The notes beneath the pieces were generated by a model that saw only the letters and a program-made list of their open reading frames with translations, was not told the origin of the DNA and did not search any database. A stretch of 49,530 nucleotides of DNA from Candidatus Peregrinibacteria bacterium (lineage in GTDB: Bacteria; Patescibacteriota; Gracilibacteria; UBA1369; UBA12473): the NCBI GenBank assembly GCA_018659585.1, contig JABJMC010000034.1:1-49530 (forward strand), given 5' to 3'. Of this stretch, positions 1-49,530 are shown piece after piece. Position numbers and translations under genes: made by a program. Numbering within the stretch: position 1 is the first letter of the stretch; each line of letters starts with the position of its first letter.

Positions 1-304
1 CAGTGGCAAAAGGAACACCAATTGTTACGAGATGGGCAATGGCTTCTGGGCCATGTTTAACCATAAATTCCACGGCTTTTTGGTTGTTGTGATGCGAGCC
101 AGCTTCCATGGTGTCAGCAATATGTTTTTTGTAATTATCAGTTTTGTCTAAAACAGCGGCGATTCCTCCTTGGGCGCGGTTGGTGCCAGTGGCCACAGTA
201 TGTTTTTTAGTGACTATTAATATTTTGCCAAATTCCGCGGCATTAAGCGCAAAATTAAGTCCGGCTATTCCTGAACCAATAACAATAGTGTGAAATTTTT
301 TCAT
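1..304 (-). CDS. nadB: L-aspartate oxidase, N-terminal part (cut by window edge)
   Basis: Reading leftwards from the ATG at 304, the product begins MKKFHTIVIGSGIAGLNFAL, a Rossmann FAD-binding GxGxxG motif. It continues with TNRAQGGIAAVLDKTD, which matches the AQGGIA signature of L-aspartate oxidase, then a conserved ADTMEAG and AVEFMVKHG stretch. NadB oxidises aspartate to iminoaspartate for quinolinate and NAD synthesis in the cytoplasm. Only about 100 residues are inside the window. It starts 14 bases after the aroK stop on the same strand, so it is probably the last visible gene of the aro operon. A fumarate reductase or succinate dehydrogenase flavoprotein is the main alternative, but the AQGGIA context favours NadB. 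Confidence 0.85.
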   Translation of the reverse strand, partial: MKKFHTIVIGSGIAGLNFALNAAEFGKILIVTKKHTVATGTNRAQGGIAAVLDKTDNYKKHIADTMEAGSHHNNQKAVEFMVKHGPEAIAHLVTIGVPFAT

Positions 305-318
305 GGGGACCGATTGTA

Positions 319-828
319 TCAGATTATTTCATTTTTGCGGAGTGATTCTATAAGTTTGTTGATGTTTGGCCAGTGCGAAGTGTCGTGCGTGATGTCTGCA
401 ACGGCGTGATATTGTTCTTTGCGTTCTTTCCAAATTTCTTCGAGTTCTTCGAGGGCGGATTTTTCTCCTTTTAATGAAGGTCTTTCGTAGCTGGCGTTAA
501 GGTTTTCCCCTAAGACTTTAATTGGGCAGGTGAGAAGTACCACAAAACCGGTTTTTTTAAGAGCTTTTGCACTATCTGAATTGATCATGGTGCCGCCGCC
601 AGTTGAAATTATAGCTTGATTTAATTCGGCACATTCAAGGGCTGTTTCGTGTTCTAGGGCCCGAAATTTTTCCCACCCAGTCTCTTTTACGTATTGGTCA
701 ATTTTTTTGTCTATTTTGGCCTCAATGAGGTGATCAATGTCCACAAATTTCCATCCTAATTTTTTGGCGAGCTCTTTGCCGAGTGAAGTTTTTCCACTGG
801 CCCTCATACCTGTTAAAACAATATTCAT
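319..828 (-). CDS. aroK: Shikimate kinase
   Basis: A 169-residue P-loop kinase of normal family length that phosphorylates shikimate at O3. It has Walker A GMRASGKT at residues 7-14, the acidic VDID pair near residues 29-32, an Arg-containing WEKFRALE segment, the shikimate-binding GGG at about 77-79, and the lid Arg in YERPSL near 115. Its ATG overlaps the stop of the upstream MFS gene in TAATG, which indicates translational coupling. It is the fifth gene of the aro operon and supplies the substrate for AroA. The family assignment is very safe; whether it is called aroK or aroL is only naming. Confidence 0.95.
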   Translation of the reverse strand: MNIVLTGMRASGKTSLGKELAKKLGWKFVDIDHLIEAKIDKKIDQYVKETGWEKFRALEHETALECAELNQAIISTGGGTMINSDSAKALKKTGFVVLLTCPIKVLGENLNASYERPSLKGEKSALEELEEIWKERKEQYHAVADITHDTSHWPNINKLIESLRKNEII

Positions 829-1964
829 TAGTGTTTGATTAAACTGCTAAAGCGGATAGCTAAGACTAAGGCGATTATACAGAGTCCAGTTCCAATTAAA
901 AATGGGTACATGTTGCCAAAAGTTTGGCCAATTGGTGCAAACATCAAGGCTCCGGTGGCAATGGCACTCATTTGTATAAAATTTACTAACCCGGCTATTC
1001 CGCCAGATCGTTTGCTGGGGAATAAGCTGCGTACCCCGTAATATAAGAAAATGAGCATAAAAGCATCGCCAGCTTCGTGAATAAAGCGACCAATTAAAGA
1101 AATATCAATACGCGGGATAATCATTAGTAAATGACCGATAGCTGAAAGGATTAATCCGGAATATAAGATGTGTAGGATGGGCCATTTTTTTTCAATCAAA
1201 TAAATGGCGAGTTTAGCCCACAGGAGCATGGCCATGATGGCTGTTCCCATATAAGCTCCCATTTGGCGATAGCTAAGCCCAAAATCTTCTCTAAGTAGTA
1301 AACCGTATGAGGTTATTTCGGCTCCCATGTGGATGGCCCAGATAAAAATCATACTTATAAATAAGAAGACTGGTAGTTTGAAGATATCTTTGCGGTATTC
1401 CTTAAATTCAAATTTAAAAGTTTCAGTTTTTGGGAGGATTGCCGTGAGGGCCGCGACTCCAAAGGTGAAAGTTCCAGTGATTTGGAGCCATAACTCAATG
1501 GAAATTGAATCTAAAATAAATCCACCAATAAACACTCCAAATCCCGCGGCGAACAGATAAGATCCAACGTAATTTCCAATCTGTTTATTCTGATTTTTAT
1601 CACCGGTTTTATAGAAAATACTGTCTATCGAAAGATTACTTAAAGTAACGCCAAAACTACCCATAGCAATGATTATGAGTAGGGCCCAAAAATTGCCGCC
1701 AACTAAAGAAATTAACCAAAGATTTAATCCGTTTAGGGTGTATCCCAGCATGGCTAATCTTCGAGATGAGATTCGATCGTTTAAAAGTCCCACCGGGATG
1801 GCGGATAGAATACTAACTAGTGGGAAAATTGCGAATAAAATGCCTTGCTCAAGCCCTGTAAGTCCAATTTGGGTGTAGTAAATACCCCAAAAAAACAGCA
1901 TGGTTTGGGCGATAAGCTTGGACATGCTAACAAAAAATGTAGCTTTGCGAACGTCGGTGTTCAT
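828..1964 (-). CDS. Major facilitator superfamily transporter inside the aro operon
   Basis: A 378-residue polytopic membrane protein with about 11-12 hydrophobic segments. The loop between helices 2 and 3 carries GLLNDRISSRRLAMLGY, matching the MFS motif A (G-x-x-x-D-R/K-x-G-R-R). It overlaps aroA upstream by four bases and aroK downstream by one, so it is embedded in the shikimate operon. That position suggests transport of an aromatic compound or pathway intermediate (import or efflux), but no substrate-specific signature is visible. MFS membership is clear; the substrate is unknown. Confidence 0.85.
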   Translation of the reverse strand: MNTDVRKATFFVSMSKLIAQTMLFFWGIYYTQIGLTGLEQGILFAIFPLVSILSAIPVGLLNDRISSRRLAMLGYTLNGLNLWLISLVGGNFWALLIIIAMGSFGVTLSNLSIDSIFYKTGDKNQNKQIGNYVGSYLFAAGFGVFIGGFILDSISIELWLQITGTFTFGVAALTAILPKTETFKFEFKEYRKDIFKLPVFLFISMIFIWAIHMGAEITSYGLLLREDFGLSYRQMGAYMGTAIMAMLLWAKLAIYLIEKKWPILHILYSGLILSAIGHLLMIIPRIDISLIGRFIHEAGDAFMLIFLYYGVRSLFPSKRSGGIAGLVNFIQMSAIATGALMFAPIGQTFGNMYPFLIGTGLCIIALVLAIRFSSLIKH

Positions 1965-3193
1965 TGGACTTTTTTAAGATCTTCCCAGAAATTGGGGTAG
2001 GTTTTGGAAACGCAGTCAGGATCTAGAATTTCTAGGTCTGGAATACGGGTTTTAGCCATCCCAAAACACATGGCCATGCGGTGGTCTTTATAGGTTTTGA
2101 TGGGGGCGCCATGCATGGATGTGGGGTTTCCATGGATGGTAAGCGAGTCGTCCGTGGTTTCGGCGGTGATGCCGATGCGATTAAGTTCGGTTTTAAGGGC
2201 TTCTAAACGGTCGCATTCTTTGATGCGGAGGTTATGGAGGCCGGTTAAGGTTGTTTTCCCAGGTGCAAAAGCAGATACCACGGCGAGAGTCATGGCGCCA
2301 TCAGGAAAAGAATTGGCATTGATTTGGCCAAGTGGTTTTAGTTGTTCGGGGCCAGTGACAGTTATCCCAGTTTCGTCTTCGTGAATTTGGCAGCCCATTT
2401 GTTCTAAATAATCTAAAATTTGAATGTCTGGTTGCAAAGTTTGGCGTGATAAATTAGCTACAGTTATGGTTTTTTCAGTGATTGCTGCAAGGCCAAAAAA
2501 GTAGGTGGCCGAAGAAGCATCTGCTTCGATAATTAAATCTGTTGGTTGGTATTTTTGGGAAGGAATTGTGAATCGTGAAAATTGTTCACGTTCAACGTCT
2601 TGTATACAAAATTTGTTCATTAAATCGAGTGTCATATCAAGGTAAGGCTTAGACGTAGCTTCATCTTCGACGTGAATAGTTAATCCTTCTGGTAAAAGTG
2701 GAGCCAAAATCATTAAAGCCGAGATGTATTGGCTACTATTTTTGCCGGTAATGTGGGTTTCGGATCTAGTGAGAGGAGATCCGTGAATAGTTAGGGGAGG
2801 ACAACCGTTTTGGCCTGTAATATTTGCGCCTAATTCCGAAAGAGCATCAATTAAATCTTGAATAGGACGTTCTTGCATACGTGGGTCTCCGGTAATAACA
2901 CTTAAAAATGGTTGGTGAGCTAAAATGGCGGTTAAAAATCGGACGGCAGTGCCAGCGTTGCCTAAATGGAGTGGCCCAAGTGGCCCTCGTAAAGTTTTTG
3001 GTGCATCAATGGTCAGGGTGGTTTCATTGGTTGTAATTTTGACCCCTAAGGTTTCAAGTGCCTCGATCATTACTTTGGTGTCATCGCTTAACAAACAACC
3101 TTTTAAAACACTTTGGCCAGGGGCCAACGCGGCCATTAATAAGGCGCGGTTAGTGTAGCTTTTGGAACCGGGAATTGTAATGATTGGCGTCAT
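1961..3193 (-). CDS. aroA: 3-phosphoshikimate 1-carboxyvinyltransferase (EPSP synthase)
   Basis: A 410-residue enzyme, slightly shorter than the usual 420-440, that joins PEP to shikimate-3-phosphate. Visible landmarks are PGSKSYTNRALL at residues 8-19 (the phosphate-binding Lys and Arg), LGNAGTAVRFL, the MQERPIQDLIDAL segment with the substrate Arg, SSQYISALM, and IKECDRLEAL and YKDHRMAM near the C terminus. It overlaps aroB by four bases (ATGA) and the MFS gene by four bases. All key motifs are intact, so a functional enzyme is expected. Confidence 0.96.
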   Translation of the reverse strand: MTPIITIPGSKSYTNRALLMAALAPGQSVLKGCLLSDDTKVMIEALETLGVKITTNETTLTIDAPKTLRGPLGPLHLGNAGTAVRFLTAILAHQPFLSVITGDPRMQERPIQDLIDALSELGANITGQNGCPPLTIHGSPLTRSETHITGKNSSQYISALMILAPLLPEGLTIHVEDEATSKPYLDMTLDLMNKFCIQDVEREQFSRFTIPSQKYQPTDLIIEADASSATYFFGLAAITEKTITVANLSRQTLQPDIQILDYLEQMGCQIHEDETGITVTGPEQLKPLGQINANSFPDGAMTLAVVSAFAPGKTTLTGLHNLRIKECDRLEALKTELNRIGITAETTDDSLTIHGNPTSMHGAPIKTYKDHRMAMCFGMAKTRIPDLEILDPDCVSKTYPNFWEDLKKVQ

Positions 3194-4284
3194 AGGACTG
3201 CTTTTACGTCTTGGGCAGTAATATTGTGAACAATTTTTGGGGTTCCGGGGCGTTTTAACAGGGTAAATGTGTAAGTTTCGCCTTGGTTTTTCTTGTCTTT
3301 GGTAAGGGCTTTTAAAATTGGTTTTCGGTCGATTTTAGCGGGAATGCGAGTAGGAAGCTTGATTAATTTTAGTAATTCTTCAATCCGTTCGCAGTTTTTT
3401 GAAGAAAGGATTTTTTTATCGACGGCTAAGCGATTTTCGAGATTCATTCCAATGGCAATAGCTTCGCCGTGATTTAAGCTGTAGTTACTGGCGTGTTCAA
3501 TGGCATGCCCAATACTGTGTCCATAGTTGAGAATCATGCGGAGCCCTTTTTCAAGTTCGTCTTTTTCGACCACACGACCTTTTACACGGCAGGATCGAAT
3601 TAGAAGTTGGGTGATAGTCGTGGTATGAGCATTTAAAGCTTTTTCAGGGTTCTTTTTAAGAATTCTAAGGATTCCTTTGTCGGAAATAAGGCCGTGTTTA
3701 ACTATTTCGGCTAGACCGTTTTTAACCTGTTTTTTAGAAAGTGTGCTTAAAACTTGTGGATCAATGTAAACTTTTTTTGGTTGGGTAAAAGCTCCGACTA
3801 AATTTTTACCACTGGTCAAATCCACGCCAGTTTTGCCGCCAATACTTGAATCAGACATGGCTACTAGCGTGGTAGGAATTTGAATAAATGGGATGCCGCG
3901 CATATACATAGAGGCTGCAAAACCAGCAATGTCGCCAGTTACTCCGCCTCCGAGTGCAATGACGCAACTTTTACGGTTATGCCCTAGTTGAACCATCTGT
4001 GAAACAAGTTTTTCCACAGTTTTTAAGGTTTTATGACGCTCACCAGCTTGAAAAGAAATCATAGTGGCATCTAAACCTTGGTCGCGCATTAATTTAAGAA
4101 ATTCTTCACCATACAGTTTTTTTACATTTGTATCTGTAATAATGCAGTACTTTTGGCCGAATTGGTGCTTTTTAATGTCGCGCGGAATTTGATGAAAACA
4201 ACTAGGAGCAATCAGGATAGAGTACGAATTATCGACGTACTTTCTAAGTTTGATGCGCTTTGAATAACGTTTAAAGGCAGGCAT
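3190..4284 (-). CDS. aroB: 3-dehydroquinate synthase
   Basis: A 364-residue NAD- and metal-dependent cyclase converting DAHP to 3-dehydroquinate. It contains the NAD-binding GGGVTGDIAGFAA at residues 112-124, the PTTLVAMSDSSIGGKTGVD segment, KNLVGAF, and the metal ligands in GLAEIVKHG and in NYGHSIGHAIEH followed by LNHGEA. The length is typical of the family. The N terminus (about 15 residues) is unusually basic. The gene starts 11 bases after aroF and overlaps aroA, so aroF-aroB-aroA are expected to be co-transcribed. Confidence 0.96.
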   Translation of the reverse strand: MPAFKRYSKRIKLRKYVDNSYSILIAPSCFHQIPRDIKKHQFGQKYCIITDTNVKKLYGEEFLKLMRDQGLDATMISFQAGERHKTLKTVEKLVSQMVQLGHNRKSCVIALGGGVTGDIAGFAASMYMRGIPFIQIPTTLVAMSDSSIGGKTGVDLTSGKNLVGAFTQPKKVYIDPQVLSTLSKKQVKNGLAEIVKHGLISDKGILRILKKNPEKALNAHTTTITQLLIRSCRVKGRVVEKDELEKGLRMILNYGHSIGHAIEHASNYSLNHGEAIAIGMNLENRLAVDKKILSSKNCERIEELLKLIKLPTRIPAKIDRKPILKALTKDKKNQGETYTFTLLKRPGTPKIVHNITAQDVKAVL

Positions 4285-4295
4285 GTTTTGAAAAA

Positions 4296-5309
4296 TTAAA
4301 TAGTGCGACCAACAGCCTCGGCAATGGGTTTAAGATTTTTCATAGTTTCTAAGAACATTTTGGGTGTCAAAGATTGATCACCATCAGAAAGAGCTTCTTC
4401 TGGGTTAGGATGAACTTCGATCATAAGACCATCAGCACCAGCGGCAATAGCTGCCTTGGAAACTGGTTCAACTAAACTACGACGACCAGTGGCGTGACTA
4501 GGATCAACTACAACTGGTAAGTGACTTAGTTCTTTGAGTAGTGGGACTGAATTAATATCAAGTGAATTGCGAGTTTCAGTTTCGAAAGTGCGAATTCCAC
4601 GTTCACAAAGGATAACATCATGATTTCCTTCGGACATAATGTATTCAGCCGCGAGTAAAAATTCTTTAATGGTATTACTCATACCACGTTTAAGGAGGAC
4701 AGGTCGTTTAGTTTTACCGACTTCTTTAAGAAGGTTGAAGTTTTGCATGTTACGAGCACCGATTTGAAGAATATCAGCGTATTTGGCCACAAGTAAAACA
4801 TCACGGGTGTCCATAACTTCAGTGACAACACCAAGTTTATAAGCATCAGCGTTTTTGCGAAGTAGTTTAAGCCCTTCTTCTCCTAAGCCTTGGAAAGAAT
4901 ATGGTCCAGTGCGAGGTTTGAAAGCGCCTCCACGCAGAACATTGGCTCCTGCTTTTTTAACTGCTTTGGCGCTAGCTGCCATTTGTTCGGGAGTTTCGAC
5001 ACTACATGGTCCAGCCATTACAATGATTTTTTTAGCACCAATTTTGACACCATCAACAGGAATGATGGTGTTTTCTTGTTTACTCTCACGAGAGGCAAGG
5101 GTGTATGGCCGCAAAACCGGCATTACTTTGCTAACACCTGGGAATGAATTTAGATGACGGACATCAAGAGTGCGTTCGTCACCGATAACCGCGATTACAA
5201 CGCGTTCAGTTCCGATTAAAGGCATTGGTTGGAGGTCTTTGGCTCGCATTTCCTCCATAATTTTTTGAACCTCCGTTTCGGGAGCGTTCTTTTTCATTAC
5301 GATAATCAT
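4296..5309 (-). CDS. aroF: 3-deoxy-7-phosphoheptulonate (DAHP) synthase, type I-beta
   Basis: A 337-residue protein catalysing the first committed step of aromatic synthesis (PEP plus erythrose-4-phosphate). Residues 1 to about 70 form the ferredoxin-like N-terminal domain of the Thermotoga/Bacillus-type enzyme. The barrel follows with VMAGPCSVE, LRGGAFKPRTGPYSFQGLG, LQIGARNMQNF, LLKRGM, LCERGIRTFE, VVVDPSHATGRR and GLMIEVHPNPE. It is the first structural gene of the operon. The long leader upstream (peptide at 5460-5555, terminator at 5398-5434) indicates control by aromatic tRNA charging. The ferredoxin-like domain could add allosteric feedback, as known for relatives. Confidence 0.96.
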   Translation of the reverse strand: MIIVMKKNAPETEVQKIMEEMRAKDLQPMPLIGTERVVIAVIGDERTLDVRHLNSFPGVSKVMPVLRPYTLASRESKQENTIIPVDGVKIGAKKIIVMAGPCSVETPEQMAASAKAVKKAGANVLRGGAFKPRTGPYSFQGLGEEGLKLLRKNADAYKLGVVTEVMDTRDVLLVAKYADILQIGARNMQNFNLLKEVGKTKRPVLLKRGMSNTIKEFLLAAEYIMSEGNHDVILCERGIRTFETETRNSLDINSVPLLKELSHLPVVVDPSHATGRRSLVEPVSKAAIAAGADGLMIEVHPNPEEALSDGDQSLTPKMFLETMKNLKPIAEAVGRTI

Positions 5310-5397
5310 ATTGATTGAATTTAAAGATTGATTATTGGGGTGTTTGTTGTTGACGCGATTAGAATTTTAGCATGGAATAAGAGGTTAAAGAATGTAT

Positions 5398-5434
5398 AAA
5401 AAAAACTTTCCTTGCGCGCCGCGTAGAAAGTTTT
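5398..5434 (-). terminator. aro attenuator terminator hairpin
   Basis: On the minus strand, AAAACTTTC (5434 to 5426) and GAAAGTTTT (5410 to 5402) form a perfect 9-bp stem with a GC-rich 15-nt loop, and the T-run continues to 5398. This is a Rho-independent terminator placed between the leader peptide and aroF, so it would stop transcription before the structural genes. Confidence 0.85.
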
Positions 5435-5458
5435 GTGAGAGTGCTAAGTCAAACTTTC
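5426..5458 (-). promoter_or_regulatory. aro antiterminator (competing stem)
   Basis: GAAAGTTT at 5458 to 5451 (minus strand), just after the leader peptide stop, is perfectly complementary to AAACTTTC at 5433 to 5426. That is the same segment that forms the left arm of the terminator, so the two stems are mutually exclusive. This is the 2:3 versus 3:4 arrangement of classical attenuators: a ribosome stalled on the aromatic codons leaves the 5458-5451 segment free and permits read-through. Confidence 0.82.
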
Positions 5459-5459
5459 C

Positions 5460-5555
5460 TTACGACGTAAGGGTAAAGTAATAAAAGTAACTAAAATTCC
5501 AGCTGTTTGGGCTGTTTTTTGTCGCGAGCCGAGAATTTAAAAGATTACTTTTCAT
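5460..5555 (-). CDS. Aromatic-rich attenuator leader peptide of the aro operon
   Basis: A 31-codon frame starting MKSNLLNSRL and containing W19, then F21, Y23, F24, Y25, Y26 and F27: seven aromatic residues in nine codons (WNFSYFYYF). Its ATG at 5555 lies about three bases from the predicted transcript start. Its stop (5462-5460) abuts the antiterminator arm, so a ribosome finishing the peptide would cover that arm, while one stalled on Tyr/Phe codons would not. The peptide has no expected function apart from being translated. Composition, position and downstream structures all agree. The exact start cannot be proven from sequence. Confidence 0.82.
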   Translation of the reverse strand: MKSNLLNSRLATKNSPNSWNFSYFYYFTLTS

Positions 5556-5564
5556 AGCGGGATT

Positions 5565-5593
5565 ACTATAACAGCGGCTTAAAGGTGTGTCAA
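5565..5593 (-). promoter_or_regulatory. aro operon promoter
   Basis: On the minus strand TTGACA (5593 to 5588), a 17-bp spacer and TATAGT (5570 to 5565) form a near-consensus sigma70-type promoter. The predicted start is around 5558, giving an approximately 250-nt leader before aroF. Confidence 0.82.
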
Positions 5594-5653
5594 ATTTTGA
5601 GGGTTAATATTAATTTTCTTAAATTATAAATCACGTAAAACACGAAAATTTCA

Positions 5654-5662
5654 TGTTATAGT
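5654..5662 (+). promoter_or_regulatory. Extended -10 promoter of tatD
   Basis: TGTTATAGT is an extended -10 element (TG-n-TATAGT). It would start transcription at about 5669-5670, the first base of the tatD ATG, so the mRNA would be leaderless. No good -35 is visible, which is normal for extended -10 promoters. Confidence 0.55.
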
Positions 5663-5669
5663 GAGTGTA

Positions 5670-6458
5670 ATGTTAATAGATACTCACTGCCATTTAACTT
5701 TTAAAGATTTTGACGGGAAAGTCTCGGAGATTATTGAGCGTGCGGAAAAAGTCGGTGTCCTTCAATTAGTTTCAGTGGGGGTGAATTTAGAGGATTCTTT
5801 GAAAAATTTAAAGTTGGCGGAGCGTTTTGAAGGAGTTTTTGCGACTTTTGGGGTGCATCCAAGTGATGCTTCTACTTGGGAAGATGGGTTTTTAGATGTT
5901 TTTTTGGAAAAAATTCGTGAGGGTTGGGATAAGCGGGAGAAAAATGTAGTGGCCATAGGAGAAATTGGATTAGATTATTATCACATGCGGGCACCAAAGG
6001 AGAAGCAAATAGAGGTTTTCCGAAAACAGTTGCAGTTTGCGAAAAAGGTGCAGTTGCCAGTGGTGGTGCATTCGCGTGATGCTTTTGAAGACGTTTTTGC
6101 GATATTGGAGGAGGAGGCCATGGAATCGGTGGTTTTTCATTGTTTTGCTGAGGGTCGTAAAGAGGCTGAAAAAGTGTGGGCAAATGAGTGGCACACTTCG
6201 TTTACTGGTACGGTGACGTTTGAGAAAAATGAGGATTTGCATGAGGTGGCTATGCTTTGTCCGGATGAATTGTATTTTTTGGAAACAGACTCACCATTTT
6301 TAACACCACAAAAATACCGTGGTCAGCGTAATGAGCCGGCGTATGTCATTGAAGTAGCGAAGGTAATGGCTGAATTGCGAGGACAGTCACTTGAACAGGT
6401 TGAGTGGCAGTCTACTAAGAATGCGCAGAGTTTTTTTGGGTTACCGCGGGTTGAGTAA
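5670..6458 (+). CDS. tatD: TatD family metal-dependent DNase
   Basis: A 262-residue TIM-barrel hydrolase. The start MLIDTHCHL places the first metal-binding HxH at residues 6 and 8. Later motifs are FGVHPSD, AIGEIGLDYYHM with the bridging Glu, LPVVVHSRDAF, VVFHCFAEG and FLETDSPFLTP with the final Asp. A GTG nine bases upstream is in frame, but the ATG at 5670 fits the family N terminus and the predicted transcript start. It is convergent with the unknown gene ending at 6461. TatD proteins are 3'-5' exonucleases or deoxyribonucleases; the physiological substrate here is unknown. Confidence 0.93.
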   Translation: MLIDTHCHLTFKDFDGKVSEIIERAEKVGVLQLVSVGVNLEDSLKNLKLAERFEGVFATFGVHPSDASTWEDGFLDVFLEKIREGWDKREKNVVAIGEIGLDYYHMRAPKEKQIEVFRKQLQFAKKVQLPVVVHSRDAFEDVFAILEEEAMESVVFHCFAEGRKEAEKVWANEWHTSFTGTVTFEKNEDLHEVAMLCPDELYFLETDSPFLTPQKYRGQRNEPAYVIEVAKVMAELRGQSLEQVEWQSTKNAQSFFGLPRVE

Positions 6459-6460
6459 AA

Positions 6461-8482
6461 TTATTTCTTCTTTCTTTTCCTTCTTGTTTCCCCTCTTCTC
6501 TTTTTTTGATTTTTGAGTTTGCGTTGTTCTCTTGCAGCTTGTTTTCGTTCAAAAGTTTGGGCTTCTTTTTGACTTCTGGCATACCAACCAATTCTACCAG
6601 CACGGTATTTTTTGATTCTTTTGCGTAAACGATGAATAGCGGCGTGAATCTCGGGATGAATTGATTCTACAAAACATAATTCAGCTAAATCTAAGGCTCG
6701 TTTTAATTCATAATATTTATGATTTGTAGGGGATTGCTTTGAGATATCAGCTTCAAAGGTGCTGCGTGGCACTATTTGGAATTCAATGGGGACTCCATCA
6801 TGAGTTCGACCAAGAACTTTAACTACTAAATAATCATCTTCAGATCGTTCATTTGCTTCTTCTCCGTTTGCTGCGGCTGCTTGTTTGATAGCTGTTTTGT
6901 TTAGCTTTACTTTAACCACGAATTGGCCTGGTGGAGGGTTCCCATTTTTGGTTGGGTCTTCGTCCTCTTCTTCTATAATTCCGATACATTCTAATTTTAA
7001 AGGTTCTCCGTCGGGACCTTTCCCTCCTAAATTTTCCCCACATTGTTTAGCTAAGGCAATTAAATATTGGCGATAGGGGTTTTCTTTGGTTGGCGGGTCA
7101 TTTAGTTCTTCTTCGGTAATACCCCAGGTTACTAACATTCCTCTCATAAGATCTGATAAGTCTTCTATTCGTTTATTTGGTTTAAGCATTTGTTTAGCTA
7201 AAATGGAGGTTCTTGTTTTGGGAATAAATCCTTTGTACCAAACTAGTTGTTCTCCAAGATCTTCAAATCCAGGAACGTGAATAGGTCGCAAACTATAAGG
7301 TTTAGGTCTGTTAGTTTGATGATGAACAACATTGCCATGCTTATCTAAATATAAATGAGCTTTATCGGTGGGTAGTTGAGTTTGAAAAGTTTGTTCCCGG
7401 AAAGATTGTCTAATTTCATCATCAACACGACTGATTCGTCGATAAACTTGATTACGACCAATTAAAAAGAATAAATAAGTTAGATATCCTAAGGCTTGAG
7501 CTTCATTTAAGTCTGTAAATAATAAATCTTGGTGTCCTTCATATAGTTCAGTGGGAGGATTAAGAGAAAAATCTAATAATTCAAAAAATCCTCTTTCTTT
7601 GTGATTAGTAGTAATATCAACGTTAATAACCGCTTCAGTGATTTCAGGTGGGACTGGGAATTGGTCTTGAGCTGCCTCTAAACGTTGCCCCATTTCTACT
7701 TCATAAAATTGAAGGGCATGATTGCGAGCAGATTTTAGTTGTCCTACAATAGTATCTTTTTCTAAGGCAGCGGTTGAAGCATCAATAACCCCTAATTCAA
7801 CTAATAAAGTTAAGGAGGCGTCTTCGGGTTTAGTATTATTATCATCAACACTGGCTCGAACTGTTCGAACTGCTTTACGGAAATCATTAGTGCTGCAACA
7901 AGCAGGACTGTCTGAATTAACTGGAACGGTGGGGTGTAGATCAAAGTTTTCTAGATTTTGTTGCAAAATCATGAATAAGGCGTTTTGAGCGGTTAGACGA
8001 GCGGCGGCCATTTGGTCTGCTGGTAGTTCAATTTCGGCAAATTGTTTTTCCATAATATGGTCAATAATGTGACCAATTCGTTCTTGTACAAAGCCAACAT
8101 CGGAATTATAGGGGACTAGAGGCAGGATGTTGCGTTGGGCGATAAGTGGACTGTTGGGGTCTAGGTCTTCAGGTTCAACTTGTGGGTCATGAGGAGGGAT
8201 TCCTTGTAGTAAAAAGGCATTATATAAATAGTTTTTTTCTAATTCTTTTGGTAATCCCGAAGCTTGTAAAAGCGCTCGAATCAAAATAACATCATCAATA
8301 ATTTGATCGTGTTGTCCGGCTAATTCGTCGCCATCTAAATCAAGTTTAAACCTTGTTTGCGGTAGCTCTCTAGCTAGTGGTGACTCAGCTAGGTCGGCAA
8401 ACATAAGGTCTCTTGATACTCCGATAAATCCAGGTATTTCTGTTTGCATATCAAAATCCAATGATTTTTCTAAGGTGGTCAT
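6461..8482 (-). CDS. Unknown 673-residue protein with a polybasic tail
   Basis: A soluble protein with no recognisable signal peptide or membrane segment. The first 400 residues are acidic to neutral and helical, with clusters such as AEIELPADQMAAARLTAQNA. Residues about 535-600 look like a small alpha/beta domain (DDYLVVKVLGRT, then PIEFQIVPRSTF and HKYYELKRAL), which faintly resembles the EFQI...Y..K end of RelA-type nucleotidyltransferase folds; this similarity is weak. The last roughly 50 residues are extremely Arg/Lys rich (RRGETRRKRKKK), suggesting RNA, ribosome or DNA binding. It follows radA by 12 bases on the same strand. I do not recognise the family. Confidence 0.75.
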   Translation of the reverse strand: MTTLEKSLDFDMQTEIPGFIGVSRDLMFADLAESPLARELPQTRFKLDLDGDELAGQHDQIIDDVILIRALLQASGLPKELEKNYLYNAFLLQGIPPHDPQVEPEDLDPNSPLIAQRNILPLVPYNSDVGFVQERIGHIIDHIMEKQFAEIELPADQMAAARLTAQNALFMILQQNLENFDLHPTVPVNSDSPACCSTNDFRKAVRTVRASVDDNNTKPEDASLTLLVELGVIDASTAALEKDTIVGQLKSARNHALQFYEVEMGQRLEAAQDQFPVPPEITEAVINVDITTNHKERGFFELLDFSLNPPTELYEGHQDLLFTDLNEAQALGYLTYLFFLIGRNQVYRRISRVDDEIRQSFREQTFQTQLPTDKAHLYLDKHGNVVHHQTNRPKPYSLRPIHVPGFEDLGEQLVWYKGFIPKTRTSILAKQMLKPNKRIEDLSDLMRGMLVTWGITEEELNDPPTKENPYRQYLIALAKQCGENLGGKGPDGEPLKLECIGIIEEEDEDPTKNGNPPPGQFVVKVKLNKTAIKQAAAANGEEANERSEDDYLVVKVLGRTHDGVPIEFQIVPRSTFEADISKQSPTNHKYYELKRALDLAELCFVESIHPEIHAAIHRLRKRIKKYRAGRIGWYARSQKEAQTFERKQAAREQRKLKNQKKRRGETRRKRKKK

Positions 8483-8494
8483 TGTGGACTATTT

Positions 8495-9805
8495 TTATTG
8501 TTTTGTCAACCCGGAGACCACCTGATGGAGGAGAGTCTTAATAGGGAGCACCGTGAGGCGAGCTTGTTTGGTGGCTTTGAGGCGGTCTTGGTAACGGAAT
8601 CCTTTGCGGACTTCACCAGAAAGGCCAAGTTCACCAAAGGCGACTAGTTTTTCGGGGAGAGGGAATTTTTTATGAGAAGATAAGATGGCTAGGCAAACGG
8701 CTAAGTCGATGGCTGGATCTTTTACTTTTAAGCCTCCTACAACATTTACATAAACATCGTGTTGGCCGAGGTCGATTTTAGCGTGTTTTTGGAGGACTGC
8801 GATAAGGAGTTGCAAACGGTTTAAATCAAATCCAGAAGTTGTGCGTTTGGGATAACCAAAATGTGTTTTGTTAGTAAGGGCTTGGATTTCAATTATTAGT
8901 GGCCGAGAACCCTCAATCGTAACGGTCAAACAGGAGCCAATTGGTTTTTCTTGGCGATTTTCTAAGAAAGCTTTAGTGGGATCAGGTACTTCTTTTAAGC
9001 CGGTACTGGTCATTTCGAATAAGCCGACTTCGTTAGTGGCGCCAAATCGGTTTTTTACGCCGCGAATTAAGCGTAAGTCCTGATAGCGATCTCCTTCTAA
9101 ATAAAGCACGGTATCAACTAAATGTTCGAGAGTTTTGGGACCGGCTAAATTTCCACCTTTGGTAACGTGAGAGATGATGAGTAGGGGAGTACCAGATTCT
9201 TTGGCAAAAGACATTAATTCTTCGGTGCAAGCGCGAACTTGAGTGACACCACCTTGTAAGCCAGTGACTTCGGTACTAGAGATTACTTGGATGGAATCAA
9301 TAATTACAAAGTCAGGTTTTTCGGATTTTAGGGTGGCCAAAATTGGCTCAAGTAAAGTTTCGTTAAGTAAGAACAAGTTTTCGGTTTTAATCTTGAGCCG
9401 CTTAGCTCTACGAGCAATTTGGTCAACAGATTCTTCGCCGGAGATAAGAAGAACTTTTTTATTATCTTTTGTTAAATTGGCGGCGAGTTGAAGGGTAATG
9501 GTTGACTTACCGATTCCCGGTTCGCCGCCCAACAACACCAAACTTCCTTCTACAATTCCACCACCTAAAACGCGATCAAATTCTGAAATATTGGTAGAAA
9601 TACGATCGAATTTTTGAGCAGCCTGTGAAAGGCGAGTGGGGGTTGGAGCTTTAATAGCTCGTTGTTTACGGTCTTTTTTTGCTTCTTCATTGGACACTAC
9701 ATCTTCGATAAAGCTGTTCCAGGCTTCGCATTCGGGGCATTTGCCAGCCCATTTGGAGCTTTGGTAAGAGCATTTTTCGCAGATGTAAATGGTTTTGAGT
9801 TTCAT
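8495..9805 (-). CDS. radA: DNA repair protein RadA (Sms)
   Basis: A 436-residue RecA-like ATPase that promotes branch migration during recombination. It has an N-terminal four-Cys zinc finger (C9, C12, C23, C26), Walker A GEPGIGKS at residues 94-101, a Walker B LLIIS region, the RadA-specific KNRFGATNEVG motif, and a C-terminal Lon-protease-like domain (YVNVVGGLKVKDPAIDLA, GELGLSGEVR). A minus-strand extended -10 (TGCTATACT, hexamer 9835 to 9830) lies upstream. The length is slightly below the usual 450. The assignment is secure. Confidence 0.96.
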   Translation of the reverse strand: MKLKTIYICEKCSYQSSKWAGKCPECEAWNSFIEDVVSNEEAKKDRKQRAIKAPTPTRLSQAAQKFDRISTNISEFDRVLGGGIVEGSLVLLGGEPGIGKSTITLQLAANLTKDNKKVLLISGEESVDQIARRAKRLKIKTENLFLLNETLLEPILATLKSEKPDFVIIDSIQVISSTEVTGLQGGVTQVRACTEELMSFAKESGTPLLIISHVTKGGNLAGPKTLEHLVDTVLYLEGDRYQDLRLIRGVKNRFGATNEVGLFEMTSTGLKEVPDPTKAFLENRQEKPIGSCLTVTIEGSRPLIIEIQALTNKTHFGYPKRTTSGFDLNRLQLLIAVLQKHAKIDLGQHDVYVNVVGGLKVKDPAIDLAVCLAILSSHKKFPLPEKLVAFGELGLSGEVRKGFRYQDRLKATKQARLTVLPIKTLLHQVVSGLTKQ

Positions 9806-9901
9806 TTTGGATAAGATTTTGTGCTCCTGAGTATAGCATATTCTGGTGGCATAAAAGAATTTTCCCTTGGCGATTTGATGAAATTTTGTTAAAGATGCTT
9901 T

Positions 9902-9938
9902 GGGTCAGTAGCTCAGGGGCAGAGCAGTCGGCTCTTAA
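9902..9938 (+). pseudogene. 5' half of a tRNA-Lys(CTT) gene, cut at the anticodon loop
   Basis: The sequence has a normal acceptor strand GGGTCAG, D-arm GCTC...GAGC, and the anticodon 5' stem and loop ending CTCTTAA, then changes to unrelated sequence. Joined at CTCTTAA to the orphan 3' half at 29004-29048, it gives a 75-nt tRNA with a fully paired acceptor stem (GGGTCAG with CTGACCC). This indicates a host tRNA-Lys gene interrupted by the 19-kb accessory region. The rejoined anticodon stem has one mismatch at pair 27-43. Confidence 0.8.
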
Positions 9939-10047
9939 GCTTATGGTCGTCGGCGAAAACGTGTAAAATGGGTAAAAATGAAGTGACCTAATGTTCATTT
10001 AAAACTAGAATTTCAAAAAGTCAAAAGCCTGAAAAATGGCTTACTAT

Positions 10048-10123
10048 GGGTCAGTAGCTCAGTTGGCAGAGCGGACGGCTCTTAACCGTTAGGTCCAGGG
10101 TTCGAATCCCTGCTGACCCACCA
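10048..10123 (+). tRNA. tRNA-Lys (CTT)
   Basis: A complete 76-nt tRNA with encoded CCA. The acceptor GGGTCAG pairs with CTGACCC; the D-stem is GCTC/GAGC; the anticodon stem is GACGG/CCGTT with loop CTCTTAA, giving anticodon CTT; the T-arm is CAGGG-TTCGAAT-CCCTG. It sits 109 bases after the truncated tRNA-Lys 5' half and just before an integrase gene, so it probably arrived with, or was rebuilt by, the integrated element and replaces the disrupted gene. Confidence 0.95.
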
Positions 10124-10128
10124 TTTTT

Positions 10129-10149
10129 GACTCCCCACGACCAATAGCC
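10129..10149 (-). repeat. Inverted copy of the GGTCGTGGG core repeat
   Basis: The minus strand reads GGCTATTGGTCGTGGGGAGT, closely matching the repeat at 12929-12946 and its downstream bases (GGCTTATGGTCGTGGGAGT). It lies immediately after the tRNA-Lys and before the first integrase gene, in the opposite orientation to the other copies. It may be a recombination or attachment-related site. Confidence 0.5.
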
Positions 10150-10173
10150 GAAGACAACTAACCCTCGGCTATT
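10143..10173 (+). promoter_or_regulatory. Perfect 9-bp inverted repeat abutting the integrase start codon
   Basis: AATAGCCGA (10143-10151) and TCGGCTATT (10165-10173) are exact reverse complements with a 13-nt loop, and the integrase ATG begins at 10174. It could be an operator, an integrase binding site or an RNA hairpin limiting translation. There is no T-run, so it is not a standard terminator. Confidence 0.55.
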
Positions 10174-11070
10174 ATGAAAATGAATATTCTTGAGCTTCAT
10201 GATCGATTCTGCCAAGAGGCAGAGGTCATCAAAAATTATCGTCCTTCGACGATTAAGTATTATCAATCCGCTATACATCAGTTTTTGAAGTTCTCTAAAC
10301 TGGAGTGGCTGGAAGAGATCACTACTGAAAAGTTGCGTGATTTTTTGTATAACGGGAGAATTGAAAGGAAATGGACAGCGGAAACCTTTATTTTTTATCA
10401 TAAAAGTTTGCGCGCTTTTTTTAAGTGGTGTGTTGGACGAGATCACATTTCAGAAAATCCTATTTTATCGATTGAGTTGCCACGAAAAGAAAAGAAGCTG
10501 CCCAAGAGGATTTCTAAAGATCAGGCTCAATTTCTTCTAGAGCATGCTTTTAATCGTAAGAATACGTATCGTTTTGAAGGGTATCGCAATGTGGCGGTTT
10601 TAGCGGTTATCCTTTATTCAGGTTTGAGGGCCAGTGAAACGCTCAATCTTAAGATGAGCGAGGTTGATCTGAAAAATAATATTTTGAATGTTGTGAGTGG
10701 GAAAGGAGCTAAAGATAGGGTTGTACCTATCTGTTTGCCTTTGCGTAGGTATTTAATTGATTATCTTAAGGATCGTGATCGTTTAAATCGTGAATGTATT
10801 TCTTTTTTTACTTCAGTCCGTGGTGATATCCCTTTTACTTATAATGGCCTCAAAAAGGTGGTTGAAGTCTTGAGGAAGGAGACAGGGATTAAATTTTCGG
10901 CTCATCGTTTGCGTCATACCTTCGCGACATTGATGCTTGAGGGAGGATGTGACCTGTTTAGCCTTCAGAAGATGATGGGCCACTCTGACATCAAAACCAC
11001 GACGATTTACCTTTCAACCACGGTAGGGCATCTTCAGGAACAGATTAGGAAGCATCCGTTGGGGTTTTAG
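10174..11070 (+). CDS. Tyrosine recombinase / integrase (left end)
   Basis: A 298-residue XerC/D-like recombinase with an N-terminal SAM-like core-binding domain (about residues 5-90) and a C-terminal catalytic domain. The catalytic set is complete: R152 in SGLRASE, K177 in GKGAKDR, H244 and R247 in HRLRHT, H270 in MGHSD and the nucleophile Y279 in TTTIYL. It sits 50 bases after tRNA-Lys, typical for an element that integrated into that tRNA. It is homologous to the recombinase at 27980. It could also be a Xer-like enzyme acting on the repeat cores found nearby. Confidence 0.93.
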   Translation: MKMNILELHDRFCQEAEVIKNYRPSTIKYYQSAIHQFLKFSKLEWLEEITTEKLRDFLYNGRIERKWTAETFIFYHKSLRAFFKWCVGRDHISENPILSIELPRKEKKLPKRISKDQAQFLLEHAFNRKNTYRFEGYRNVAVLAVILYSGLRASETLNLKMSEVDLKNNILNVVSGKGAKDRVVPICLPLRRYLIDYLKDRDRLNRECISFFTSVRGDIPFTYNGLKKVVEVLRKETGIKFSAHRLRHTFATLMLEGGCDLFSLQKMMGHSDIKTTTIYLSTTVGHLQEQIRKHPLGF

Positions 11071-11173
11071 TTTTTGAAATTATTAGAGTTCACATAAAAT
11101 TGATTAGCCAAAATAAGTTCAATTTTACTTGTGCCAAGAAAGTGATAAAATTTAGGTACAAAACATACAAAAT

Positions 11174-11386
11174 ATGAGATATCAATTTAACGAAGTTTTC
11201 ACAGAAAACGCGGATGGAACTTTATCACCCACCAGGCAAATAAGAGTTGGTGGCGTGTCATTTGGGCCAGGTGTTTCTTTTGGTTCAGGTGCAGCCTTTG
11301 CTAGCATCAACTTTCACCAATACAAAAATCATGATCTTGAAGCCGATGACGAAGACGGCATCTTAGTAATTAAAGCTATTTATTGA
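11174..11386 (+). CDS. Small hypothetical protein
   Basis: A 70-residue protein, MRYQFNEVFTENADGTLSPT, then a glycine-rich GGVSFGPGVSFGSGAAF segment and an acidic DLEADDEDG before the hydrophobic end ILVIKAIY. It has no signal peptide or membrane helix. It is four bases upstream of the next gene, so the two are probably translated from one mRNA; an AT-rich TAAAAT element lies about 25 bases upstream. I do not recognise a function. Confidence 0.65.
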   Translation: MRYQFNEVFTENADGTLSPTRQIRVGGVSFGPGVSFGSGAAFASINFHQYKNHDLEADDEDGILVIKAIY

Positions 11387-11389
11387 TTT

Positions 11390-11755
11390 ATGGCAGACGA
11401 AAAACAACAACCCATCATTACAGTTTATGACCCCGAAAAAGAGGTTAAAGAAGCTATAAAAACACTACAAAAACAACAAGGAATAATACATTGGGCAATG
11501 GTAGCTGTGGTCCTAGTTGTTGCAGTAGGCTTTATAACTGTGGTGATCGCCGCCTTCGCCATTTTCATAGATCATCAAGATTATGCTGCGCAGAGATATA
11601 ATGAATACATAGAACTTCTTGAAAAACGTGAACAATATCTCCAACTAGAAACACCTGACCAAGAAACTCTAGACATTGAAATAAATGAAGAAGTAGAATC
11701 AATCCAGGAGGCACCAGAAAATGACACGCTACCTGATATAAATAAAACAGAGTAA
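11390..11755 (+). CDS. Single-pass membrane protein, hypothetical
   Basis: A 121-residue protein with a short cytoplasmic-type N terminus (KEVKEAIKTLQKQQ), one strong transmembrane helix at about residues 35-60 (WAMVAVVLVVAVGFITVVIAAF), then an acidic, coiled-coil-like tail rich in Glu. It lies in the left accessory module with other small genes. No family is recognised. Confidence 0.65.
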   Translation: MADEKQQPIITVYDPEKEVKEAIKTLQKQQGIIHWAMVAVVLVVAVGFITVVIAAFAIFIDHQDYAAQRYNEYIELLEKREQYLQLETPDQETLDIEINEEVESIQEAPENDTLPDINKTE

Positions 11756-11812
11756 AATTGGGCTTACATCGGCTAGCACGGGCTAGCCGGCTCGCTCGCT
11801 AAACTAAATATC

Positions 11813-12034
11813 ATGATTGACTACCCAAACCTCACAGCAAGTCGACCAAGCATTAACTACGATACCACTGCTCTAACAATTCAGGGGTATGAATTAAAAT
11901 TCGCCCTTGATTTTGAGAATCCTACGCTTCAAGAAGTTATTGAAAAATGCGAAAAACATAACTGGCCATACAAAATTCTTGATGGCGACGGTCGACAAAA
12001 ACATATATGGATTAAAGGCTGGATCAGGGAGTAG
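11813..12034 (+). CDS. Small hypothetical protein
   Basis: A 73-residue soluble protein, MIDYPNLTASRPSINYDTTA, ending KHIWIKGWIRE. It follows a palindromic intergenic stretch (GGCTAGC...GCTAGCC at about 11774-11790) that may terminate transcription of the previous gene. Its composition is protein-like and it has a clear ATG. The function is unknown; a longer overlapping frame at 11907 looks like a shadow. Confidence 0.5.
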   Translation: MIDYPNLTASRPSINYDTTALTIQGYELKFALDFENPTLQEVIEKCEKHNWPYKILDGDGRQKHIWIKGWIRE

Positions 12035-12151
12035 TTTAGCTCGCTCACTCAAATTTGCCAGCGCTTGCGCTTCGCGCTATTTTATCATTGTCAAACTTCG
12101 GCTAGCCCGAAACGTTAGTGTGAATATCGTCGATTTTTAACACCAATAAAT

Positions 12152-12790
12152 ATGAAATGCCCATATCACGATTGCCAAAAAGATTATAATCCCGAATGGG
12201 GTAATGAAACACAAACTATATCTCCGACTAGCAAATGCACAGAAGGAGATGGTCTTTGGATCGAAACTTCAGAGTGCAAGTTTTGTGAACGACAGTTTCA
12301 TGAAGTTTATAGAGCTAAAGCAGAAAAAAAAGACTCATATCAAGGTCGTGCTAGCTACAGCACCATAAGAAAAGAGCTTTTATTTACTTTTCCTTCAACT
12401 AAAACAAAATTTGAGGCAAAGAAAATACCAAAAAAGATCAAAAATGCCTTTAATGAAGCTGAACGCTGCAAGTCCGTAGGATCTTTAACTGGTGTGGGAG
12501 CCTGTCTTCGTAAAACAATATATGCGATCTGTGATGACAAAAGTGCCAGTGGGAGAGATTATAAGGAAAAAATTGCAAATCTCCCCGTGAAAGGAAAATA
12601 CCAATCTTTGCTAAAACAAGTAAAATGGCTTGGGGACAACACTACAAAACCAGGAGATAAAAAATACACTATGGCCGACGCAAATTTGGCAATTGAAATA
12701 TTACCTCTGTTGGTTGAAGAACTTTACGCCAAGGATGAAAAAATTGAAGATGTTGAAAAAGTGCTTGCGAAGGTTAAATCAAGAAAGTAA
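12152..12790 (+). CDS. Zinc-ribbon plus DUF4145-like protein
   Basis: A 212-residue protein. The N terminus (MKCPYHDCQ) with C3 and C8, and a second CKFC at about residues 42-45, form a zinc-ribbon-like fold. The middle part (KIKNAFNEAERCKSVGSLTGVGACLRKTIYAIC, then LGDNTT and a helical LAIEILPLLVEELY) has the layout of DUF4145 domains, which occur in restriction and phage-defence neighbourhoods. The N-terminal Cys residues could make it a nucleic-acid-associated protein. It is the last gene before the 18-bp core repeat at 12929. The family call is moderate and the function is unknown. Confidence 0.65.
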   Translation: MKCPYHDCQKDYNPEWGNETQTISPTSKCTEGDGLWIETSECKFCERQFHEVYRAKAEKKDSYQGRASYSTIRKELLFTFPSTKTKFEAKKIPKKIKNAFNEAERCKSVGSLTGVGACLRKTIYAICDDKSASGRDYKEKIANLPVKGKYQSLLKQVKWLGDNTTKPGDKKYTMADANLAIEILPLLVEELYAKDEKIEDVEKVLAKVKSRK

Positions 12791-12928
12791 AATTTGGCAA
12801 CGCATTGTAATGGTTCAATAGCTTTGCATCACCCCAAAATTTAGGGCCACCAACCAGGTACTGCTAGGGCGAGAGGCCGTGGGCTTGGTGATTTTCGTTC
12901 TATTCTGCTTCAAAAGGGGGTAAAAATG

Positions 12929-12946
12929 GGGGCTTATGGTCGTGGG
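12929..12946 (+). repeat. 18-bp core repeat, left copy
   Basis: GGGGCTTATGGTCGTGGG is identical to the copy at 18465-18482 in the same orientation. The 22 bases upstream of both copies are also similar (gct...aaaaggg...aaaa). The stop codon and last codons of the DUF134 gene lie inside it. The pair bounds a 5.5-kb metal-homeostasis island. The last nine bases equal the T-arm stretch GGTCGTGGG of the orphan tRNA-Lys 3' half. Confidence 0.75.
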
Positions 12947-13245
12947 AGTGTTTTTTTGATTCTCGTATGGATGTTTATAATCTCTATTGCCTTCCCATTG
13001 ATAATGGCATCGGAGATCTTTTTGTGAGCAGAATTTAGCAATCTATGAAAAGTGGGCTGAGAGATGTTCATTTTTTGTGCAGCTGTTTTTTGGTTTAGTT
13101 CTTGAAAATCTTTTAATCGGATCGCTTCAAATTCATCCATGGCTAAAGGAACTATTTCTAGCTCACACTTTGGGATACCACTTGGTTTAAAGTAGGTTGC
13201 ATTAGGATTTCCGCGTATACGGCGGCGTCTTCTAGGTCTTGGCAT
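12934..13245 (-). CDS. DUF134 family protein (helix-turn-helix-like)
   Basis: A 103-residue protein beginning with a basic run (MPRPRRRRRIRGNP), then the DUF134 signature: a P-x-G-I-P segment, LAMDEFEAIRLKDFQELNQ and a sigma-like HTH (AAQKMNISQPTFHRLLNSAHKKISDAI). Such proteins are thought to bind DNA and often accompany DUF5320 genes, as here with a 9-bp gap. The C-terminal KTLPRP and stop are encoded within the 18-bp repeat, so the gene end may have been shaped by recombination. Confidence 0.85.
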   Translation of the reverse strand: MPRPRRRRRIRGNPNATYFKPSGIPKCELEIVPLAMDEFEAIRLKDFQELNQKTAAQKMNISQPTFHRLLNSAHKKISDAIINGKAIEIINIHTRIKKTLPRP

Positions 13246-13254
13246 AAAAGGGGA

Positions 13255-13452
13255 TTATTTTTCTTTTTGTGGACCATCGGGTTTTCGCTTCATCATTCCT
13301 TGACGAAAGCCACGGCCAAAGCCGCAACCTTTCATAAAGGGACATCCTCTCCCTCGTCCAGGCCCTCCTGAATCAGAGTTTTCGCAGTCTCCTTTCCCCC
13401 GACCCGTAAGTGGCCCTTGACCTTGTGGGCCTGTTCCGTCAAAGTTTGGCAT
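13255..13452 (-). CDS. DUF5320 family protein
   Basis: A 65-residue Gly/Arg-rich protein starting MPNFDGTGPQGQGPLTGRGK, the hallmark of DUF5320, with Cys residues at GDCEN, GRGCPF and KGCGFG that could bind a metal. It is next to the DUF134 gene, a pairing common in anaerobes. It faces the divergent YibE/F gene across a 71-bp AT-rich spacer. Its role is unknown. Confidence 0.8.
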   Translation of the reverse strand: MPNFDGTGPQGQGPLTGRGKGDCENSDSGGPGRGRGCPFMKGCGFGRGFRQGMMKRKPDGPQKEK

Positions 13453-13491
13453 GGTAAATATGATTAAAGAATATTGTATTTATATTATAAT

Positions 13492-13503
13492 GAATATATA
13501 TTC
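13492..13503. promoter_or_regulatory. AT-rich palindrome in divergent spacer
   Basis: GAATATATATTC is a perfect palindrome between the DUF5320 gene and the YibE/F gene, flanked by TATAAT-like and CATAAT sequences on either side. It may be an operator shared by both promoters. AT-rich palindromes can arise by chance. Confidence 0.35.
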
Positions 13504-13523
13504 ATAATACAAGAGCAATTGCT

Positions 13524-14618
13524 ATGACATTTCTATTAAAAATTACAAAAGGGCTACTGATTTTGTCGCTTACGATTGGAATGTTTGTTCCGGTGGCGCT
13601 GGCTTCAGAGAATTTTTATCGAGGAGAAGTCCTAGAGGTAATTAGTGAAGAAATAATTGAAGAGTTCGGGACATCTAAATATCAGGAAGATTTAAAAGTT
13701 GAATTACTAGAAGGCCCTGACGCCGGCGAGATTATTAGAGTGACGTACATCAATTCTTTTATTACTGATGGTTCGCAAAAAATTGAAGAAGGAGGAAAGG
13801 TAGTTGTCGTAGAATCCGTATTTGGAGAGAAAGTGATTTATTCCGTTTATGAGCCCTATCGCTTGCCAAACCTGGCCCTTCTGTTTGGCTTATTTGTTGT
13901 GATTATTTTATTTATCGGGGGGAAGCGAGGTTTTTCTTCTTTAATTGGATTGGCTGTTACTCTTTTAGTTTTAATAAAATGGATTATCCCTAACATTGTG
14001 GCAGGAGGAAATCCGTTACTTTTTTCTTTTGTAGGGGCTCTTATTATTGTTTGCGTATCTCTCTATCTTGCTCATGGCTTTAATAAAAGAACCTCGCTGG
14101 CCTTGGTGAGCACTTTGATTACTCTGCAAATCTCTTTAGTGCTTGCTCTTCTTTCCGTTTACTCTTCAAAACTTTTTGGTTTAGGTTCAGAAGATGCGGC
14201 CTATTTGGCCTTTGGATCAACTGATTCCCTTGATTTTAGAGGGCTCCTTTTGGGTGCAATTGTAATTGGTGCCTTAGGTGTTTTGGATGATGTCACAACA
14301 ACGCAAACGGCAACAATTTATGAATTGCATAAGTTAAATCCAAAACTTCCTTTTCATGAGCTCTATAAACGTGGCTTATCTGTTGGCAAAGAACATATCG
14401 CTTCTCTTGTGAACACATTAGTGCTTGCCTATGTAGGGGCCGCCTTTCCTGCACTTTTAGTCCTAACTATGTCTTCCCAACCTCTTTGGGTCCTTATGAA
14501 TAATGAATTTATGGCAGAGGAAATTGTGAGAACTCTTGTGGGGAGTAGCACCTTGGTTTTGGCAGTGCCCATTTCTACAGCTTTGGCAGCCTATGCGTAT
14601 CGGTCAAAAATTTATTAA
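13524..14618 (+). CDS. YibE/F-like integral membrane protein
   Basis: A 364-residue protein. An N-terminal signal or anchor segment (about residues 5-27) is followed by an extracytoplasmic beta-rich domain (about 28-110: VLEVISEE, LEGPDAGEIIRVTYIN, GGKVVVVE) and roughly seven transmembrane helices containing VIGALGVLDDVTTTQTATIYEL and GKEHIASLVNTLVLAYVGAA, which are the conserved motifs of the YibE/F family. The biochemical role of the family is unsettled. Its position in a metal island suggests a link to ion homeostasis. It converges with the ZIP gene and overlaps it by four bases. Confidence 0.87.
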   Translation: MTFLLKITKGLLILSLTIGMFVPVALASENFYRGEVLEVISEEIIEEFGTSKYQEDLKVELLEGPDAGEIIRVTYINSFITDGSQKIEEGGKVVVVESVFGEKVIYSVYEPYRLPNLALLFGLFVVIILFIGGKRGFSSLIGLAVTLLVLIKWIIPNIVAGGNPLLFSFVGALIIVCVSLYLAHGFNKRTSLALVSTLITLQISLVLALLSVYSSKLFGLGSEDAAYLAFGSTDSLDFRGLLLGAIVIGALGVLDDVTTTQTATIYELHKLNPKLPFHELYKRGLSVGKEHIASLVNTLVLAYVGAAFPALLVLTMSSQPLWVLMNNEFMAEEIVRTLVGSSTLVLAVPISTALAAYAYRSKIY

Positions 14619-15463
14619 ATAGCGTCCATATATTCCTCATCAAAATGCTCTTCAGTGTGGTCATCATGGTATTCCTCTCCCGCATCGTGACTATGTCCAT
14701 GATCGTGCTCATGTGAATGCGTTAGCAAAAGTAGCATCATCAAACCAATTCCCAATATAAATAAGAGAAATTGCATCAATGATCTTTGAATTTTTACCTC
14801 TTTGTGTAATTCAGGGATCAAATCCGCAGCAGCAATATAAATAAACCCACCTGCAGCGAATGGGACTAGGAAATGCGTAATATTTTCCACATATGCACTA
14901 ACAATCAAAGCCACAATAACTCCCAAAACTGCCGTTAACGCTGTGATAAAATTTAATAATAGAGCTTTTCTTTTAGAAAATCCTCCATGTAAAAGCACCC
15001 CAAAATCTCCGATTTCTTGAGGGATTTCATGCAAAATTACCGCCAGAGTAGTTGCAATTCCAACAGGAATACTTACAAGATAAGCCGCTCCTATAATCAA
15101 TCCATCGATAAAATTATGTGCGCCATCACCAAATAAATTCATCCAAGCAAACGGATGGGGATGCTCATCAGTCGTAGGATGATGGCAATGTCTCCAATGG
15201 ATAACTTTTTCGATAATAAATGAAGCCGCGATTCCAGTAAGCACATACAAAGAAATCTTTGGAGTAAAGCCAGTTTCTGCCACTACTTCAGGTAACAAAT
15301 GTAAAAAAGCATCGCCAAGCAGGGCCCCAGCAGAAAAGCTAATCATATAAATCAAAATTTTCTTTAAATATTCTGTCTTAATTGTCAGGGTAAAAATTCC
15401 GACAAGAGAAAGTAGACTAACGATGACTACGCTTCCTAATGAGTAGAGCCAAATATTTAACAT
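14615..15463 (-). CDS. ZIP family metal transporter
   Basis: A 282-residue polytopic protein with the ZIP core: GALLGDAFLHLLPE, HNFIDGLIIGAA in TM4 and HEIPQEIGDFGVLL in TM5, whose His and Glu residues form the binuclear metal site. There is a His-rich loop (WRHCHHPTTDEHPHP) and a His/Asp/Glu-rich C-terminal tail (HSHEHDHGHSHDAGEE). It imports divalent metals such as Zn, Fe or Mn; specificity cannot be read. It lies 17 bases after the small Cys-rich gene, so it is probably the last gene of the dtxR-feo operon. Confidence 0.92.
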   Translation of the reverse strand: MLNIWLYSLGSVVIVSLLSLVGIFTLTIKTEYLKKILIYMISFSAGALLGDAFLHLLPEVVAETGFTPKISLYVLTGIAASFIIEKVIHWRHCHHPTTDEHPHPFAWMNLFGDGAHNFIDGLIIGAAYLVSIPVGIATTLAVILHEIPQEIGDFGVLLHGGFSKRKALLLNFITALTAVLGVIVALIVSAYVENITHFLVPFAAGGFIYIAAADLIPELHKEVKIQRSLMQFLLFILGIGLMMLLLLTHSHEHDHGHSHDAGEEYHDDHTEEHFDEEYMDAI

Positions 15464-15480
15464 ATTAAGATGGGTTAGGG

Positions 15481-15630
15481 TTAATCAAAATGTTTTGAGC
15501 AATTGCTTGAATACGGACAACCATGACACGGATTTTTAGTATTCCTAAAAGGTGCTATAACATAGCGAACAATGGAAATAACCGAAGCAATAACTAGAAA
15601 AGAAACGACAATGATTTCGAGAATATTCAT
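15481..15630 (-). CDS. FeoB-associated Cys-rich membrane protein
   Basis: A 49-residue protein read from the ATG at 15630, directly abutting the feoB stop. It has one N-terminal transmembrane helix (MNILEIIVVSFLVIASVISI) and a C-terminal NPCHGCPYSSNCSKHFD with the CxxCPYxxxC pattern of the FeoB-associated Cys-rich protein family. It probably takes the place of FeoC, as a metal-sensing or stabilising partner of FeoB in the membrane. Its position right after feoB is diagnostic. Confidence 0.85.
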   Translation of the reverse strand: MNILEIIVVSFLVIASVISIVRYVIAPFRNTKNPCHGCPYSSNCSKHFD

Positions 15631-17682
15631 TTAATTAAAACCTAATAATAAACCTCCCTGATAAACAATAAAGGCCATCAGCCAGGCAATACCGGTCATG
15701 TAGACAGCTGTAAAAAGCGGCCACTTCCACGAATTTGTTTCGCGTTTAATAACCGCCAGAGCAGCCATACAGGGAACATAAAGAAGTACAAAAACCATCA
15801 GCGCATATGCAGAAAGCGGAGTAAAATCATTCTGTAAGGCTTCTGATAGTGAAAGGGTGCCTTCTCCGCTCTCAATATCTCCAATGCCGTACAAGGTCCC
15901 ATAAGTGCTCACTACTACCTCTTTAGCTACAAAACCGAACATGAGTGCTACTCCGGATTCCCAATTCCCAAATCCTAGTGGTTCGAAAACAGGAGCGATG
16001 GTTTCTCCAATTTGTCCAGCATAACTCTCTTGAGCTCCGTACTCTACTCCTGCTGGTAAGCTTGCCAATAACCAAATTACAACAGAAAAAGCTAAAATAA
16101 TGGTTCCGGCTTTTTTTATAAAAATCCAAACTTTTTCAAAGGCATGAATAAAAACACCGCGTAACGCTGGCCATCGGTAAGGAGGGAGTTCAATAACAAA
16201 AGGTGAAGAGAGTTTTTTGGAAAAAAGTTTTTTAAAAACCAGTCCCGCCACAATCGCTACCAAAATTCCTAAAAGATAAAGCGAGAAAATAATCCAACCT
16301 TGATAAGCCGAGAAAAATGCTCCTGTAAATAACGCATAAACAGGCAAGCGTGCCCCACAGGACATGAAAGGATTTATCAATATAGCTAAAAGTCGATCTT
16401 GTTTGGTTTCTAACGTTCGAGTGGCCATGATACCGGGCACATTGCATCCAAATCCTAAAATTAAGGGAATAGAAGCTTTCCCGTGTAATCCAATTCGGTG
16501 CATCAGTTTATCCATCACATAGGCTACGCGTGCCATGTAACCCGAGTCTTCCAAAATGGCCATCAGCAGGAAAAGGATTCCAATAATTGGGATGAAAACG
16601 AGGACTCCTCCAACACCTCCAATAATCCCGTCTACAATCAAGGAAATAAACCACTCTGAAGCACCTAAATTTCCTAATAAAGTGATCACTTTGTCTCCAA
16701 TCATCCCGAAGAAACCCTCTATCCATCCCATTAAAGGCCCGGAGAGTTTAAAAGTCGCTTGGAACATTAACCATACCACTAAGAGAAACGTTGGAATGCC
16801 TAAGAATTTATTGGTTAAAAGGCAATCCATGCGGTCAGAGATATTGGTTCTGCTTGATTTACAACTTGCGGTTATTTCTTGACTCAACCCTTTTATGAAT
16901 CCATAGCGAGTCCTAGCCAGGATGGTGTGAATATTTCGACTAAAAACGCCTTCTAAATGGGCCAGGCTTTTTTCGACGAGCAGTTTAAGTTCAGAATAAT
17001 AAGGCTTTTGCGTCATCTTTTGTTCGATTCGCAAGTCTCCTTCAAGTAATTTTAAAGCACTCCAATCCAGTTCAGTTTTTATGATTTTAGGATCGCTTTC
17101 AAGGAGCCATTCTTTGATTTTATTGAGTTCATCATCAACTTCAGTGCCATATTTTAGTTTAACTTTAGAGACCTGAGGAGACTTAGCTTGCCTAAGTATG
17201 ACCTTCATTAAATGATCAAGCCCCTCTTTCTTTTTTGCCCCAATAGGAATAACGGGTGCATTTAAAAGTTTTGAGAGCTGCTTGAAATCAATAGAAATGC
17301 CATCCTTTTTTGCTAAATCCACCATGTTTACTGCCAGGACAAGTGGAGCGCCTAATTCAATTAGCTGAAGGGTTAAAAAGAGATTTCTCTCAAGATTCTG
17401 AGCGTCAACAATTTGAACCACAACATCTGGTTTTTCCTCTAGAATAAATTCAGAAGTAATGATCTCCTCTTCGGTGTAAGCGGTTAAACTGTATGAACCA
17501 GGAAGGTCAACGACTTTTATATTATTTTTTTGATAAGTGAATTCTCCCTCTTTTTTTTCAACGGTTTTGCCAGGCCAGTTACCAACATGTTGACGAGCCC
17601 CGGTAAGGGCGTTGAACAAGGTTGATTTCCCGGTGTTGGGATTCCCAGTTAAACCGATAGTGACATTAGATTTTTTCGACAT
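15631..17682 (-). CDS. feoB: Ferrous iron transporter B
   Basis: A 683-residue protein with an N-terminal GTPase domain (G1 GNPNTGKS at about 13-20, G2 [13 protein letters not shown]3 DLPGSYSL, G4 NMVD, G5 GAKKKEG), a helical GDI-like spacer and a polytopic pore domain with two Gate motifs ([29 protein letters not shown]). It imports Fe(II) across the membrane. MSKKSNV at 17682 is chosen as start because it fits the family N terminus and overlaps feoA by 17 bases; an upstream in-frame start at 17709 would extend deep into feoA. The length is normal. Confidence 0.96.
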
Positions 17683-17896
17683 AGATTTTGTTGGCTTCAC
17701 CGCGGCCAAGGGCGAGTTTAGAGTTTAAAATTTTTATAATAACAGGACCAAAGTGGTCATTTTTTATAATCTCAACTTTAGCGCCATCAAATAATCCTAG
17801 ATCAGAAAGCCGTCTAGAAAAATCTTTACCACAATGAACACCTAAGATTTTCACTTTTTCACCTTTGCTGAATTGGGAAAGTCGCTCTCGAGGCAT
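17666..17896 (-). CDS. feoA: FeoA-like SH3-domain protein
   Basis: A 76-residue protein, [20 protein letters not shown], with the FeoA fold signature [20 protein letters not shown] and [13 protein letters not shown]. It interacts with FeoB in known systems. Start 17896 lies four bases after the dtxR stop and is preferred to 17926, which overlaps dtxR. It overlaps feoB by 17 bases, implying tight co-expression. Confidence 0.92.
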
Positions 17897-17900
17897 TATG

Positions 17901-18305
17901 TTATGGCTTAAGAATAGGATGCCCACAAGGGCAGGCTTTAGGGTTTTTTAGTAATTCGAATAACTTGTCTGCCGCTTCATCAGATAATGAATGTTCAAGT
18001 TTGTGGGCTTCTTCGTGGATTTTGTCTTCCTCAAGTTCAAGGATTTCTCGTAAAAAAAGTTCGGCAACACGATGTTTGTAAGTAAGTTTTTTGGCTTTTT
18101 GGAAACCTTTGAGGGTTAGGGAGATGGGGGAGTAGGGGACCATTTCAACGCAACCTTCTGCTTTTAGTTTTTTAAGCATTTCTGAGACAGCCGGTTTGGA
18201 GACTTTTAGATGCTTCCCTATATCTACGGAGCGAACATTCCCATCCGGTTCTTCTCCTAGGCAGTAGATTGCTCTCAAATAATCTTCGCGAGTTTGTTTT
18301 GTCAT
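17901..18305 (-). CDS. DtxR/MntR-family metal-dependent repressor
   Basis: A 134-residue regulator. The start MTKQTREDYLRAIYCLGEE matches the family N terminus. The HTH (VDIGKHLKVSKPAVSEMLKKLKAEG) is followed by the dimerisation and metal-binding helices (HRVAELFLREILELEEDKIHEEAHKLEHSLSDEA) containing the expected Glu and His ligands. The C-terminal KACPCGHPI is typical of the short MntR-like forms without an SH3 domain. It heads the operon with feoA and feoB, and a dyad just upstream is its likely operator, so iron-dependent autorepression is expected. Confidence 0.92.
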   Translation of the reverse strand: MTKQTREDYLRAIYCLGEEPDGNVRSVDIGKHLKVSKPAVSEMLKKLKAEGCVEMVPYSPISLTLKGFQKAKKLTYKHRVAELFLREILELEEDKIHEEAHKLEHSLSDEAADKLFELLKNPKACPCGHPILKP

Positions 18306-18311
18306 GGTAAA

Positions 18312-18333
18312 TAAGTTAAGCATGCCTAACTTA
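18312..18333. promoter_or_regulatory. DtxR-type operator of the dtxR-feoAB operon
   Basis: A 22-bp near-perfect palindrome with half-sites TAAGTTA and TAACTTA around the centre GCATGC; one symmetric pair mismatches. It lies 7 bp upstream of the dtxR start. It overlaps the -10 region that would pair with the minus-strand -35 TTGACT at 18355 to 18350. The layout is that of IdeR/DtxR/MntR boxes (TTAGGTTA half-sites), consistent with metal-dependent repression. Confidence 0.72.
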
Positions 18334-18464
18334 CAGGGTGCCGCGGATAAGTCAAGAGACAAAATCTAAGGATAATCCAGAGCTGTTTGACCAGATGTCT
18401 ACAGAGCAATGGGCCGTGGACAGGCCTATTTTGGCCATTTTGAGCTAAAAAAGGGCTCAAAATT

Positions 18465-18482
18465 GGGGCTTATGGTCGTGGG
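18465..18482 (+). repeat. 18-bp core repeat, right copy
   Basis: An identical copy of GGGGCTTATGGTCGTGGG, in the same orientation as 12929-12946. It is preceded by a small hairpin TTTTGAGC...GCTCAAAA at about 18438-18462. The DNA from 18360 to here has no convincing gene. It marks the right boundary of the metal island. Confidence 0.75.
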
Positions 18483-18549
18483 CCACGCTGGATGAAATTA
18501 GAACCATGGTTGCGAGAAAGAAAACGGCTTATTCTAGCGCTTTTTAGGA

Positions 18550-21504
18550 TTAAATCTCGAAAATTTTCTGTCTTCTTTTCTTGTCACTAATCGCATCTGT
18601 ATGGCTAGCGTCAATGTTCGCTTTCAACCTCTCTCTTACTAATTCTACGTATGCCTTCTGCCCTTTTGAGAAAGAACCTAATCTGCTGACTGCCGAATTG
18701 AAGTAATTCAGCCTCTCTTGGTAGGCTTCCTCAATAGCAAACTCACCGCCTCCCCCAAAAGTACCAGATAAAACAAAACTAGCTAAGTAGCCATGCAATT
18801 CTTTTTTGTTTGAAGCGATTTCCATTGCTACTTCGATAGTACCTTGAGAGACGCCGATTGCATGCATGAGTCCAATCACCTCTTTTTCTCTACCTTCTTC
18901 TAATTTCTTGCTTAACTCATTTTTAAGCTCACTCTCTTCGAATATTTTTTTTATGATCTCAGCAGCATAAAATGCCTCATCTCCACCCTTAAAATAATCC
19001 TCGATTACTTCATTTCCCATGACACTTTGTGCCTTTCGAAGACTTGCAACTAATACTGGGTCAAATCTAAATATTGTCGTGGAGTAAGCTCCTTCTGAAT
19101 TGTCTAAGGAATGTGTATATCTTAACTTGAAAACCTCTACTCCAATTCTTGGGTTCAACTCGATTAAAGCAGCAAGTATCCATTGAGATGATCTGTCATC
19201 AATACTCCTAACTTTTAACAATAACTCTTGAACTAATCTCAAATCATCGTCCGTCCAGTCCTCAAAACTGTACTCATAAGCACAAAGTTCATTCAACAAA
19301 TTATCTGCTTGACTTGAAGTAATATCTTGAAGTTTAAGGGCGCTTACTACGACCTCCTTCTTCAGAACATCTTTCTTAGTATCTAACCTAAGTACTAATC
19401 GAATCGCCTGATACGCTATTATATTTTTTTCATCATCCTCGAAAGCCTCTACAAACTCAAACCCATTTTCACATCGCACAATGCTGAGCGATTTCTCGAG
19501 TTCTTCGCTATCCAATTCTGTGCCTTCTAGGCTAGATAAAAATATTCGTACATTCTGCCCACTCTCTTTAGACATATTTTCCTGCTCCCAATCTTTTACT
19601 TTTTTTACATTAGACAGTCTTAGACCTCTTAAAAGGTCTGAATAAAAGTACCTTATAAAGGTTTTGTATTTTTCTTCATTCCTTTCTATTTCATCAACTA
19701 GTTTGCTACTCACATCTGATTCGGACTCGCCAAATTTGCAAAGAAACTCTCTAAAGTGACGGTATCCACAATAGTTTGGCATCCATGCATATGGACCAGC
19801 GATATAATTTAACGTGTCACTCAAATCGTCTATATTTTTTTGTTTAAGCTCTTCCGATAAAGATTTTAAATCCGGCTCAAACTCTTCTTTGATCTCTTCA
19901 TCCGCTATTAGCCCGTAAAGGCTATCTCGGCCTACTAGCTGACGATAATACACGTACAGGTCTTTCGATCTAACTTTTAAAAGTTCATTCTTGGCTCCTA
20001 CTACATCATCTCCATAAAGATGTAGCAGTCTTACTAGAGCATGCTCACAAGCTAAAAGTATTGCTGGATCAGACTGATGGTTAATGATAGAAGCTATAAA
20101 CTGAACAAATGCGTCAACACTCTCCATAATCAGTTCCTTTAAACCTTCCCCAGAGGAATCCTGGCTTCTAGTAGCAGACTCTATGCATTCCAGAACTCTC
20201 AATTTATCTAAGTCGCTGACTTCAAAAAAAACATCGCTTAGTTTTAGAAATGCCATCTCTCTAATTTTTTTCAGTTCTTTTGTGGCTGAGAGATATACCT
20301 TCCTTGAGCTCAAAGATTGATAATCTATGGCTTCGAAGAAGTTAAAACTAGCCTTCAGAACTTCGGATAAGCCACCGATAAATATGCTCATTCTTGCTTT
20401 GCACTCTTCTTCGGACCATTTTTCTAATTGCTTGACTAGCTGAGTTTGACAGTAATAGCTAATCTTACGGGTAGTTTCTCCTTCATCATTCTTCACTCTA
20501 TAGGTTTCATACATGAAAAGAACTTTGACAGCGTCAGATATTAACTCATCTTCATTCCCAATAACTTCGGCACTCTTAACAACAACTGCTAAAACTTCAG
20601 CTGGGTAAAAATTCCTTAACTTTAGGGCACAATTGAGCACTTCCTTAACAATGTCCTGGTAATTTTTCCCATACATGGGCCCCCATCTGCTTTCTATGCT
20701 TTTGACCTCCAAACTATCTTTATCAAGCAGACTAATAAGAACTTCGCATACTTGATCGTTTGCTTTAAACGCAAACCTTCCAAAAGCCTCTGAAAGCATA
20801 CTTAGCTTTTTCGAAATGCTTTCATAACTTTCTTCTCGTATAAGTTCCAACAAAAAAGATTCTGATAAAACGCTTCTTGCTTCTTTTATAAGTTCTGCAC
20901 GGTCCCTAAGTGCCTGGAATTTTATATCTATACTGTAAAATTGCTCTTCTACTTCACTAAATCCTTCCTTCAAATGCTTAAATCCTTCTGGGGAAAAATC
21001 TTCGAGTTTCTCCTTATCCTTATAAGTCACGTCATGGCTAACTTCACTCAATGCATGCTTTAGGACGCTTACCAGCTGTACCTCACATGGCATGCCTACT
21101 AAATCTTTATCCTCTTCTTCTACGTCCTCTTCCTGAAGGGATACTGTGATATGCCTTGCCTCGTAATTTTCGGCGTCTCGAGTCTGATCTTCACCGTGCC
21201 CACTAAAAAATCCATGAACAAGTTGTGCGAAACCATCAATATCATCTTCATAGTAAAAGATCACCTTAACTCCGGATAAATCTGTAAGTTGTGAGTAATT
21301 GGTGTACTCTTTCCTCTTTATCTTTCCTTCAACGCTTTCACGTGATTTTATTAAATTTTCTCTAGTGGAAATCGCTTGGACTTTGATGCCATTTCTCTGT
21401 GCCTCAAGCCGGATTTCTTTTAATCGTCTATAAACATATTTTGTTAAACGTTTTATACGAGGTGCGTCCGCATCATATTTTTTTAGTATTTCCTCTGGGG
21501 TCAT
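18550..21504 (-). CDS. Large RelA/SpoT-synthetase-domain protein with helical C-terminal region
   Basis: A 984-residue soluble protein. Residues about 45-165 match a (p)ppGpp-synthetase-type nucleotidyltransferase: KSRESVEGKIKRK (53-65), LTDLSGVKVIFYY (73-85), NYEARHITV (113-121, corresponding to the conserved Tyr and His) and CEVQLVSVLKHALSEVSHDVTYK (140-162, with the catalytic Glu and the HA..E..H..YK end). There is no HD hydrolase domain. The remaining 800 residues are almost entirely helical and acidic, with repeat-like segments resembling an alpha-solenoid. The gene stands alone on its strand in the mobile region. Candidates are a toxSAS-like toxin or an antiphage effector with a built-in sensor; neither is proven. 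Confidence 0.78.
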   Translation of the reverse strand: MTPEEILKKYDADAPRIKRLTKYVYRRLKEIRLEAQRNGIKVQAISTRENLIKSRESVEGKIKRKEYTNYSQLTDLSGVKVIFYYEDDIDGFAQLVHGFFSGHGEDQTRDAENYEARHITVSLQEEDVEEEDKDLVGMPCEVQLVSVLKHALSEVSHDVTYKDKEKLEDFSPEGFKHLKEGFSEVEEQFYSIDIKFQALRDRAELIKEARSVLSESFLLELIREESYESISKKLSMLSEAFGRFAFKANDQVCEVLISLLDKDSLEVKSIESRWGPMYGKNYQDIVKEVLNCALKLRNFYPAEVLAVVVKSAEVIGNEDELISDAVKVLFMYETYRVKNDEGETTRKISYYCQTQLVKQLEKWSEEECKARMSIFIGGLSEVLKASFNFFEAIDYQSLSSRKVYLSATKELKKIREMAFLKLSDVFFEVSDLDKLRVLECIESATRSQDSSGEGLKELIMESVDAFVQFIASIINHQSDPAILLACEHALVRLLHLYGDDVVGAKNELLKVRSKDLYVYYRQLVGRDSLYGLIADEEIKEEFEPDLKSLSEELKQKNIDDLSDTLNYIAGPYAWMPNYCGYRHFREFLCKFGESESDVSSKLVDEIERNEEKYKTFIRYFYSDLLRGLRLSNVKKVKDWEQENMSKESGQNVRIFLSSLEGTELDSEELEKSLSIVRCENGFEFVEAFEDDEKNIIAYQAIRLVLRLDTKKDVLKKEVVVSALKLQDITSSQADNLLNELCAYEYSFEDWTDDDLRLVQELLLKVRSIDDRSSQWILAALIELNPRIGVEVFKLRYTHSLDNSEGAYSTTIFRFDPVLVASLRKAQSVMGNEVIEDYFKGGDEAFYAAEIIKKIFEESELKNELSKKLEEGREKEVIGLMHAIGVSQGTIEVAMEIASNKKELHGYLASFVLSGTFGGGGEFAIEEAYQERLNYFNSAVSRLGSFSKGQKAYVELVRERLKANIDASHTDAISDKKRRQKIFEI

Positions 21505-21561
21505 ATTGATTTTTAGAGATTTGTCTTAATAATAACATTTTAGCCCTTTAAGGGGGAATTA

Positions 21562-21585
21562 GTGTTGTTCATTACTAAACAACAC
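21562..21585. promoter_or_regulatory. Inverted repeat in divergent spacer
   Basis: GTGTTGTT and AACAACAC are exact reverse complements separated by 8 bases, between the RelA-domain gene (minus) and the zinc-ribbon gene (plus). There is no T-run, so an operator for one or both genes is more likely than a terminator. Confidence 0.5.
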
Positions 21586-21599
21586 AGTAATCTTCAGGT

Positions 21600-22370
21600 A
21601 TGAACAAAAGCCGATCTGAATATGAGCACCGATATGATCGCCACACCGTTGATATTTGTCGAAAGCTGGAAAACTACTACCAAGAAGCCTGCAAAAAAGA
21701 ACCTTCAAAAAGGAAAATCTATCGGCTCTGCCATGAGCTCGAGCTTTACTTTCGCAAGGGTGACCGCTACCGCAATAGGCGCTCAACCATTGATGGGTGG
21801 ATAGAGCATGATCGCGAAATAGAAGAAAAACTTGCCACAGCTAAACTTCCCTATCCAGTACAGTGCCGATTTTGCTCAAATGAAATGAGAAATATGGATA
21901 AATTTTGGGAATTTAAGGGCAAGAGTAATAAGATTGTTGTGTACTTCTATTTAGCCTGTAAGGATTGCCAGGTTTATTGTCAGGTTTGGGAGAGTGGGAA
22001 ACGGAAAGACCGCATCCCTTGGCAATGCCCAGACTGCCAGTGCAAGATGGAGATGGAAACAACCCGAAAGGGCTCTGCCCTCAAGACTTGCAAGAAATGT
22101 ACGCATTGTGGCTATAAAAACGCGTATACGTTGGATTTAAGTGAGGATTTATCTCTGGAGATCGAGAAAGATGAAAATTGGGTCGAAGATATGGCTCGCT
22201 TTTGTCTAAACGATGAAGAAGGATTTAAGTTTTTGAGAGAAGAAGAGGCGCTTAAAAGCCTTGGTGAAAAAATGAAGAAGATTGAGACTAAGGGCAAAGA
22301 GAAACAGGAATATAACGAATCTCCAAAAATGTGCTGGCATGCTTCGGATGGAACTAGGATAAAACTTTAA
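21600..22370 (+). CDS. Zinc-ribbon-rich hypothetical protein
   Basis: A 256-residue protein. A helical basic N terminus (about 1-80) is followed by several CxxC pairs: CRFC near 90, CKDC near 120, CPDCQC near 143, and CKKCTHC near 161, forming at least two zinc ribbons. The C-terminal part is Lys/Glu rich. It probably binds nucleic acid. It faces away from the RelA-domain gene across a 95-bp spacer with an inverted repeat, so a regulatory link between them is possible. I recognise no named family. Confidence 0.65.
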   Translation: MNKSRSEYEHRYDRHTVDICRKLENYYQEACKKEPSKRKIYRLCHELELYFRKGDRYRNRRSTIDGWIEHDREIEEKLATAKLPYPVQCRFCSNEMRNMDKFWEFKGKSNKIVVYFYLACKDCQVYCQVWESGKRKDRIPWQCPDCQCKMEMETTRKGSALKTCKKCTHCGYKNAYTLDLSEDLSLEIEKDENWVEDMARFCLNDEEGFKFLREEEALKSLGEKMKKIETKGKEKQEYNESPKMCWHASDGTRIKL

Positions 22371-22376
22371 TAAGGC

Positions 22377-23375
22377 CTAGTATGAATAGTTGTCGATAAG
22401 TTCTCCAGAAGCGTCGTATAAGTACACTGTTTCTCCACTATTACTCCACAGTGCATCCTCACTTTCAAAGCTGTGGTCACCTTGGTTTGTGTAAACTTTA
22501 ACGCTTTCGCCAGGAGCTAGTTCTAAATCTGGGAATGTATACTTCTCTTCTCCTTTGGAGCCCATGATGTAGTACCCAGTGAGATCTAGGTCACCTTTGC
22601 CATCATTAGTGATTTCAGCGTATTCGTCGGATTCTACTTGATAAACCTCCCCATCGTAGAAAACGTAACTGATAATCGCTTTTCCTTGAGGAATCAACTC
22701 TGCAAGTTCATGAATTGTTAAAAATTCATCTCGATCCACATCGGTATATTCAGGGGCTTCAAGTTCCTGCACCACAAGCGTTCGGAAAATGTACTCAGCT
22801 ACTCCAGCCCGATTCATTTCACCAGCCGGTTGATAGATCCCTGACACAACTTCGAGCAGCCCCATATCCTTTGTAACATAAACGTACGGTGCATACCACG
22901 CAGAATTGTCTGTATCAGTAAACATGTTCACTGTAACCGTCTCAGGAAGCTCAGAATCAAGTCCTAGTGCATTTACAAGCATTTTGAGCGCTTCAACCTT
23001 ATTTACTGTCTTACTGGGTTGAAATGTCCCATCAGGATAGCCTCCTACCCATTCTTGTTCCGCGGCATAGCAAACATACTTAGCGAACCACTCATTACCT
23101 ATATCAGGGAAGCAATCTTTGTAGGTTTCTTCATCAGGCACGATACCTTGCCCTGCAACCAGTACTTTCATTAACTCCGCACGGTTAATGGTCGTTGAAG
23201 GCTGGAAGGTCCCATCAGGGTATCCTTGGAGTGTGCCAATATTGACGAGGTATTCAATAGCAACTGAATTGTCGTGGTCGGTTGAAACGTCTGGGAATGT
23301 TGCAGCACTGACAGAAGAGAAAACAGTAATTTGCAACAAAATTGAGATTACTAGGAAGTTAAGTAGTTTGCGCAT
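22377..23375 (-). CDS. Secreted protein with three SLH domains and a lamin-tail domain
   Basis: A 332-residue protein with a signal peptide (MRKLLNFLVISILLQITVFSSVSAA). Three S-layer homology repeats follow: FPDVSTDHDNSVAIEYL...GYPDGTFQPS, FPDIGNEWFAKYV...GYPDGTFQPS and FTDTDNSAWYAPYV...YQPAGEMNRA. The C-terminal roughly 100 residues (YAEITNDGKGDLDLTGYYI, LAPGESVKVYTNQG) match a lamin-tail domain. SLH domains bind cell-wall polymers, so this is a surface protein. It is odd cargo for a mobile region, and it shares a divergent spacer with an XRE regulator. Confidence 0.9.
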   Translation of the reverse strand: MRKLLNFLVISILLQITVFSSVSAATFPDVSTDHDNSVAIEYLVNIGTLQGYPDGTFQPSTTINRAELMKVLVAGQGIVPDEETYKDCFPDIGNEWFAKYVCYAAEQEWVGGYPDGTFQPSKTVNKVEALKMLVNALGLDSELPETVTVNMFTDTDNSAWYAPYVYVTKDMGLLEVVSGIYQPAGEMNRAGVAEYIFRTLVVQELEAPEYTDVDRDEFLTIHELAELIPQGKAIISYVFYDGEVYQVESDEYAEITNDGKGDLDLTGYYIMGSKGEEKYTFPDLELAPGESVKVYTNQGDHSFESEDALWSNSGETVYLYDASGELIDNYSY

Positions 23376-23411
23376 GCCTGAGTGAGGTTAGTGTTATTGC
23401 GGCTACATAAT

Positions 23412-23441
23412 ATCCTATTTTGGGATATTCCAAAATAGGAT
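23412..23441. promoter_or_regulatory. 12-bp perfect dyad operator between SLH gene and XRE regulator
   Basis: ATCCTATTTTGG (23412-23423) and CCAAAATAGGAT (23430-23441) are exact reverse complements with a 6-bp centre. The dyad lies between divergent genes and 14 bp upstream of the XRE start, a typical position for an autoregulated operator of an XRE-type protein. Confidence 0.7.
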
Positions 23442-23454
23442 TTAGGGTTTGTTC

Positions 23455-23673
23455 ATGAGCAGTATACATGACAAAGAATATCGTAAGTTAATCAAACGGC
23501 TTATCAAGGCGCGAAAAGAGGCCGGTTTAACGCAGAAAGAAGTTGCTAGAAAGCTAGATCAGCCCCAGTCCTTTATATCGAAGGTCGAAACATGCCAAAG
23601 ACGTTTGGACGTAATTGAGCTTAAAAGATTTGCGTCTCTTTATGGAGTGAATCTAGATTCACTTTTGTATTAG
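23455..23673 (+). CDS. XRE-family transcriptional regulator
   Basis: A 72-residue Cro/C1-type HTH protein: LIKARKEAGLTQKEVARKLDQPQSFISKVETCQRRLDVIELKRFASLYGVNLDSLLY. The ATG at 23455 is preferred over the upstream TTG. The small size is that of single-domain repressors of mobile elements and toxin-antitoxin loci. The perfect dyad upstream is its probable operator, so it may control itself and the divergent SLH gene. Confidence 0.9.
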   Translation: MSSIHDKEYRKLIKRLIKARKEAGLTQKEVARKLDQPQSFISKVETCQRRLDVIELKRFASLYGVNLDSLLY

Positions 23674-23742
23674 CCGAATTGATTTTCACTATCACCGTGA
23701 TTGGCAAGGTTTTTTGTGATAGATTCCAGTACAGATAACCAT

Positions 23743-24486
23743 ATGAAAATGAAGGCAAAAGACTACATATTAGTCCTGGAGGGGAAAGCCAGCGCTGTAG
23801 TAAACTGGCCCGTGTCGGAAAACCTAGGAAATAAAATCAGTGAAATCTCGGAATTTTATTTTCTTGTAGACAAACTATTTGATGCAGTAGCTTTACTACA
23901 TAGTGTCCCTGAATTTTCACCTTATCTGCCTAAATTGACTGGAGAACACTACAGCTACTCCTGGATTCAACGGTTTCTTGAAAAACTTAACCCTAATGAA
24001 GCAATTCCGGATTTCAAAGACTTCGCCTTTGGTAAATTTATCAATACAAAGAGGAAAGAAATTGTATTCCCACGAATAATAACTCTTTCTGCGCTTGTAA
24101 TTAAGTGTAAAACAGTGGCCAAGCAATTATGCAATGAGACAACTCAATCTCTTAGAATAATCCCAAACTACGAACTAGGCGGCCCTCGTAAAAAGCAGCC
24201 AAAACACCGACCAAGTAAAGAAGATGAACTTTTCGGAGATGATTTCCATATAACGCCAAAGGGAGTCATTTATAAAGATGACGAAGAAGTATGTAGAGCT
24301 CAAAAAAATGGGTGTTATTTAATTCGTATACTTAAAAGAAGTAAAAAAGAATATGGGAAAAAGGAATTCGAAGAATTGGGTAAAAATTGGCAACAAATAA
24401 AAAAAGTTAAACGCACTATCGTTAAGAATTGCGGCGAGGTAATAAGTACTAATAAAAAAACTGGTAAATACTATTGGAACGGATGA
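23743..24486 (+). CDS. Hypothetical protein
   Basis: A 247-residue soluble protein starting MKMKAKDYILVLEGKASAVV; an in-frame TTG at 23701 is a possible longer start. The N-terminal half is mostly helical (ISEISEFYFLVDKLFDAVALLH). The C-terminal part is Lys-rich (GGPRKKQPKHRPSKEDELFGDD), suggesting nucleic acid or protein contact. It follows the XRE gene by about 70 bases and ends before a palindrome (GTGACTAGTCAC at about 24498-24509) and a run of T. Function unrecognised. Confidence 0.5.
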   Translation: MKMKAKDYILVLEGKASAVVNWPVSENLGNKISEISEFYFLVDKLFDAVALLHSVPEFSPYLPKLTGEHYSYSWIQRFLEKLNPNEAIPDFKDFAFGKFINTKRKEIVFPRIITLSALVIKCKTVAKQLCNETTQSLRIIPNYELGGPRKKQPKHRPSKEDELFGDDFHITPKGVIYKDDEEVCRAQKNGCYLIRILKRSKKEYGKKEFEELGKNWQQIKKVKRTIVKNCGEVISTNKKTGKYYWNG

Positions 24487-24577
24487 CTTATTCGGTGACT
24501 AGTCACTCGCTTTTTTAAAAAGTCTTACTCTACACAGAATATATTGTGTCGTTTTGGCAATACTTTTAGCAGGTTTG

Positions 24578-24601
24578 GCCCCTACATAATGTGGGGCTTT
24601 T
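24578..24601 (+). terminator. Rho-independent terminator
   Basis: GCCCC (24578-24582) pairs with GGGGC (24593-24597), extended inward by ACAT/ATGT, and TTTT follows. It separates the regulator genes from the replication gene block at 24669. Confidence 0.7.
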
Positions 24602-24668
24602 AAGTTTTGGGCTTTGACAGCTAAAAAAGGTCACCCTTAAGGAAAAGAAGTAAAACCTTTTTAAGTAA

Positions 24669-24926
24669 ATGAAAATGCAAAACAACCATTACAAGACCCA
24701 ATGCCTTGAAACCGCCGCTGCGATAATGACAGCAGGTGCTAAGTTAGTATGTCTTGAAAAGATACAAGGACGGAAATCGCTATTTGTTTTTAAAAAGAAC
24801 GACCGCCTCGAAAAAATATTATCTTTACACACTAGTCAGCAGTTGAATCTGCCAAGTCATCTAATTTTGGCAAATCTTAAATTCCTCAAAACCCGCGTAA
24901 AAGAATCTAACCCTGCCCGCTTTTGA
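24669..24926 (+). CDS. Small DUF5659-like protein
   Basis: An 85-residue protein: MKMQNNHYKTQCLETAAAIM, then AGAKLVCLEKIQGRKSLFVFKKNDRLEKIL and a C-terminal ILANLKFLKTRVKE. The layout (tail helix, L-x(n)-G-R-x-x-F-x-F, then a Lys-Arg helix) resembles DUF5659-type proteins seen in mobile elements of Patescibacteria. It is the first gene of a tightly overlapping set; its TGA overlaps the TTG start of the next frame. Confidence 0.6.
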   Translation: MKMQNNHYKTQCLETAAAIMTAGAKLVCLEKIQGRKSLFVFKKNDRLEKILSLHTSQQLNLPSHLILANLKFLKTRVKESNPARF

Positions 24927-25072
24927 GAATACCAAAAAAGGCCATCGAAGAATTCCGCGCTTTATACCGAAAAAAATTCGGCCGTGAACTTGAACCCGAT
25001 GAAGCAAAAGAAATGGCAACTGAGCTTCTGAACCTCTACTCACTATCACAAGGCACACATAACATCCTATGA
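24923..25072 (+). CDS. Small 49-residue protein with TTG start
   Basis: A 49-codon frame starting at TTG 24923 (overlapping the previous stop by four bases) and ending at 25072, overlapping the next ATG by four. The product has RIPKKAIEEFRALYRKKFGR, then ELEPDEAKEMATELLNLYSL, a compact helical protein. Overlap on both sides and a well-formed helix-turn-helix-sized fold argue for a real gene. Small proteins of this layout occur in integrative elements beside primase genes. Function unknown. Confidence 0.65.
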   Translation: MRIPKKAIEEFRALYRKKFGRELEPDEAKEMATELLNLYSLSQGTHNIL

Positions 25073-25614
25073 AATCTAATCATTCACAAGTCATCCTTCA
25101 AGATCCAGATGCGCGCAATGCGTTAAAGTCTATGATCGCTGAAAAGTCTAAGCGCTATGAGAATCTTGAAGTCGAAAGAGGTCAATTCCTCTACTTTAAC
25201 CATTTTGAAAGTCGCGATGAATTTGGGCAATGGTTTCTACTGGAGATTTTTGATGAATTGCTTGGAGGTCCTGAAATGCGACGGATTGAGCGAGACCTAA
25301 AGTCGATGTGCTTCCAGCTTCGTCGTTCGGAGGGAGAGATCCCTAGTCGAACCAAGTGGGATGACCAGTACGAGTACGCAACACAGCACGCTCAAATTAC
25401 TGACGTGGTCCATTGTTATCTTGGGGTGAGTGACATTCATAGAAATCTTCCATGCCCTTTTCACAAGGATGACAAGCCTTCTTTCAAAATTTATCCCAAA
25501 ACCAATCGATTCGTTTGCTTTGGATGCAATAGCCGGGGCTCACCGATCGACTTTGTAATGAAATATGAAAACTGCTCCTTCGGAGAAGCAGTCCTCAAAC
25601 TAAATAATCTCTAA
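25069..25614 (+). CDS. CHC2 zinc-finger (primase-type) protein
   Basis: A 181-residue protein. The C-terminal half carries the DnaG-type CHC2 zinc finger: CPFHKDDKPSFKIYP, then FVCFGCNSRGSPIDFVMKYENCSFGEAVLKL (Cys, His, Cys, Cys ligands). No TOPRIM catalytic domain is present, so it is a DNA-binding primase subunit rather than a whole primase. It is translationally coupled to the small gene upstream and 12 bases from the ATPase gene. Together they look like a split primase-helicase for element replication. Confidence 0.87.
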   Translation: MKSNHSQVILQDPDARNALKSMIAEKSKRYENLEVERGQFLYFNHFESRDEFGQWFLLEIFDELLGGPEMRRIERDLKSMCFQLRRSEGEIPSRTKWDDQYEYATQHAQITDVVHCYLGVSDIHRNLPCPFHKDDKPSFKIYPKTNRFVCFGCNSRGSPIDFVMKYENCSFGEAVLKLNNL

Positions 25615-25626
25615 CCCTATTTTACT

Positions 25627-26871
25627 ATGCTTGCTTTTGATGTAAAGACAACCATTGCCAAAATTCGCAATGATATGCCTAACGGAGTTCACGTCCATAC
25701 AGGGACACAAACTCCGGTTACCATAGATGACGTCCTTGATGCGATCCAGACTATTGGCGAAACGCGGACCTATGTGATCAAGACCCTTATGGCGATTTAT
25801 GTATCAACCTTTTTGGGGAAATCAGATCCTTTGTGGCTTATGCTCGTTGGCAATCCTAGCTCCAATAAAACAACTCTTGTCGACCTATTCCAGGATGCGG
25901 AGGATGTGTATCGCCTGGATACCATGACTGCAAACCCATTCAGCTCTGGTCAACGTGCAAAAGAAAAACCCGTCGATCTGCTCCCTCTTATAGATGGCAA
26001 ATGCTTTATGATCAAAGAATATGGAACCATTTTCGGTCGTAGCGACGAAATGGTAAAGCAACTTATTAGCGACCTTGTTGCTATCTACGATGGGGAGTAT
26101 GCAAAACATTCGCCAACTCGTGGGACTGTAAGGTACAAGGCTTCGTTTTCACATATTGGATGCGTAACACCTATGGCGCTGAATAAACGACAACGATACA
26201 TGGATGCGGTAGGAGCGCGTTTTCTATTTCTTCGAATTCAACCCTATAGCACAGAGGAAAAATGCCAGGGCATAGCTCGTATATGGTCTAACAAATCCAT
26301 GGATAAGAAGACTGCACGCGATGTTGTCACAAAATTCTGTCTTCAGCTCAAAGAAAAAATTGATACGTCTGCCTCGATCACCTTTACAGATGAGTCACAG
26401 TCCAAACTTAACAACTACGCTTACCTTATTGCCCGTGCCCGTGGGATTGTTATCACTGATAAAATCACTTTCAAAAATGAGGAGGGAGACATCCAGACAC
26501 ACTACGAACCTTCTGAAATACAAATTGAAGAGCCTTTTCGTGCCTTGAAACAAATCAAAAAGTTAGCCGGATGCCTGGCGATGGTGAATGGAAATAAACA
26601 AATCGGAAAAGATGAGATTGAAATTATCCGCATGGTTACCCTCTCTTCCATGCCGGTCAGACGTGCCGATGTTTTGAGGGTCTTTGAAAAACAGACTGAA
26701 GTGACTGCTAAGCAGGCCGCTGAATTTCTCAAGAAGAACTACAAAACAGTAAAGCGAAATTTTGATGAACTCGTCGCTATCGGCGTACTGAGCAAAAGTA
26801 AGGGCCTTAATGATCTTGCTCAAGTTTATACTCCATACCCTAAATTTTTGGAAATCCTAACCAATTCTTAA
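25627..26871 (+). CDS. MCM/primase-helicase-like AAA+ ATPase
   Basis: A 414-residue protein. Walker A is GNPSSNKTTL (about residues 75-84); a Walker B/sensor-like strand is GKCFMIKEYGTIF; the segment HIGCVTPMALNKRQRYMDAVGARFLFLRI carries an Arg-finger-like region. A C-terminal winged-helix part follows (TAKQAAEFLKKNYKTVKRNFDELVAIGVLSK). This is the organisation of MCM-like or phage/plasmid primase-helicase ATPases. It is paired with the CHC2 protein, so it probably unwinds the element's DNA. The exact family would need profile search. Confidence 0.8.
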   Translation: MLAFDVKTTIAKIRNDMPNGVHVHTGTQTPVTIDDVLDAIQTIGETRTYVIKTLMAIYVSTFLGKSDPLWLMLVGNPSSNKTTLVDLFQDAEDVYRLDTMTANPFSSGQRAKEKPVDLLPLIDGKCFMIKEYGTIFGRSDEMVKQLISDLVAIYDGEYAKHSPTRGTVRYKASFSHIGCVTPMALNKRQRYMDAVGARFLFLRIQPYSTEEKCQGIARIWSNKSMDKKTARDVVTKFCLQLKEKIDTSASITFTDESQSKLNNYAYLIARARGIVITDKITFKNEEGDIQTHYEPSEIQIEEPFRALKQIKKLAGCLAMVNGNKQIGKDEIEIIRMVTLSSMPVRRADVLRVFEKQTEVTAKQAAEFLKKNYKTVKRNFDELVAIGVLSKSKGLNDLAQVYTPYPKFLEILTNS

Positions 26872-26873
26872 TC

Positions 26874-27254
26874 ATGCAATGCACTTACACTAAATTAAAC
26901 AAAAAGCGCTGCAAAGCTCAGGCGATGGCTGGAGAGGAATACTGTTTTTTCCACAAACCAGGCTCCGGAGATTCACAAAAGCGCCAGGAAGCCCAATCAC
27001 GTGGTGGTCAGACCAAATTAGTCCGTATACAGAATCCACTATCTCCTATAGATCTAAAAGAAGTTAATGATGTCGTTTTGCTTCTCGAGGACACCATCAA
27101 CAGGGTTCGATCTGGTGAACTGGATGTAAAGATTGGCAACTGCATTGGTGTGCTTTCAGGTCAGCTCATCAAGGCCATTGAGGTCTCCAGTATCGCTAAT
27201 CGCGTTGAAATCATTGAACGCGCCATTTTGGAGCGACGTACTACTATTTCTTAA
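26874..27254 (+). CDS. Small zinc-finger protein of mobile element
   Basis: A 126-residue protein whose N terminus MQCTYTKLNKKRCKAQAM and EEYCFFHKPG form a C-x9-C-x9-C-x2-H zinc-binding motif common in phage and integrative-element proteins, followed by SRGGQTKLVRI and a helical C terminus. It starts three bases after the ATPase gene. It could assist replication or packaging; function not recognised. Confidence 0.6.
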   Translation: MQCTYTKLNKKRCKAQAMAGEEYCFFHKPGSGDSQKRQEAQSRGGQTKLVRIQNPLSPIDLKEVNDVVLLLEDTINRVRSGELDVKIGNCIGVLSGQLIKAIEVSSIANRVEIIERAILERRTTIS

Positions 27255-27263
27255 CTATTTAAC

Positions 27264-27971
27264 ATGAAAAAGAAACTCAATATACGACAAATTGTCTCTG
27301 GCATGAGGACTAAAGAAAAGATAGCTCTGCTCTTTGCTCATCGTAATGCACAGATTGATAAATCTAACTTACTTACTCCCAATGATGAAGAGTTTTTAAT
27401 AAATCAAATTTGGGATGAAGATCACGGGGGCCTATTAAAATCACTCCGAAAATTGTTTTTTATGAGTAGCACTGCATTCCTTGATGTAGAACGAGAAAGT
27501 GTGGTGTTGGAGCTGTTTATTCATAAAGTAATAATCCTGCAACTTACTAGTAAAGTGGTAGATTCCATCAACAATCGCAGTTTAGATTCTCCCGAAAGAG
27601 GTATATCAATCGACTCAAATCTGCAAATACTTTTCGTTCAATCAGTGAAGATAGCTAAACGACTAAGACAGTCTTTTTATGCCGTTGAATATTGTACACA
27701 AAAAGCAGGCATCTCACTTTTAAGTGAGTATGAAGAAAATCGTATTGCAATTGCTCGATTAACATTGAAGGAATTCACCGAACTCGAAGGATTGTTGGGA
27801 ATTCTCAATCTTTATCGAAAGTTGTTTAAAGAAGGCAATATCACCGATGTGGATATTATGGAAGAGGGATTTAAAGATCTTCTTACTAAACCCATGAAAG
27901 AAGTTCTTGTATTAACACTTGAAGAGAAACAAGAGATGGAAGACTTGATAGAGAGAGCCCCTATTACTTAA
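27264..27971 (+). CDS. Hypothetical protein upstream of the right integrase
   Basis: A 235-residue, strongly helical soluble protein with no cysteine motif or membrane helix (MKKKLNIRQIVSGMRTKEKI...FMSSTAFLDVERESVVLELF). It lies between the zinc-finger gene (9-bp gap) and the integrase (8-bp gap), so it belongs to one operon. It may be a recombination directionality factor or an element-specific accessory protein, but nothing in the sequence shows this. Confidence 0.55.
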   Translation: MKKKLNIRQIVSGMRTKEKIALLFAHRNAQIDKSNLLTPNDEEFLINQIWDEDHGGLLKSLRKLFFMSSTAFLDVERESVVLELFIHKVIILQLTSKVVDSINNRSLDSPERGISIDSNLQILFVQSVKIAKRLRQSFYAVEYCTQKAGISLLSEYEENRIAIARLTLKEFTELEGLLGILNLYRKLFKEGNITDVDIMEEGFKDLLTKPMKEVLVLTLEEKQEMEDLIERAPIT

Positions 27972-27979
27972 GTAGTCTT

Positions 27980-28867
27980 ATGTTACTTGATGACCTAACA
28001 ACTCGTTTCTGTCGATACTGCTCGCTTGAGGAGAATCTTGCAAAGAGTACAGTGCGTGGTATAAAAAGCACGTTGCGACTACTCGCTAAGCGTACTGGTG
28101 TGAAAAGCCTGAATGAGCTCACGTTAGATGTTCTTCGCGAGTTTTTCTATGAAGGGAAAGAGAAATATCAGTGGTCTGAGAGTTATACCTTAAATCACAT
28201 GAAATATCTCAAAAAGTTCTTTATTTGGTGCATTGGGAAAGAATACACAAAGGTTAATCCAGTTCTTGAATTGAAGAAACCTAAGCTCCCAAAGAGGTTA
28301 CCCAAGGTGCTTACTAAGATTGAGGCTAAGGAGGTTTTGTGTGCTTCTTTCAGTTATGATTGGTTTTACACTTTTGAGCAGTATAGGAATTACGCAATCA
28401 TTGCTACTTTGCTTTTTACGGGGATACGGGCTGATGAATTGCTTAGTTTGAGAGTAGAGGATGTGAATTTGAGTTCAGAGCGGATTTTTATTCGAGATGG
28501 GAAGGGGAGTAAGCAACGGTATGTGCCAGTTCATCGTAAGTTGAAACATATTCTTGCCAGTTATATTAAGGAACGTAAACGTTTAAATAAACGATCGGAG
28601 TATTTTTTTGTAGGAGCGCAAAGTGACATCGTTCTGGGTTACAAGTATCTCGCCCAAGTGTGTCAGAAATTATCTGTTTATACAGGAATTAAATTCACTC
28701 CACACGTACTTCGTCATACCGCGGCAACTGAGATGCTTAATCAGGGGATTGATATTTACAAGGTGAGTAAGATACTTGGACATTCTGATATTAAAACAAC
28801 GACGATTTATCTGCATGTCGCTACAGAGAATCTTCAGAAAAGTTTGAATGCGGTGGATTTGTATTAG
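27980..28867 (+). CDS. Tyrosine recombinase / integrase (right end)
   Basis: A 295-residue XerC/D-like recombinase with an N-terminal core-binding domain (about 1-100) and catalytic residues R150 (TGIRADE), K175 (GKGSKQR), H242 and R245 (HVLRHT), H268 (LGHSD) and Y277 (TTTIYL). It shares the SDIKTTTIYL box and overall layout with the recombinase at 10174, so the two are paralogues or from related elements. It ends 137 bases before the orphan tRNA-Lys 3' half, which places it beside the right boundary. A functional enzyme is expected. Confidence 0.93.
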   Translation: MLLDDLTTRFCRYCSLEENLAKSTVRGIKSTLRLLAKRTGVKSLNELTLDVLREFFYEGKEKYQWSESYTLNHMKYLKKFFIWCIGKEYTKVNPVLELKKPKLPKRLPKVLTKIEAKEVLCASFSYDWFYTFEQYRNYAIIATLLFTGIRADELLSLRVEDVNLSSERIFIRDGKGSKQRYVPVHRKLKHILASYIKERKRLNKRSEYFFVGAQSDIVLGYKYLAQVCQKLSVYTGIKFTPHVLRHTAATEMLNQGIDIYKVSKILGHSDIKTTTIYLHVATENLQKSLNAVDLY

Positions 28868-28905
28868 CTGGATTTCTCCATAAATTCTTGCTATAAAATA
28901 AGTAC

Positions 28906-28921
28906 GGCTGTTAGTCGTGGG
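28906..28921 (+). repeat. Degenerate copy of the core repeat near right boundary
   Basis: GGCTGTTAGTCGTGGG agrees with the core GGCTTATGGTCGTGGG at 12 or more of 16 positions. It is followed by GGCGAAA-like sequence, as is the left-end copy at 9939-9950 (GCTTATGGTCGT, then CGGCGAAA). The 360 bp from 28868 to 29228 hold only this site, the tRNA fragment and repeat R1; I see no gene in them. Confidence 0.45.
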
Positions 28922-29003
28922 CGAAAGTTCTATCACGAAGCAGTCGATGGCCAAGAATGGCTAAGGTATGCGGAAAACCCGCTAAAAAATCATAGGGTTG
29001 TAC

Positions 29004-29048
29004 CTCTTAACCGAACGGTCGTGGGTTCGATTCCCACCTGACCCACCA
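29004..29048 (+). pseudogene. Orphan 3' half of a tRNA-Lys(CTT) gene
   Basis: CTCTTAA (anticodon loop), the 3' anticodon strand, variable loop, a complete T-arm GTGGG-TTCGATT-CCCAC, acceptor CTGACCC, A and CCA, but no 5' half upstream. It completes the 5' half at 9902-9938 and marks the right junction of the accessory region. The shared 7-nt CTCTTAA is the likely recombination overlap. Confidence 0.8.
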
Positions 29049-29104
29049 CACACGAAGAGGACGAAGTCCTATTTCGTGCAGCGCAGCGCCGTTAGGCGCG
29101 AGCA

Positions 29105-29182
29105 TAAGGAGCGCGAAGCGCGACGCCACCTTTGCGCGATTGTTTAGGTTTGGGAGAGGGGATGTTCCGCGGGGGAGCGGGG
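29105..29182. repeat. Dispersed intergenic repeat, copy R1
   Basis: A GC-rich stretch sharing blocks AAGGAGCG, CCTTTGCGCGATT, AGGTTTG, GAGAGGGGA and CCGCGG-n-GGAGCGG with the copy at 30526-30592. The last block folds into a hairpin (CCGC...GCGG) with a purine loop containing GGA. It is much richer in GC than its surroundings. Confidence 0.6.
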
Positions 29183-29228
29183 ATAAATTTTGTTTGTTTT
29201 CCACCCTCAAAACAGTTACAATTAAGCT

Positions 29229-29381
29229 ATGGATACTAAGAAAAAAAAGGCTGAAAGAAAAGCGATTTATCGTGTTGTTCAAGGCTCTTCTAAATTGGAG
29301 GGTTTAAGTTTTATTCGGGCTCGTAGAAATAAGGCAGTGATCACTAAACTTAAAAAACATGGCCGCGGCTTCTCGATATAA
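29229..29381 (+). CDS. VbhA/YhfG-like Fic antitoxin
   Basis: A 50-residue protein (MDTKKKKAERKAIYRVVQGS onwards). Residues 20-25, SSKLEG, match the Fic inhibition motif [S/T]xxxE[G/N]; the Glu blocks the nucleotide-binding pocket of Fic enzymes, and VbhA and YhfG carry a similar xSxRLEG. The basic N terminus and C-terminal helix fit. The gene overlaps the Fic gene by 23 bases, the usual antitoxin-first order. It is too short for standard gene finders but well supported by motif and context. Confidence 0.8.
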   Translation: MDTKKKKAERKAIYRVVQGSSKLEGLSFIRARRNKAVITKLKKHGRGFSI

Positions 29382-29967
29382 TGTGGATGGTGATGAGGCG
29401 GATGTTTCGAAAAATAAATTAGGAATTACAGATCCTAAAGAACTTGGCGATGCGGAAACAGTGCTTCTTACGGATGCGTATGATTATTTTTTGGAACTTT
29501 TGGATAAAGGTAAACTTAATTTAAAATTGGATTTAATTTTTGAGTTGCATGAGTATTTTTTAGGGATGCTCTATTCGTGGGCAGGGAAAGTTCGTACTGT
29601 TAATATTTCGAAGGGAAATATGCTTTTTATGCCTCCAAATCAGATTAAAAAGGTTCTGAAAGATTTTGAAAGTGAGTTTAAAAAGAATTGTCCAAGACCA
29701 GATGATTCAAAAAAAGAAATTGTGCGCAAAATTGCTTATCTTTATTGTGAATTAAATGTGATTCACCCTTTTAGAGAAGGTAATGGGCGTACTATTCGGC
29801 TTTTTATGGATCTCTTTTTGGCAAGTTGTGGTTATGAAGGTTTAGATTTTAGAAAAATTTCTGAAGTTGAGTATATTGCGGCGTGTAAAAAGGGGACTTT
29901 GAAAGATTATAAACCAATGGAAAAGATTGTTTTTGGTTTGTTGAATAAAAAAACAGAGCTTGAATAA
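29359..29967 (+). CDS. Fic-family AMPylation toxin
   Basis: A 202-residue Fic/DOC protein. The catalytic loop HPFREGNGRTIR at residues 136-147 is fully canonical (His, Phe, Asp/Glu, Gly, Asn, Gly, Arg). Preceding motifs include GMLYSWAGKVRTVNISKGN with the flap, and MPPNQI. There is no internal N- or C-terminal inhibition helix, which is consistent with inhibition in trans by the small antitoxin encoded just upstream (class I). It would transfer AMP to a target such as DNA gyrase in relatives. Start MAAASRYNV lies within the antitoxin gene. Confidence 0.93.
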   Translation: MAAASRYNVDGDEADVSKNKLGITDPKELGDAETVLLTDAYDYFLELLDKGKLNLKLDLIFELHEYFLGMLYSWAGKVRTVNISKGNMLFMPPNQIKKVLKDFESEFKKNCPRPDDSKKEIVRKIAYLYCELNVIHPFREGNGRTIRLFMDLFLASCGYEGLDFRKISEVEYIAACKKGTLKDYKPMEKIVFGLLNKKTELE

Positions 29968-29986
29968 GTTAGAGATGTTTTAGGGG

Positions 29987-30015
29987 TTGACATTAGTTAG
30001 ATAAGTTGCTTTAAT
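29987..30015 (+). promoter_or_regulatory. Promoter of the secreted protein gene at 30047
   Basis: TTGACA (29987-29992), a 17-bp spacer and TTTAAT (30010-30015); predicted start near 30022, about 25 bases before the ATG. Confidence 0.65.
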
Positions 30016-30046
30016 TGCTCTCTGTAAGATTTAAACTAATCAATTT

Positions 30047-30466
30047 ATGAATGCATTTGCAAAAGGAGTATTAAGTGCAACTTTGGCATTTTCTGGGCCT
30101 GCAGCCGCTCAAGAAGCAACGGTTCCAGCAACAGTGGATTTGTCAGGTATTGAAACAGTGTTGCCTGCAGAAACAGAGGATAATGGAGCAATTCGTGGAG
30201 CTTTGACATTAGCTGCTACTAGAGTTTCTGGATTAGGTTTTGAAGTTACTCTGGCAGCAGATCCACAAGGAGATGATTCGATTAGATTTATTGGTGTTCC
30301 ACATGATCAGTTTAAAGCAGTAACAGATGCTGTTAATGAAACTCATCTTGGTGCTGTGGGATGTGTGGGATTTGTAGTAGTGCCTGACACAGATAAGAGC
30401 CCAGCAGAATATGATGGGACATGGGAAATGGGTGCTACATGTCGTCCAGGCTTACCTCTGGGTTAG
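30047..30466 (+). CDS. Small secreted hypothetical protein
   Basis: A 139-residue protein with a signal peptide (MNAFAKGVLSATLAFSGPAAAQ, cleavage near AAA-QE). The mature part has an alternating polar/hydrophobic pattern (GLGFEVTLAADPQGDDSIRFIGV) and two Cys (VGCVGF, ATCRPG) that may form a disulfide. It has its own promoter and is flanked downstream by repeat R2. Function unknown; exported location likely. Confidence 0.7.
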   Translation: MNAFAKGVLSATLAFSGPAAAQEATVPATVDLSGIETVLPAETEDNGAIRGALTLAATRVSGLGFEVTLAADPQGDDSIRFIGVPHDQFKAVTDAVNETHLGAVGCVGFVVVPDTDKSPAEYDGTWEMGATCRPGLPLG

Positions 30467-30525
30467 CCCTAATTCTCGTTAAGCGAGTCGTGTCTGTTCC
30501 TGAGTAGGCGAGACGAAGTGAGTCT

Positions 30526-30592
30526 TAAGGAGCGAGCATCCTTTGCGCGATTTTTGAGGTTTGAGAGAGGGGAAGTCCCGCGGCGGAGCGGC
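30526..30592. repeat. Dispersed intergenic repeat, copy R2
   Basis: A second copy of the repeat at 29105-29182: AAGGAGCG, CCTTTGCGCGATT, AGGTTTG, GAGAGGGGA and CCGCGGCGGAGCGG in the same order, with a shorter first gap. It ends in the same small hairpin. A shorter fragment recurs at 39803. Confidence 0.6.
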
Positions 30593-30615
30593 AGGGTCGT
30601 TTTCTAGTCAATAGT

Positions 30616-30645
30616 TTGACAATGCCCTTATTTTATTGATATTTT
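30616..30645 (+). promoter_or_regulatory. Promoter of kinase-like gene
   Basis: TTGACA at 30616-30621, spacer of 18, and TATTTT at 30640-30645. The predicted start is around 30652, about 35 bases before the ATG at 30687. Confidence 0.5.
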
Positions 30646-30686
30646 GTGCGCCAATTATTTAATAAGCGTCCCCCTCATGCTTTCTT

Positions 30687-31625
30687 ATGTATACACCAAC
30701 AGAGGTTGAGGAAATTCAGGACTGTATTGACGAAATGGAGGCTGGTCCGAAGAATATGACTCCGGAAAGGTTAGAAGCTATTAGAGATGTCTTACTTTAT
30801 AGGAGCGCGGGTGAGAATTTTGAATTTGCGGCGCCACTGGCTGTGGATAAGCCAGAATTATATCAACGGGTTTTAAATGATCCTCAGGTTGCTCGTTATT
30901 CGTATTCAGGGTTGTTACCAGCAACCTTGCGTCTAGCTTATGACAATGCAGATTTAGCGGTGGTGACACAGATGGTTGGTACGCGTTCTCGAGTGTTTCG
31001 TTTTCAGCATCCGGAGGGAGATTTTATAATTAAGTCATATCAAGGTGAAGATGAGCGGATAATAGCGCCACTTGTGGGGGAGTCGGGATTTGGCCCACAA
31101 CAGTTTCCTAGTTTACGTAATGTGATGACTGAAGAATTTGTCCCAGGGCAGCCATTGCTTGATATTCAACCTGGAAAGCCAAGAAAATACTATCATGATC
31201 TAGGTCGTCGGTTGGGTCAGTTTTATCGTGCTCTTCATGAGCGTAATATTTTTTACAATGATGGCTTGATTAATTATGAGTTTGGAAAATCTCATGTAAT
31301 TTTGGGTGAAGAGCCAGAGCAGGCTAAGGTGATTGATTTTGGATTATCACTTAATGTCAGTGATCCATCCGCTTTTACTGATGAGCAGGTTTTTAATTTT
31401 GCAAGAACTCTGCCTGGAAATTCTTTTTTGCTTGGTTTAAGAGTAATGGAGCCGCGAGGGTTAGTAGATCAGGAACGAGATAGAGTAAAAAGTTTAACTT
31501 CGCCAGATATAATTAAGCGTGATTTAGAGATGTTGGGAGAATCTATGGATACTTTAAAGAAGAATCAAGGTAGGGATTTTGTGCGTTTTATTTGGCAAGG
31601 TTTTGAGAAAGCTTACGAAATTTAG
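30687..31625 (+). CDS. Protein-kinase-fold (RIO/Bud32-like) protein
   Basis: A 312-residue protein. After an N-terminal helical part, it shows kinase landmarks: GDFIIKSY with the ATP-binding Lys (about residue 115), MTEEFVPGQPL (hinge), the catalytic-loop-like HERNIFYNDGLINYEFGKSH (about 187-206) and the metal-binding KVIDFGLSL (about 218). The pattern is that of small bacterial RIO, Bud32 or lipopolysaccharide-kinase-like enzymes, not eukaryote-type Ser/Thr kinases. The substrate is unknown. It is a single gene between repeat R2 and the surface cluster. Confidence 0.75.
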   Translation: MYTPTEVEEIQDCIDEMEAGPKNMTPERLEAIRDVLLYRSAGENFEFAAPLAVDKPELYQRVLNDPQVARYSYSGLLPATLRLAYDNADLAVVTQMVGTRSRVFRFQHPEGDFIIKSYQGEDERIIAPLVGESGFGPQQFPSLRNVMTEEFVPGQPLLDIQPGKPRKYYHDLGRRLGQFYRALHERNIFYNDGLINYEFGKSHVILGEEPEQAKVIDFGLSLNVSDPSAFTDEQVFNFARTLPGNSFLLGLRVMEPRGLVDQERDRVKSLTSPDIIKRDLEMLGESMDTLKKNQGRDFVRFIWQGFEKAYEI

Positions 31626-31717
31626 CTTGTACAAAAAATTTGTTCAAAAACCCAACTCACAAGATAGCCAAGGTCCGCTTTTTGGCTTGTTTAAGCCATT
31701 TATCGCACATTAAAGGC

Positions 31718-31746
31718 TTGACTTTAATTATAAAATAGTTTACAAT
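31718..31746 (+). promoter_or_regulatory. Promoter of the left surface-protein operon
   Basis: TTGACT (31718-31723), 17-bp spacer and TACAAT (31741-31746). A second possible promoter is TTTACA (31739-31744) with GATAGT (31762-31767). The leader would be about 80-95 nt long before the ATG at 31849. Confidence 0.6.
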
Positions 31747-31848
31747 TTTGTAATCAACGTAGATAGTTTGCCCTTTGACAATATGCCCTAAAAGTCCTTT
31801 TTTCTCTCAGTTCTAAAGAGGTTCTTACCCTTAATTCTCCTCTCAAAA

Positions 31849-32421
31849 ATGAACACAAAAAAACTTTTTGCTTTGCTTGCTGGTAGTGCTTTTATTGTAA
31901 ACGCTGCCTTCATGAGCATGGCTTACGCTCAAATGTCTACTTCTGGTGAAGTCGGTGTTGATGGTGGTGGTTTATCAGTTAACAGTGCTTCAGCTCTAGA
32001 AGCTTTTGGTTCTGTTGATGTTGCTACTGTGGATCAATACATTGAAGACTACGTCTTTGGCAACAGTGTAGAATTTGAAGACACTCGTGATTCGGGTGCT
32101 GCTTATACTTTATCTGTTTATGCATCAGATTTTGCAGACGGATATACAATTACTGTTGATAATTTTTCAATGGGAGCTGACTCAATTAATGATGTTAGTG
32201 GAGGAATACATGATTGTTCTACTGGTTTCACTCTTGCTCCTGTAACTACTTTTGTTGATTCAGACCTTGATGGTGTTTCTGACCCTCAAGCTCTTGTTGA
32301 TACAGACGGAACTCAAGATACAATTACTCATTGTGAAGTTTATCCAGTAGTTGATCTTACTATTCCTGCTTATACTCCAATTGGTGGTTATCAATCTACA
32401 ATTACCTTTACATTTATTTAA
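31849..32421 (+). CDS. Secreted surface protein, WxL-like C-terminal motif
   Basis: A 190-residue protein with a signal peptide (MNTKKLFALLAGSAFIVNAA...SMAYAQ). The mature part is beta-rich and acidic, contains the calcium-binding-like DSDLDGVSD loop and two Cys, and ends DLTIPAYTPIGGYQSTITFTFI. Compared with WxL and TasA-like surface proteins, this ending is the conserved last strand. A paralogue lies at 35454-36116 (same ITIPAY...TFTF ending). It is the first gene of the operon and probably the most abundant component of a surface structure. Confidence 0.75.
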   Translation: MNTKKLFALLAGSAFIVNAAFMSMAYAQMSTSGEVGVDGGGLSVNSASALEAFGSVDVATVDQYIEDYVFGNSVEFEDTRDSGAAYTLSVYASDFADGYTITVDNFSMGADSINDVSGGIHDCSTGFTLAPVTTFVDSDLDGVSDPQALVDTDGTQDTITHCEVYPVVDLTIPAYTPIGGYQSTITFTFI

Positions 32422-32459
32422 AAAGGGCTTCGTTGATTGGCTTTTATGGGCATATTGTC

Positions 32460-32473
32460 ATCCCTTCGGGGAT
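32460..32473 (+). terminator. Small UUCG hairpin after the first surface gene
   Basis: ATCCC-TTCG-GGGAT is a compact stem with a UUCG tetraloop, 38 bases after the 31849 gene and 20 bases before the next start. There is no proper T-run, so it may act as a partial terminator or mRNA-stabilising hairpin, giving more of the first product. Confidence 0.45.
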
Positions 32474-32492
32474 ATTCTTAAAACAAAAAATA

Positions 32493-32789
32493 ATGATTAA
32501 ATCTTTACTTGTTTCTTCCCTCGCTGCGTTTGGTTTTTTAGTTGCGATTTTGGTGTGGGAAGCAGCTAGTTATCAGGGTACAATGACGCAATTGAGCTTG
32601 TTACAAGTAGATGAATTTGCCGAAGCAACAACCACAGAAGCTGAATTTGAAATTACAATTGATCATCCTTTGGTAATAGAAAGAGCTGAATATTGGGTTT
32701 TGGATGAGGATGGACAAGTTGTTTTTCCAGAAGTTTTTCACACAATGCCTTTAGAAGATGCGCCATTATTTCTTAACTATTCTGAATAA
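32493..32789 (+). CDS. Small N-terminally anchored surface protein
   Basis: A 98-residue protein starting MIKSLLVSSLAAFGFLVAIL, a signal anchor, then an extracellular beta-rich part (AEFEITIDHPLVIERAEYWV, GQVVFPEVFHTM). The ATG at 32493 is preferred to an in-frame ATG at 32433 because it begins the hydrophobic segment and lies after the hairpin. It is two bases from the next gene. Function unknown; probably part of the same surface assembly. Confidence 0.6.
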   Translation: MIKSLLVSSLAAFGFLVAILVWEAASYQGTMTQLSLLQVDEFAEATTTEAEFEITIDHPLVIERAEYWVLDEDGQVVFPEVFHTMPLEDAPLFLNYSE

Positions 32790-32791
32790 TC

Positions 32792-34102
32792 ATGAAAATT
32801 CGATCTTTATTATCAGTTTTAGTGGTGAGTGTGATGGTAATGGTAATGTCTTGGCCAGTAATGGCTCAGGAGAAAATGTTTATTATGCCTTATAGTGATG
32901 ATTCTAGTTGGTTTATTTATGATGTAGATCCGGGTGATGAGTTTAAAGATATTGTAACGATTACAAATAAAAGTGAGTATGAGCAAACTGTTCAATTGAT
33001 GGCTGTAGATGCTGAAGCAACGGCAACTGGTTCTTTTGCTTTAAAGCCACCAGATAAAGAGCAAGCAAATATTGGTGATTGGGTGACAGTGGAAGATAGT
33101 GTGGTTACCTTGGAGCCTGGAGAAAAAAAACATTTTCAATTCACAGTAAGTGTGCCGGGAAGTGTTCCTCCAGGGGATTATGCTGGTGGTTTGATTTTGT
33201 TACCTTATGAGGATGATGAAGAAGTGGATACTGGTGGAGCTGGAATTAAGACAGTGGTTAGTGTGGGTGTGCGTATGTATATTACGGTTTCTGGAGAAGT
33301 GAATTTTAATTTTTTGTGGGATGAATATCAACACTCTGTAAATGATGATAGTGAGCATATTTTTGATTTAACTTTTAGTAATAATGGAAATGTAGCCGCG
33401 GAATCTAGCGGTTTAATTAAGTTAGACAGTGCATTATTTGATGATGTAGAAATCCCACTTAGTACGGGAATAATTTATTCAGCGGATTCAATGTCTCCGG
33501 TAGTAGCTTGGACAAATCCTTTTCCTTTTGGACCTGTAAAAGCAACAACAGTGGTTGATTATTCTCGTTCAAATGTTATGGGAGCTTTAAGTGAAGATGC
33601 TTTAGCTCAATGGTCTGGATCGTATGAAGAATCTTTATCTTTTTGGATAATTCCTTATCGAGAAATGTTATTAGCTTTGCTGATTTTTGTAGTGACTTTT
33701 GGGGTGATGTTTGTGCGAATTCAACAGGTTGAAAAGTTTAAGAAACAATGTGCTCCGTATTGTTCGCCAATTGATGAAAATTTAACAGTAATTGCTGGTC
33801 GGTTGGGAGTTTCTTGGAAAAAAATAGCTAAATTAAATAAATTAAAGTTTCCTTATATGGTGGCCCGCGGACAAACTATTTTGGCTCCACAAGGTCCAGC
33901 AGCGACGCCACAGTCAACTGTTGCCCCGCAGGCTCCAGTAGTGACTCCCGCGCCACAAGTTGCGGTGCAGCCAGCAGTTGTGGCCCCAGTGCCTCCAGTC
34001 CAACCAGCGGCCCCTGTTGCTCAAAAGCCTACTCCGGCGCCAGTAGCGCCAGTTTCTAACCCTCAACCCCCAACAAATGAAAACCCGCCCTTGGCTTCTT
34101 AA
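32792..34102 (+). CDS. DUF916-like surface protein with membrane helix and LysM-like segment
   Basis: A 436-residue protein. Signal peptide residues 1-25; a DUF916/WxL-binding-type beta domain follows (SWFIYDVDPGDEFKDIVTITN, then TLEPGEKKHFQFTVSVPGSVPPGDYAGGLIL). There is one transmembrane helix at about 288-310, a LysM-like segment (LTVIAGRLGVSWKKIAKLNKL and RGQTILAP) and a Pro/Ala/Val-rich tail. By simple topology the LysM-like part would be cytoplasmic, which is odd. It overlaps the next gene by 26 bases. Confidence 0.8.
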   Translation: MKIRSLLSVLVVSVMVMVMSWPVMAQEKMFIMPYSDDSSWFIYDVDPGDEFKDIVTITNKSEYEQTVQLMAVDAEATATGSFALKPPDKEQANIGDWVTVEDSVVTLEPGEKKHFQFTVSVPGSVPPGDYAGGLILLPYEDDEEVDTGGAGIKTVVSVGVRMYITVSGEVNFNFLWDEYQHSVNDDSEHIFDLTFSNNGNVAAESSGLIKLDSALFDDVEIPLSTGIIYSADSMSPVVAWTNPFPFGPVKATTVVDYSRSNVMGALSEDALAQWSGSYEESLSFWIIPYREMLLALLIFVVTFGVMFVRIQQVEKFKKQCAPYCSPIDENLTVIAGRLGVSWKKIAKLNKLKFPYMVARGQTILAPQGPAATPQSTVAPQAPVVTPAPQVAVQPAVVAPVPPVQPAAPVAQKPTPAPVAPVSNPQPPTNENPPLAS

Positions 34103-34757
34103 GTCAATCATCATTGTTTTACTTGCTTTAGTTCTTTTCTGGGCCGTGTTTTTTATTTTTATTGATAAAGCGCAGAAGGACAACATGCCGAATGGAATTT
34201 CTTTGATGCCAGTTGAAGTTAATGAGCTTTATCCATCTTGGATTTATTACGAAGCGCAACCTGGAGAGACCATAAATACTTCATTTTTTGTGTGGAATGG
34301 ATATGAAGAAATAGCAGAGATTACCTTGGGGGCATTGGATTCTCAGGAAGAGGCGACACTTGAAGATTTTCAGATTAAAACAACCGAAGATGAGCAGGTG
34401 GAAATTGGTGAATGGGCACAAATTCCAATAATTGCAACGACTATTGAGTCGCGTACTTCCGAGGAAATCCCTTTGCAAATAGTAATTCCCGAAGATGCTG
34501 AATTAGACACTTATTTGGGAGCTGTTTACGCTAATTATGTATCTGAGACTTCGTTGGATTCTCCTTATAAAATGGTTTTACAAAATGGATTAAGAGTAAT
34601 TATTAATGTGACTGATTCTCCGCGAGAAGTTAATGCAGTGGGAACTAATTTGTGGACTTTGCCGCAGCTTTCCCTGACATACTTTTCAGTCTCTGTTATT
34701 ATAACTCTTGGTGGTTTTTTGAGTCTTTTACTAGTGTATAGAAGTACTCAGTCGTAA
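34077..34757 (+). CDS. DUF916-like membrane protein
   Basis: A 226-residue protein with an N-terminal membrane anchor (LLKSIIIVLLALVLFWAVFF), an extracytoplasmic beta domain (YPSWIYYEAQPGETINTSFFVWNGYEEIAEITLGALDS, IPLQIVIPEDAELDTYLGAVYANYV) with the same plan as the flanking genes, and a C-terminal helix (about 200-220). Its start lies inside the previous gene. It is probably a docking protein for the secreted filament or layer proteins; this is inferred from the WxL/DUF916 systems. Confidence 0.75.
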   Translation: MKTRPWLLKSIIIVLLALVLFWAVFFIFIDKAQKDNMPNGISLMPVEVNELYPSWIYYEAQPGETINTSFFVWNGYEEIAEITLGALDSQEEATLEDFQIKTTEDEQVEIGEWAQIPIIATTIESRTSEEIPLQIVIPEDAELDTYLGAVYANYVSETSLDSPYKMVLQNGLRVIINVTDSPREVNAVGTNLWTLPQLSLTYFSVSVIITLGGFLSLLLVYRSTQS

Positions 34758-34776
34758 TCTTTAAAAAAATAATTAC

Positions 34777-35457
34777 ATGCGCTTTTCACGATTTATTCTG
34801 ACCTTGGTTTGTACAAGTTTATTAGTGATGATTTTGAGTATTCCAGTAGTTTCAGCGCGGTTTTATTTAAATCCAGTAGATAGTTCTTCTTCGTGGATAG
34901 AAATGCCCGTGGTTCCGGGGACTTTGGTGTCGGCAGATTTTGTTTTGGTAAATGGAGGGGAAGAATTAACTACTTATGATTTGGATGTGGTAGATGCAGC
35001 TTCTACGGATGAAGAGGATGGGTTTTTCTCTTTAGAACCTAATGGCTCAGAGCAATTTGGAATAGGTTTGTGGGGGAGTTTATCATCTGATCGGGTAGCT
35101 TTGAAAACCGGAGAACGTGAAACTTTAACAGTGACTTTTTTAGTTCCTGAAGAGACAGAATTTGGCCATTATTGGGGTGGTGTGACGGCGATGGTAGTGG
35201 AGGCTGAAACAGCGCAGGGTGAGGGAGCTTCGGTTAAGGTGGAGGTTCGAAATGGAGTTCGTGCGCATTTAGAGGTGATGTCTAGTGATGATTACGAGGC
35301 TTGGTTAGCAGCGCAAAATGTTGATGACGAGGAAGAAGTTGTTGAAGAATCATCCTTGAATTTGATGGTTTGGATGAATGTAGGAATTTTGGTTTTAATT
35401 CTAGCGATTTTGTTAGCTTACTTGAAGATTAGAGGAGCTAAAAAGAAGAAGTTTTAG
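34777..35457 (+). CDS. DUF916-like surface protein, C-terminal membrane anchor
   Basis: A 226-residue protein with a signal peptide (LVCTSLLVMILSIPVVSA) and a beta domain (FYLNPVDSSSSWIEMPVVPG, LKTGERETLTVTFLVPEETEFGHYWGGVTAMVVEA) that repeats the pattern of the two preceding genes. A C-terminal helix (about 200-220) is followed by basic RGAKKKKF. Last gene of the left operon; it overlaps the convergent minus-strand gene by four bases. Confidence 0.78.
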   Translation: MRFSRFILTLVCTSLLVMILSIPVVSARFYLNPVDSSSSWIEMPVVPGTLVSADFVLVNGGEELTTYDLDVVDAASTDEEDGFFSLEPNGSEQFGIGLWGSLSSDRVALKTGERETLTVTFLVPEETEFGHYWGGVTAMVVEAETAQGEGASVKVEVRNGVRAHLEVMSSDDYEAWLAAQNVDDEEEVVEESSLNLMVWMNVGILVLILAILLAYLKIRGAKKKKF

Positions 35458-36116
35458 ATAATTGTGAAGGTAAAAGTGGTTTCGTAGTCTCCGGATGAAG
35501 TGTAGGCCGGAATAGTTATTTCCATTTCTGGATCAAACGAGTACTTACCAACATAGGCATTTAAAAATCGGAGCCATTTTTTGAGCCACTTCCCTTTGAG
35601 GATTTTTTCCCATTTTTTGATAGGGCCTGTTTCCGCTAAAATTGCGAAAGGATCTTGGCCGTTAATCAGAATGACATTATCGGAAGTCCCATCATCATCA
35701 CTATCAGTAAAAGCGGTAGGTTCAGTGATTTCAGCGGTAACTCGAGTTTGAGGAGAGCAATCTACTAAATCAACAGTGTCGTTATCATCAGTAGCGATTT
35801 TCATGTTGGTTAGATCAATTGTTGCTCCAGTGCCGCTATCCACTAAATCGGTGGCTGTTACGTACAAAGAAAAACGAGGTGCTCCTTTGGGGATTAAAAT
35901 ACCGCGCATGTCTTCAAATAACACGGGATCTTGAAAAATAAAGGAAATAGTTTCGTCACTAGTGCTAACTGTGGTGTCTCCGAAATCTAAATTGCTGGGA
36001 ACAGAAGTAATGGCTAAACCGCCACCACCAATACACAAAATAGAAGCGTAAGCGATTTGAGTGCTTACGAGGCTAATTAGTATCGCTCCTAAGATAAAAA
36101 GTTTGGGAGTTTTCAT
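35454..36116 (-). CDS. Secreted surface protein, paralogue of the 31849 product
   Basis: A 220-residue protein with a signal peptide (MKTPKLFILGAILISLVSTQ). It shares with the product at 31849 the DSDDDGTSD loop, paired Cys, and the ending MEITIPAYTSSGDYETTFTFTII. It overlaps its upstream neighbour by four bases (36113-36116) and its left convergent neighbour by four. Likely a second surface subunit of the same system, made by the right operon. Confidence 0.75.
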   Translation of the reverse strand: MKTPKLFILGAILISLVSTQIAYASILCIGGGGLAITSVPSNLDFGDTTVSTSDETISFIFQDPVLFEDMRGILIPKGAPRFSLYVTATDLVDSGTGATIDLTNMKIATDDNDTVDLVDCSPQTRVTAEITEPTAFTDSDDDGTSDNVILINGQDPFAILAETGPIKKWEKILKGKWLKKWLRFLNAYVGKYSFDPEMEITIPAYTSSGDYETTFTFTII

Positions 36117-38116
36117 GTGGCAATTTCTCCGTGAACATCAAAGACTCCAGAAGGAGTATCATGCGGGAGATTTAGATAAAGCGTAAATGTTTCTAATCCT
36201 TTTTCTGGGAGTAAAAAGTACATGTTTCCTTCTTGATCAAGGGTACTTTCATAAGTGGCGTGACTAATTTTGATCCACAAATTATCTGGATCAATAATAT
36301 AATCAGAATATTTATCCTTCATTTCCGGGAACTTCAGCAAAATGTGATTGTTTTCAAAGACAGGGTTTTCGACCGGTAAATTTTCAACCTCAGTAAAAAG
36401 AAGGAAATCTTTGGAATTACGACGTAATTGATGATCAAAGCTAATTTGAAAGGCAAAATCTGGTAGCCTTTCCCAGGTATAGTTGGTGCCAAGTAAAATA
36501 CTTAACCCTTCTTCCTCTTCGGTAATAATTTCTTCTTCCTCCTCAATTTCTTCTATTTTGGAATTTGCTGCTAGAACAGTAAAAGGTCTACTTAGATATG
36601 AAAGAGGATCGTAGCCATCTGCCTCTGGAGTAATAAGAACTCGATAGCTAGTATTGTTTTTAAGAGAATTATGTTTGATTAATGGGAGTATTTCGTCCTC
36701 CATATCTAGGAATCTATTAGCCGGACGAATGATAACTGGTGGGAGTCCATCTTGGATTTTTTCAAGTAAAAGAGAAACTTCGTTAAGTGGAGTTTCTAGA
36801 GTTTGATTGTCTTTGGTGCCTAAGAAAGGAGTTGTTTCTTCGGTGACAGTTGGGATTTCTTTGTAAACATAGCGAATATCATCACTGCCTTCGAATAATT
36901 GGACTTGTAGGTGTAGTTTTTCTTCGGTGTCAGTTAAGAAAGTTTCCCATTCAATAATGCGTTGTCTGGCTGGAGATTCGCCGATTAGAACAGTTTTTAT
37001 GGTAGATTGTTCGGTATTTATAAGAGTTTCTTGAGGGAGAGCAAAAGGTAAAATCATGGTTCCTTCATGGTTTTCCCAAGATGTTTCGGTAGGGATTTCG
37101 GTGAAGCTTAGGAATCCATTTTGAGCAGTATATAGATTTTCAAAAGTTTCGGCATAGAAATTGAAAGCAAAGCCGATTTCGATTGGTTCGGTTAGTTCCT
37201 CTGGTTCGGTTAGTTCTTCTGGCTCAGTTATTTCTGTCCAGAAGTCTTCTATTTTTACGTCTTGAAGGTAAGTTTTTTGATAAAAATCAGGGTTGTTTTT
37301 ACGGGATTGCCATTGGTAATTAAGATTAACTTCTTCATCTGTGACATTGAGAATTACCGAAGACACAATTAAATCATCACTAGGGTCTGGTTTTTTGGGT
37401 TCAATTGTTGCTTCCGTGATTTCGAGTGTGGGAAGGACAATAATTTCTTCTGTAACCGTGACTTCCGGGGTAGCAGCAGTGGTAGTGGTCGGTTCTATGA
37501 CTGTTTCCTCGACGACGACCTCCTCTTCGATTACAGGTTCTTCTTCGACAACAACGGTTTCTTCTTCAATAATTTCCTCGATTATAGCTTCTTCGACGAT
37601 AGTTTCTTCAGTAGAGATTTCTTCTTCAATAATAACTTCCTCTTCAACTGGAGCTTCCTCTTCAACTGGAGCTTCCTCTTCAATGATTTCTTTTAGAAGT
37701 GTGGTTTGAAGGTTGGTAGCGTGAATTTTGAAGTGAAAACTGAGAGGAGTAGAATTTAGAACTACAGAATCTTCGATAGAAAGATCTTTGCGGTTGCCGT
37801 TTTCGTTAAGAAGAGAGGCTTGCAGGTTAAATAATCCGTTTTGAAGGTCTTCTAAACTGATATCAAAGCCACGTGAGCCATCGGCAAAAGTGTTTATTTG
37901 GTGATTGAAAACTTGCCTTCTTCCAATTGGAATAATGGGTTGAGCAACGACTTCGATAATTCCTTCAAAGGAATTAGTATTATTGCTATCGATTCGAATT
38001 TCAATAGTATCGTCTTGGGTAAAAGCAGTTACGAACTGATTTACCATCAGCATTAGAGCAATGGCTAGAGAGAGATTAAACATCCATTTGACAATGGTTT
38101 TTTGGTTAATTCTCAT
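36113..38116 (-). CDS. Large secreted protein with Glu-rich repeat region
   Basis: A 667-residue protein starting MRINQKTIVKWMFNLSLAIA with a signal peptide. This start overlaps the previous gene by 11 bases and is preferred to an in-frame start farther upstream. After a beta domain comes a low-complexity Glu/Val/Ile region (about residues 150-230, repeats such as EEAPVEEE and TVVVEEEPV), then several beta domains (FAFNFYAETFENLYTAQNGFLSF resembles a nidogen/PEP-anchor type fold). A second short repeat is TEPEELTEPEELTEP. No C-terminal anchor. Structural surface protein; family not recognised. Confidence 0.7.
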   Translation of the reverse strand: MRINQKTIVKWMFNLSLAIALMLMVNQFVTAFTQDDTIEIRIDSNNTNSFEGIIEVVAQPIIPIGRRQVFNHQINTFADGSRGFDISLEDLQNGLFNLQASLLNENGNRKDLSIEDSVVLNSTPLSFHFKIHATNLQTTLLKEIIEEEAPVEEEAPVEEEVIIEEEISTEETIVEEAIIEEIIEEETVVVEEEPVIEEEVVVEETVIEPTTTTAATPEVTVTEEIIVLPTLEITEATIEPKKPDPSDDLIVSSVILNVTDEEVNLNYQWQSRKNNPDFYQKTYLQDVKIEDFWTEITEPEELTEPEELTEPIEIGFAFNFYAETFENLYTAQNGFLSFTEIPTETSWENHEGTMILPFALPQETLINTEQSTIKTVLIGESPARQRIIEWETFLTDTEEKLHLQVQLFEGSDDIRYVYKEIPTVTEETTPFLGTKDNQTLETPLNEVSLLLEKIQDGLPPVIIRPANRFLDMEDEILPLIKHNSLKNNTSYRVLITPEADGYDPLSYLSRPFTVLAANSKIEEIEEEEEIITEEEEGLSILLGTNYTWERLPDFAFQISFDHQLRRNSKDFLLFTEVENLPVENPVFENNHILLKFPEMKDKYSDYIIDPDNLWIKISHATYESTLDQEGNMYFLLPEKGLETFTLYLNLPHDTPSGVFDVHGEIAT

Positions 38117-39536
38117 GAGAAAGTGGATCAGGTATATATTGTTCTCTGATAGTAATAGCAGCCCAAGCAATCGCGCTTATGTACATTAGCGCTGCGGCAA
38201 GATAAAGAAGGGTGTTAATAGGAAGGCCGTTCATGCCGTCTTCAGCAGTAGTGACATTAAAATTAGCTTTAACGATGTCACTAATGGTGCTGGTTTTTAA
38301 GTCTTGGCTGTAAATATAGGCACTGTATTCTCCGCTAGGGACACTTTCTGGGGCCTGAAGGTTAAATTTACCAGATTCTGGGTGTGAAATTGTTTGTAAA
38401 AACCACTCAGCTTCGCCTTTCCAAAGGATAAATATTTCAGATAAGGGGTTAGTATCTCCTTCAAAAGAAAGATCAATGTTAGGACCAAAAAGAGTAGTTG
38501 TTCCCAAGCGACCAATTTCTTCTAAAGAAAAGATAGAAGTGGTCATGGTGGGGGAATTAACTTTGTAATGAGCATTAATTGTTAGGGGGACTTCTTCCTG
38601 AGAGCGATCAAAAATAATAGTTCCGTACTCTGCTTCTGATTCTACGCTTCCGTCTTGATTGATAGATTGAATGATGATTTTAAAAGTTCCTTCTTCGTGG
38701 AAAGGAGTATTAACTGTAAAAGTTCCGTTTAAATCAACTCTTCCTGACCAGGCTAAGTAGCGTGATTCATTTTCATTTTCTAGGTGAACGCGTAGTGTTT
38801 TGTCGGCTGGAGCGGTTCCGTAAAGGAATAAATTAGAGTTTGTAAAAGTACTACCATCTAAGTTTAAAACATCAATTTCACTTGTGAATAAAAGGTTTTC
38901 TACGGTGGGGTCCTCACCTTTGATGATTTCAATGGCATCACTAAAACTGTCACCATCTGTATCAGTGGTGATATCGGTTTCTTTTAAGGTGAGCATGGGA
39001 GTGCTAATTCGGGAGACGCGATCTTTGTTTAGACTGATAATGGAGAAGCTTTTTTCAGAGTCATAAGTAAATTCGGTTTCTTCGATATCATGAGCAGGAG
39101 TAAAGGTGATTTGGCTATTTTCGTGACTATAAATTAGGAAATCAGAACTTCTTTCGGAAACAAATGGAGTTGGTTCTGAAATGTTTTCCCAATAATCAAT
39201 AGTAATGAGCTCAAAAGTGTTGGTTCCTGGTTCTAATTCAAGATCTACTTGGACTTGAGCAGTGTCATCGGTTTGTAAAATAATAGGTTCTTCTAAGTGA
39301 TCAGCGTAGATTTTGACCGTGGCGTTGGGTTCACTTTCGATAGTTAAATGAACTAGGCTACCGTCTTCTGAGGAATCAATAGAAAGAACTATTGGAGCTT
39401 CGCCAATTTCATCAGATGTTACACCAAAAGAACCAGTGGTAGAAACACTAGCATTTCGTTCAATGGCTAAGGCTGTTTGCAGCGGAATCCAGAGAACAAG
39501 TAAAGCTAGAAATAGAGTTTTTAGGTGTTTTTTCAC
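38106..39536 (-). CDS. Secreted Ig-like surface protein with C-terminal membrane helix
   Basis: A 476-residue protein with a signal peptide (MKKHLKTLFLALLVLWIPLQ, cleavage after ALA), three or so Ig-like beta domains (SEPNATVKIYADHLEEPIIL; ILWKGEAEWFLQTISHPESGKF; PESVPSGEYSAYIYSQ), a thrombospondin-type-3/calcium loop DTDGDSFSDAIEIIKGEDPT, and a final helix (LLYLAAALMYISAIAWAAI) with a short cytosolic tail. First gene of the right operon. Calcium-binding surface adhesion or scaffold role is plausible but inferred. Confidence 0.75.
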   Translation of the reverse strand: MKKHLKTLFLALLVLWIPLQTALAIERNASVSTTGSFGVTSDEIGEAPIVLSIDSSEDGSLVHLTIESEPNATVKIYADHLEEPIILQTDDTAQVQVDLELEPGTNTFELITIDYWENISEPTPFVSERSSDFLIYSHENSQITFTPAHDIEETEFTYDSEKSFSIISLNKDRVSRISTPMLTLKETDITTDTDGDSFSDAIEIIKGEDPTVENLLFTSEIDVLNLDGSTFTNSNLFLYGTAPADKTLRVHLENENESRYLAWSGRVDLNGTFTVNTPFHEEGTFKIIIQSINQDGSVESEAEYGTIIFDRSQEEVPLTINAHYKVNSPTMTTSIFSLEEIGRLGTTTLFGPNIDLSFEGDTNPLSEIFILWKGEAEWFLQTISHPESGKFNLQAPESVPSGEYSAYIYSQDLKTSTISDIVKANFNVTTAEDGMNGLPINTLLYLAAALMYISAIAWAAITIREQYIPDPLSHEN

Positions 39537-39561
39537 AAAAAAGAGTTTTATTTATCATATA

Positions 39562-39567
39562 ATTATA
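39562..39567 (-). promoter_or_regulatory. -10 element of the right surface operon
   Basis: On the minus strand TATAAT (39567 to 39562) lies 26 bases before the start at 39536; predicted transcript start near 39555. The -35 (TTTCCT) is poor. No Shine-Dalgarno is visible. Confidence 0.5.
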
Positions 39568-39618
39568 CCTTATTTTCAGGTTTGAGGAAAGGGTTTTTAC
39601 GAAGTTTTAGTAAAAATG

Positions 39619-39647
39619 TTGAAACCTAAGCTTTCCGCGGTTATGAT
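39619..39647 (+). promoter_or_regulatory. Promoter of tRNA-Cys
   Basis: TTGAAA (39619-39624), spacer 17, TATGAT (39642-39647), giving a start near 39654, five bases before the mature tRNA. tRNA-Leu downstream is probably co-transcribed. Confidence 0.65.
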
Positions 39648-39658
39648 ATGTCCGTTAT

Positions 39659-39732
39659 GGCGCGGTGGCGGAGTGGCTACGCAGGGGTCTGCAAAACCTT
39701 GTACACCGGTTCAATTCCGGTCCGCGCCTCCA
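39659..39732 (+). tRNA. tRNA-Cys (GCA)
   Basis: A 74-nt tRNA: acceptor GGCGCGG/CCGCGCC, anticodon stem GGGGT/ACCTT with loop CTGCAAA (anticodon GCA), T-arm CCGG-TTCAATT-CCGG, discriminator T and encoded CCA. Confidence 0.94.
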
Positions 39733-39735
39733 CTA

Positions 39736-39765
39736 GAGATCAGAGCCCGATAGGGCGGAGATCTC
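39736..39765 (+). repeat. Hairpin between tRNA-Cys and tRNA-Leu
   Basis: GAGATC/GATCTC and inner GCCC/GGGC form a two-part stem with a GATA loop just after tRNA-Cys. It has no T-run, so a processing or stability element in a tRNA co-transcript is more likely than a terminator. Confidence 0.5.
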
Positions 39766-39802
39766 ATTCCCCTCACCGTAAAATGGGATTTAGCAGGTAA
39801 GC

Positions 39803-39824
39803 TAGTCCCGCGGTGGAGCGGGGG
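39803..39824. repeat. Dispersed repeat fragment R3
   Basis: The stretch ending CCCGCGGTGGAGCGGG matches the terminal hairpin block of the repeats at 29105 and 30526 and folds as CCCGC...GCGGG. It is inserted between the two tRNA genes. Confidence 0.5.
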
Positions 39825-39830
39825 CATCCT

Positions 39831-39916
39831 GCCCGGGTGGTGGAATGGTAGACACGAGGGACTTAAAATCCCTTGGAGGCAACTCCGTGTGGGTTCGATC
39901 CCCACCCCGGGCACCA
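39831..39916 (+). tRNA. tRNA-Leu (TAA)
   Basis: An 86-nt class II tRNA: acceptor GCCCGGG/CCCGGGC, anticodon loop CTTAAAA (anticodon TAA), long variable arm TTGGAGGCAACTCC, T-arm GTGGG-TTCGATC-CCCAC, encoded CCA. A perfect 8-bp hairpin (GGGGAACC/GGTTCCCC at 39927-39945) follows. Confidence 0.93.
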
Positions 39917-40046
39917 CCACGCGCATGGGGAACCAGCGGTTCCCCCTACGTAACCCCCTCCCTAAAAAGGAGGCTCCTCGCTCGGGGCTCACGAGACCCG
40001 TAGCTCGTCGCCGTTTATTTTGTGTAGCGCAGCGGAGGAAACTTTC

Positions 40047-40075
40047 TTGACCGCTTAAGACTTTCCCCTTATAGT
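40047..40075 (+). promoter_or_regulatory. ilv operon promoter
   Basis: TTGACC (40047-40052), 17-bp spacer, TATAGT (40070-40075). The predicted start is at about 40082, three bases before the leader-peptide ATG. Confidence 0.8.
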
Positions 40076-40084
40076 TATTTCAAC

Positions 40085-40135
40085 ATGAAAACTAGTCCAA
40101 AGTACATTATTGGTATTATTATTATTCCTCGTTAG
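40085..40135 (+). CDS. Isoleucine-rich attenuator leader peptide
   Basis: A 16-codon frame, MKTSPKYIIGIIIIPR then TAG. Six of 16 codons are ATT (Ile), four of them consecutive; there is no Leu or Val. The ATG is only about three bases from the predicted transcript start. The stop codon's last base is the first base of the antiterminator arm, so a ribosome that finishes translation masks that arm and lets the terminator form. Position upstream of ilvE-ilvB-ilvN makes isoleucine-tRNA sensing the natural reading. Confidence 0.88.
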   Translation: MKTSPKYIIGIIIIPR

Positions 40136-40189
40136 GGGCAGGTCTTTCATGTGTTGATAAGGACCTCGCCCAAAAAGCGGGGATTTTTT
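40135..40189 (+). terminator. ilv attenuator: antiterminator and terminator
   Basis: Terminator: CCTCGC (40164-40169) pairs with GCGGGG (40177-40182), then six T (40184-40189). Competing antiterminator: GGGGCAGGTC (40135-40144) pairs, with one bulge, with GACCTCGCCC (40162-40171), which contains the terminator's left arm. The two structures exclude each other. The terminator lies 20 bases before the ilvE start. Confidence 0.85.
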
Positions 40190-40209
40190 AAATTTTAATC
40201 TTAAAAATT

Positions 40210-41109
40210 ATGGAATCGGCAGAGTTCATTTGGATGGATGGGGAATACGTACCCTGGGATGAAGCTAAAGTTCATTGTATAAATCATACAATGCATTATG
40301 GGGGAGGAGCGTTTGAAGGGATTCGATTTTATAAAACTGCGAAAGGGCCGGCTGTTTTTCGGCTTAAGGAGCATATGAAGCGACTTTTGTATTCTGCGGG
40401 AGTGATGGAAATGGATTGTGGTTATTCGGTTGAAGATTGGGTAAATATGACAGTGGAATTGATTGCTAAAAATAAAATAAAGGAGGGTTATGTTCGGCCG
40501 ATGATTTATTTGGGATATGGGAAAATGGGGATTAATCCGGTGGGGGCGACTGTTAATTGTTTGAATGCTTGTTGGGGTTGGGGATCTTATCTTGGCCACG
40601 AGGCTGTGGATGTGGCGATTAGTAAATATATGCGAATTCATCCCAAAACTACAGTTCAGGATGCTAAAATTACCGGACATTATTCAAATAGTATTTTGGC
40701 GTCTTTGGCGTTGAAGGAAAGTGGGGCTCATGAAGCACTTTTCCTTGATTACGAAGGGAATGTAGCGGAAGGTCCCGGCGAGAATGTGTTTTTGGTCAAA
40801 GAAGGAGTTCTCAAGACGCCGGGCCCAGGTTGCATTTTGCCAGGCTTAACACGTGATGCAGTAATGACTATTGCTCGCGATAAGGGTTATGAAGTCCAGG
40901 AAGAGACCCTAACAAAAGAAGATTTTTATGAGGCCGATGAAGCCTTTTTTACGGGGACAGCCGCCGAAATTACACCTTTTGCTTCTTTGGATGGTCGGAA
41001 ATATGGAGATGGAAAACCAGGTCCAATTTCAAGTGAATTAAAGGAGGCGTTTATGAAAGTTGTTAAAGGGGAGGATCCCAAATATGAACATTATTTAACT
41101 TACGTTTAA
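40210..41109 (+). CDS. ilvE: Branched-chain amino acid aminotransferase
   Basis: A 299-residue fold-type IV PLP enzyme of normal length that makes Ile, Val and Leu from their 2-oxo acids. Landmarks are HYGGGAFEGIRFY, the PLP Lys in DAKITGHYSNSILASLAL, EALFLDYEGNVAEGPGENVFLV and TPFASLDGR. It is the first gene after the attenuator and is two bases from ilvB, so it should be controlled by the isoleucine leader. Confidence 0.95.
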   Translation: MESAEFIWMDGEYVPWDEAKVHCINHTMHYGGGAFEGIRFYKTAKGPAVFRLKEHMKRLLYSAGVMEMDCGYSVEDWVNMTVELIAKNKIKEGYVRPMIYLGYGKMGINPVGATVNCLNACWGWGSYLGHEAVDVAISKYMRIHPKTTVQDAKITGHYSNSILASLALKESGAHEALFLDYEGNVAEGPGENVFLVKEGVLKTPGPGCILPGLTRDAVMTIARDKGYEVQEETLTKEDFYEADEAFFTGTAAEITPFASLDGRKYGDGKPGPISSELKEAFMKVVKGEDPKYEHYLTYV

Positions 41110-41111
41110 TT

Positions 41112-42818
41112 ATGGGGGCTAGGGAATACACAGTTGCGGATGCGATTATAGATACCTTGAAGGCACATGGGGTAAGTCATATTTTTGGTTTTCCGGGAGG
41201 GGCGATTTTACCTTTTTATGATGCTTTGCCTTACCATGAAGAAATTAAGCATGTGTTGGTGCGTAATGAACAAGGTGCGGCTTTTGCGGCACAGGGTTGG
41301 GCGCGTACTCGTGGAGAAATTGGGGTTTGTTGTACTACATCCGGACCGGGTGGCACTAATTTGATTACGGGGATTGCGGATGCGTATATGGATTCGATTC
41401 CGATTTTGTGTTTTACCGGGCAAGTGCCACTTTCCGTAATTGGAACCGATGCTTTTCAGGAGGTTGATATGACTGGGGTGACGTTAAATATTACAAAGCA
41501 CAATTATCTTTTGGATAAACCCGAAGATGCGGTCCGAGTTGTAACCGAGGCGATTCAAATTGCGTTATCGGGGCGGCCTGGGCCAGTGCATATAGATTTG
41601 CCAAAGGATGTTCAGGCCGCGTCTCATCTACGCGATTTTGAAATTCCAAAATTAGATTTTTCCGATACTGATCCGATGATGGCTGCATATCAGTCAGTTG
41701 ATCCAAAATTTATAGATGAAGTGATAAAAATGTTGAGTGAGGCTGAACGTCCACTTCTGTTAATTGGGCACGGTGCTAAGTGTTCAGGGGCTACAGCGCA
41801 AGTTCGAGAATTAGTTGAAAAATTAGGCATTCCAACGGTTAATACTTTGCTTGGAAAAGGAGTTACGGATGCTCATAATGAATATGATTTGGGAATGTTG
41901 GGGATGCATGGTTTTTATCACGCTAATATGGCGGCGCATGAGACAGATTTAATCTTAAATTTAGGCTCACGCTTTGATGATCGAATTGTGGGCCGTTATG
42001 ATGTTTTTGGTGAAAATGCCAAAATTGTGCATGTGGATATTGATCGGTCGGAATTGAATAAAGTAGTGACTAGTGATTTGGCAGTTCATGCTGATGTAAA
42101 GATTTTTGTAGAAGCGTTATTAAAACGTGTTCAAAAATTACAAATTGACTCTTGGCACGAGAGAATTCGTTCCTGGGAATCTGAAAAGCCATACGAGCCT
42201 TCTCCAGGTGAATTCACAGTTCGAGATTGTTATTCAGCGCTAATGGCGGAAATTGCCAAAAATCCAGATCAATACATTGTGGTATCAGATGTGGGGCAGC
42301 ATCAAATGTGGGCTTCTCTTTCGATGAAGGTCCCTGAACCATTTAAGTGGCTTGCTTCTGGAGGAGCGGGGACTATGGGCTTTTCTTTGCCAAACTCAGT
42401 TGGAGCGGCTTTTGCTAATCCCGATAAGACAGTGGTTTGTTTGGTTGGAGATGGTGGTATGCAAATGAATATTCAAGAGTTAGCGGTTTTGATGGATTAT
42501 GGACTAGATATTAAGATTTGTGTGATGAATAATTCATTTTTAGGAATGGTGCGACAGTGGCAGGACCTTTTTTATGATAAAAATTATTCTGGTGTCCAAA
42601 TTACTTCGCCGGATTTTGTAAAGGTGGCGGCTGGTTATAATTTGTCTGGGCAGACTGTGTCTTCGATGGTAGAGCTTCCAGGAGCGATTGATAAGATTTT
42701 TGTGGAACGTGGACCAATGGTCAGCGAATTTCGTGTAGTAGAGGAGGACAATGTCTTTCCTATGGTCCCTGGGGGTAAAACTTTAGGGGAAACAATAGTT
42801 TCTAAACAAGATTTATGA
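41112..42818 (+). CDS. ilvB: Acetolactate synthase, large subunit
   Basis: A 568-residue TPP-dependent enzyme: N-terminal pyrimidine-binding domain with IFGFPGGAILPFYDAL and the catalytic Glu in RNEQGAAF, central FAD/nucleotide-fold domain (LLIGHGAKCSGA, DRIVGRYDVF), and the TPP-binding GDGGMQMNIQELAVL...VMNNSFLGMVRQWQ. It condenses pyruvate with pyruvate or 2-oxobutyrate for Val, Leu and Ile. It overlaps ilvN by four bases (ATGA). TGA is its stop, evidence for the standard code. Confidence 0.96.
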   Translation: MGAREYTVADAIIDTLKAHGVSHIFGFPGGAILPFYDALPYHEEIKHVLVRNEQGAAFAAQGWARTRGEIGVCCTTSGPGGTNLITGIADAYMDSIPILCFTGQVPLSVIGTDAFQEVDMTGVTLNITKHNYLLDKPEDAVRVVTEAIQIALSGRPGPVHIDLPKDVQAASHLRDFEIPKLDFSDTDPMMAAYQSVDPKFIDEVIKMLSEAERPLLLIGHGAKCSGATAQVRELVEKLGIPTVNTLLGKGVTDAHNEYDLGMLGMHGFYHANMAAHETDLILNLGSRFDDRIVGRYDVFGENAKIVHVDIDRSELNKVVTSDLAVHADVKIFVEALLKRVQKLQIDSWHERIRSWESEKPYEPSPGEFTVRDCYSALMAEIAKNPDQYIVVSDVGQHQMWASLSMKVPEPFKWLASGGAGTMGFSLPNSVGAAFANPDKTVVCLVGDGGMQMNIQELAVLMDYGLDIKICVMNNSFLGMVRQWQDLFYDKNYSGVQITSPDFVKVAAGYNLSGQTVSSMVELPGAIDKIFVERGPMVSEFRVVEEDNVFPMVPGGKTLGETIVSKQDL

Positions 42819-43294
42819 AAAACGATATTTATTCAACCCCGAACGTCGAGCTAGAATATTCACTGCGTTATATCTACATAAAAGTGCGTAATGTGGTTGG
42901 GATTTTGAATCGAATTGCTTCGCTTATGCGTCGTAAACGTTATAACATTGAAGATATGAGTGTGGCTTTTGATGATGAACAATTTTCACATTTGATTTTT
43001 GCGATTGATGGACGTCTTATTGATGTTCAAAACGCGGTGGAGCAGCTTCGTAAGTTGCATGACACTGTTGAAGCGCGGGATATGACTCAAGAAAAAGATC
43101 ATTTATTTAAAGTTTTTTATGTGGAGGCTGAAGATTTTTCTAAATTTCCGGTAGAGCCGCTTCGAATAATGAAAACTGATGATGAAACGCGCGGAATTTT
43201 TATGACTCCGCTAGGGGATGATACTGCGGAATTAGTTCAATTTTTAGATAGTAATAATTATTCTTATCGCCGCCGTTTGGTGGGCTTAACTTAA
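42815..43294 (+). CDS. ilvN: Acetolactate synthase, regulatory small subunit
   Basis: A 159-residue protein with an N-terminal ACT domain (VRNVVGILNRIASLMRRKRYNIEDMSVAF...HLIFAIDG) and a C-terminal AHAS-C-like domain. It confers valine-type feedback and full activity on IlvB in known systems. The overlap with ilvB and the two-base gap to thrC place it in one operon. Confidence 0.92.
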   Translation: MKNDIYSTPNVELEYSLRYIYIKVRNVVGILNRIASLMRRKRYNIEDMSVAFDDEQFSHLIFAIDGRLIDVQNAVEQLRKLHDTVEARDMTQEKDHLFKVFYVEAEDFSKFPVEPLRIMKTDDETRGIFMTPLGDDTAELVQFLDSNNYSYRRRLVGLT

Positions 43295-43296
43295 CT

Positions 43297-45123
43297 ATGA
43301 AAAAAGCATATAAACTCAAATGTTTCCTTTGTGAAAAGGAACACGATGAACAGGAATCAGCTACTACTTGTACTTCCTGTCATGGGCCGCTTGAAACGTA
43401 TTACAATTACGATTTAATTGCTCAAAAACTTAATACTTATGCGCTCAAAACCGCGCCGATTTCGGCTCTTAAATATATGGCGCTTTATCCGATTGATGAT
43501 TTTAAAAATATTGTATCTTTGGAAGAAGGTGGGACTCCATTAATTCACGCCAAAAATTTAGGTAAAAAACTGGGATTAAATAATCTTTATATCAAAAACG
43601 AAGGAATGAACCCAACTGGTTGTTTTAAAGATCGTGGAACCATGGTGGAGATTACAAAAGCCAAGGAAATGGGAGCTAAAGCAATTTGTGTGGCTTCGAC
43701 TGGTAATATGGCGGCTTCAGTTTCGGCTTATTCAGCGGCCGCTGGAATTCCTTGTTATGTGCTGGTTCCAGAAGGGACGCCGCTGGGAAAACTTTCGCAA
43801 ACACTTACTTTTGGGGCGCGTTTGATTCAAGTTCGAGCTTCTTATTCAACTTGTGCGGAATTAGCGGAACAGATGGCACAAAGATTTGGTTATTATTTGG
43901 CTGGTGATTATACGTTTCGGACGGAAGGTCAAAAATCTGAAGGTTATGAGATTATAGAACAACTTTTTTGGCGCTGTCCGGATTATGTGGTGTGTCCGAT
44001 TGGTTGTGGGACTAATTTACACGCGATTTTTAAAGGAATTCAGGAATTAGAAAAATTAGGATTTATTCGAAGATTGCCTAAATTAATTGGTGTACAAACC
44101 GAAGGTTGTAATCCGGTAGTGAAGGCTTTTGAGGCGGGACGACTTGATTTTGATTCTATTAAAAATCCACGAACTGTGGCTTCGGCTATTGCTGCGGGAA
44201 CGCCACTTGATGGAGCAAAAATTTTGAAAGATGTTTATGATTCTGAGGGGACAGTAGTGGAAGTTGATGATGAGTATTTATTAGAGTGTCAACAGGAGCA
44301 AACGCGGGCCGAAGGGGTGTTTTCTGAGCCTTCAGGAGCATTGGCTTATGCCGCGGTTAAAAAGTTATCTGGAGAAGGGTTTTTTAACGAAGATGACGTA
44401 GTGGTTTGTATGGCCACTGGTAATGGACTTAAAGATCCAAAATCACCACTCAAAATTCTTCCGGAGCCAGCTTCAGTTGAACCAGATTTTAAGGAAATTG
44501 AGCGGTTTATTGAGCAAAAGCTATACGCGGTTCGTGAAAGTGGTCGGATTGAGAAAACTAAAGTATTGTTTACAAAGTCACCAAAGGATTCAAAGGCTAT
44601 TTCAAAAGTTTTGGCTGACGAATTTGATATTTCTGTGAATGGTGGGATTTCGGAGGCTATTTATAGAAGTGTGACTGGCTTCTTAGAGAAAGGTAAAGAA
44701 ATTACAAAAGCGGATCTTCAGTATATTTTGGAAGAAATTTTAGATGAGTTTTCTTTAAAAAATCGAGTGCTCGCAATTAGTGATTTTAAAGTCCAAACAA
44801 CCATGCATGATCAGGCTGAGGCCGAGGTTTGGGCTGAAGCCTTTGGCAAGGAGGTTCATGCTTATGGGAAAGGTGTTGGTCCTGTTGATGCGGCGATCCA
44901 GGCTCTTAAAGATGCTCTTAAAGTTAAGGTTTGGCTGATAGATTATGAAGTGGCGATTGATGCTTCTGGTGTGGATGCGGCCGTAGAAGTTAAAATGACC
45001 CTTAAAAATGAAAAGGGTCACCGAGTGGTGGCACGCTCTACATCACCTGATATTATTGTGGCTTCACTTAAAGCCTTTGAAAAAGGCGTAAATATTCTTT
45101 ACTCAAAGTTGGAGGGCATTTAA
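43297..45123 (+). CDS. thrC: Threonine synthase fused to a LeuA/CimA-type allosteric domain
   Basis: A 608-residue protein. Residues 1-30 form a zinc ribbon (C9, C12, C25, C28); the fold-type II PLP core has GMNPTGCFKDRG (PLP Lys about K111), STGNMAASVSAYSAAAGI and ATGNGLKDP, all threonine-synthase-like rather than threonine dehydratase (which has SFKIRG). About 90 residues of unknown helical domain follow. Then residues about 489-608 match the LeuA allosteric/dimerisation domain (GKGVGPVDAAIQAL, LIDYEVAIDASGVDAAVEVKM, SPDIIVASLKAFEKGVNIL). Such domains bind Leu or Ile in isopropylmalate and citramalate synthases, so feedback by a branched-chain amino acid is likely. Confidence 0.87.
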   Translation: MKKAYKLKCFLCEKEHDEQESATTCTSCHGPLETYYNYDLIAQKLNTYALKTAPISALKYMALYPIDDFKNIVSLEEGGTPLIHAKNLGKKLGLNNLYIKNEGMNPTGCFKDRGTMVEITKAKEMGAKAICVASTGNMAASVSAYSAAAGIPCYVLVPEGTPLGKLSQTLTFGARLIQVRASYSTCAELAEQMAQRFGYYLAGDYTFRTEGQKSEGYEIIEQLFWRCPDYVVCPIGCGTNLHAIFKGIQELEKLGFIRRLPKLIGVQTEGCNPVVKAFEAGRLDFDSIKNPRTVASAIAAGTPLDGAKILKDVYDSEGTVVEVDDEYLLECQQEQTRAEGVFSEPSGALAYAAVKKLSGEGFFNEDDVVVCMATGNGLKDPKSPLKILPEPASVEPDFKEIERFIEQKLYAVRESGRIEKTKVLFTKSPKDSKAISKVLADEFDISVNGGISEAIYRSVTGFLEKGKEITKADLQYILEEILDEFSLKNRVLAISDFKVQTTMHDQAEAEVWAEAFGKEVHAYGKGVGPVDAAIQALKDALKVKVWLIDYEVAIDASGVDAAVEVKMTLKNEKGHRVVARSTSPDIIVASLKAFEKGVNILYSKLEGI

Positions 45124-45181
45124 AAAATATAGCTCCTACTGTAATTTTATTGTTTTAGCTGCAATTTGTTCATCCCTCTTC

Positions 45182-45206
45182 ATCGTATCTCATTTGATAC
45201 GATTTT
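45182..45206 (+). terminator. Terminator/inverted repeat after the ilv-thrC operon
   Basis: ATCGTATC (45182-45189) and GATACGAT (45196-45203) are exact reverse complements with a TCATTT loop and end in TTTT. It lies 58 bases after thrC, so it probably ends the ilv operon; an operator role is possible. Confidence 0.7.
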
Positions 45207-45278
45207 ATCGGGCTTTACAAATTTCGCATAAAACAAGTAAAATTTCGTTACGAATTTATATTTTTTAAATGCCCTCTG

Positions 45279-45635
45279 ATGCAAATAATTAAAACTGATA
45301 AAGCGCCTGAGGCGTTGGGACCGTATTCACAGGCAGTGGTTCACGATGGATTGGTTTTTTGTTCCGGACAAATTGCGTTGGGCGTGGATGGCGTGGAGGC
45401 GCAAACTAAACAAGTTTTGGTTAATTTAGAAGCGGTTTTGGTTGCTGCAGGGTCTGCGCGGGCAGATGTTTTAAAAACCACTATTTATTTGGCAAATATG
45501 AATGATTTTGAGACTGTTAACGAAGTTTATGCCGAATTTTTTGGTGATCATAAACCAGCGCGAGCTACTGTTGAGGTCTCGCGTTTGCCAAAAGATGTAA
45601 AGGTAGAAATTGAGTGCATCGCGCGTTTGACATAA
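45279..45635 (+). CDS. ridA: RidA-family enamine/imine deaminase
   Basis: A 118-residue YjgF/YER057c/UK114 protein of normal length: APEALGPYSQAVVHDGLVFCSGQIAL, the invariant substrate Arg in KPARATVEVSRLPKDVKVEIECIARL, and VLVNLEAVLVAAGSARADVLKTTIYLANM. It removes reactive enamine intermediates made by PLP enzymes such as threonine dehydratase, which suits its place after the ilv-thrC operon. It has its own leader, preceded by AAAATTTCG-rich DNA, and no obvious Shine-Dalgarno. Confidence 0.95.
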   Translation: MQIIKTDKAPEALGPYSQAVVHDGLVFCSGQIALGVDGVEAQTKQVLVNLEAVLVAAGSARADVLKTTIYLANMNDFETVNEVYAEFFGDHKPARATVEVSRLPKDVKVEIECIARLT

Positions 45636-45712
45636 TTTTGGCGCCTAGATGGTTTTACAGAGAAAAAAGTGACGCATGCGTCAAAACTTTATCTGAAAAT
45701 TAGACCATAAAA

Positions 45713-46306
45713 TTACGGCAAATAAAATGTCTGAATGCTTTGATTAACTTGATCAATAGCAAGTTCAGTATCGTTTTTATCGTAGGAGCCAGTAATTACG
45801 TAAGCATTAGTGCCGCTGACCCCGGAAAGTTGTAAAAAGCGACGTGTTTTTTCGGTTGGGTCGTTGCTGCCTTCGAAGTTATAAAGATAGGTTTTAACGT
45901 ATTCTCCATTGGCGTAAAGTTCGTATTCTTCGGTTGAAAGTTCTTTAAAGTTTACGAGTTGTGAAGAGACGGTGTTGTACATTTGAAGAGCGTAATCTTC
46001 TGTTTGAGTGCCTTCTTCAACAGGATTGCGGACAACATTAATATTCGCTACAAATTCGTGATCTTGGACGTTATTACGGAAAGCAACAAAGGTGTTTTCG
46101 GGATAATTAGTAGGAAAAGTTTGAATGGTTTCCCAATCTTCGGGGATTTGAATTACAAATTCATCAGCGTCAACTACACGATAAAAAGAAATTTGTTCAG
46201 ACGGGGGAGTGGCTGGCTCGCCAGTGTCGTCATCCTCTCCGCCACCAAAACAGCCGGTTAAGGGAATAATTAGTAAAGAAATGATGATTAATTTGGAGAT
46301 TTTCAT
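45713..46306 (-). CDS. Putative lipoprotein
   Basis: A 197-residue protein starting MKISKLIIISLLIIPLTGCF with a lipobox LTGC (Cys19), so probably a membrane-anchored lipoprotein. An in-frame ATG at 46369 is rejected because it precedes the promoter's start site and adds a non-signal-like KRKKKIILKK. The mature part (EFVIQIPEDWETIQTFPTNYPENTFVAFRN) resembles PsbP-like lipoproteins of Patescibacteria. Function unknown. Confidence 0.82.
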   Translation of the reverse strand: MKISKLIIISLLIIPLTGCFGGGEDDDTGEPATPPSEQISFYRVVDADEFVIQIPEDWETIQTFPTNYPENTFVAFRNNVQDHEFVANINVVRNPVEEGTQTEDYALQMYNTVSSQLVNFKELSTEEYELYANGEYVKTYLYNFEGSNDPTEKTRRFLQLSGVSGTNAYVITGSYDKNDTELAIDQVNQSIQTFYLP

Positions 46307-46331
46307 CTGAAAAAAAGTTAGAGTTTTCTTC

Positions 46332-46374
46332 AGTATAATTTTTTTCTTGCGTTTTATCAAAGAAAGCATAAAAT
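46332..46374. promoter_or_regulatory. Overlapping divergent promoters
   Basis: Plus strand: TTGCGT (46347-46352), 16-bp spacer, TAAAAT (46369-46374), start near 46381, three bases before the RimK-like gene. Minus strand: TTGATA (46360 to 46355), 17-bp spacer, TATACT (46337 to 46332), start near 46325, about 19 bases before the lipoprotein gene. The -35 regions overlap, so only one can be occupied at a time. Confidence 0.65.
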
Positions 46375-46383
46375 ACGGGCGCT

Positions 46384-47406
46384 ATGAACATTGGTATTCT
46401 TTCTTACACTTCTACTCGACGGAAGCTGAATTCACGTCGTCGCACCTTGGCGGAACGGTATCTAATTGATGCGGTTAAAAAGCGTGGTCATAAACCTGTT
46501 TTTTTGCGTTCTGATAAGTGTGAGTTGTCGTACGCTGACGGTAAAATGAAGGTTCTTTATGGGGGTAAGAAATTTCCGGATTTGGATGTGATTATTCCAC
46601 GTCCAAGTATTAGTATTAATGTGGATTTAAAGCTTACTTTGAATAAGCATCTTTTGTTGATGGGAATGCCATTGGTAAATGGTTATATGCCGATTTTGCG
46701 CGCTAAAAACAAGATTCGGACTTTGCAAATTATGAGTCATGGAGGAATTAAAGTGCCAAAAACTGTGGTTTTGGAACGATTGGAATATATTGATAATGCA
46801 GTTAAGAGAGTTGGTGGTTATCCAGTTATTTTAAAGACTGTGGCTGGGTCACTTGGGAAAGGAGTGGTGATTGTAGAAAGTAAGCGTTCGATGCTTTCGG
46901 CTTTGGACATGATTTTGACGCAGGACCATTGGAAAATTTTGTTGATTCAAGAGTATGTAGCGGAGGCAGAGGGTAAAGATGTGCGGGTATTTATTGTGGA
47001 TGGAAAAGTAGTGGCTTCGATGGAAAGAAGTGCGGCAGAAGGTGATTTTCGTTCTAATTTACACGCTGGAGGACAGGGAGTTGTGGCGCATTTAACTGAG
47101 GCCGAGGAAAAAATATCCTTAGATGCCGCTAAAGCACTTAAATTGGATTTAGCGGGTGTGGATTTATTACGGGCGAAAAATGGCCCAATGGTAATGGAAG
47201 TAAACGCTAATCCTGGATTAGAAGGCATTACAGCTGTAACTGGTGTGGATGTAGCCGGCGCGATTGTAGATTTTGCGATCCAAAAAGTTGGGGGCGCGCC
47301 GCCCCAGAGTCAATGTTTTCGTGGATGTTTAGACGGCGCGCAAAGCAAAAAAACGCCACTTTCTAAGGAATCATTGTTAATGGATGAGCCGCACGCTGTG
47401 GTTTAA
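46384..47406 (+). CDS. RimK-like ATP-grasp amino-acid ligase
   Basis: A 340-residue ATP-grasp protein. It has the RimK-type N-terminal domain (MNIGILSYTSTRRKLNSRRR), DVIIPRP, the ATP-binding GGYPVILKTVAGSLGKGVVIVES, QEYVAEAEGKDVRVFIVDGKVVASMER, SNLHAGGQGV and MEVNANPGLEGI. It probably adds Glu to a protein C terminus (ribosomal S6 in E. coli) or makes a related amide. About 40 extra residues at the C terminus (SQCFRGCLDGAQSKKTPL) have no counterpart in RimK. It overlaps the convergent membrane gene by four bases. Confidence 0.87.
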   Translation: MNIGILSYTSTRRKLNSRRRTLAERYLIDAVKKRGHKPVFLRSDKCELSYADGKMKVLYGGKKFPDLDVIIPRPSISINVDLKLTLNKHLLLMGMPLVNGYMPILRAKNKIRTLQIMSHGGIKVPKTVVLERLEYIDNAVKRVGGYPVILKTVAGSLGKGVVIVESKRSMLSALDMILTQDHWKILLIQEYVAEAEGKDVRVFIVDGKVVASMERSAAEGDFRSNLHAGGQGVVAHLTEAEEKISLDAAKALKLDLAGVDLLRAKNGPMVMEVNANPGLEGITAVTGVDVAGAIVDFAIQKVGGAPPQSQCFRGCLDGAQSKKTPLSKESLLMDEPHAVV

Positions 47407-47696
47407 ATTCCAAAAACTGAAAAGAATAAAAATGCTCCTGTTAAATAAGTTAAAATAAGAAGCGGGATTTCGATGATTCTAATAAGATTAGCTGGTTTAG
47501 GGCGCTTAGTTTTGTCTAAATGTTTACTCACAAAGGGAAGACTAATCACCGTTGCAATCCAGATAATAAGAAAACCATTAATAAAGGCATCCAAAATACT
47601 AGCAGTTTGCGGAACAGCTATTACCAAAATTAAAATAAATACTAAAAGTACGGGGATACTTGCTAAAATCTCTAAGATAATAATAAGTTTGGCCAT
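47403..47696 (-). CDS. Small polytopic membrane protein
   Basis: A 97-residue protein with about three transmembrane helices (MAKLIIILEILASIPVLLVF; FLIIWIATVISLPFV; IPLLILTYLTGAFLFF) and a basic loop KHLDKTKRPKPANL. It is two bases from clpP on the same strand, probably in one transcript. No homologous family recognised. Confidence 0.65.
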   Translation of the reverse strand: MAKLIIILEILASIPVLLVFILILVIAVPQTASILDAFINGFLIIWIATVISLPFVSKHLDKTKRPKPANLIRIIEIPLLILTYLTGAFLFFSVFGI

Positions 47697-47698
47697 TA

Positions 47699-48334
47699 TT
47701 AAGCAGCTGGTGGTTTACTAATAACTTTATCAATTAGTCCTAATTTACCGTAATTCACAGCCTCTTCAGCGGTAAGGAAATTATCGCGATCCGTGTCTTT
47801 TTCAACAGTTTTGAGTGGAGCTCCACTGTGTTTAGCTAAAATTCCATTAAGACGGCTTTTGGTAGTTACAATATGTTTAGCGTGAATTTCAATGTCAGAA
47901 GCTTGGCCTTCGACTCCACCAAGTGGTTGATGGATCATAACTTCGGCGTGGGGGAGAGCGTAACGTTTACCTTTGGCTCCCGCTGTTAATAAAATTGCAC
48001 CCATGGAAGCGGCCATTCCAATACAAACTGTAGAAACATCTGGCCTGATATATTGCATTGTGTCGTAAATAGCGAGCCCAGCGGTTACATGCCCACCCGG
48101 AGATTGGATGTACATGATGATGTCTTTTTTTTGATTATCTTTTTCTAAGAAAAGAAGTTGCGCAATGATAGCGTTGGCAACTTGATCATTAATAGCACTT
48201 CCTAAAAAAATGACGCGATCTTTAAGTAATCGGGAATAAATATCATAAGCTCGTTCTCCTTCGTGAGATTTTTCTATAACAGTTGGAACAAGGATATTGT
48301 TTTTGATTGGTTGGTAACCAGTAGGATCAAACAT
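47699..48334 (-). CDS. clpP: ATP-dependent Clp protease proteolytic subunit
   Basis: A 211-residue serine protease of typical length. The triad is S110 (GMAASMGA), H135 ([12 protein letters not shown]) and an Asp in the DTDRDNF segment (about 180-184). Other conserved parts are [41 protein letters not shown] and GLIDKV. It forms the barrel used by ClpX or ClpC. Secure assignment. Confidence 0.96.
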
Positions 48335-48462
48335 TTAGTAATTTTTTAATAATGACTCTTTGTATTATACCTGTTTTTTTATGGTTTTTGAATGGGTGAG
48401 CTGGTGACAGGTTTTTTAAATATGGTTTGGGAAGGTATTTAAAAGTTTTTTTGAAAAAAACG

Positions 48463-48490
48463 TTGACTTTAAATAATCTGTTGCTAGAAT
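48463..48490 (+). promoter_or_regulatory. rRNA operon promoter
   Basis: TTGACT (48463-48468), 16-bp spacer, TAGAAT (48485-48490), start near 48497. The transcript leader before 16S would be about 160 nt. Confidence 0.72.
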
Positions 48491-48502
48491 ACTCCTGCTC
48501 TT

Positions 48503-48651
48503 CAAGGTAAAAGCCTTGAGGAAACCGTATGATCTTTGACAGCTTGGTTGTAATAGAGAATCTTGTCTATTCTTTTTTTTTCGGCTCCTTTTTTATTAAA
48601 AAAAGGGCAAATACTTTTGAACCAATGTCTCATTTTTAATGAGACGTTCAA
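48503..48651 (+). promoter_or_regulatory. Structured rRNA leader: boxA-like site, terminator-like stem, processing stem
   Basis: The leader holds a small hairpin CAAGG/CCTTG near 48503, a boxA-like GATCTTTGACAG (48531-48542), a terminator-like stem AATAGA/TCTATT (48552-48571) followed by nine T, and a stem TTGAAC/GTTCAA plus GTCTCAT/ATGAGAC (48617-48651) a few bases before 16S, which could be the RNase III processing stem. The terminator-like stem would need antitermination to be passed. Confidence 0.55.
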
Positions 48652-48657
48652 ATTCTT

Positions 48658-49530
<873 letters not shown>

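Follow-up and report, generated by a model that had tools for sequence, protein, structure and literature searches.

Leader-peptide attenuation, including a DAHP synthase attenuator as such, is known already. In 2010, it was said to have been shown only in Proteobacteria and Actinobacteria before the Firmicutes case of that same study (PMC2965389). At the entry of the shikimate pathway, the aroR-aroF locus of Corynebacterium glutamicum encodes a Phe-Tyr-Phe leader for which ribosome stalling is reported (Neshat et al. 2014, as summarized in PMC11802643 and PMC4046766), and in Acholeplasma uORFC-13-1, upstream of aroF, combines an upstream ORF (uORF) containing Phe codon(s) with a terminator (PMC8632094). 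A Tyr-tRNA attenuator was hypothesized for the aroF leader of Escherichia coli and Shewanella (Camakaris 1980, as cited in PMC2659441), and leaderless leader peptides of Actinobacteria are exemplified by trpL, leuL and ilvL of Streptomyces lividans (PMC8079986). The locus considered here comes from the Patescibacteria, which have very small genomes and whose regulation is little known. It lies in a 49,530-nt stretch of Candidatus Peregrinibacteria DNA, analysed as a whole and called the window below, and very probably regulates the shikimate operon led by DAHP synthase through ribosome-mediated transcription attenuation, with joint sensing of charged tRNA-Trp, tRNA-Tyr and tRNA-Phe. The direct basis for this reading consists of the sequence elements, the mutual exclusivity of two RNA stems and the conservation, with coevolution, of both; promoter activity, leader translation, stalling and readthrough are what we infer from them. 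An earlier note on this DNA, made from its letters, had proposed trp-like attenuation on combined Trp, Tyr and Phe codons, and this is still the best-supported reading, the aromatic cluster and the stems being kept in the order and beyond.

The genes predicted to be controlled lie on the minus strand and include DAHP synthase and other aro genes, as the earlier note proposed. The first is a DAHP synthase of type I-beta with a ferredoxin-like domain (4296-5309; NF006421 at 510.9 bits against a cut-off of 335, with PF00793 and PF18152), followed by aroB for 3-dehydroquinate synthase (3190-4284; TIGR01357 above cut-off), aroA for EPSP synthase (1961-3193; TIGR01356 above cut-off), an MFS transporter gene (828-1964; PF07690) and aroK for shikimate kinase (319-828; PF01202). 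These five genes nearly overlap, and the transporter between aroA and aroK may be under the same attenuator control. The other flank of the leader is occupied by a divergent TatD nuclease gene (5661-6458, plus strand). All three end branches are present in the genome of the window (trpA, PDT, PDH), with trpA near a contig end. Prephenate dehydrogenase and prephenate dehydratase share one open frame (G000:C43:9587-10909, L197), a likely TyrA-PheA fusion, and several members of the order have such a single frame of ~560-590 codons. Given trpA and the dehydrogenase/dehydratase frame, Trp, Phe and Tyr are plausibly all end products in this genome. In several members of the order, the trp and tyrA-pheA operons were also scanned for leaders of aromatic or Trp type, with no convincing result.

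Upstream of DAHP synthase, again on the minus strand, a consensus scan locates a predicted promoter TTGACA-17-TATAGT at 5593-5565, with the -35 hexamer at 5588-5593, the -10 hexamer at 5565-5570 and a TG ahead of the latter; 11 of the 12 consensus positions match. The ATG of the leader ORF follows only 9 nt past the -10 hexamer, which probably makes the leader mRNA leaderless or almost leaderless. This ORF (5460-5555) has 31 codons, is translated as MKSNLLNSRLATKNSPNSWNFSYFYYFTLTS followed by a stop, and ends WNFSYFYYF-TLTS-stop; its putative control codons (5475-5501), seven out of nine aromatic, lie 4 codons ahead of the stop, and the aromatic cluster is conserved among relatives. When the 291-nt leader was shuffled 2000 times with dinucleotides preserved, no ORF with seven aromatics in nine codons arose, and six were reached in 0.7% of the shuffles. 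Both the promoter and this aromatic run were thus found where the earlier note had placed them. Across both strands of the window, six ORFs reach at least six aromatics in nine codons. A blind scan for an ATG-initiated ORF with promoter and terminator, on both strands of the whole 49.5 kb, returned four matches, among which the aro leader is the only one with aromatic codons and has the best promoter.

RNA folding, together with the cross-genome pairing test described below, defines three further segments. Segment 2, the 5′ arm of the antiterminator (5451-5467), comprises an outer part at 5467-5462 and a core, GGAAAGTTT, at 5459-5451, and overlaps the last leader codons and the stop. Segment 3 (5417-5434) is the shared arm, contributing 5433-5417 to the antiterminator as its 3′ side and 5434-5425 to the terminator as its 5′ side, and segment 4, GGAAAGTTTT, at 5402-5411 is the 3′ arm of the terminator. 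The antiterminator, in which 5467-5462 and 5459-5451 pair with 5433-5425 and 5422-5417, has a predicted energy of -16.2 kcal/mol (z -3.2, p 0.01 against dinucleotide shuffles). The terminator, which pairs 5434-5425 with 5411-5402 and includes a small inner stem, reaches -11.3 kcal/mol and runs into a U8 tract at 5398-5405, so that an intrinsic terminator sits between the leader ORF and the first gene. Since both structures use 5434-5425 (overlap region 5434-5417), they are mutually exclusive, as had been claimed for stems with a common segment. The further claim that the peptide stop abuts the antiterminator arm is right for the core, which adjoins the stop, and needs amending for the outer part, which extends into the stop and the final codons ahead of it. 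A possible 5′ hairpin (5482-5553), a candidate pause hairpin, would pair the ORF start (5553-5532) with the aromatic codons (5501-5482); its duplex energy in the window is -10.5 kcal/mol (p 0.03). Pairing of the leader 5′ end (segment 1) with segment 2 is unsupported in the window genome (p 0.395). With a terminator (-11 kcal/mol) weaker than the antiterminator (-16) and this segment 1:2 pairing unsupported, basal readthrough without translation may be high in this genome.

In the proposed mechanism, transcription would start at ~5560-5556, just ahead of the leader start codon, and a ribosome would trail RNA polymerase along the leader ORF. If any one of the three aromatic amino acids ran short, the ribosome would stall within WNFSYFYYF with its front edge short of 5459, segment 2 would pair with segment 3, no terminator would form and the operon would be transcribed. 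With all three plentiful, the ribosome would reach the stop and cover 5459-5451, segment 3 would pair with segment 4 and transcription would end at 5405-5398. The front edge of a ribosome lies ~15 nt past the first base of the P site. For a ribosome whose A site holds the last aromatic codon, this puts the front edge near 5465, so that 5459-5451 would be free for the antiterminator; once the stop occupies the A site, the front edge would lie at ~5450 and the antiterminator arm would be masked, which is the geometry of trp attenuation.

Homologous leaders were sought upstream of DAHP synthase genes in 59 genomes (that of the window and its relatives), which gave 30 loci, and in a comparison set of 76 loci from named genomes, mostly Omnitrophota whose enzymes are 57-66% identical. 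An upstream ORF with at least five aromatics in nine codons precedes 21 of the 30 loci of the order search versus 5 of the 76 comparison loci (Fisher p 7e-11). Four of these five are L054 (the same as G038, an order member), L066 (a Peregrinibacteria MAG, counted with the order on the basis of its leader and enzyme), L108 (Planctomycetota, Phycisphaerae) and L110 (Acidobacteria), the last two carrying full predicted attenuators. In the sole Omnitrophota positive, L056, the ORF runs into the gene itself without an attenuator layout, and the aromatic attenuator is absent in ~65 Omnitrophota with related enzymes. Peptide, antiterminator and terminator occur together in 27 order loci of largely different sequence, a count that takes in L026-L028 (weaker aromatic content, both stems) and loci added later, while such a leader is missing from ~8 of the 35 order loci whose upstream DNA is long enough to judge (e.g. 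L004, L006, L010, L015, L023, L029 and L112). Most relatives that keep the DAHP synthase gene thus carry what is predicted to be the same switch.

The peptides of the order end in SWGFEFYFYFY, WGFFYFYF, VWAYFYFTNF, FNWAFFYFFS, FQFWAFYYFPLNT, FFNFWFYYFNLQPVRIS or the Trp-less FYFFYAINQS, and their geometry is conserved: the last aromatic codon lies 0-8 codons ahead of the stop, segment 2 lies at or across the stop, and the terminator follows 17-42 nt on. The nearest relative of the window, L002 of the same family, has an equal layout and very different stem sequences. Among 43 hand-scored leaders, Trp is present in 19 with and 9 without trpA in the genome and absent in 4 with and 11 without it, an association (p 0.013, uncorrected for kinship) that is suggestive only of Trp in the leader loosely following trpA presence. 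Between terminator and DAHP synthase, a second small ORF was seen in L002, L003, L007, L008, L009, L014, L017, L019, L022, L024, L066, L116 and L118; it often ends C/Y/W-LY(R)R, the DNA string TNTCTTTAT being conserved, and the window has a remnant of it, MLKF followed by a stop, at 5359-5373 on the minus strand. Long-range pairing of this second ORF with the DAHP synthase start is unsupported in the order, unlike in family f24 (see below).

Since the leaders hardly align, pairing was tested directly, by comparing duplex energies within genomes with those of segments swapped among genomes (n=25). For segments 2 and 3, the mean within genomes was -15.1 against -8.5 after swapping (z -10.8), and for segments 3 and 4 it was -11.9 (z -11.6, n=25); neither value was reached in 5000 permutations. 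Against dinucleotide-shuffled versions of their own partners, segments 2 and 3 gave a mean z of -3.2, with p<=0.05 in 22 of 25 loci. The earlier note had expected homologous leaders to keep the aromatic codons and both stems, with compensatory changes, while the rest drifts, and such is the pattern of the order loci. The pairing of the ORF start with the aromatic codons also coevolves across the order (z -4.8). Pairing of the leader 5′ end with segment 2 reaches p<=0.05 in 11 of 25 order loci (swap z -6.2); it is interpreted as a protector, by which the terminator could still form on a leader that no ribosome has entered.

Beyond the order, the same anatomy was found in two other families of the class, f24 and f30. 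The leaders of f24 encode peptides such as MKINNFYYFGFYFEAR and have CCGC as segment 1, the stop UAA in the loop, GCGG as segment 2 and again as segment 4, and then a U tract. The 5′ end:segment 2 pairing gives z -4.0 in this family; taken alone, its permutation support for segments 2 and 3 is weak (z -1.3) because its stems barely vary. In seven f24 loci (L121, L122, L123, L128, L131, L148 and L149) there is a second uORF, mostly Tyr-rich (GYYRSYR, YYRRGYRY). Its Tyr codons supply the 5′ side of a strong predicted hairpin (-20 to -33 kcal/mol) in which the start region of DAHP synthase is buried, and the uORF is a candidate Tyr-sensing translational attenuator. In family f19 (L138, L139, L140, L141 and L146), aromatic leader peptides (FGAFGFAYFTFF and similar) with a hairpin near the stop are mostly without a U tract; these leaders perhaps have a different output, and the family was left out of the count of same switches since the U-tract terminator is missing in most members. 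The rest of the phylum, sampled through 333 genomes of which 34 had any match to the enzyme (some being distant homologues), added nine loci, e.g. NFYFYFYFTNPGGARG and SFYFYFMPG (z -4.6 for segments 2 and 3, -5.1 for segments 3 and 4).

Outside the phylum, in the Planctomycetota order of KatS3mg104, 17 of the loci orthologous to the DAHP synthase of KatS3mg104 (L211-L217, L219, L220, L222, L223, L225-L229 and L232) have leaders of the type FGFWFxGYFYP...AS-stop and an antiterminator and terminator; one antiterminator arm, GUCCUGAG, spans the stop and pairs with CCUCAGGAC, and either arm may be replaced by a closely similar sequence. The ~50% identical DAHP synthase paralogues of that order have a leader in 0 of 8 cases. 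The Acidobacteria provide one case, L110, with the leader MRFSRFYFYGGWADH followed by a stop. Leaders of Patescibacteria and Planctomycetota have only their aromatic character in common, which would fit a repeated origin. A broader generalization is about evenly balanced between being right and wrong: that, wherever Patescibacteria retain the shikimate entry enzyme, its standard regulator is a pan-aromatic, mostly leaderless attenuator, with a separate origin in Planctomycetota (and at least one in Acidobacteria), that the codon content of this attenuator tracks the aromatic end branches of the host, and that one family adds, at the level of translation, a Tyr-rich second uORF opening a hairpin over the enzyme's own start.

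The short distance between promoter and start codon is a recurrent feature. Counting consensus promoters only, the start codon lies 6-10 nt past the -10 hexamer in the window, L024, L025, most of f24, most of f19, f30 (L120) and L108, which places it on or only a few nucleotides from the predicted transcription start, and 20-26 nt from the hexamer in many other order members; no Shine-Dalgarno sequence was seen ahead of the leader ORFs of the loci so compared. Over all gene starts of the window, no clear Shine-Dalgarno sequence precedes the genes, and UUAAC/UAACC stands 5-15 nt upstream of many of them, which may be a lineage-specific initiation signal. The window also holds the beginning of a 16S rRNA gene (48666-49530, plus strand), which is cut by the contig end. 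Among the 16S rRNA 3′ ends examined in the order, including L269 (G041), L270 (G026) and L272 (G016), some have an altered anti-Shine-Dalgarno (AUAUCUC, UUAUCUC, ACAUUCCC) in place of CACCUCC, which is intact in others.

Several other explanations of the locus have to be weighed. The barest is a plain factor-independent terminator next to a chance ORF, with no regulation. Small ORFs are common in AT-rich DNA, as the six aromatic-rich ORFs on the two strands of the window illustrate; however, no shuffled leader matches the observed cluster, the TatD gene is divergent so that no terminator is needed on that side, and the alternative stems coevolve in dozens of genomes, which makes this explanation hardly credible. 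The hairpin pair could also be a small-molecule riboswitch, a T-box or a protein-bound attenuator with an incidental peptide, since a terminator and an antiterminator do exist at the locus and such elements control aromatic genes in Firmicutes. Yet a covariance search of the leader region against Rfam gave chance matches only at E<=10, with no riboswitch, T-box, Trp_leader or Phe_leader, and what is conserved is the presence of aromatic codons and their short distance to segment 2, not the RNA sequence or the loop between segments 2 and 3; this explanation is highly improbable. Scarcely less so is an action mainly through sequence-specific arrest by the nascent peptide instead of charged-tRNA supply. 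Peptide-like motifs are kept in some families (FFGFYFxxR in f24, FGFWFxGYFYPA in Planctomycetota), but the conserved final Arg codon of f24, CGC, is explained by the RNA pairing CCGC-UAA-GCGG, and leaders of the order differ in their residues (WGFFYFYF, WAYFYF, FYFFY, FFNFWFYYF), being constant in aromatic character only.

More room is left, although it is still unlikely, for attenuation that is real and effectively senses only one or two aromatic amino acids, such as Phe, with the remaining codons as passengers. All leaders are dominated by Phe and Tyr codons, Trp is missing in L017, L019, L066 and most of f24, and AroR of C. glutamicum, with its Phe-Tyr-Phe, responds to Phe and not to Tyr according to the account in PMC11802643. 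In contrast, most leaders of the order retain Trp, as a rule early in the cluster, Trp tends to be missing where trpA is missing (with the uncorrected p given above), and all three aromatics recur in the Planctomycetota leaders of unlike sequence (FGFWFxGYFYP). A ribosome-mediated attenuator reading all three tRNAs is accordingly preferred.

The blind scan of the window returned one further convincing leader, Ile-rich, ahead of ilvE-ilvB-ilvN on the plus strand. The element spans 40085-40200 and encodes MKTSPKYIIGIIIIPR followed by a stop (40085-40135), with a predicted promoter TTGACC-17-TATAGT 9 nt ahead of the ATG, a CCUC-GUUA-GGGG hairpin over the stop, alternative stems and a U-tract terminator; ilvE-ilvB-ilvN and a threonine-deaminase-like (ilvA-like) gene follow directly (40210-45123). 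The relative G001, of the same family, has MIFPRSELVLVEIIILFS followed by a stop at the same place, with its own alternative stems and U tract, and no leader of this type was found at an ilv gene in the more distant relatives checked. The lineage hence seems to use leader-peptide control more than once. In this genome, the shikimate pathway appears to be wired to the ribosome, one peptide reading three tRNAs at the pathway entry, and the ilv operon appears to be wired in the same way.

A literature search that covered few subscription journals found no leader combining Trp, Tyr and Phe and no leader-peptide attenuation in Patescibacteria or Planctomycetota. The earlier note had called such an attenuator unexpected in a Patescibacteria-like genome; this holds in that no earlier report was found, and no longer in the sense of an oddity of one genome, the attenuator being widespread in the phylum ahead of DAHP synthase. 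In comparison with known systems, the locus is like the trp, phe (pheA, pheST) and his attenuators of E. coli and Salmonella in its leader ORF of cognate codons, its alternative antiterminator and U-tract terminator, and a stop codon positioned such that segment 2 is masked by the ribosome that terminates there. Unlike these, which each sense one amino acid, it would read three; it also controls the entry enzyme of the common pathway, and its leader mRNA is probably close to leaderless, without a Shine-Dalgarno sequence and without an Rfam match. The nearest known case, likened by its published description, is aroR of C. glutamicum, where a Phe/Tyr leader also stands ahead of a DAHP synthase operon; it belongs to the Actinobacteria, the motif reported for it has no Trp, and the response described is to Phe and not to Tyr. 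Acholeplasma uORFC-13-1 likewise places a Phe uORF and a terminator ahead of DAHP synthase, but it comprises 24 sequences from one genus and environmental DNA, has a ribosome-binding site and is described as having at least one Phe (PMC8632094). The aroF leader of E. coli and Shewanella has DAHP synthase and the idea of attenuation in common with the present locus, but the hypothesis as cited concerns Tyr-tRNA only and describes no leader peptide. The leaders of S. lividans have their start codon at or near the transcription start, as is probable here, and serve other amino acids, operons and another phylum. Three features seem to be new: the specificity for three amino acids, the broad distribution among Patescibacteria and the use of leaderless peptide genes in such an attenuator. 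This comparative evidence makes the coupling of ribosome and RNA polymerase in these uncultured cells testable in a laboratory host, and suggests that other deep branches of Bacteria, too, have repeatedly adopted leader-peptide attenuation.
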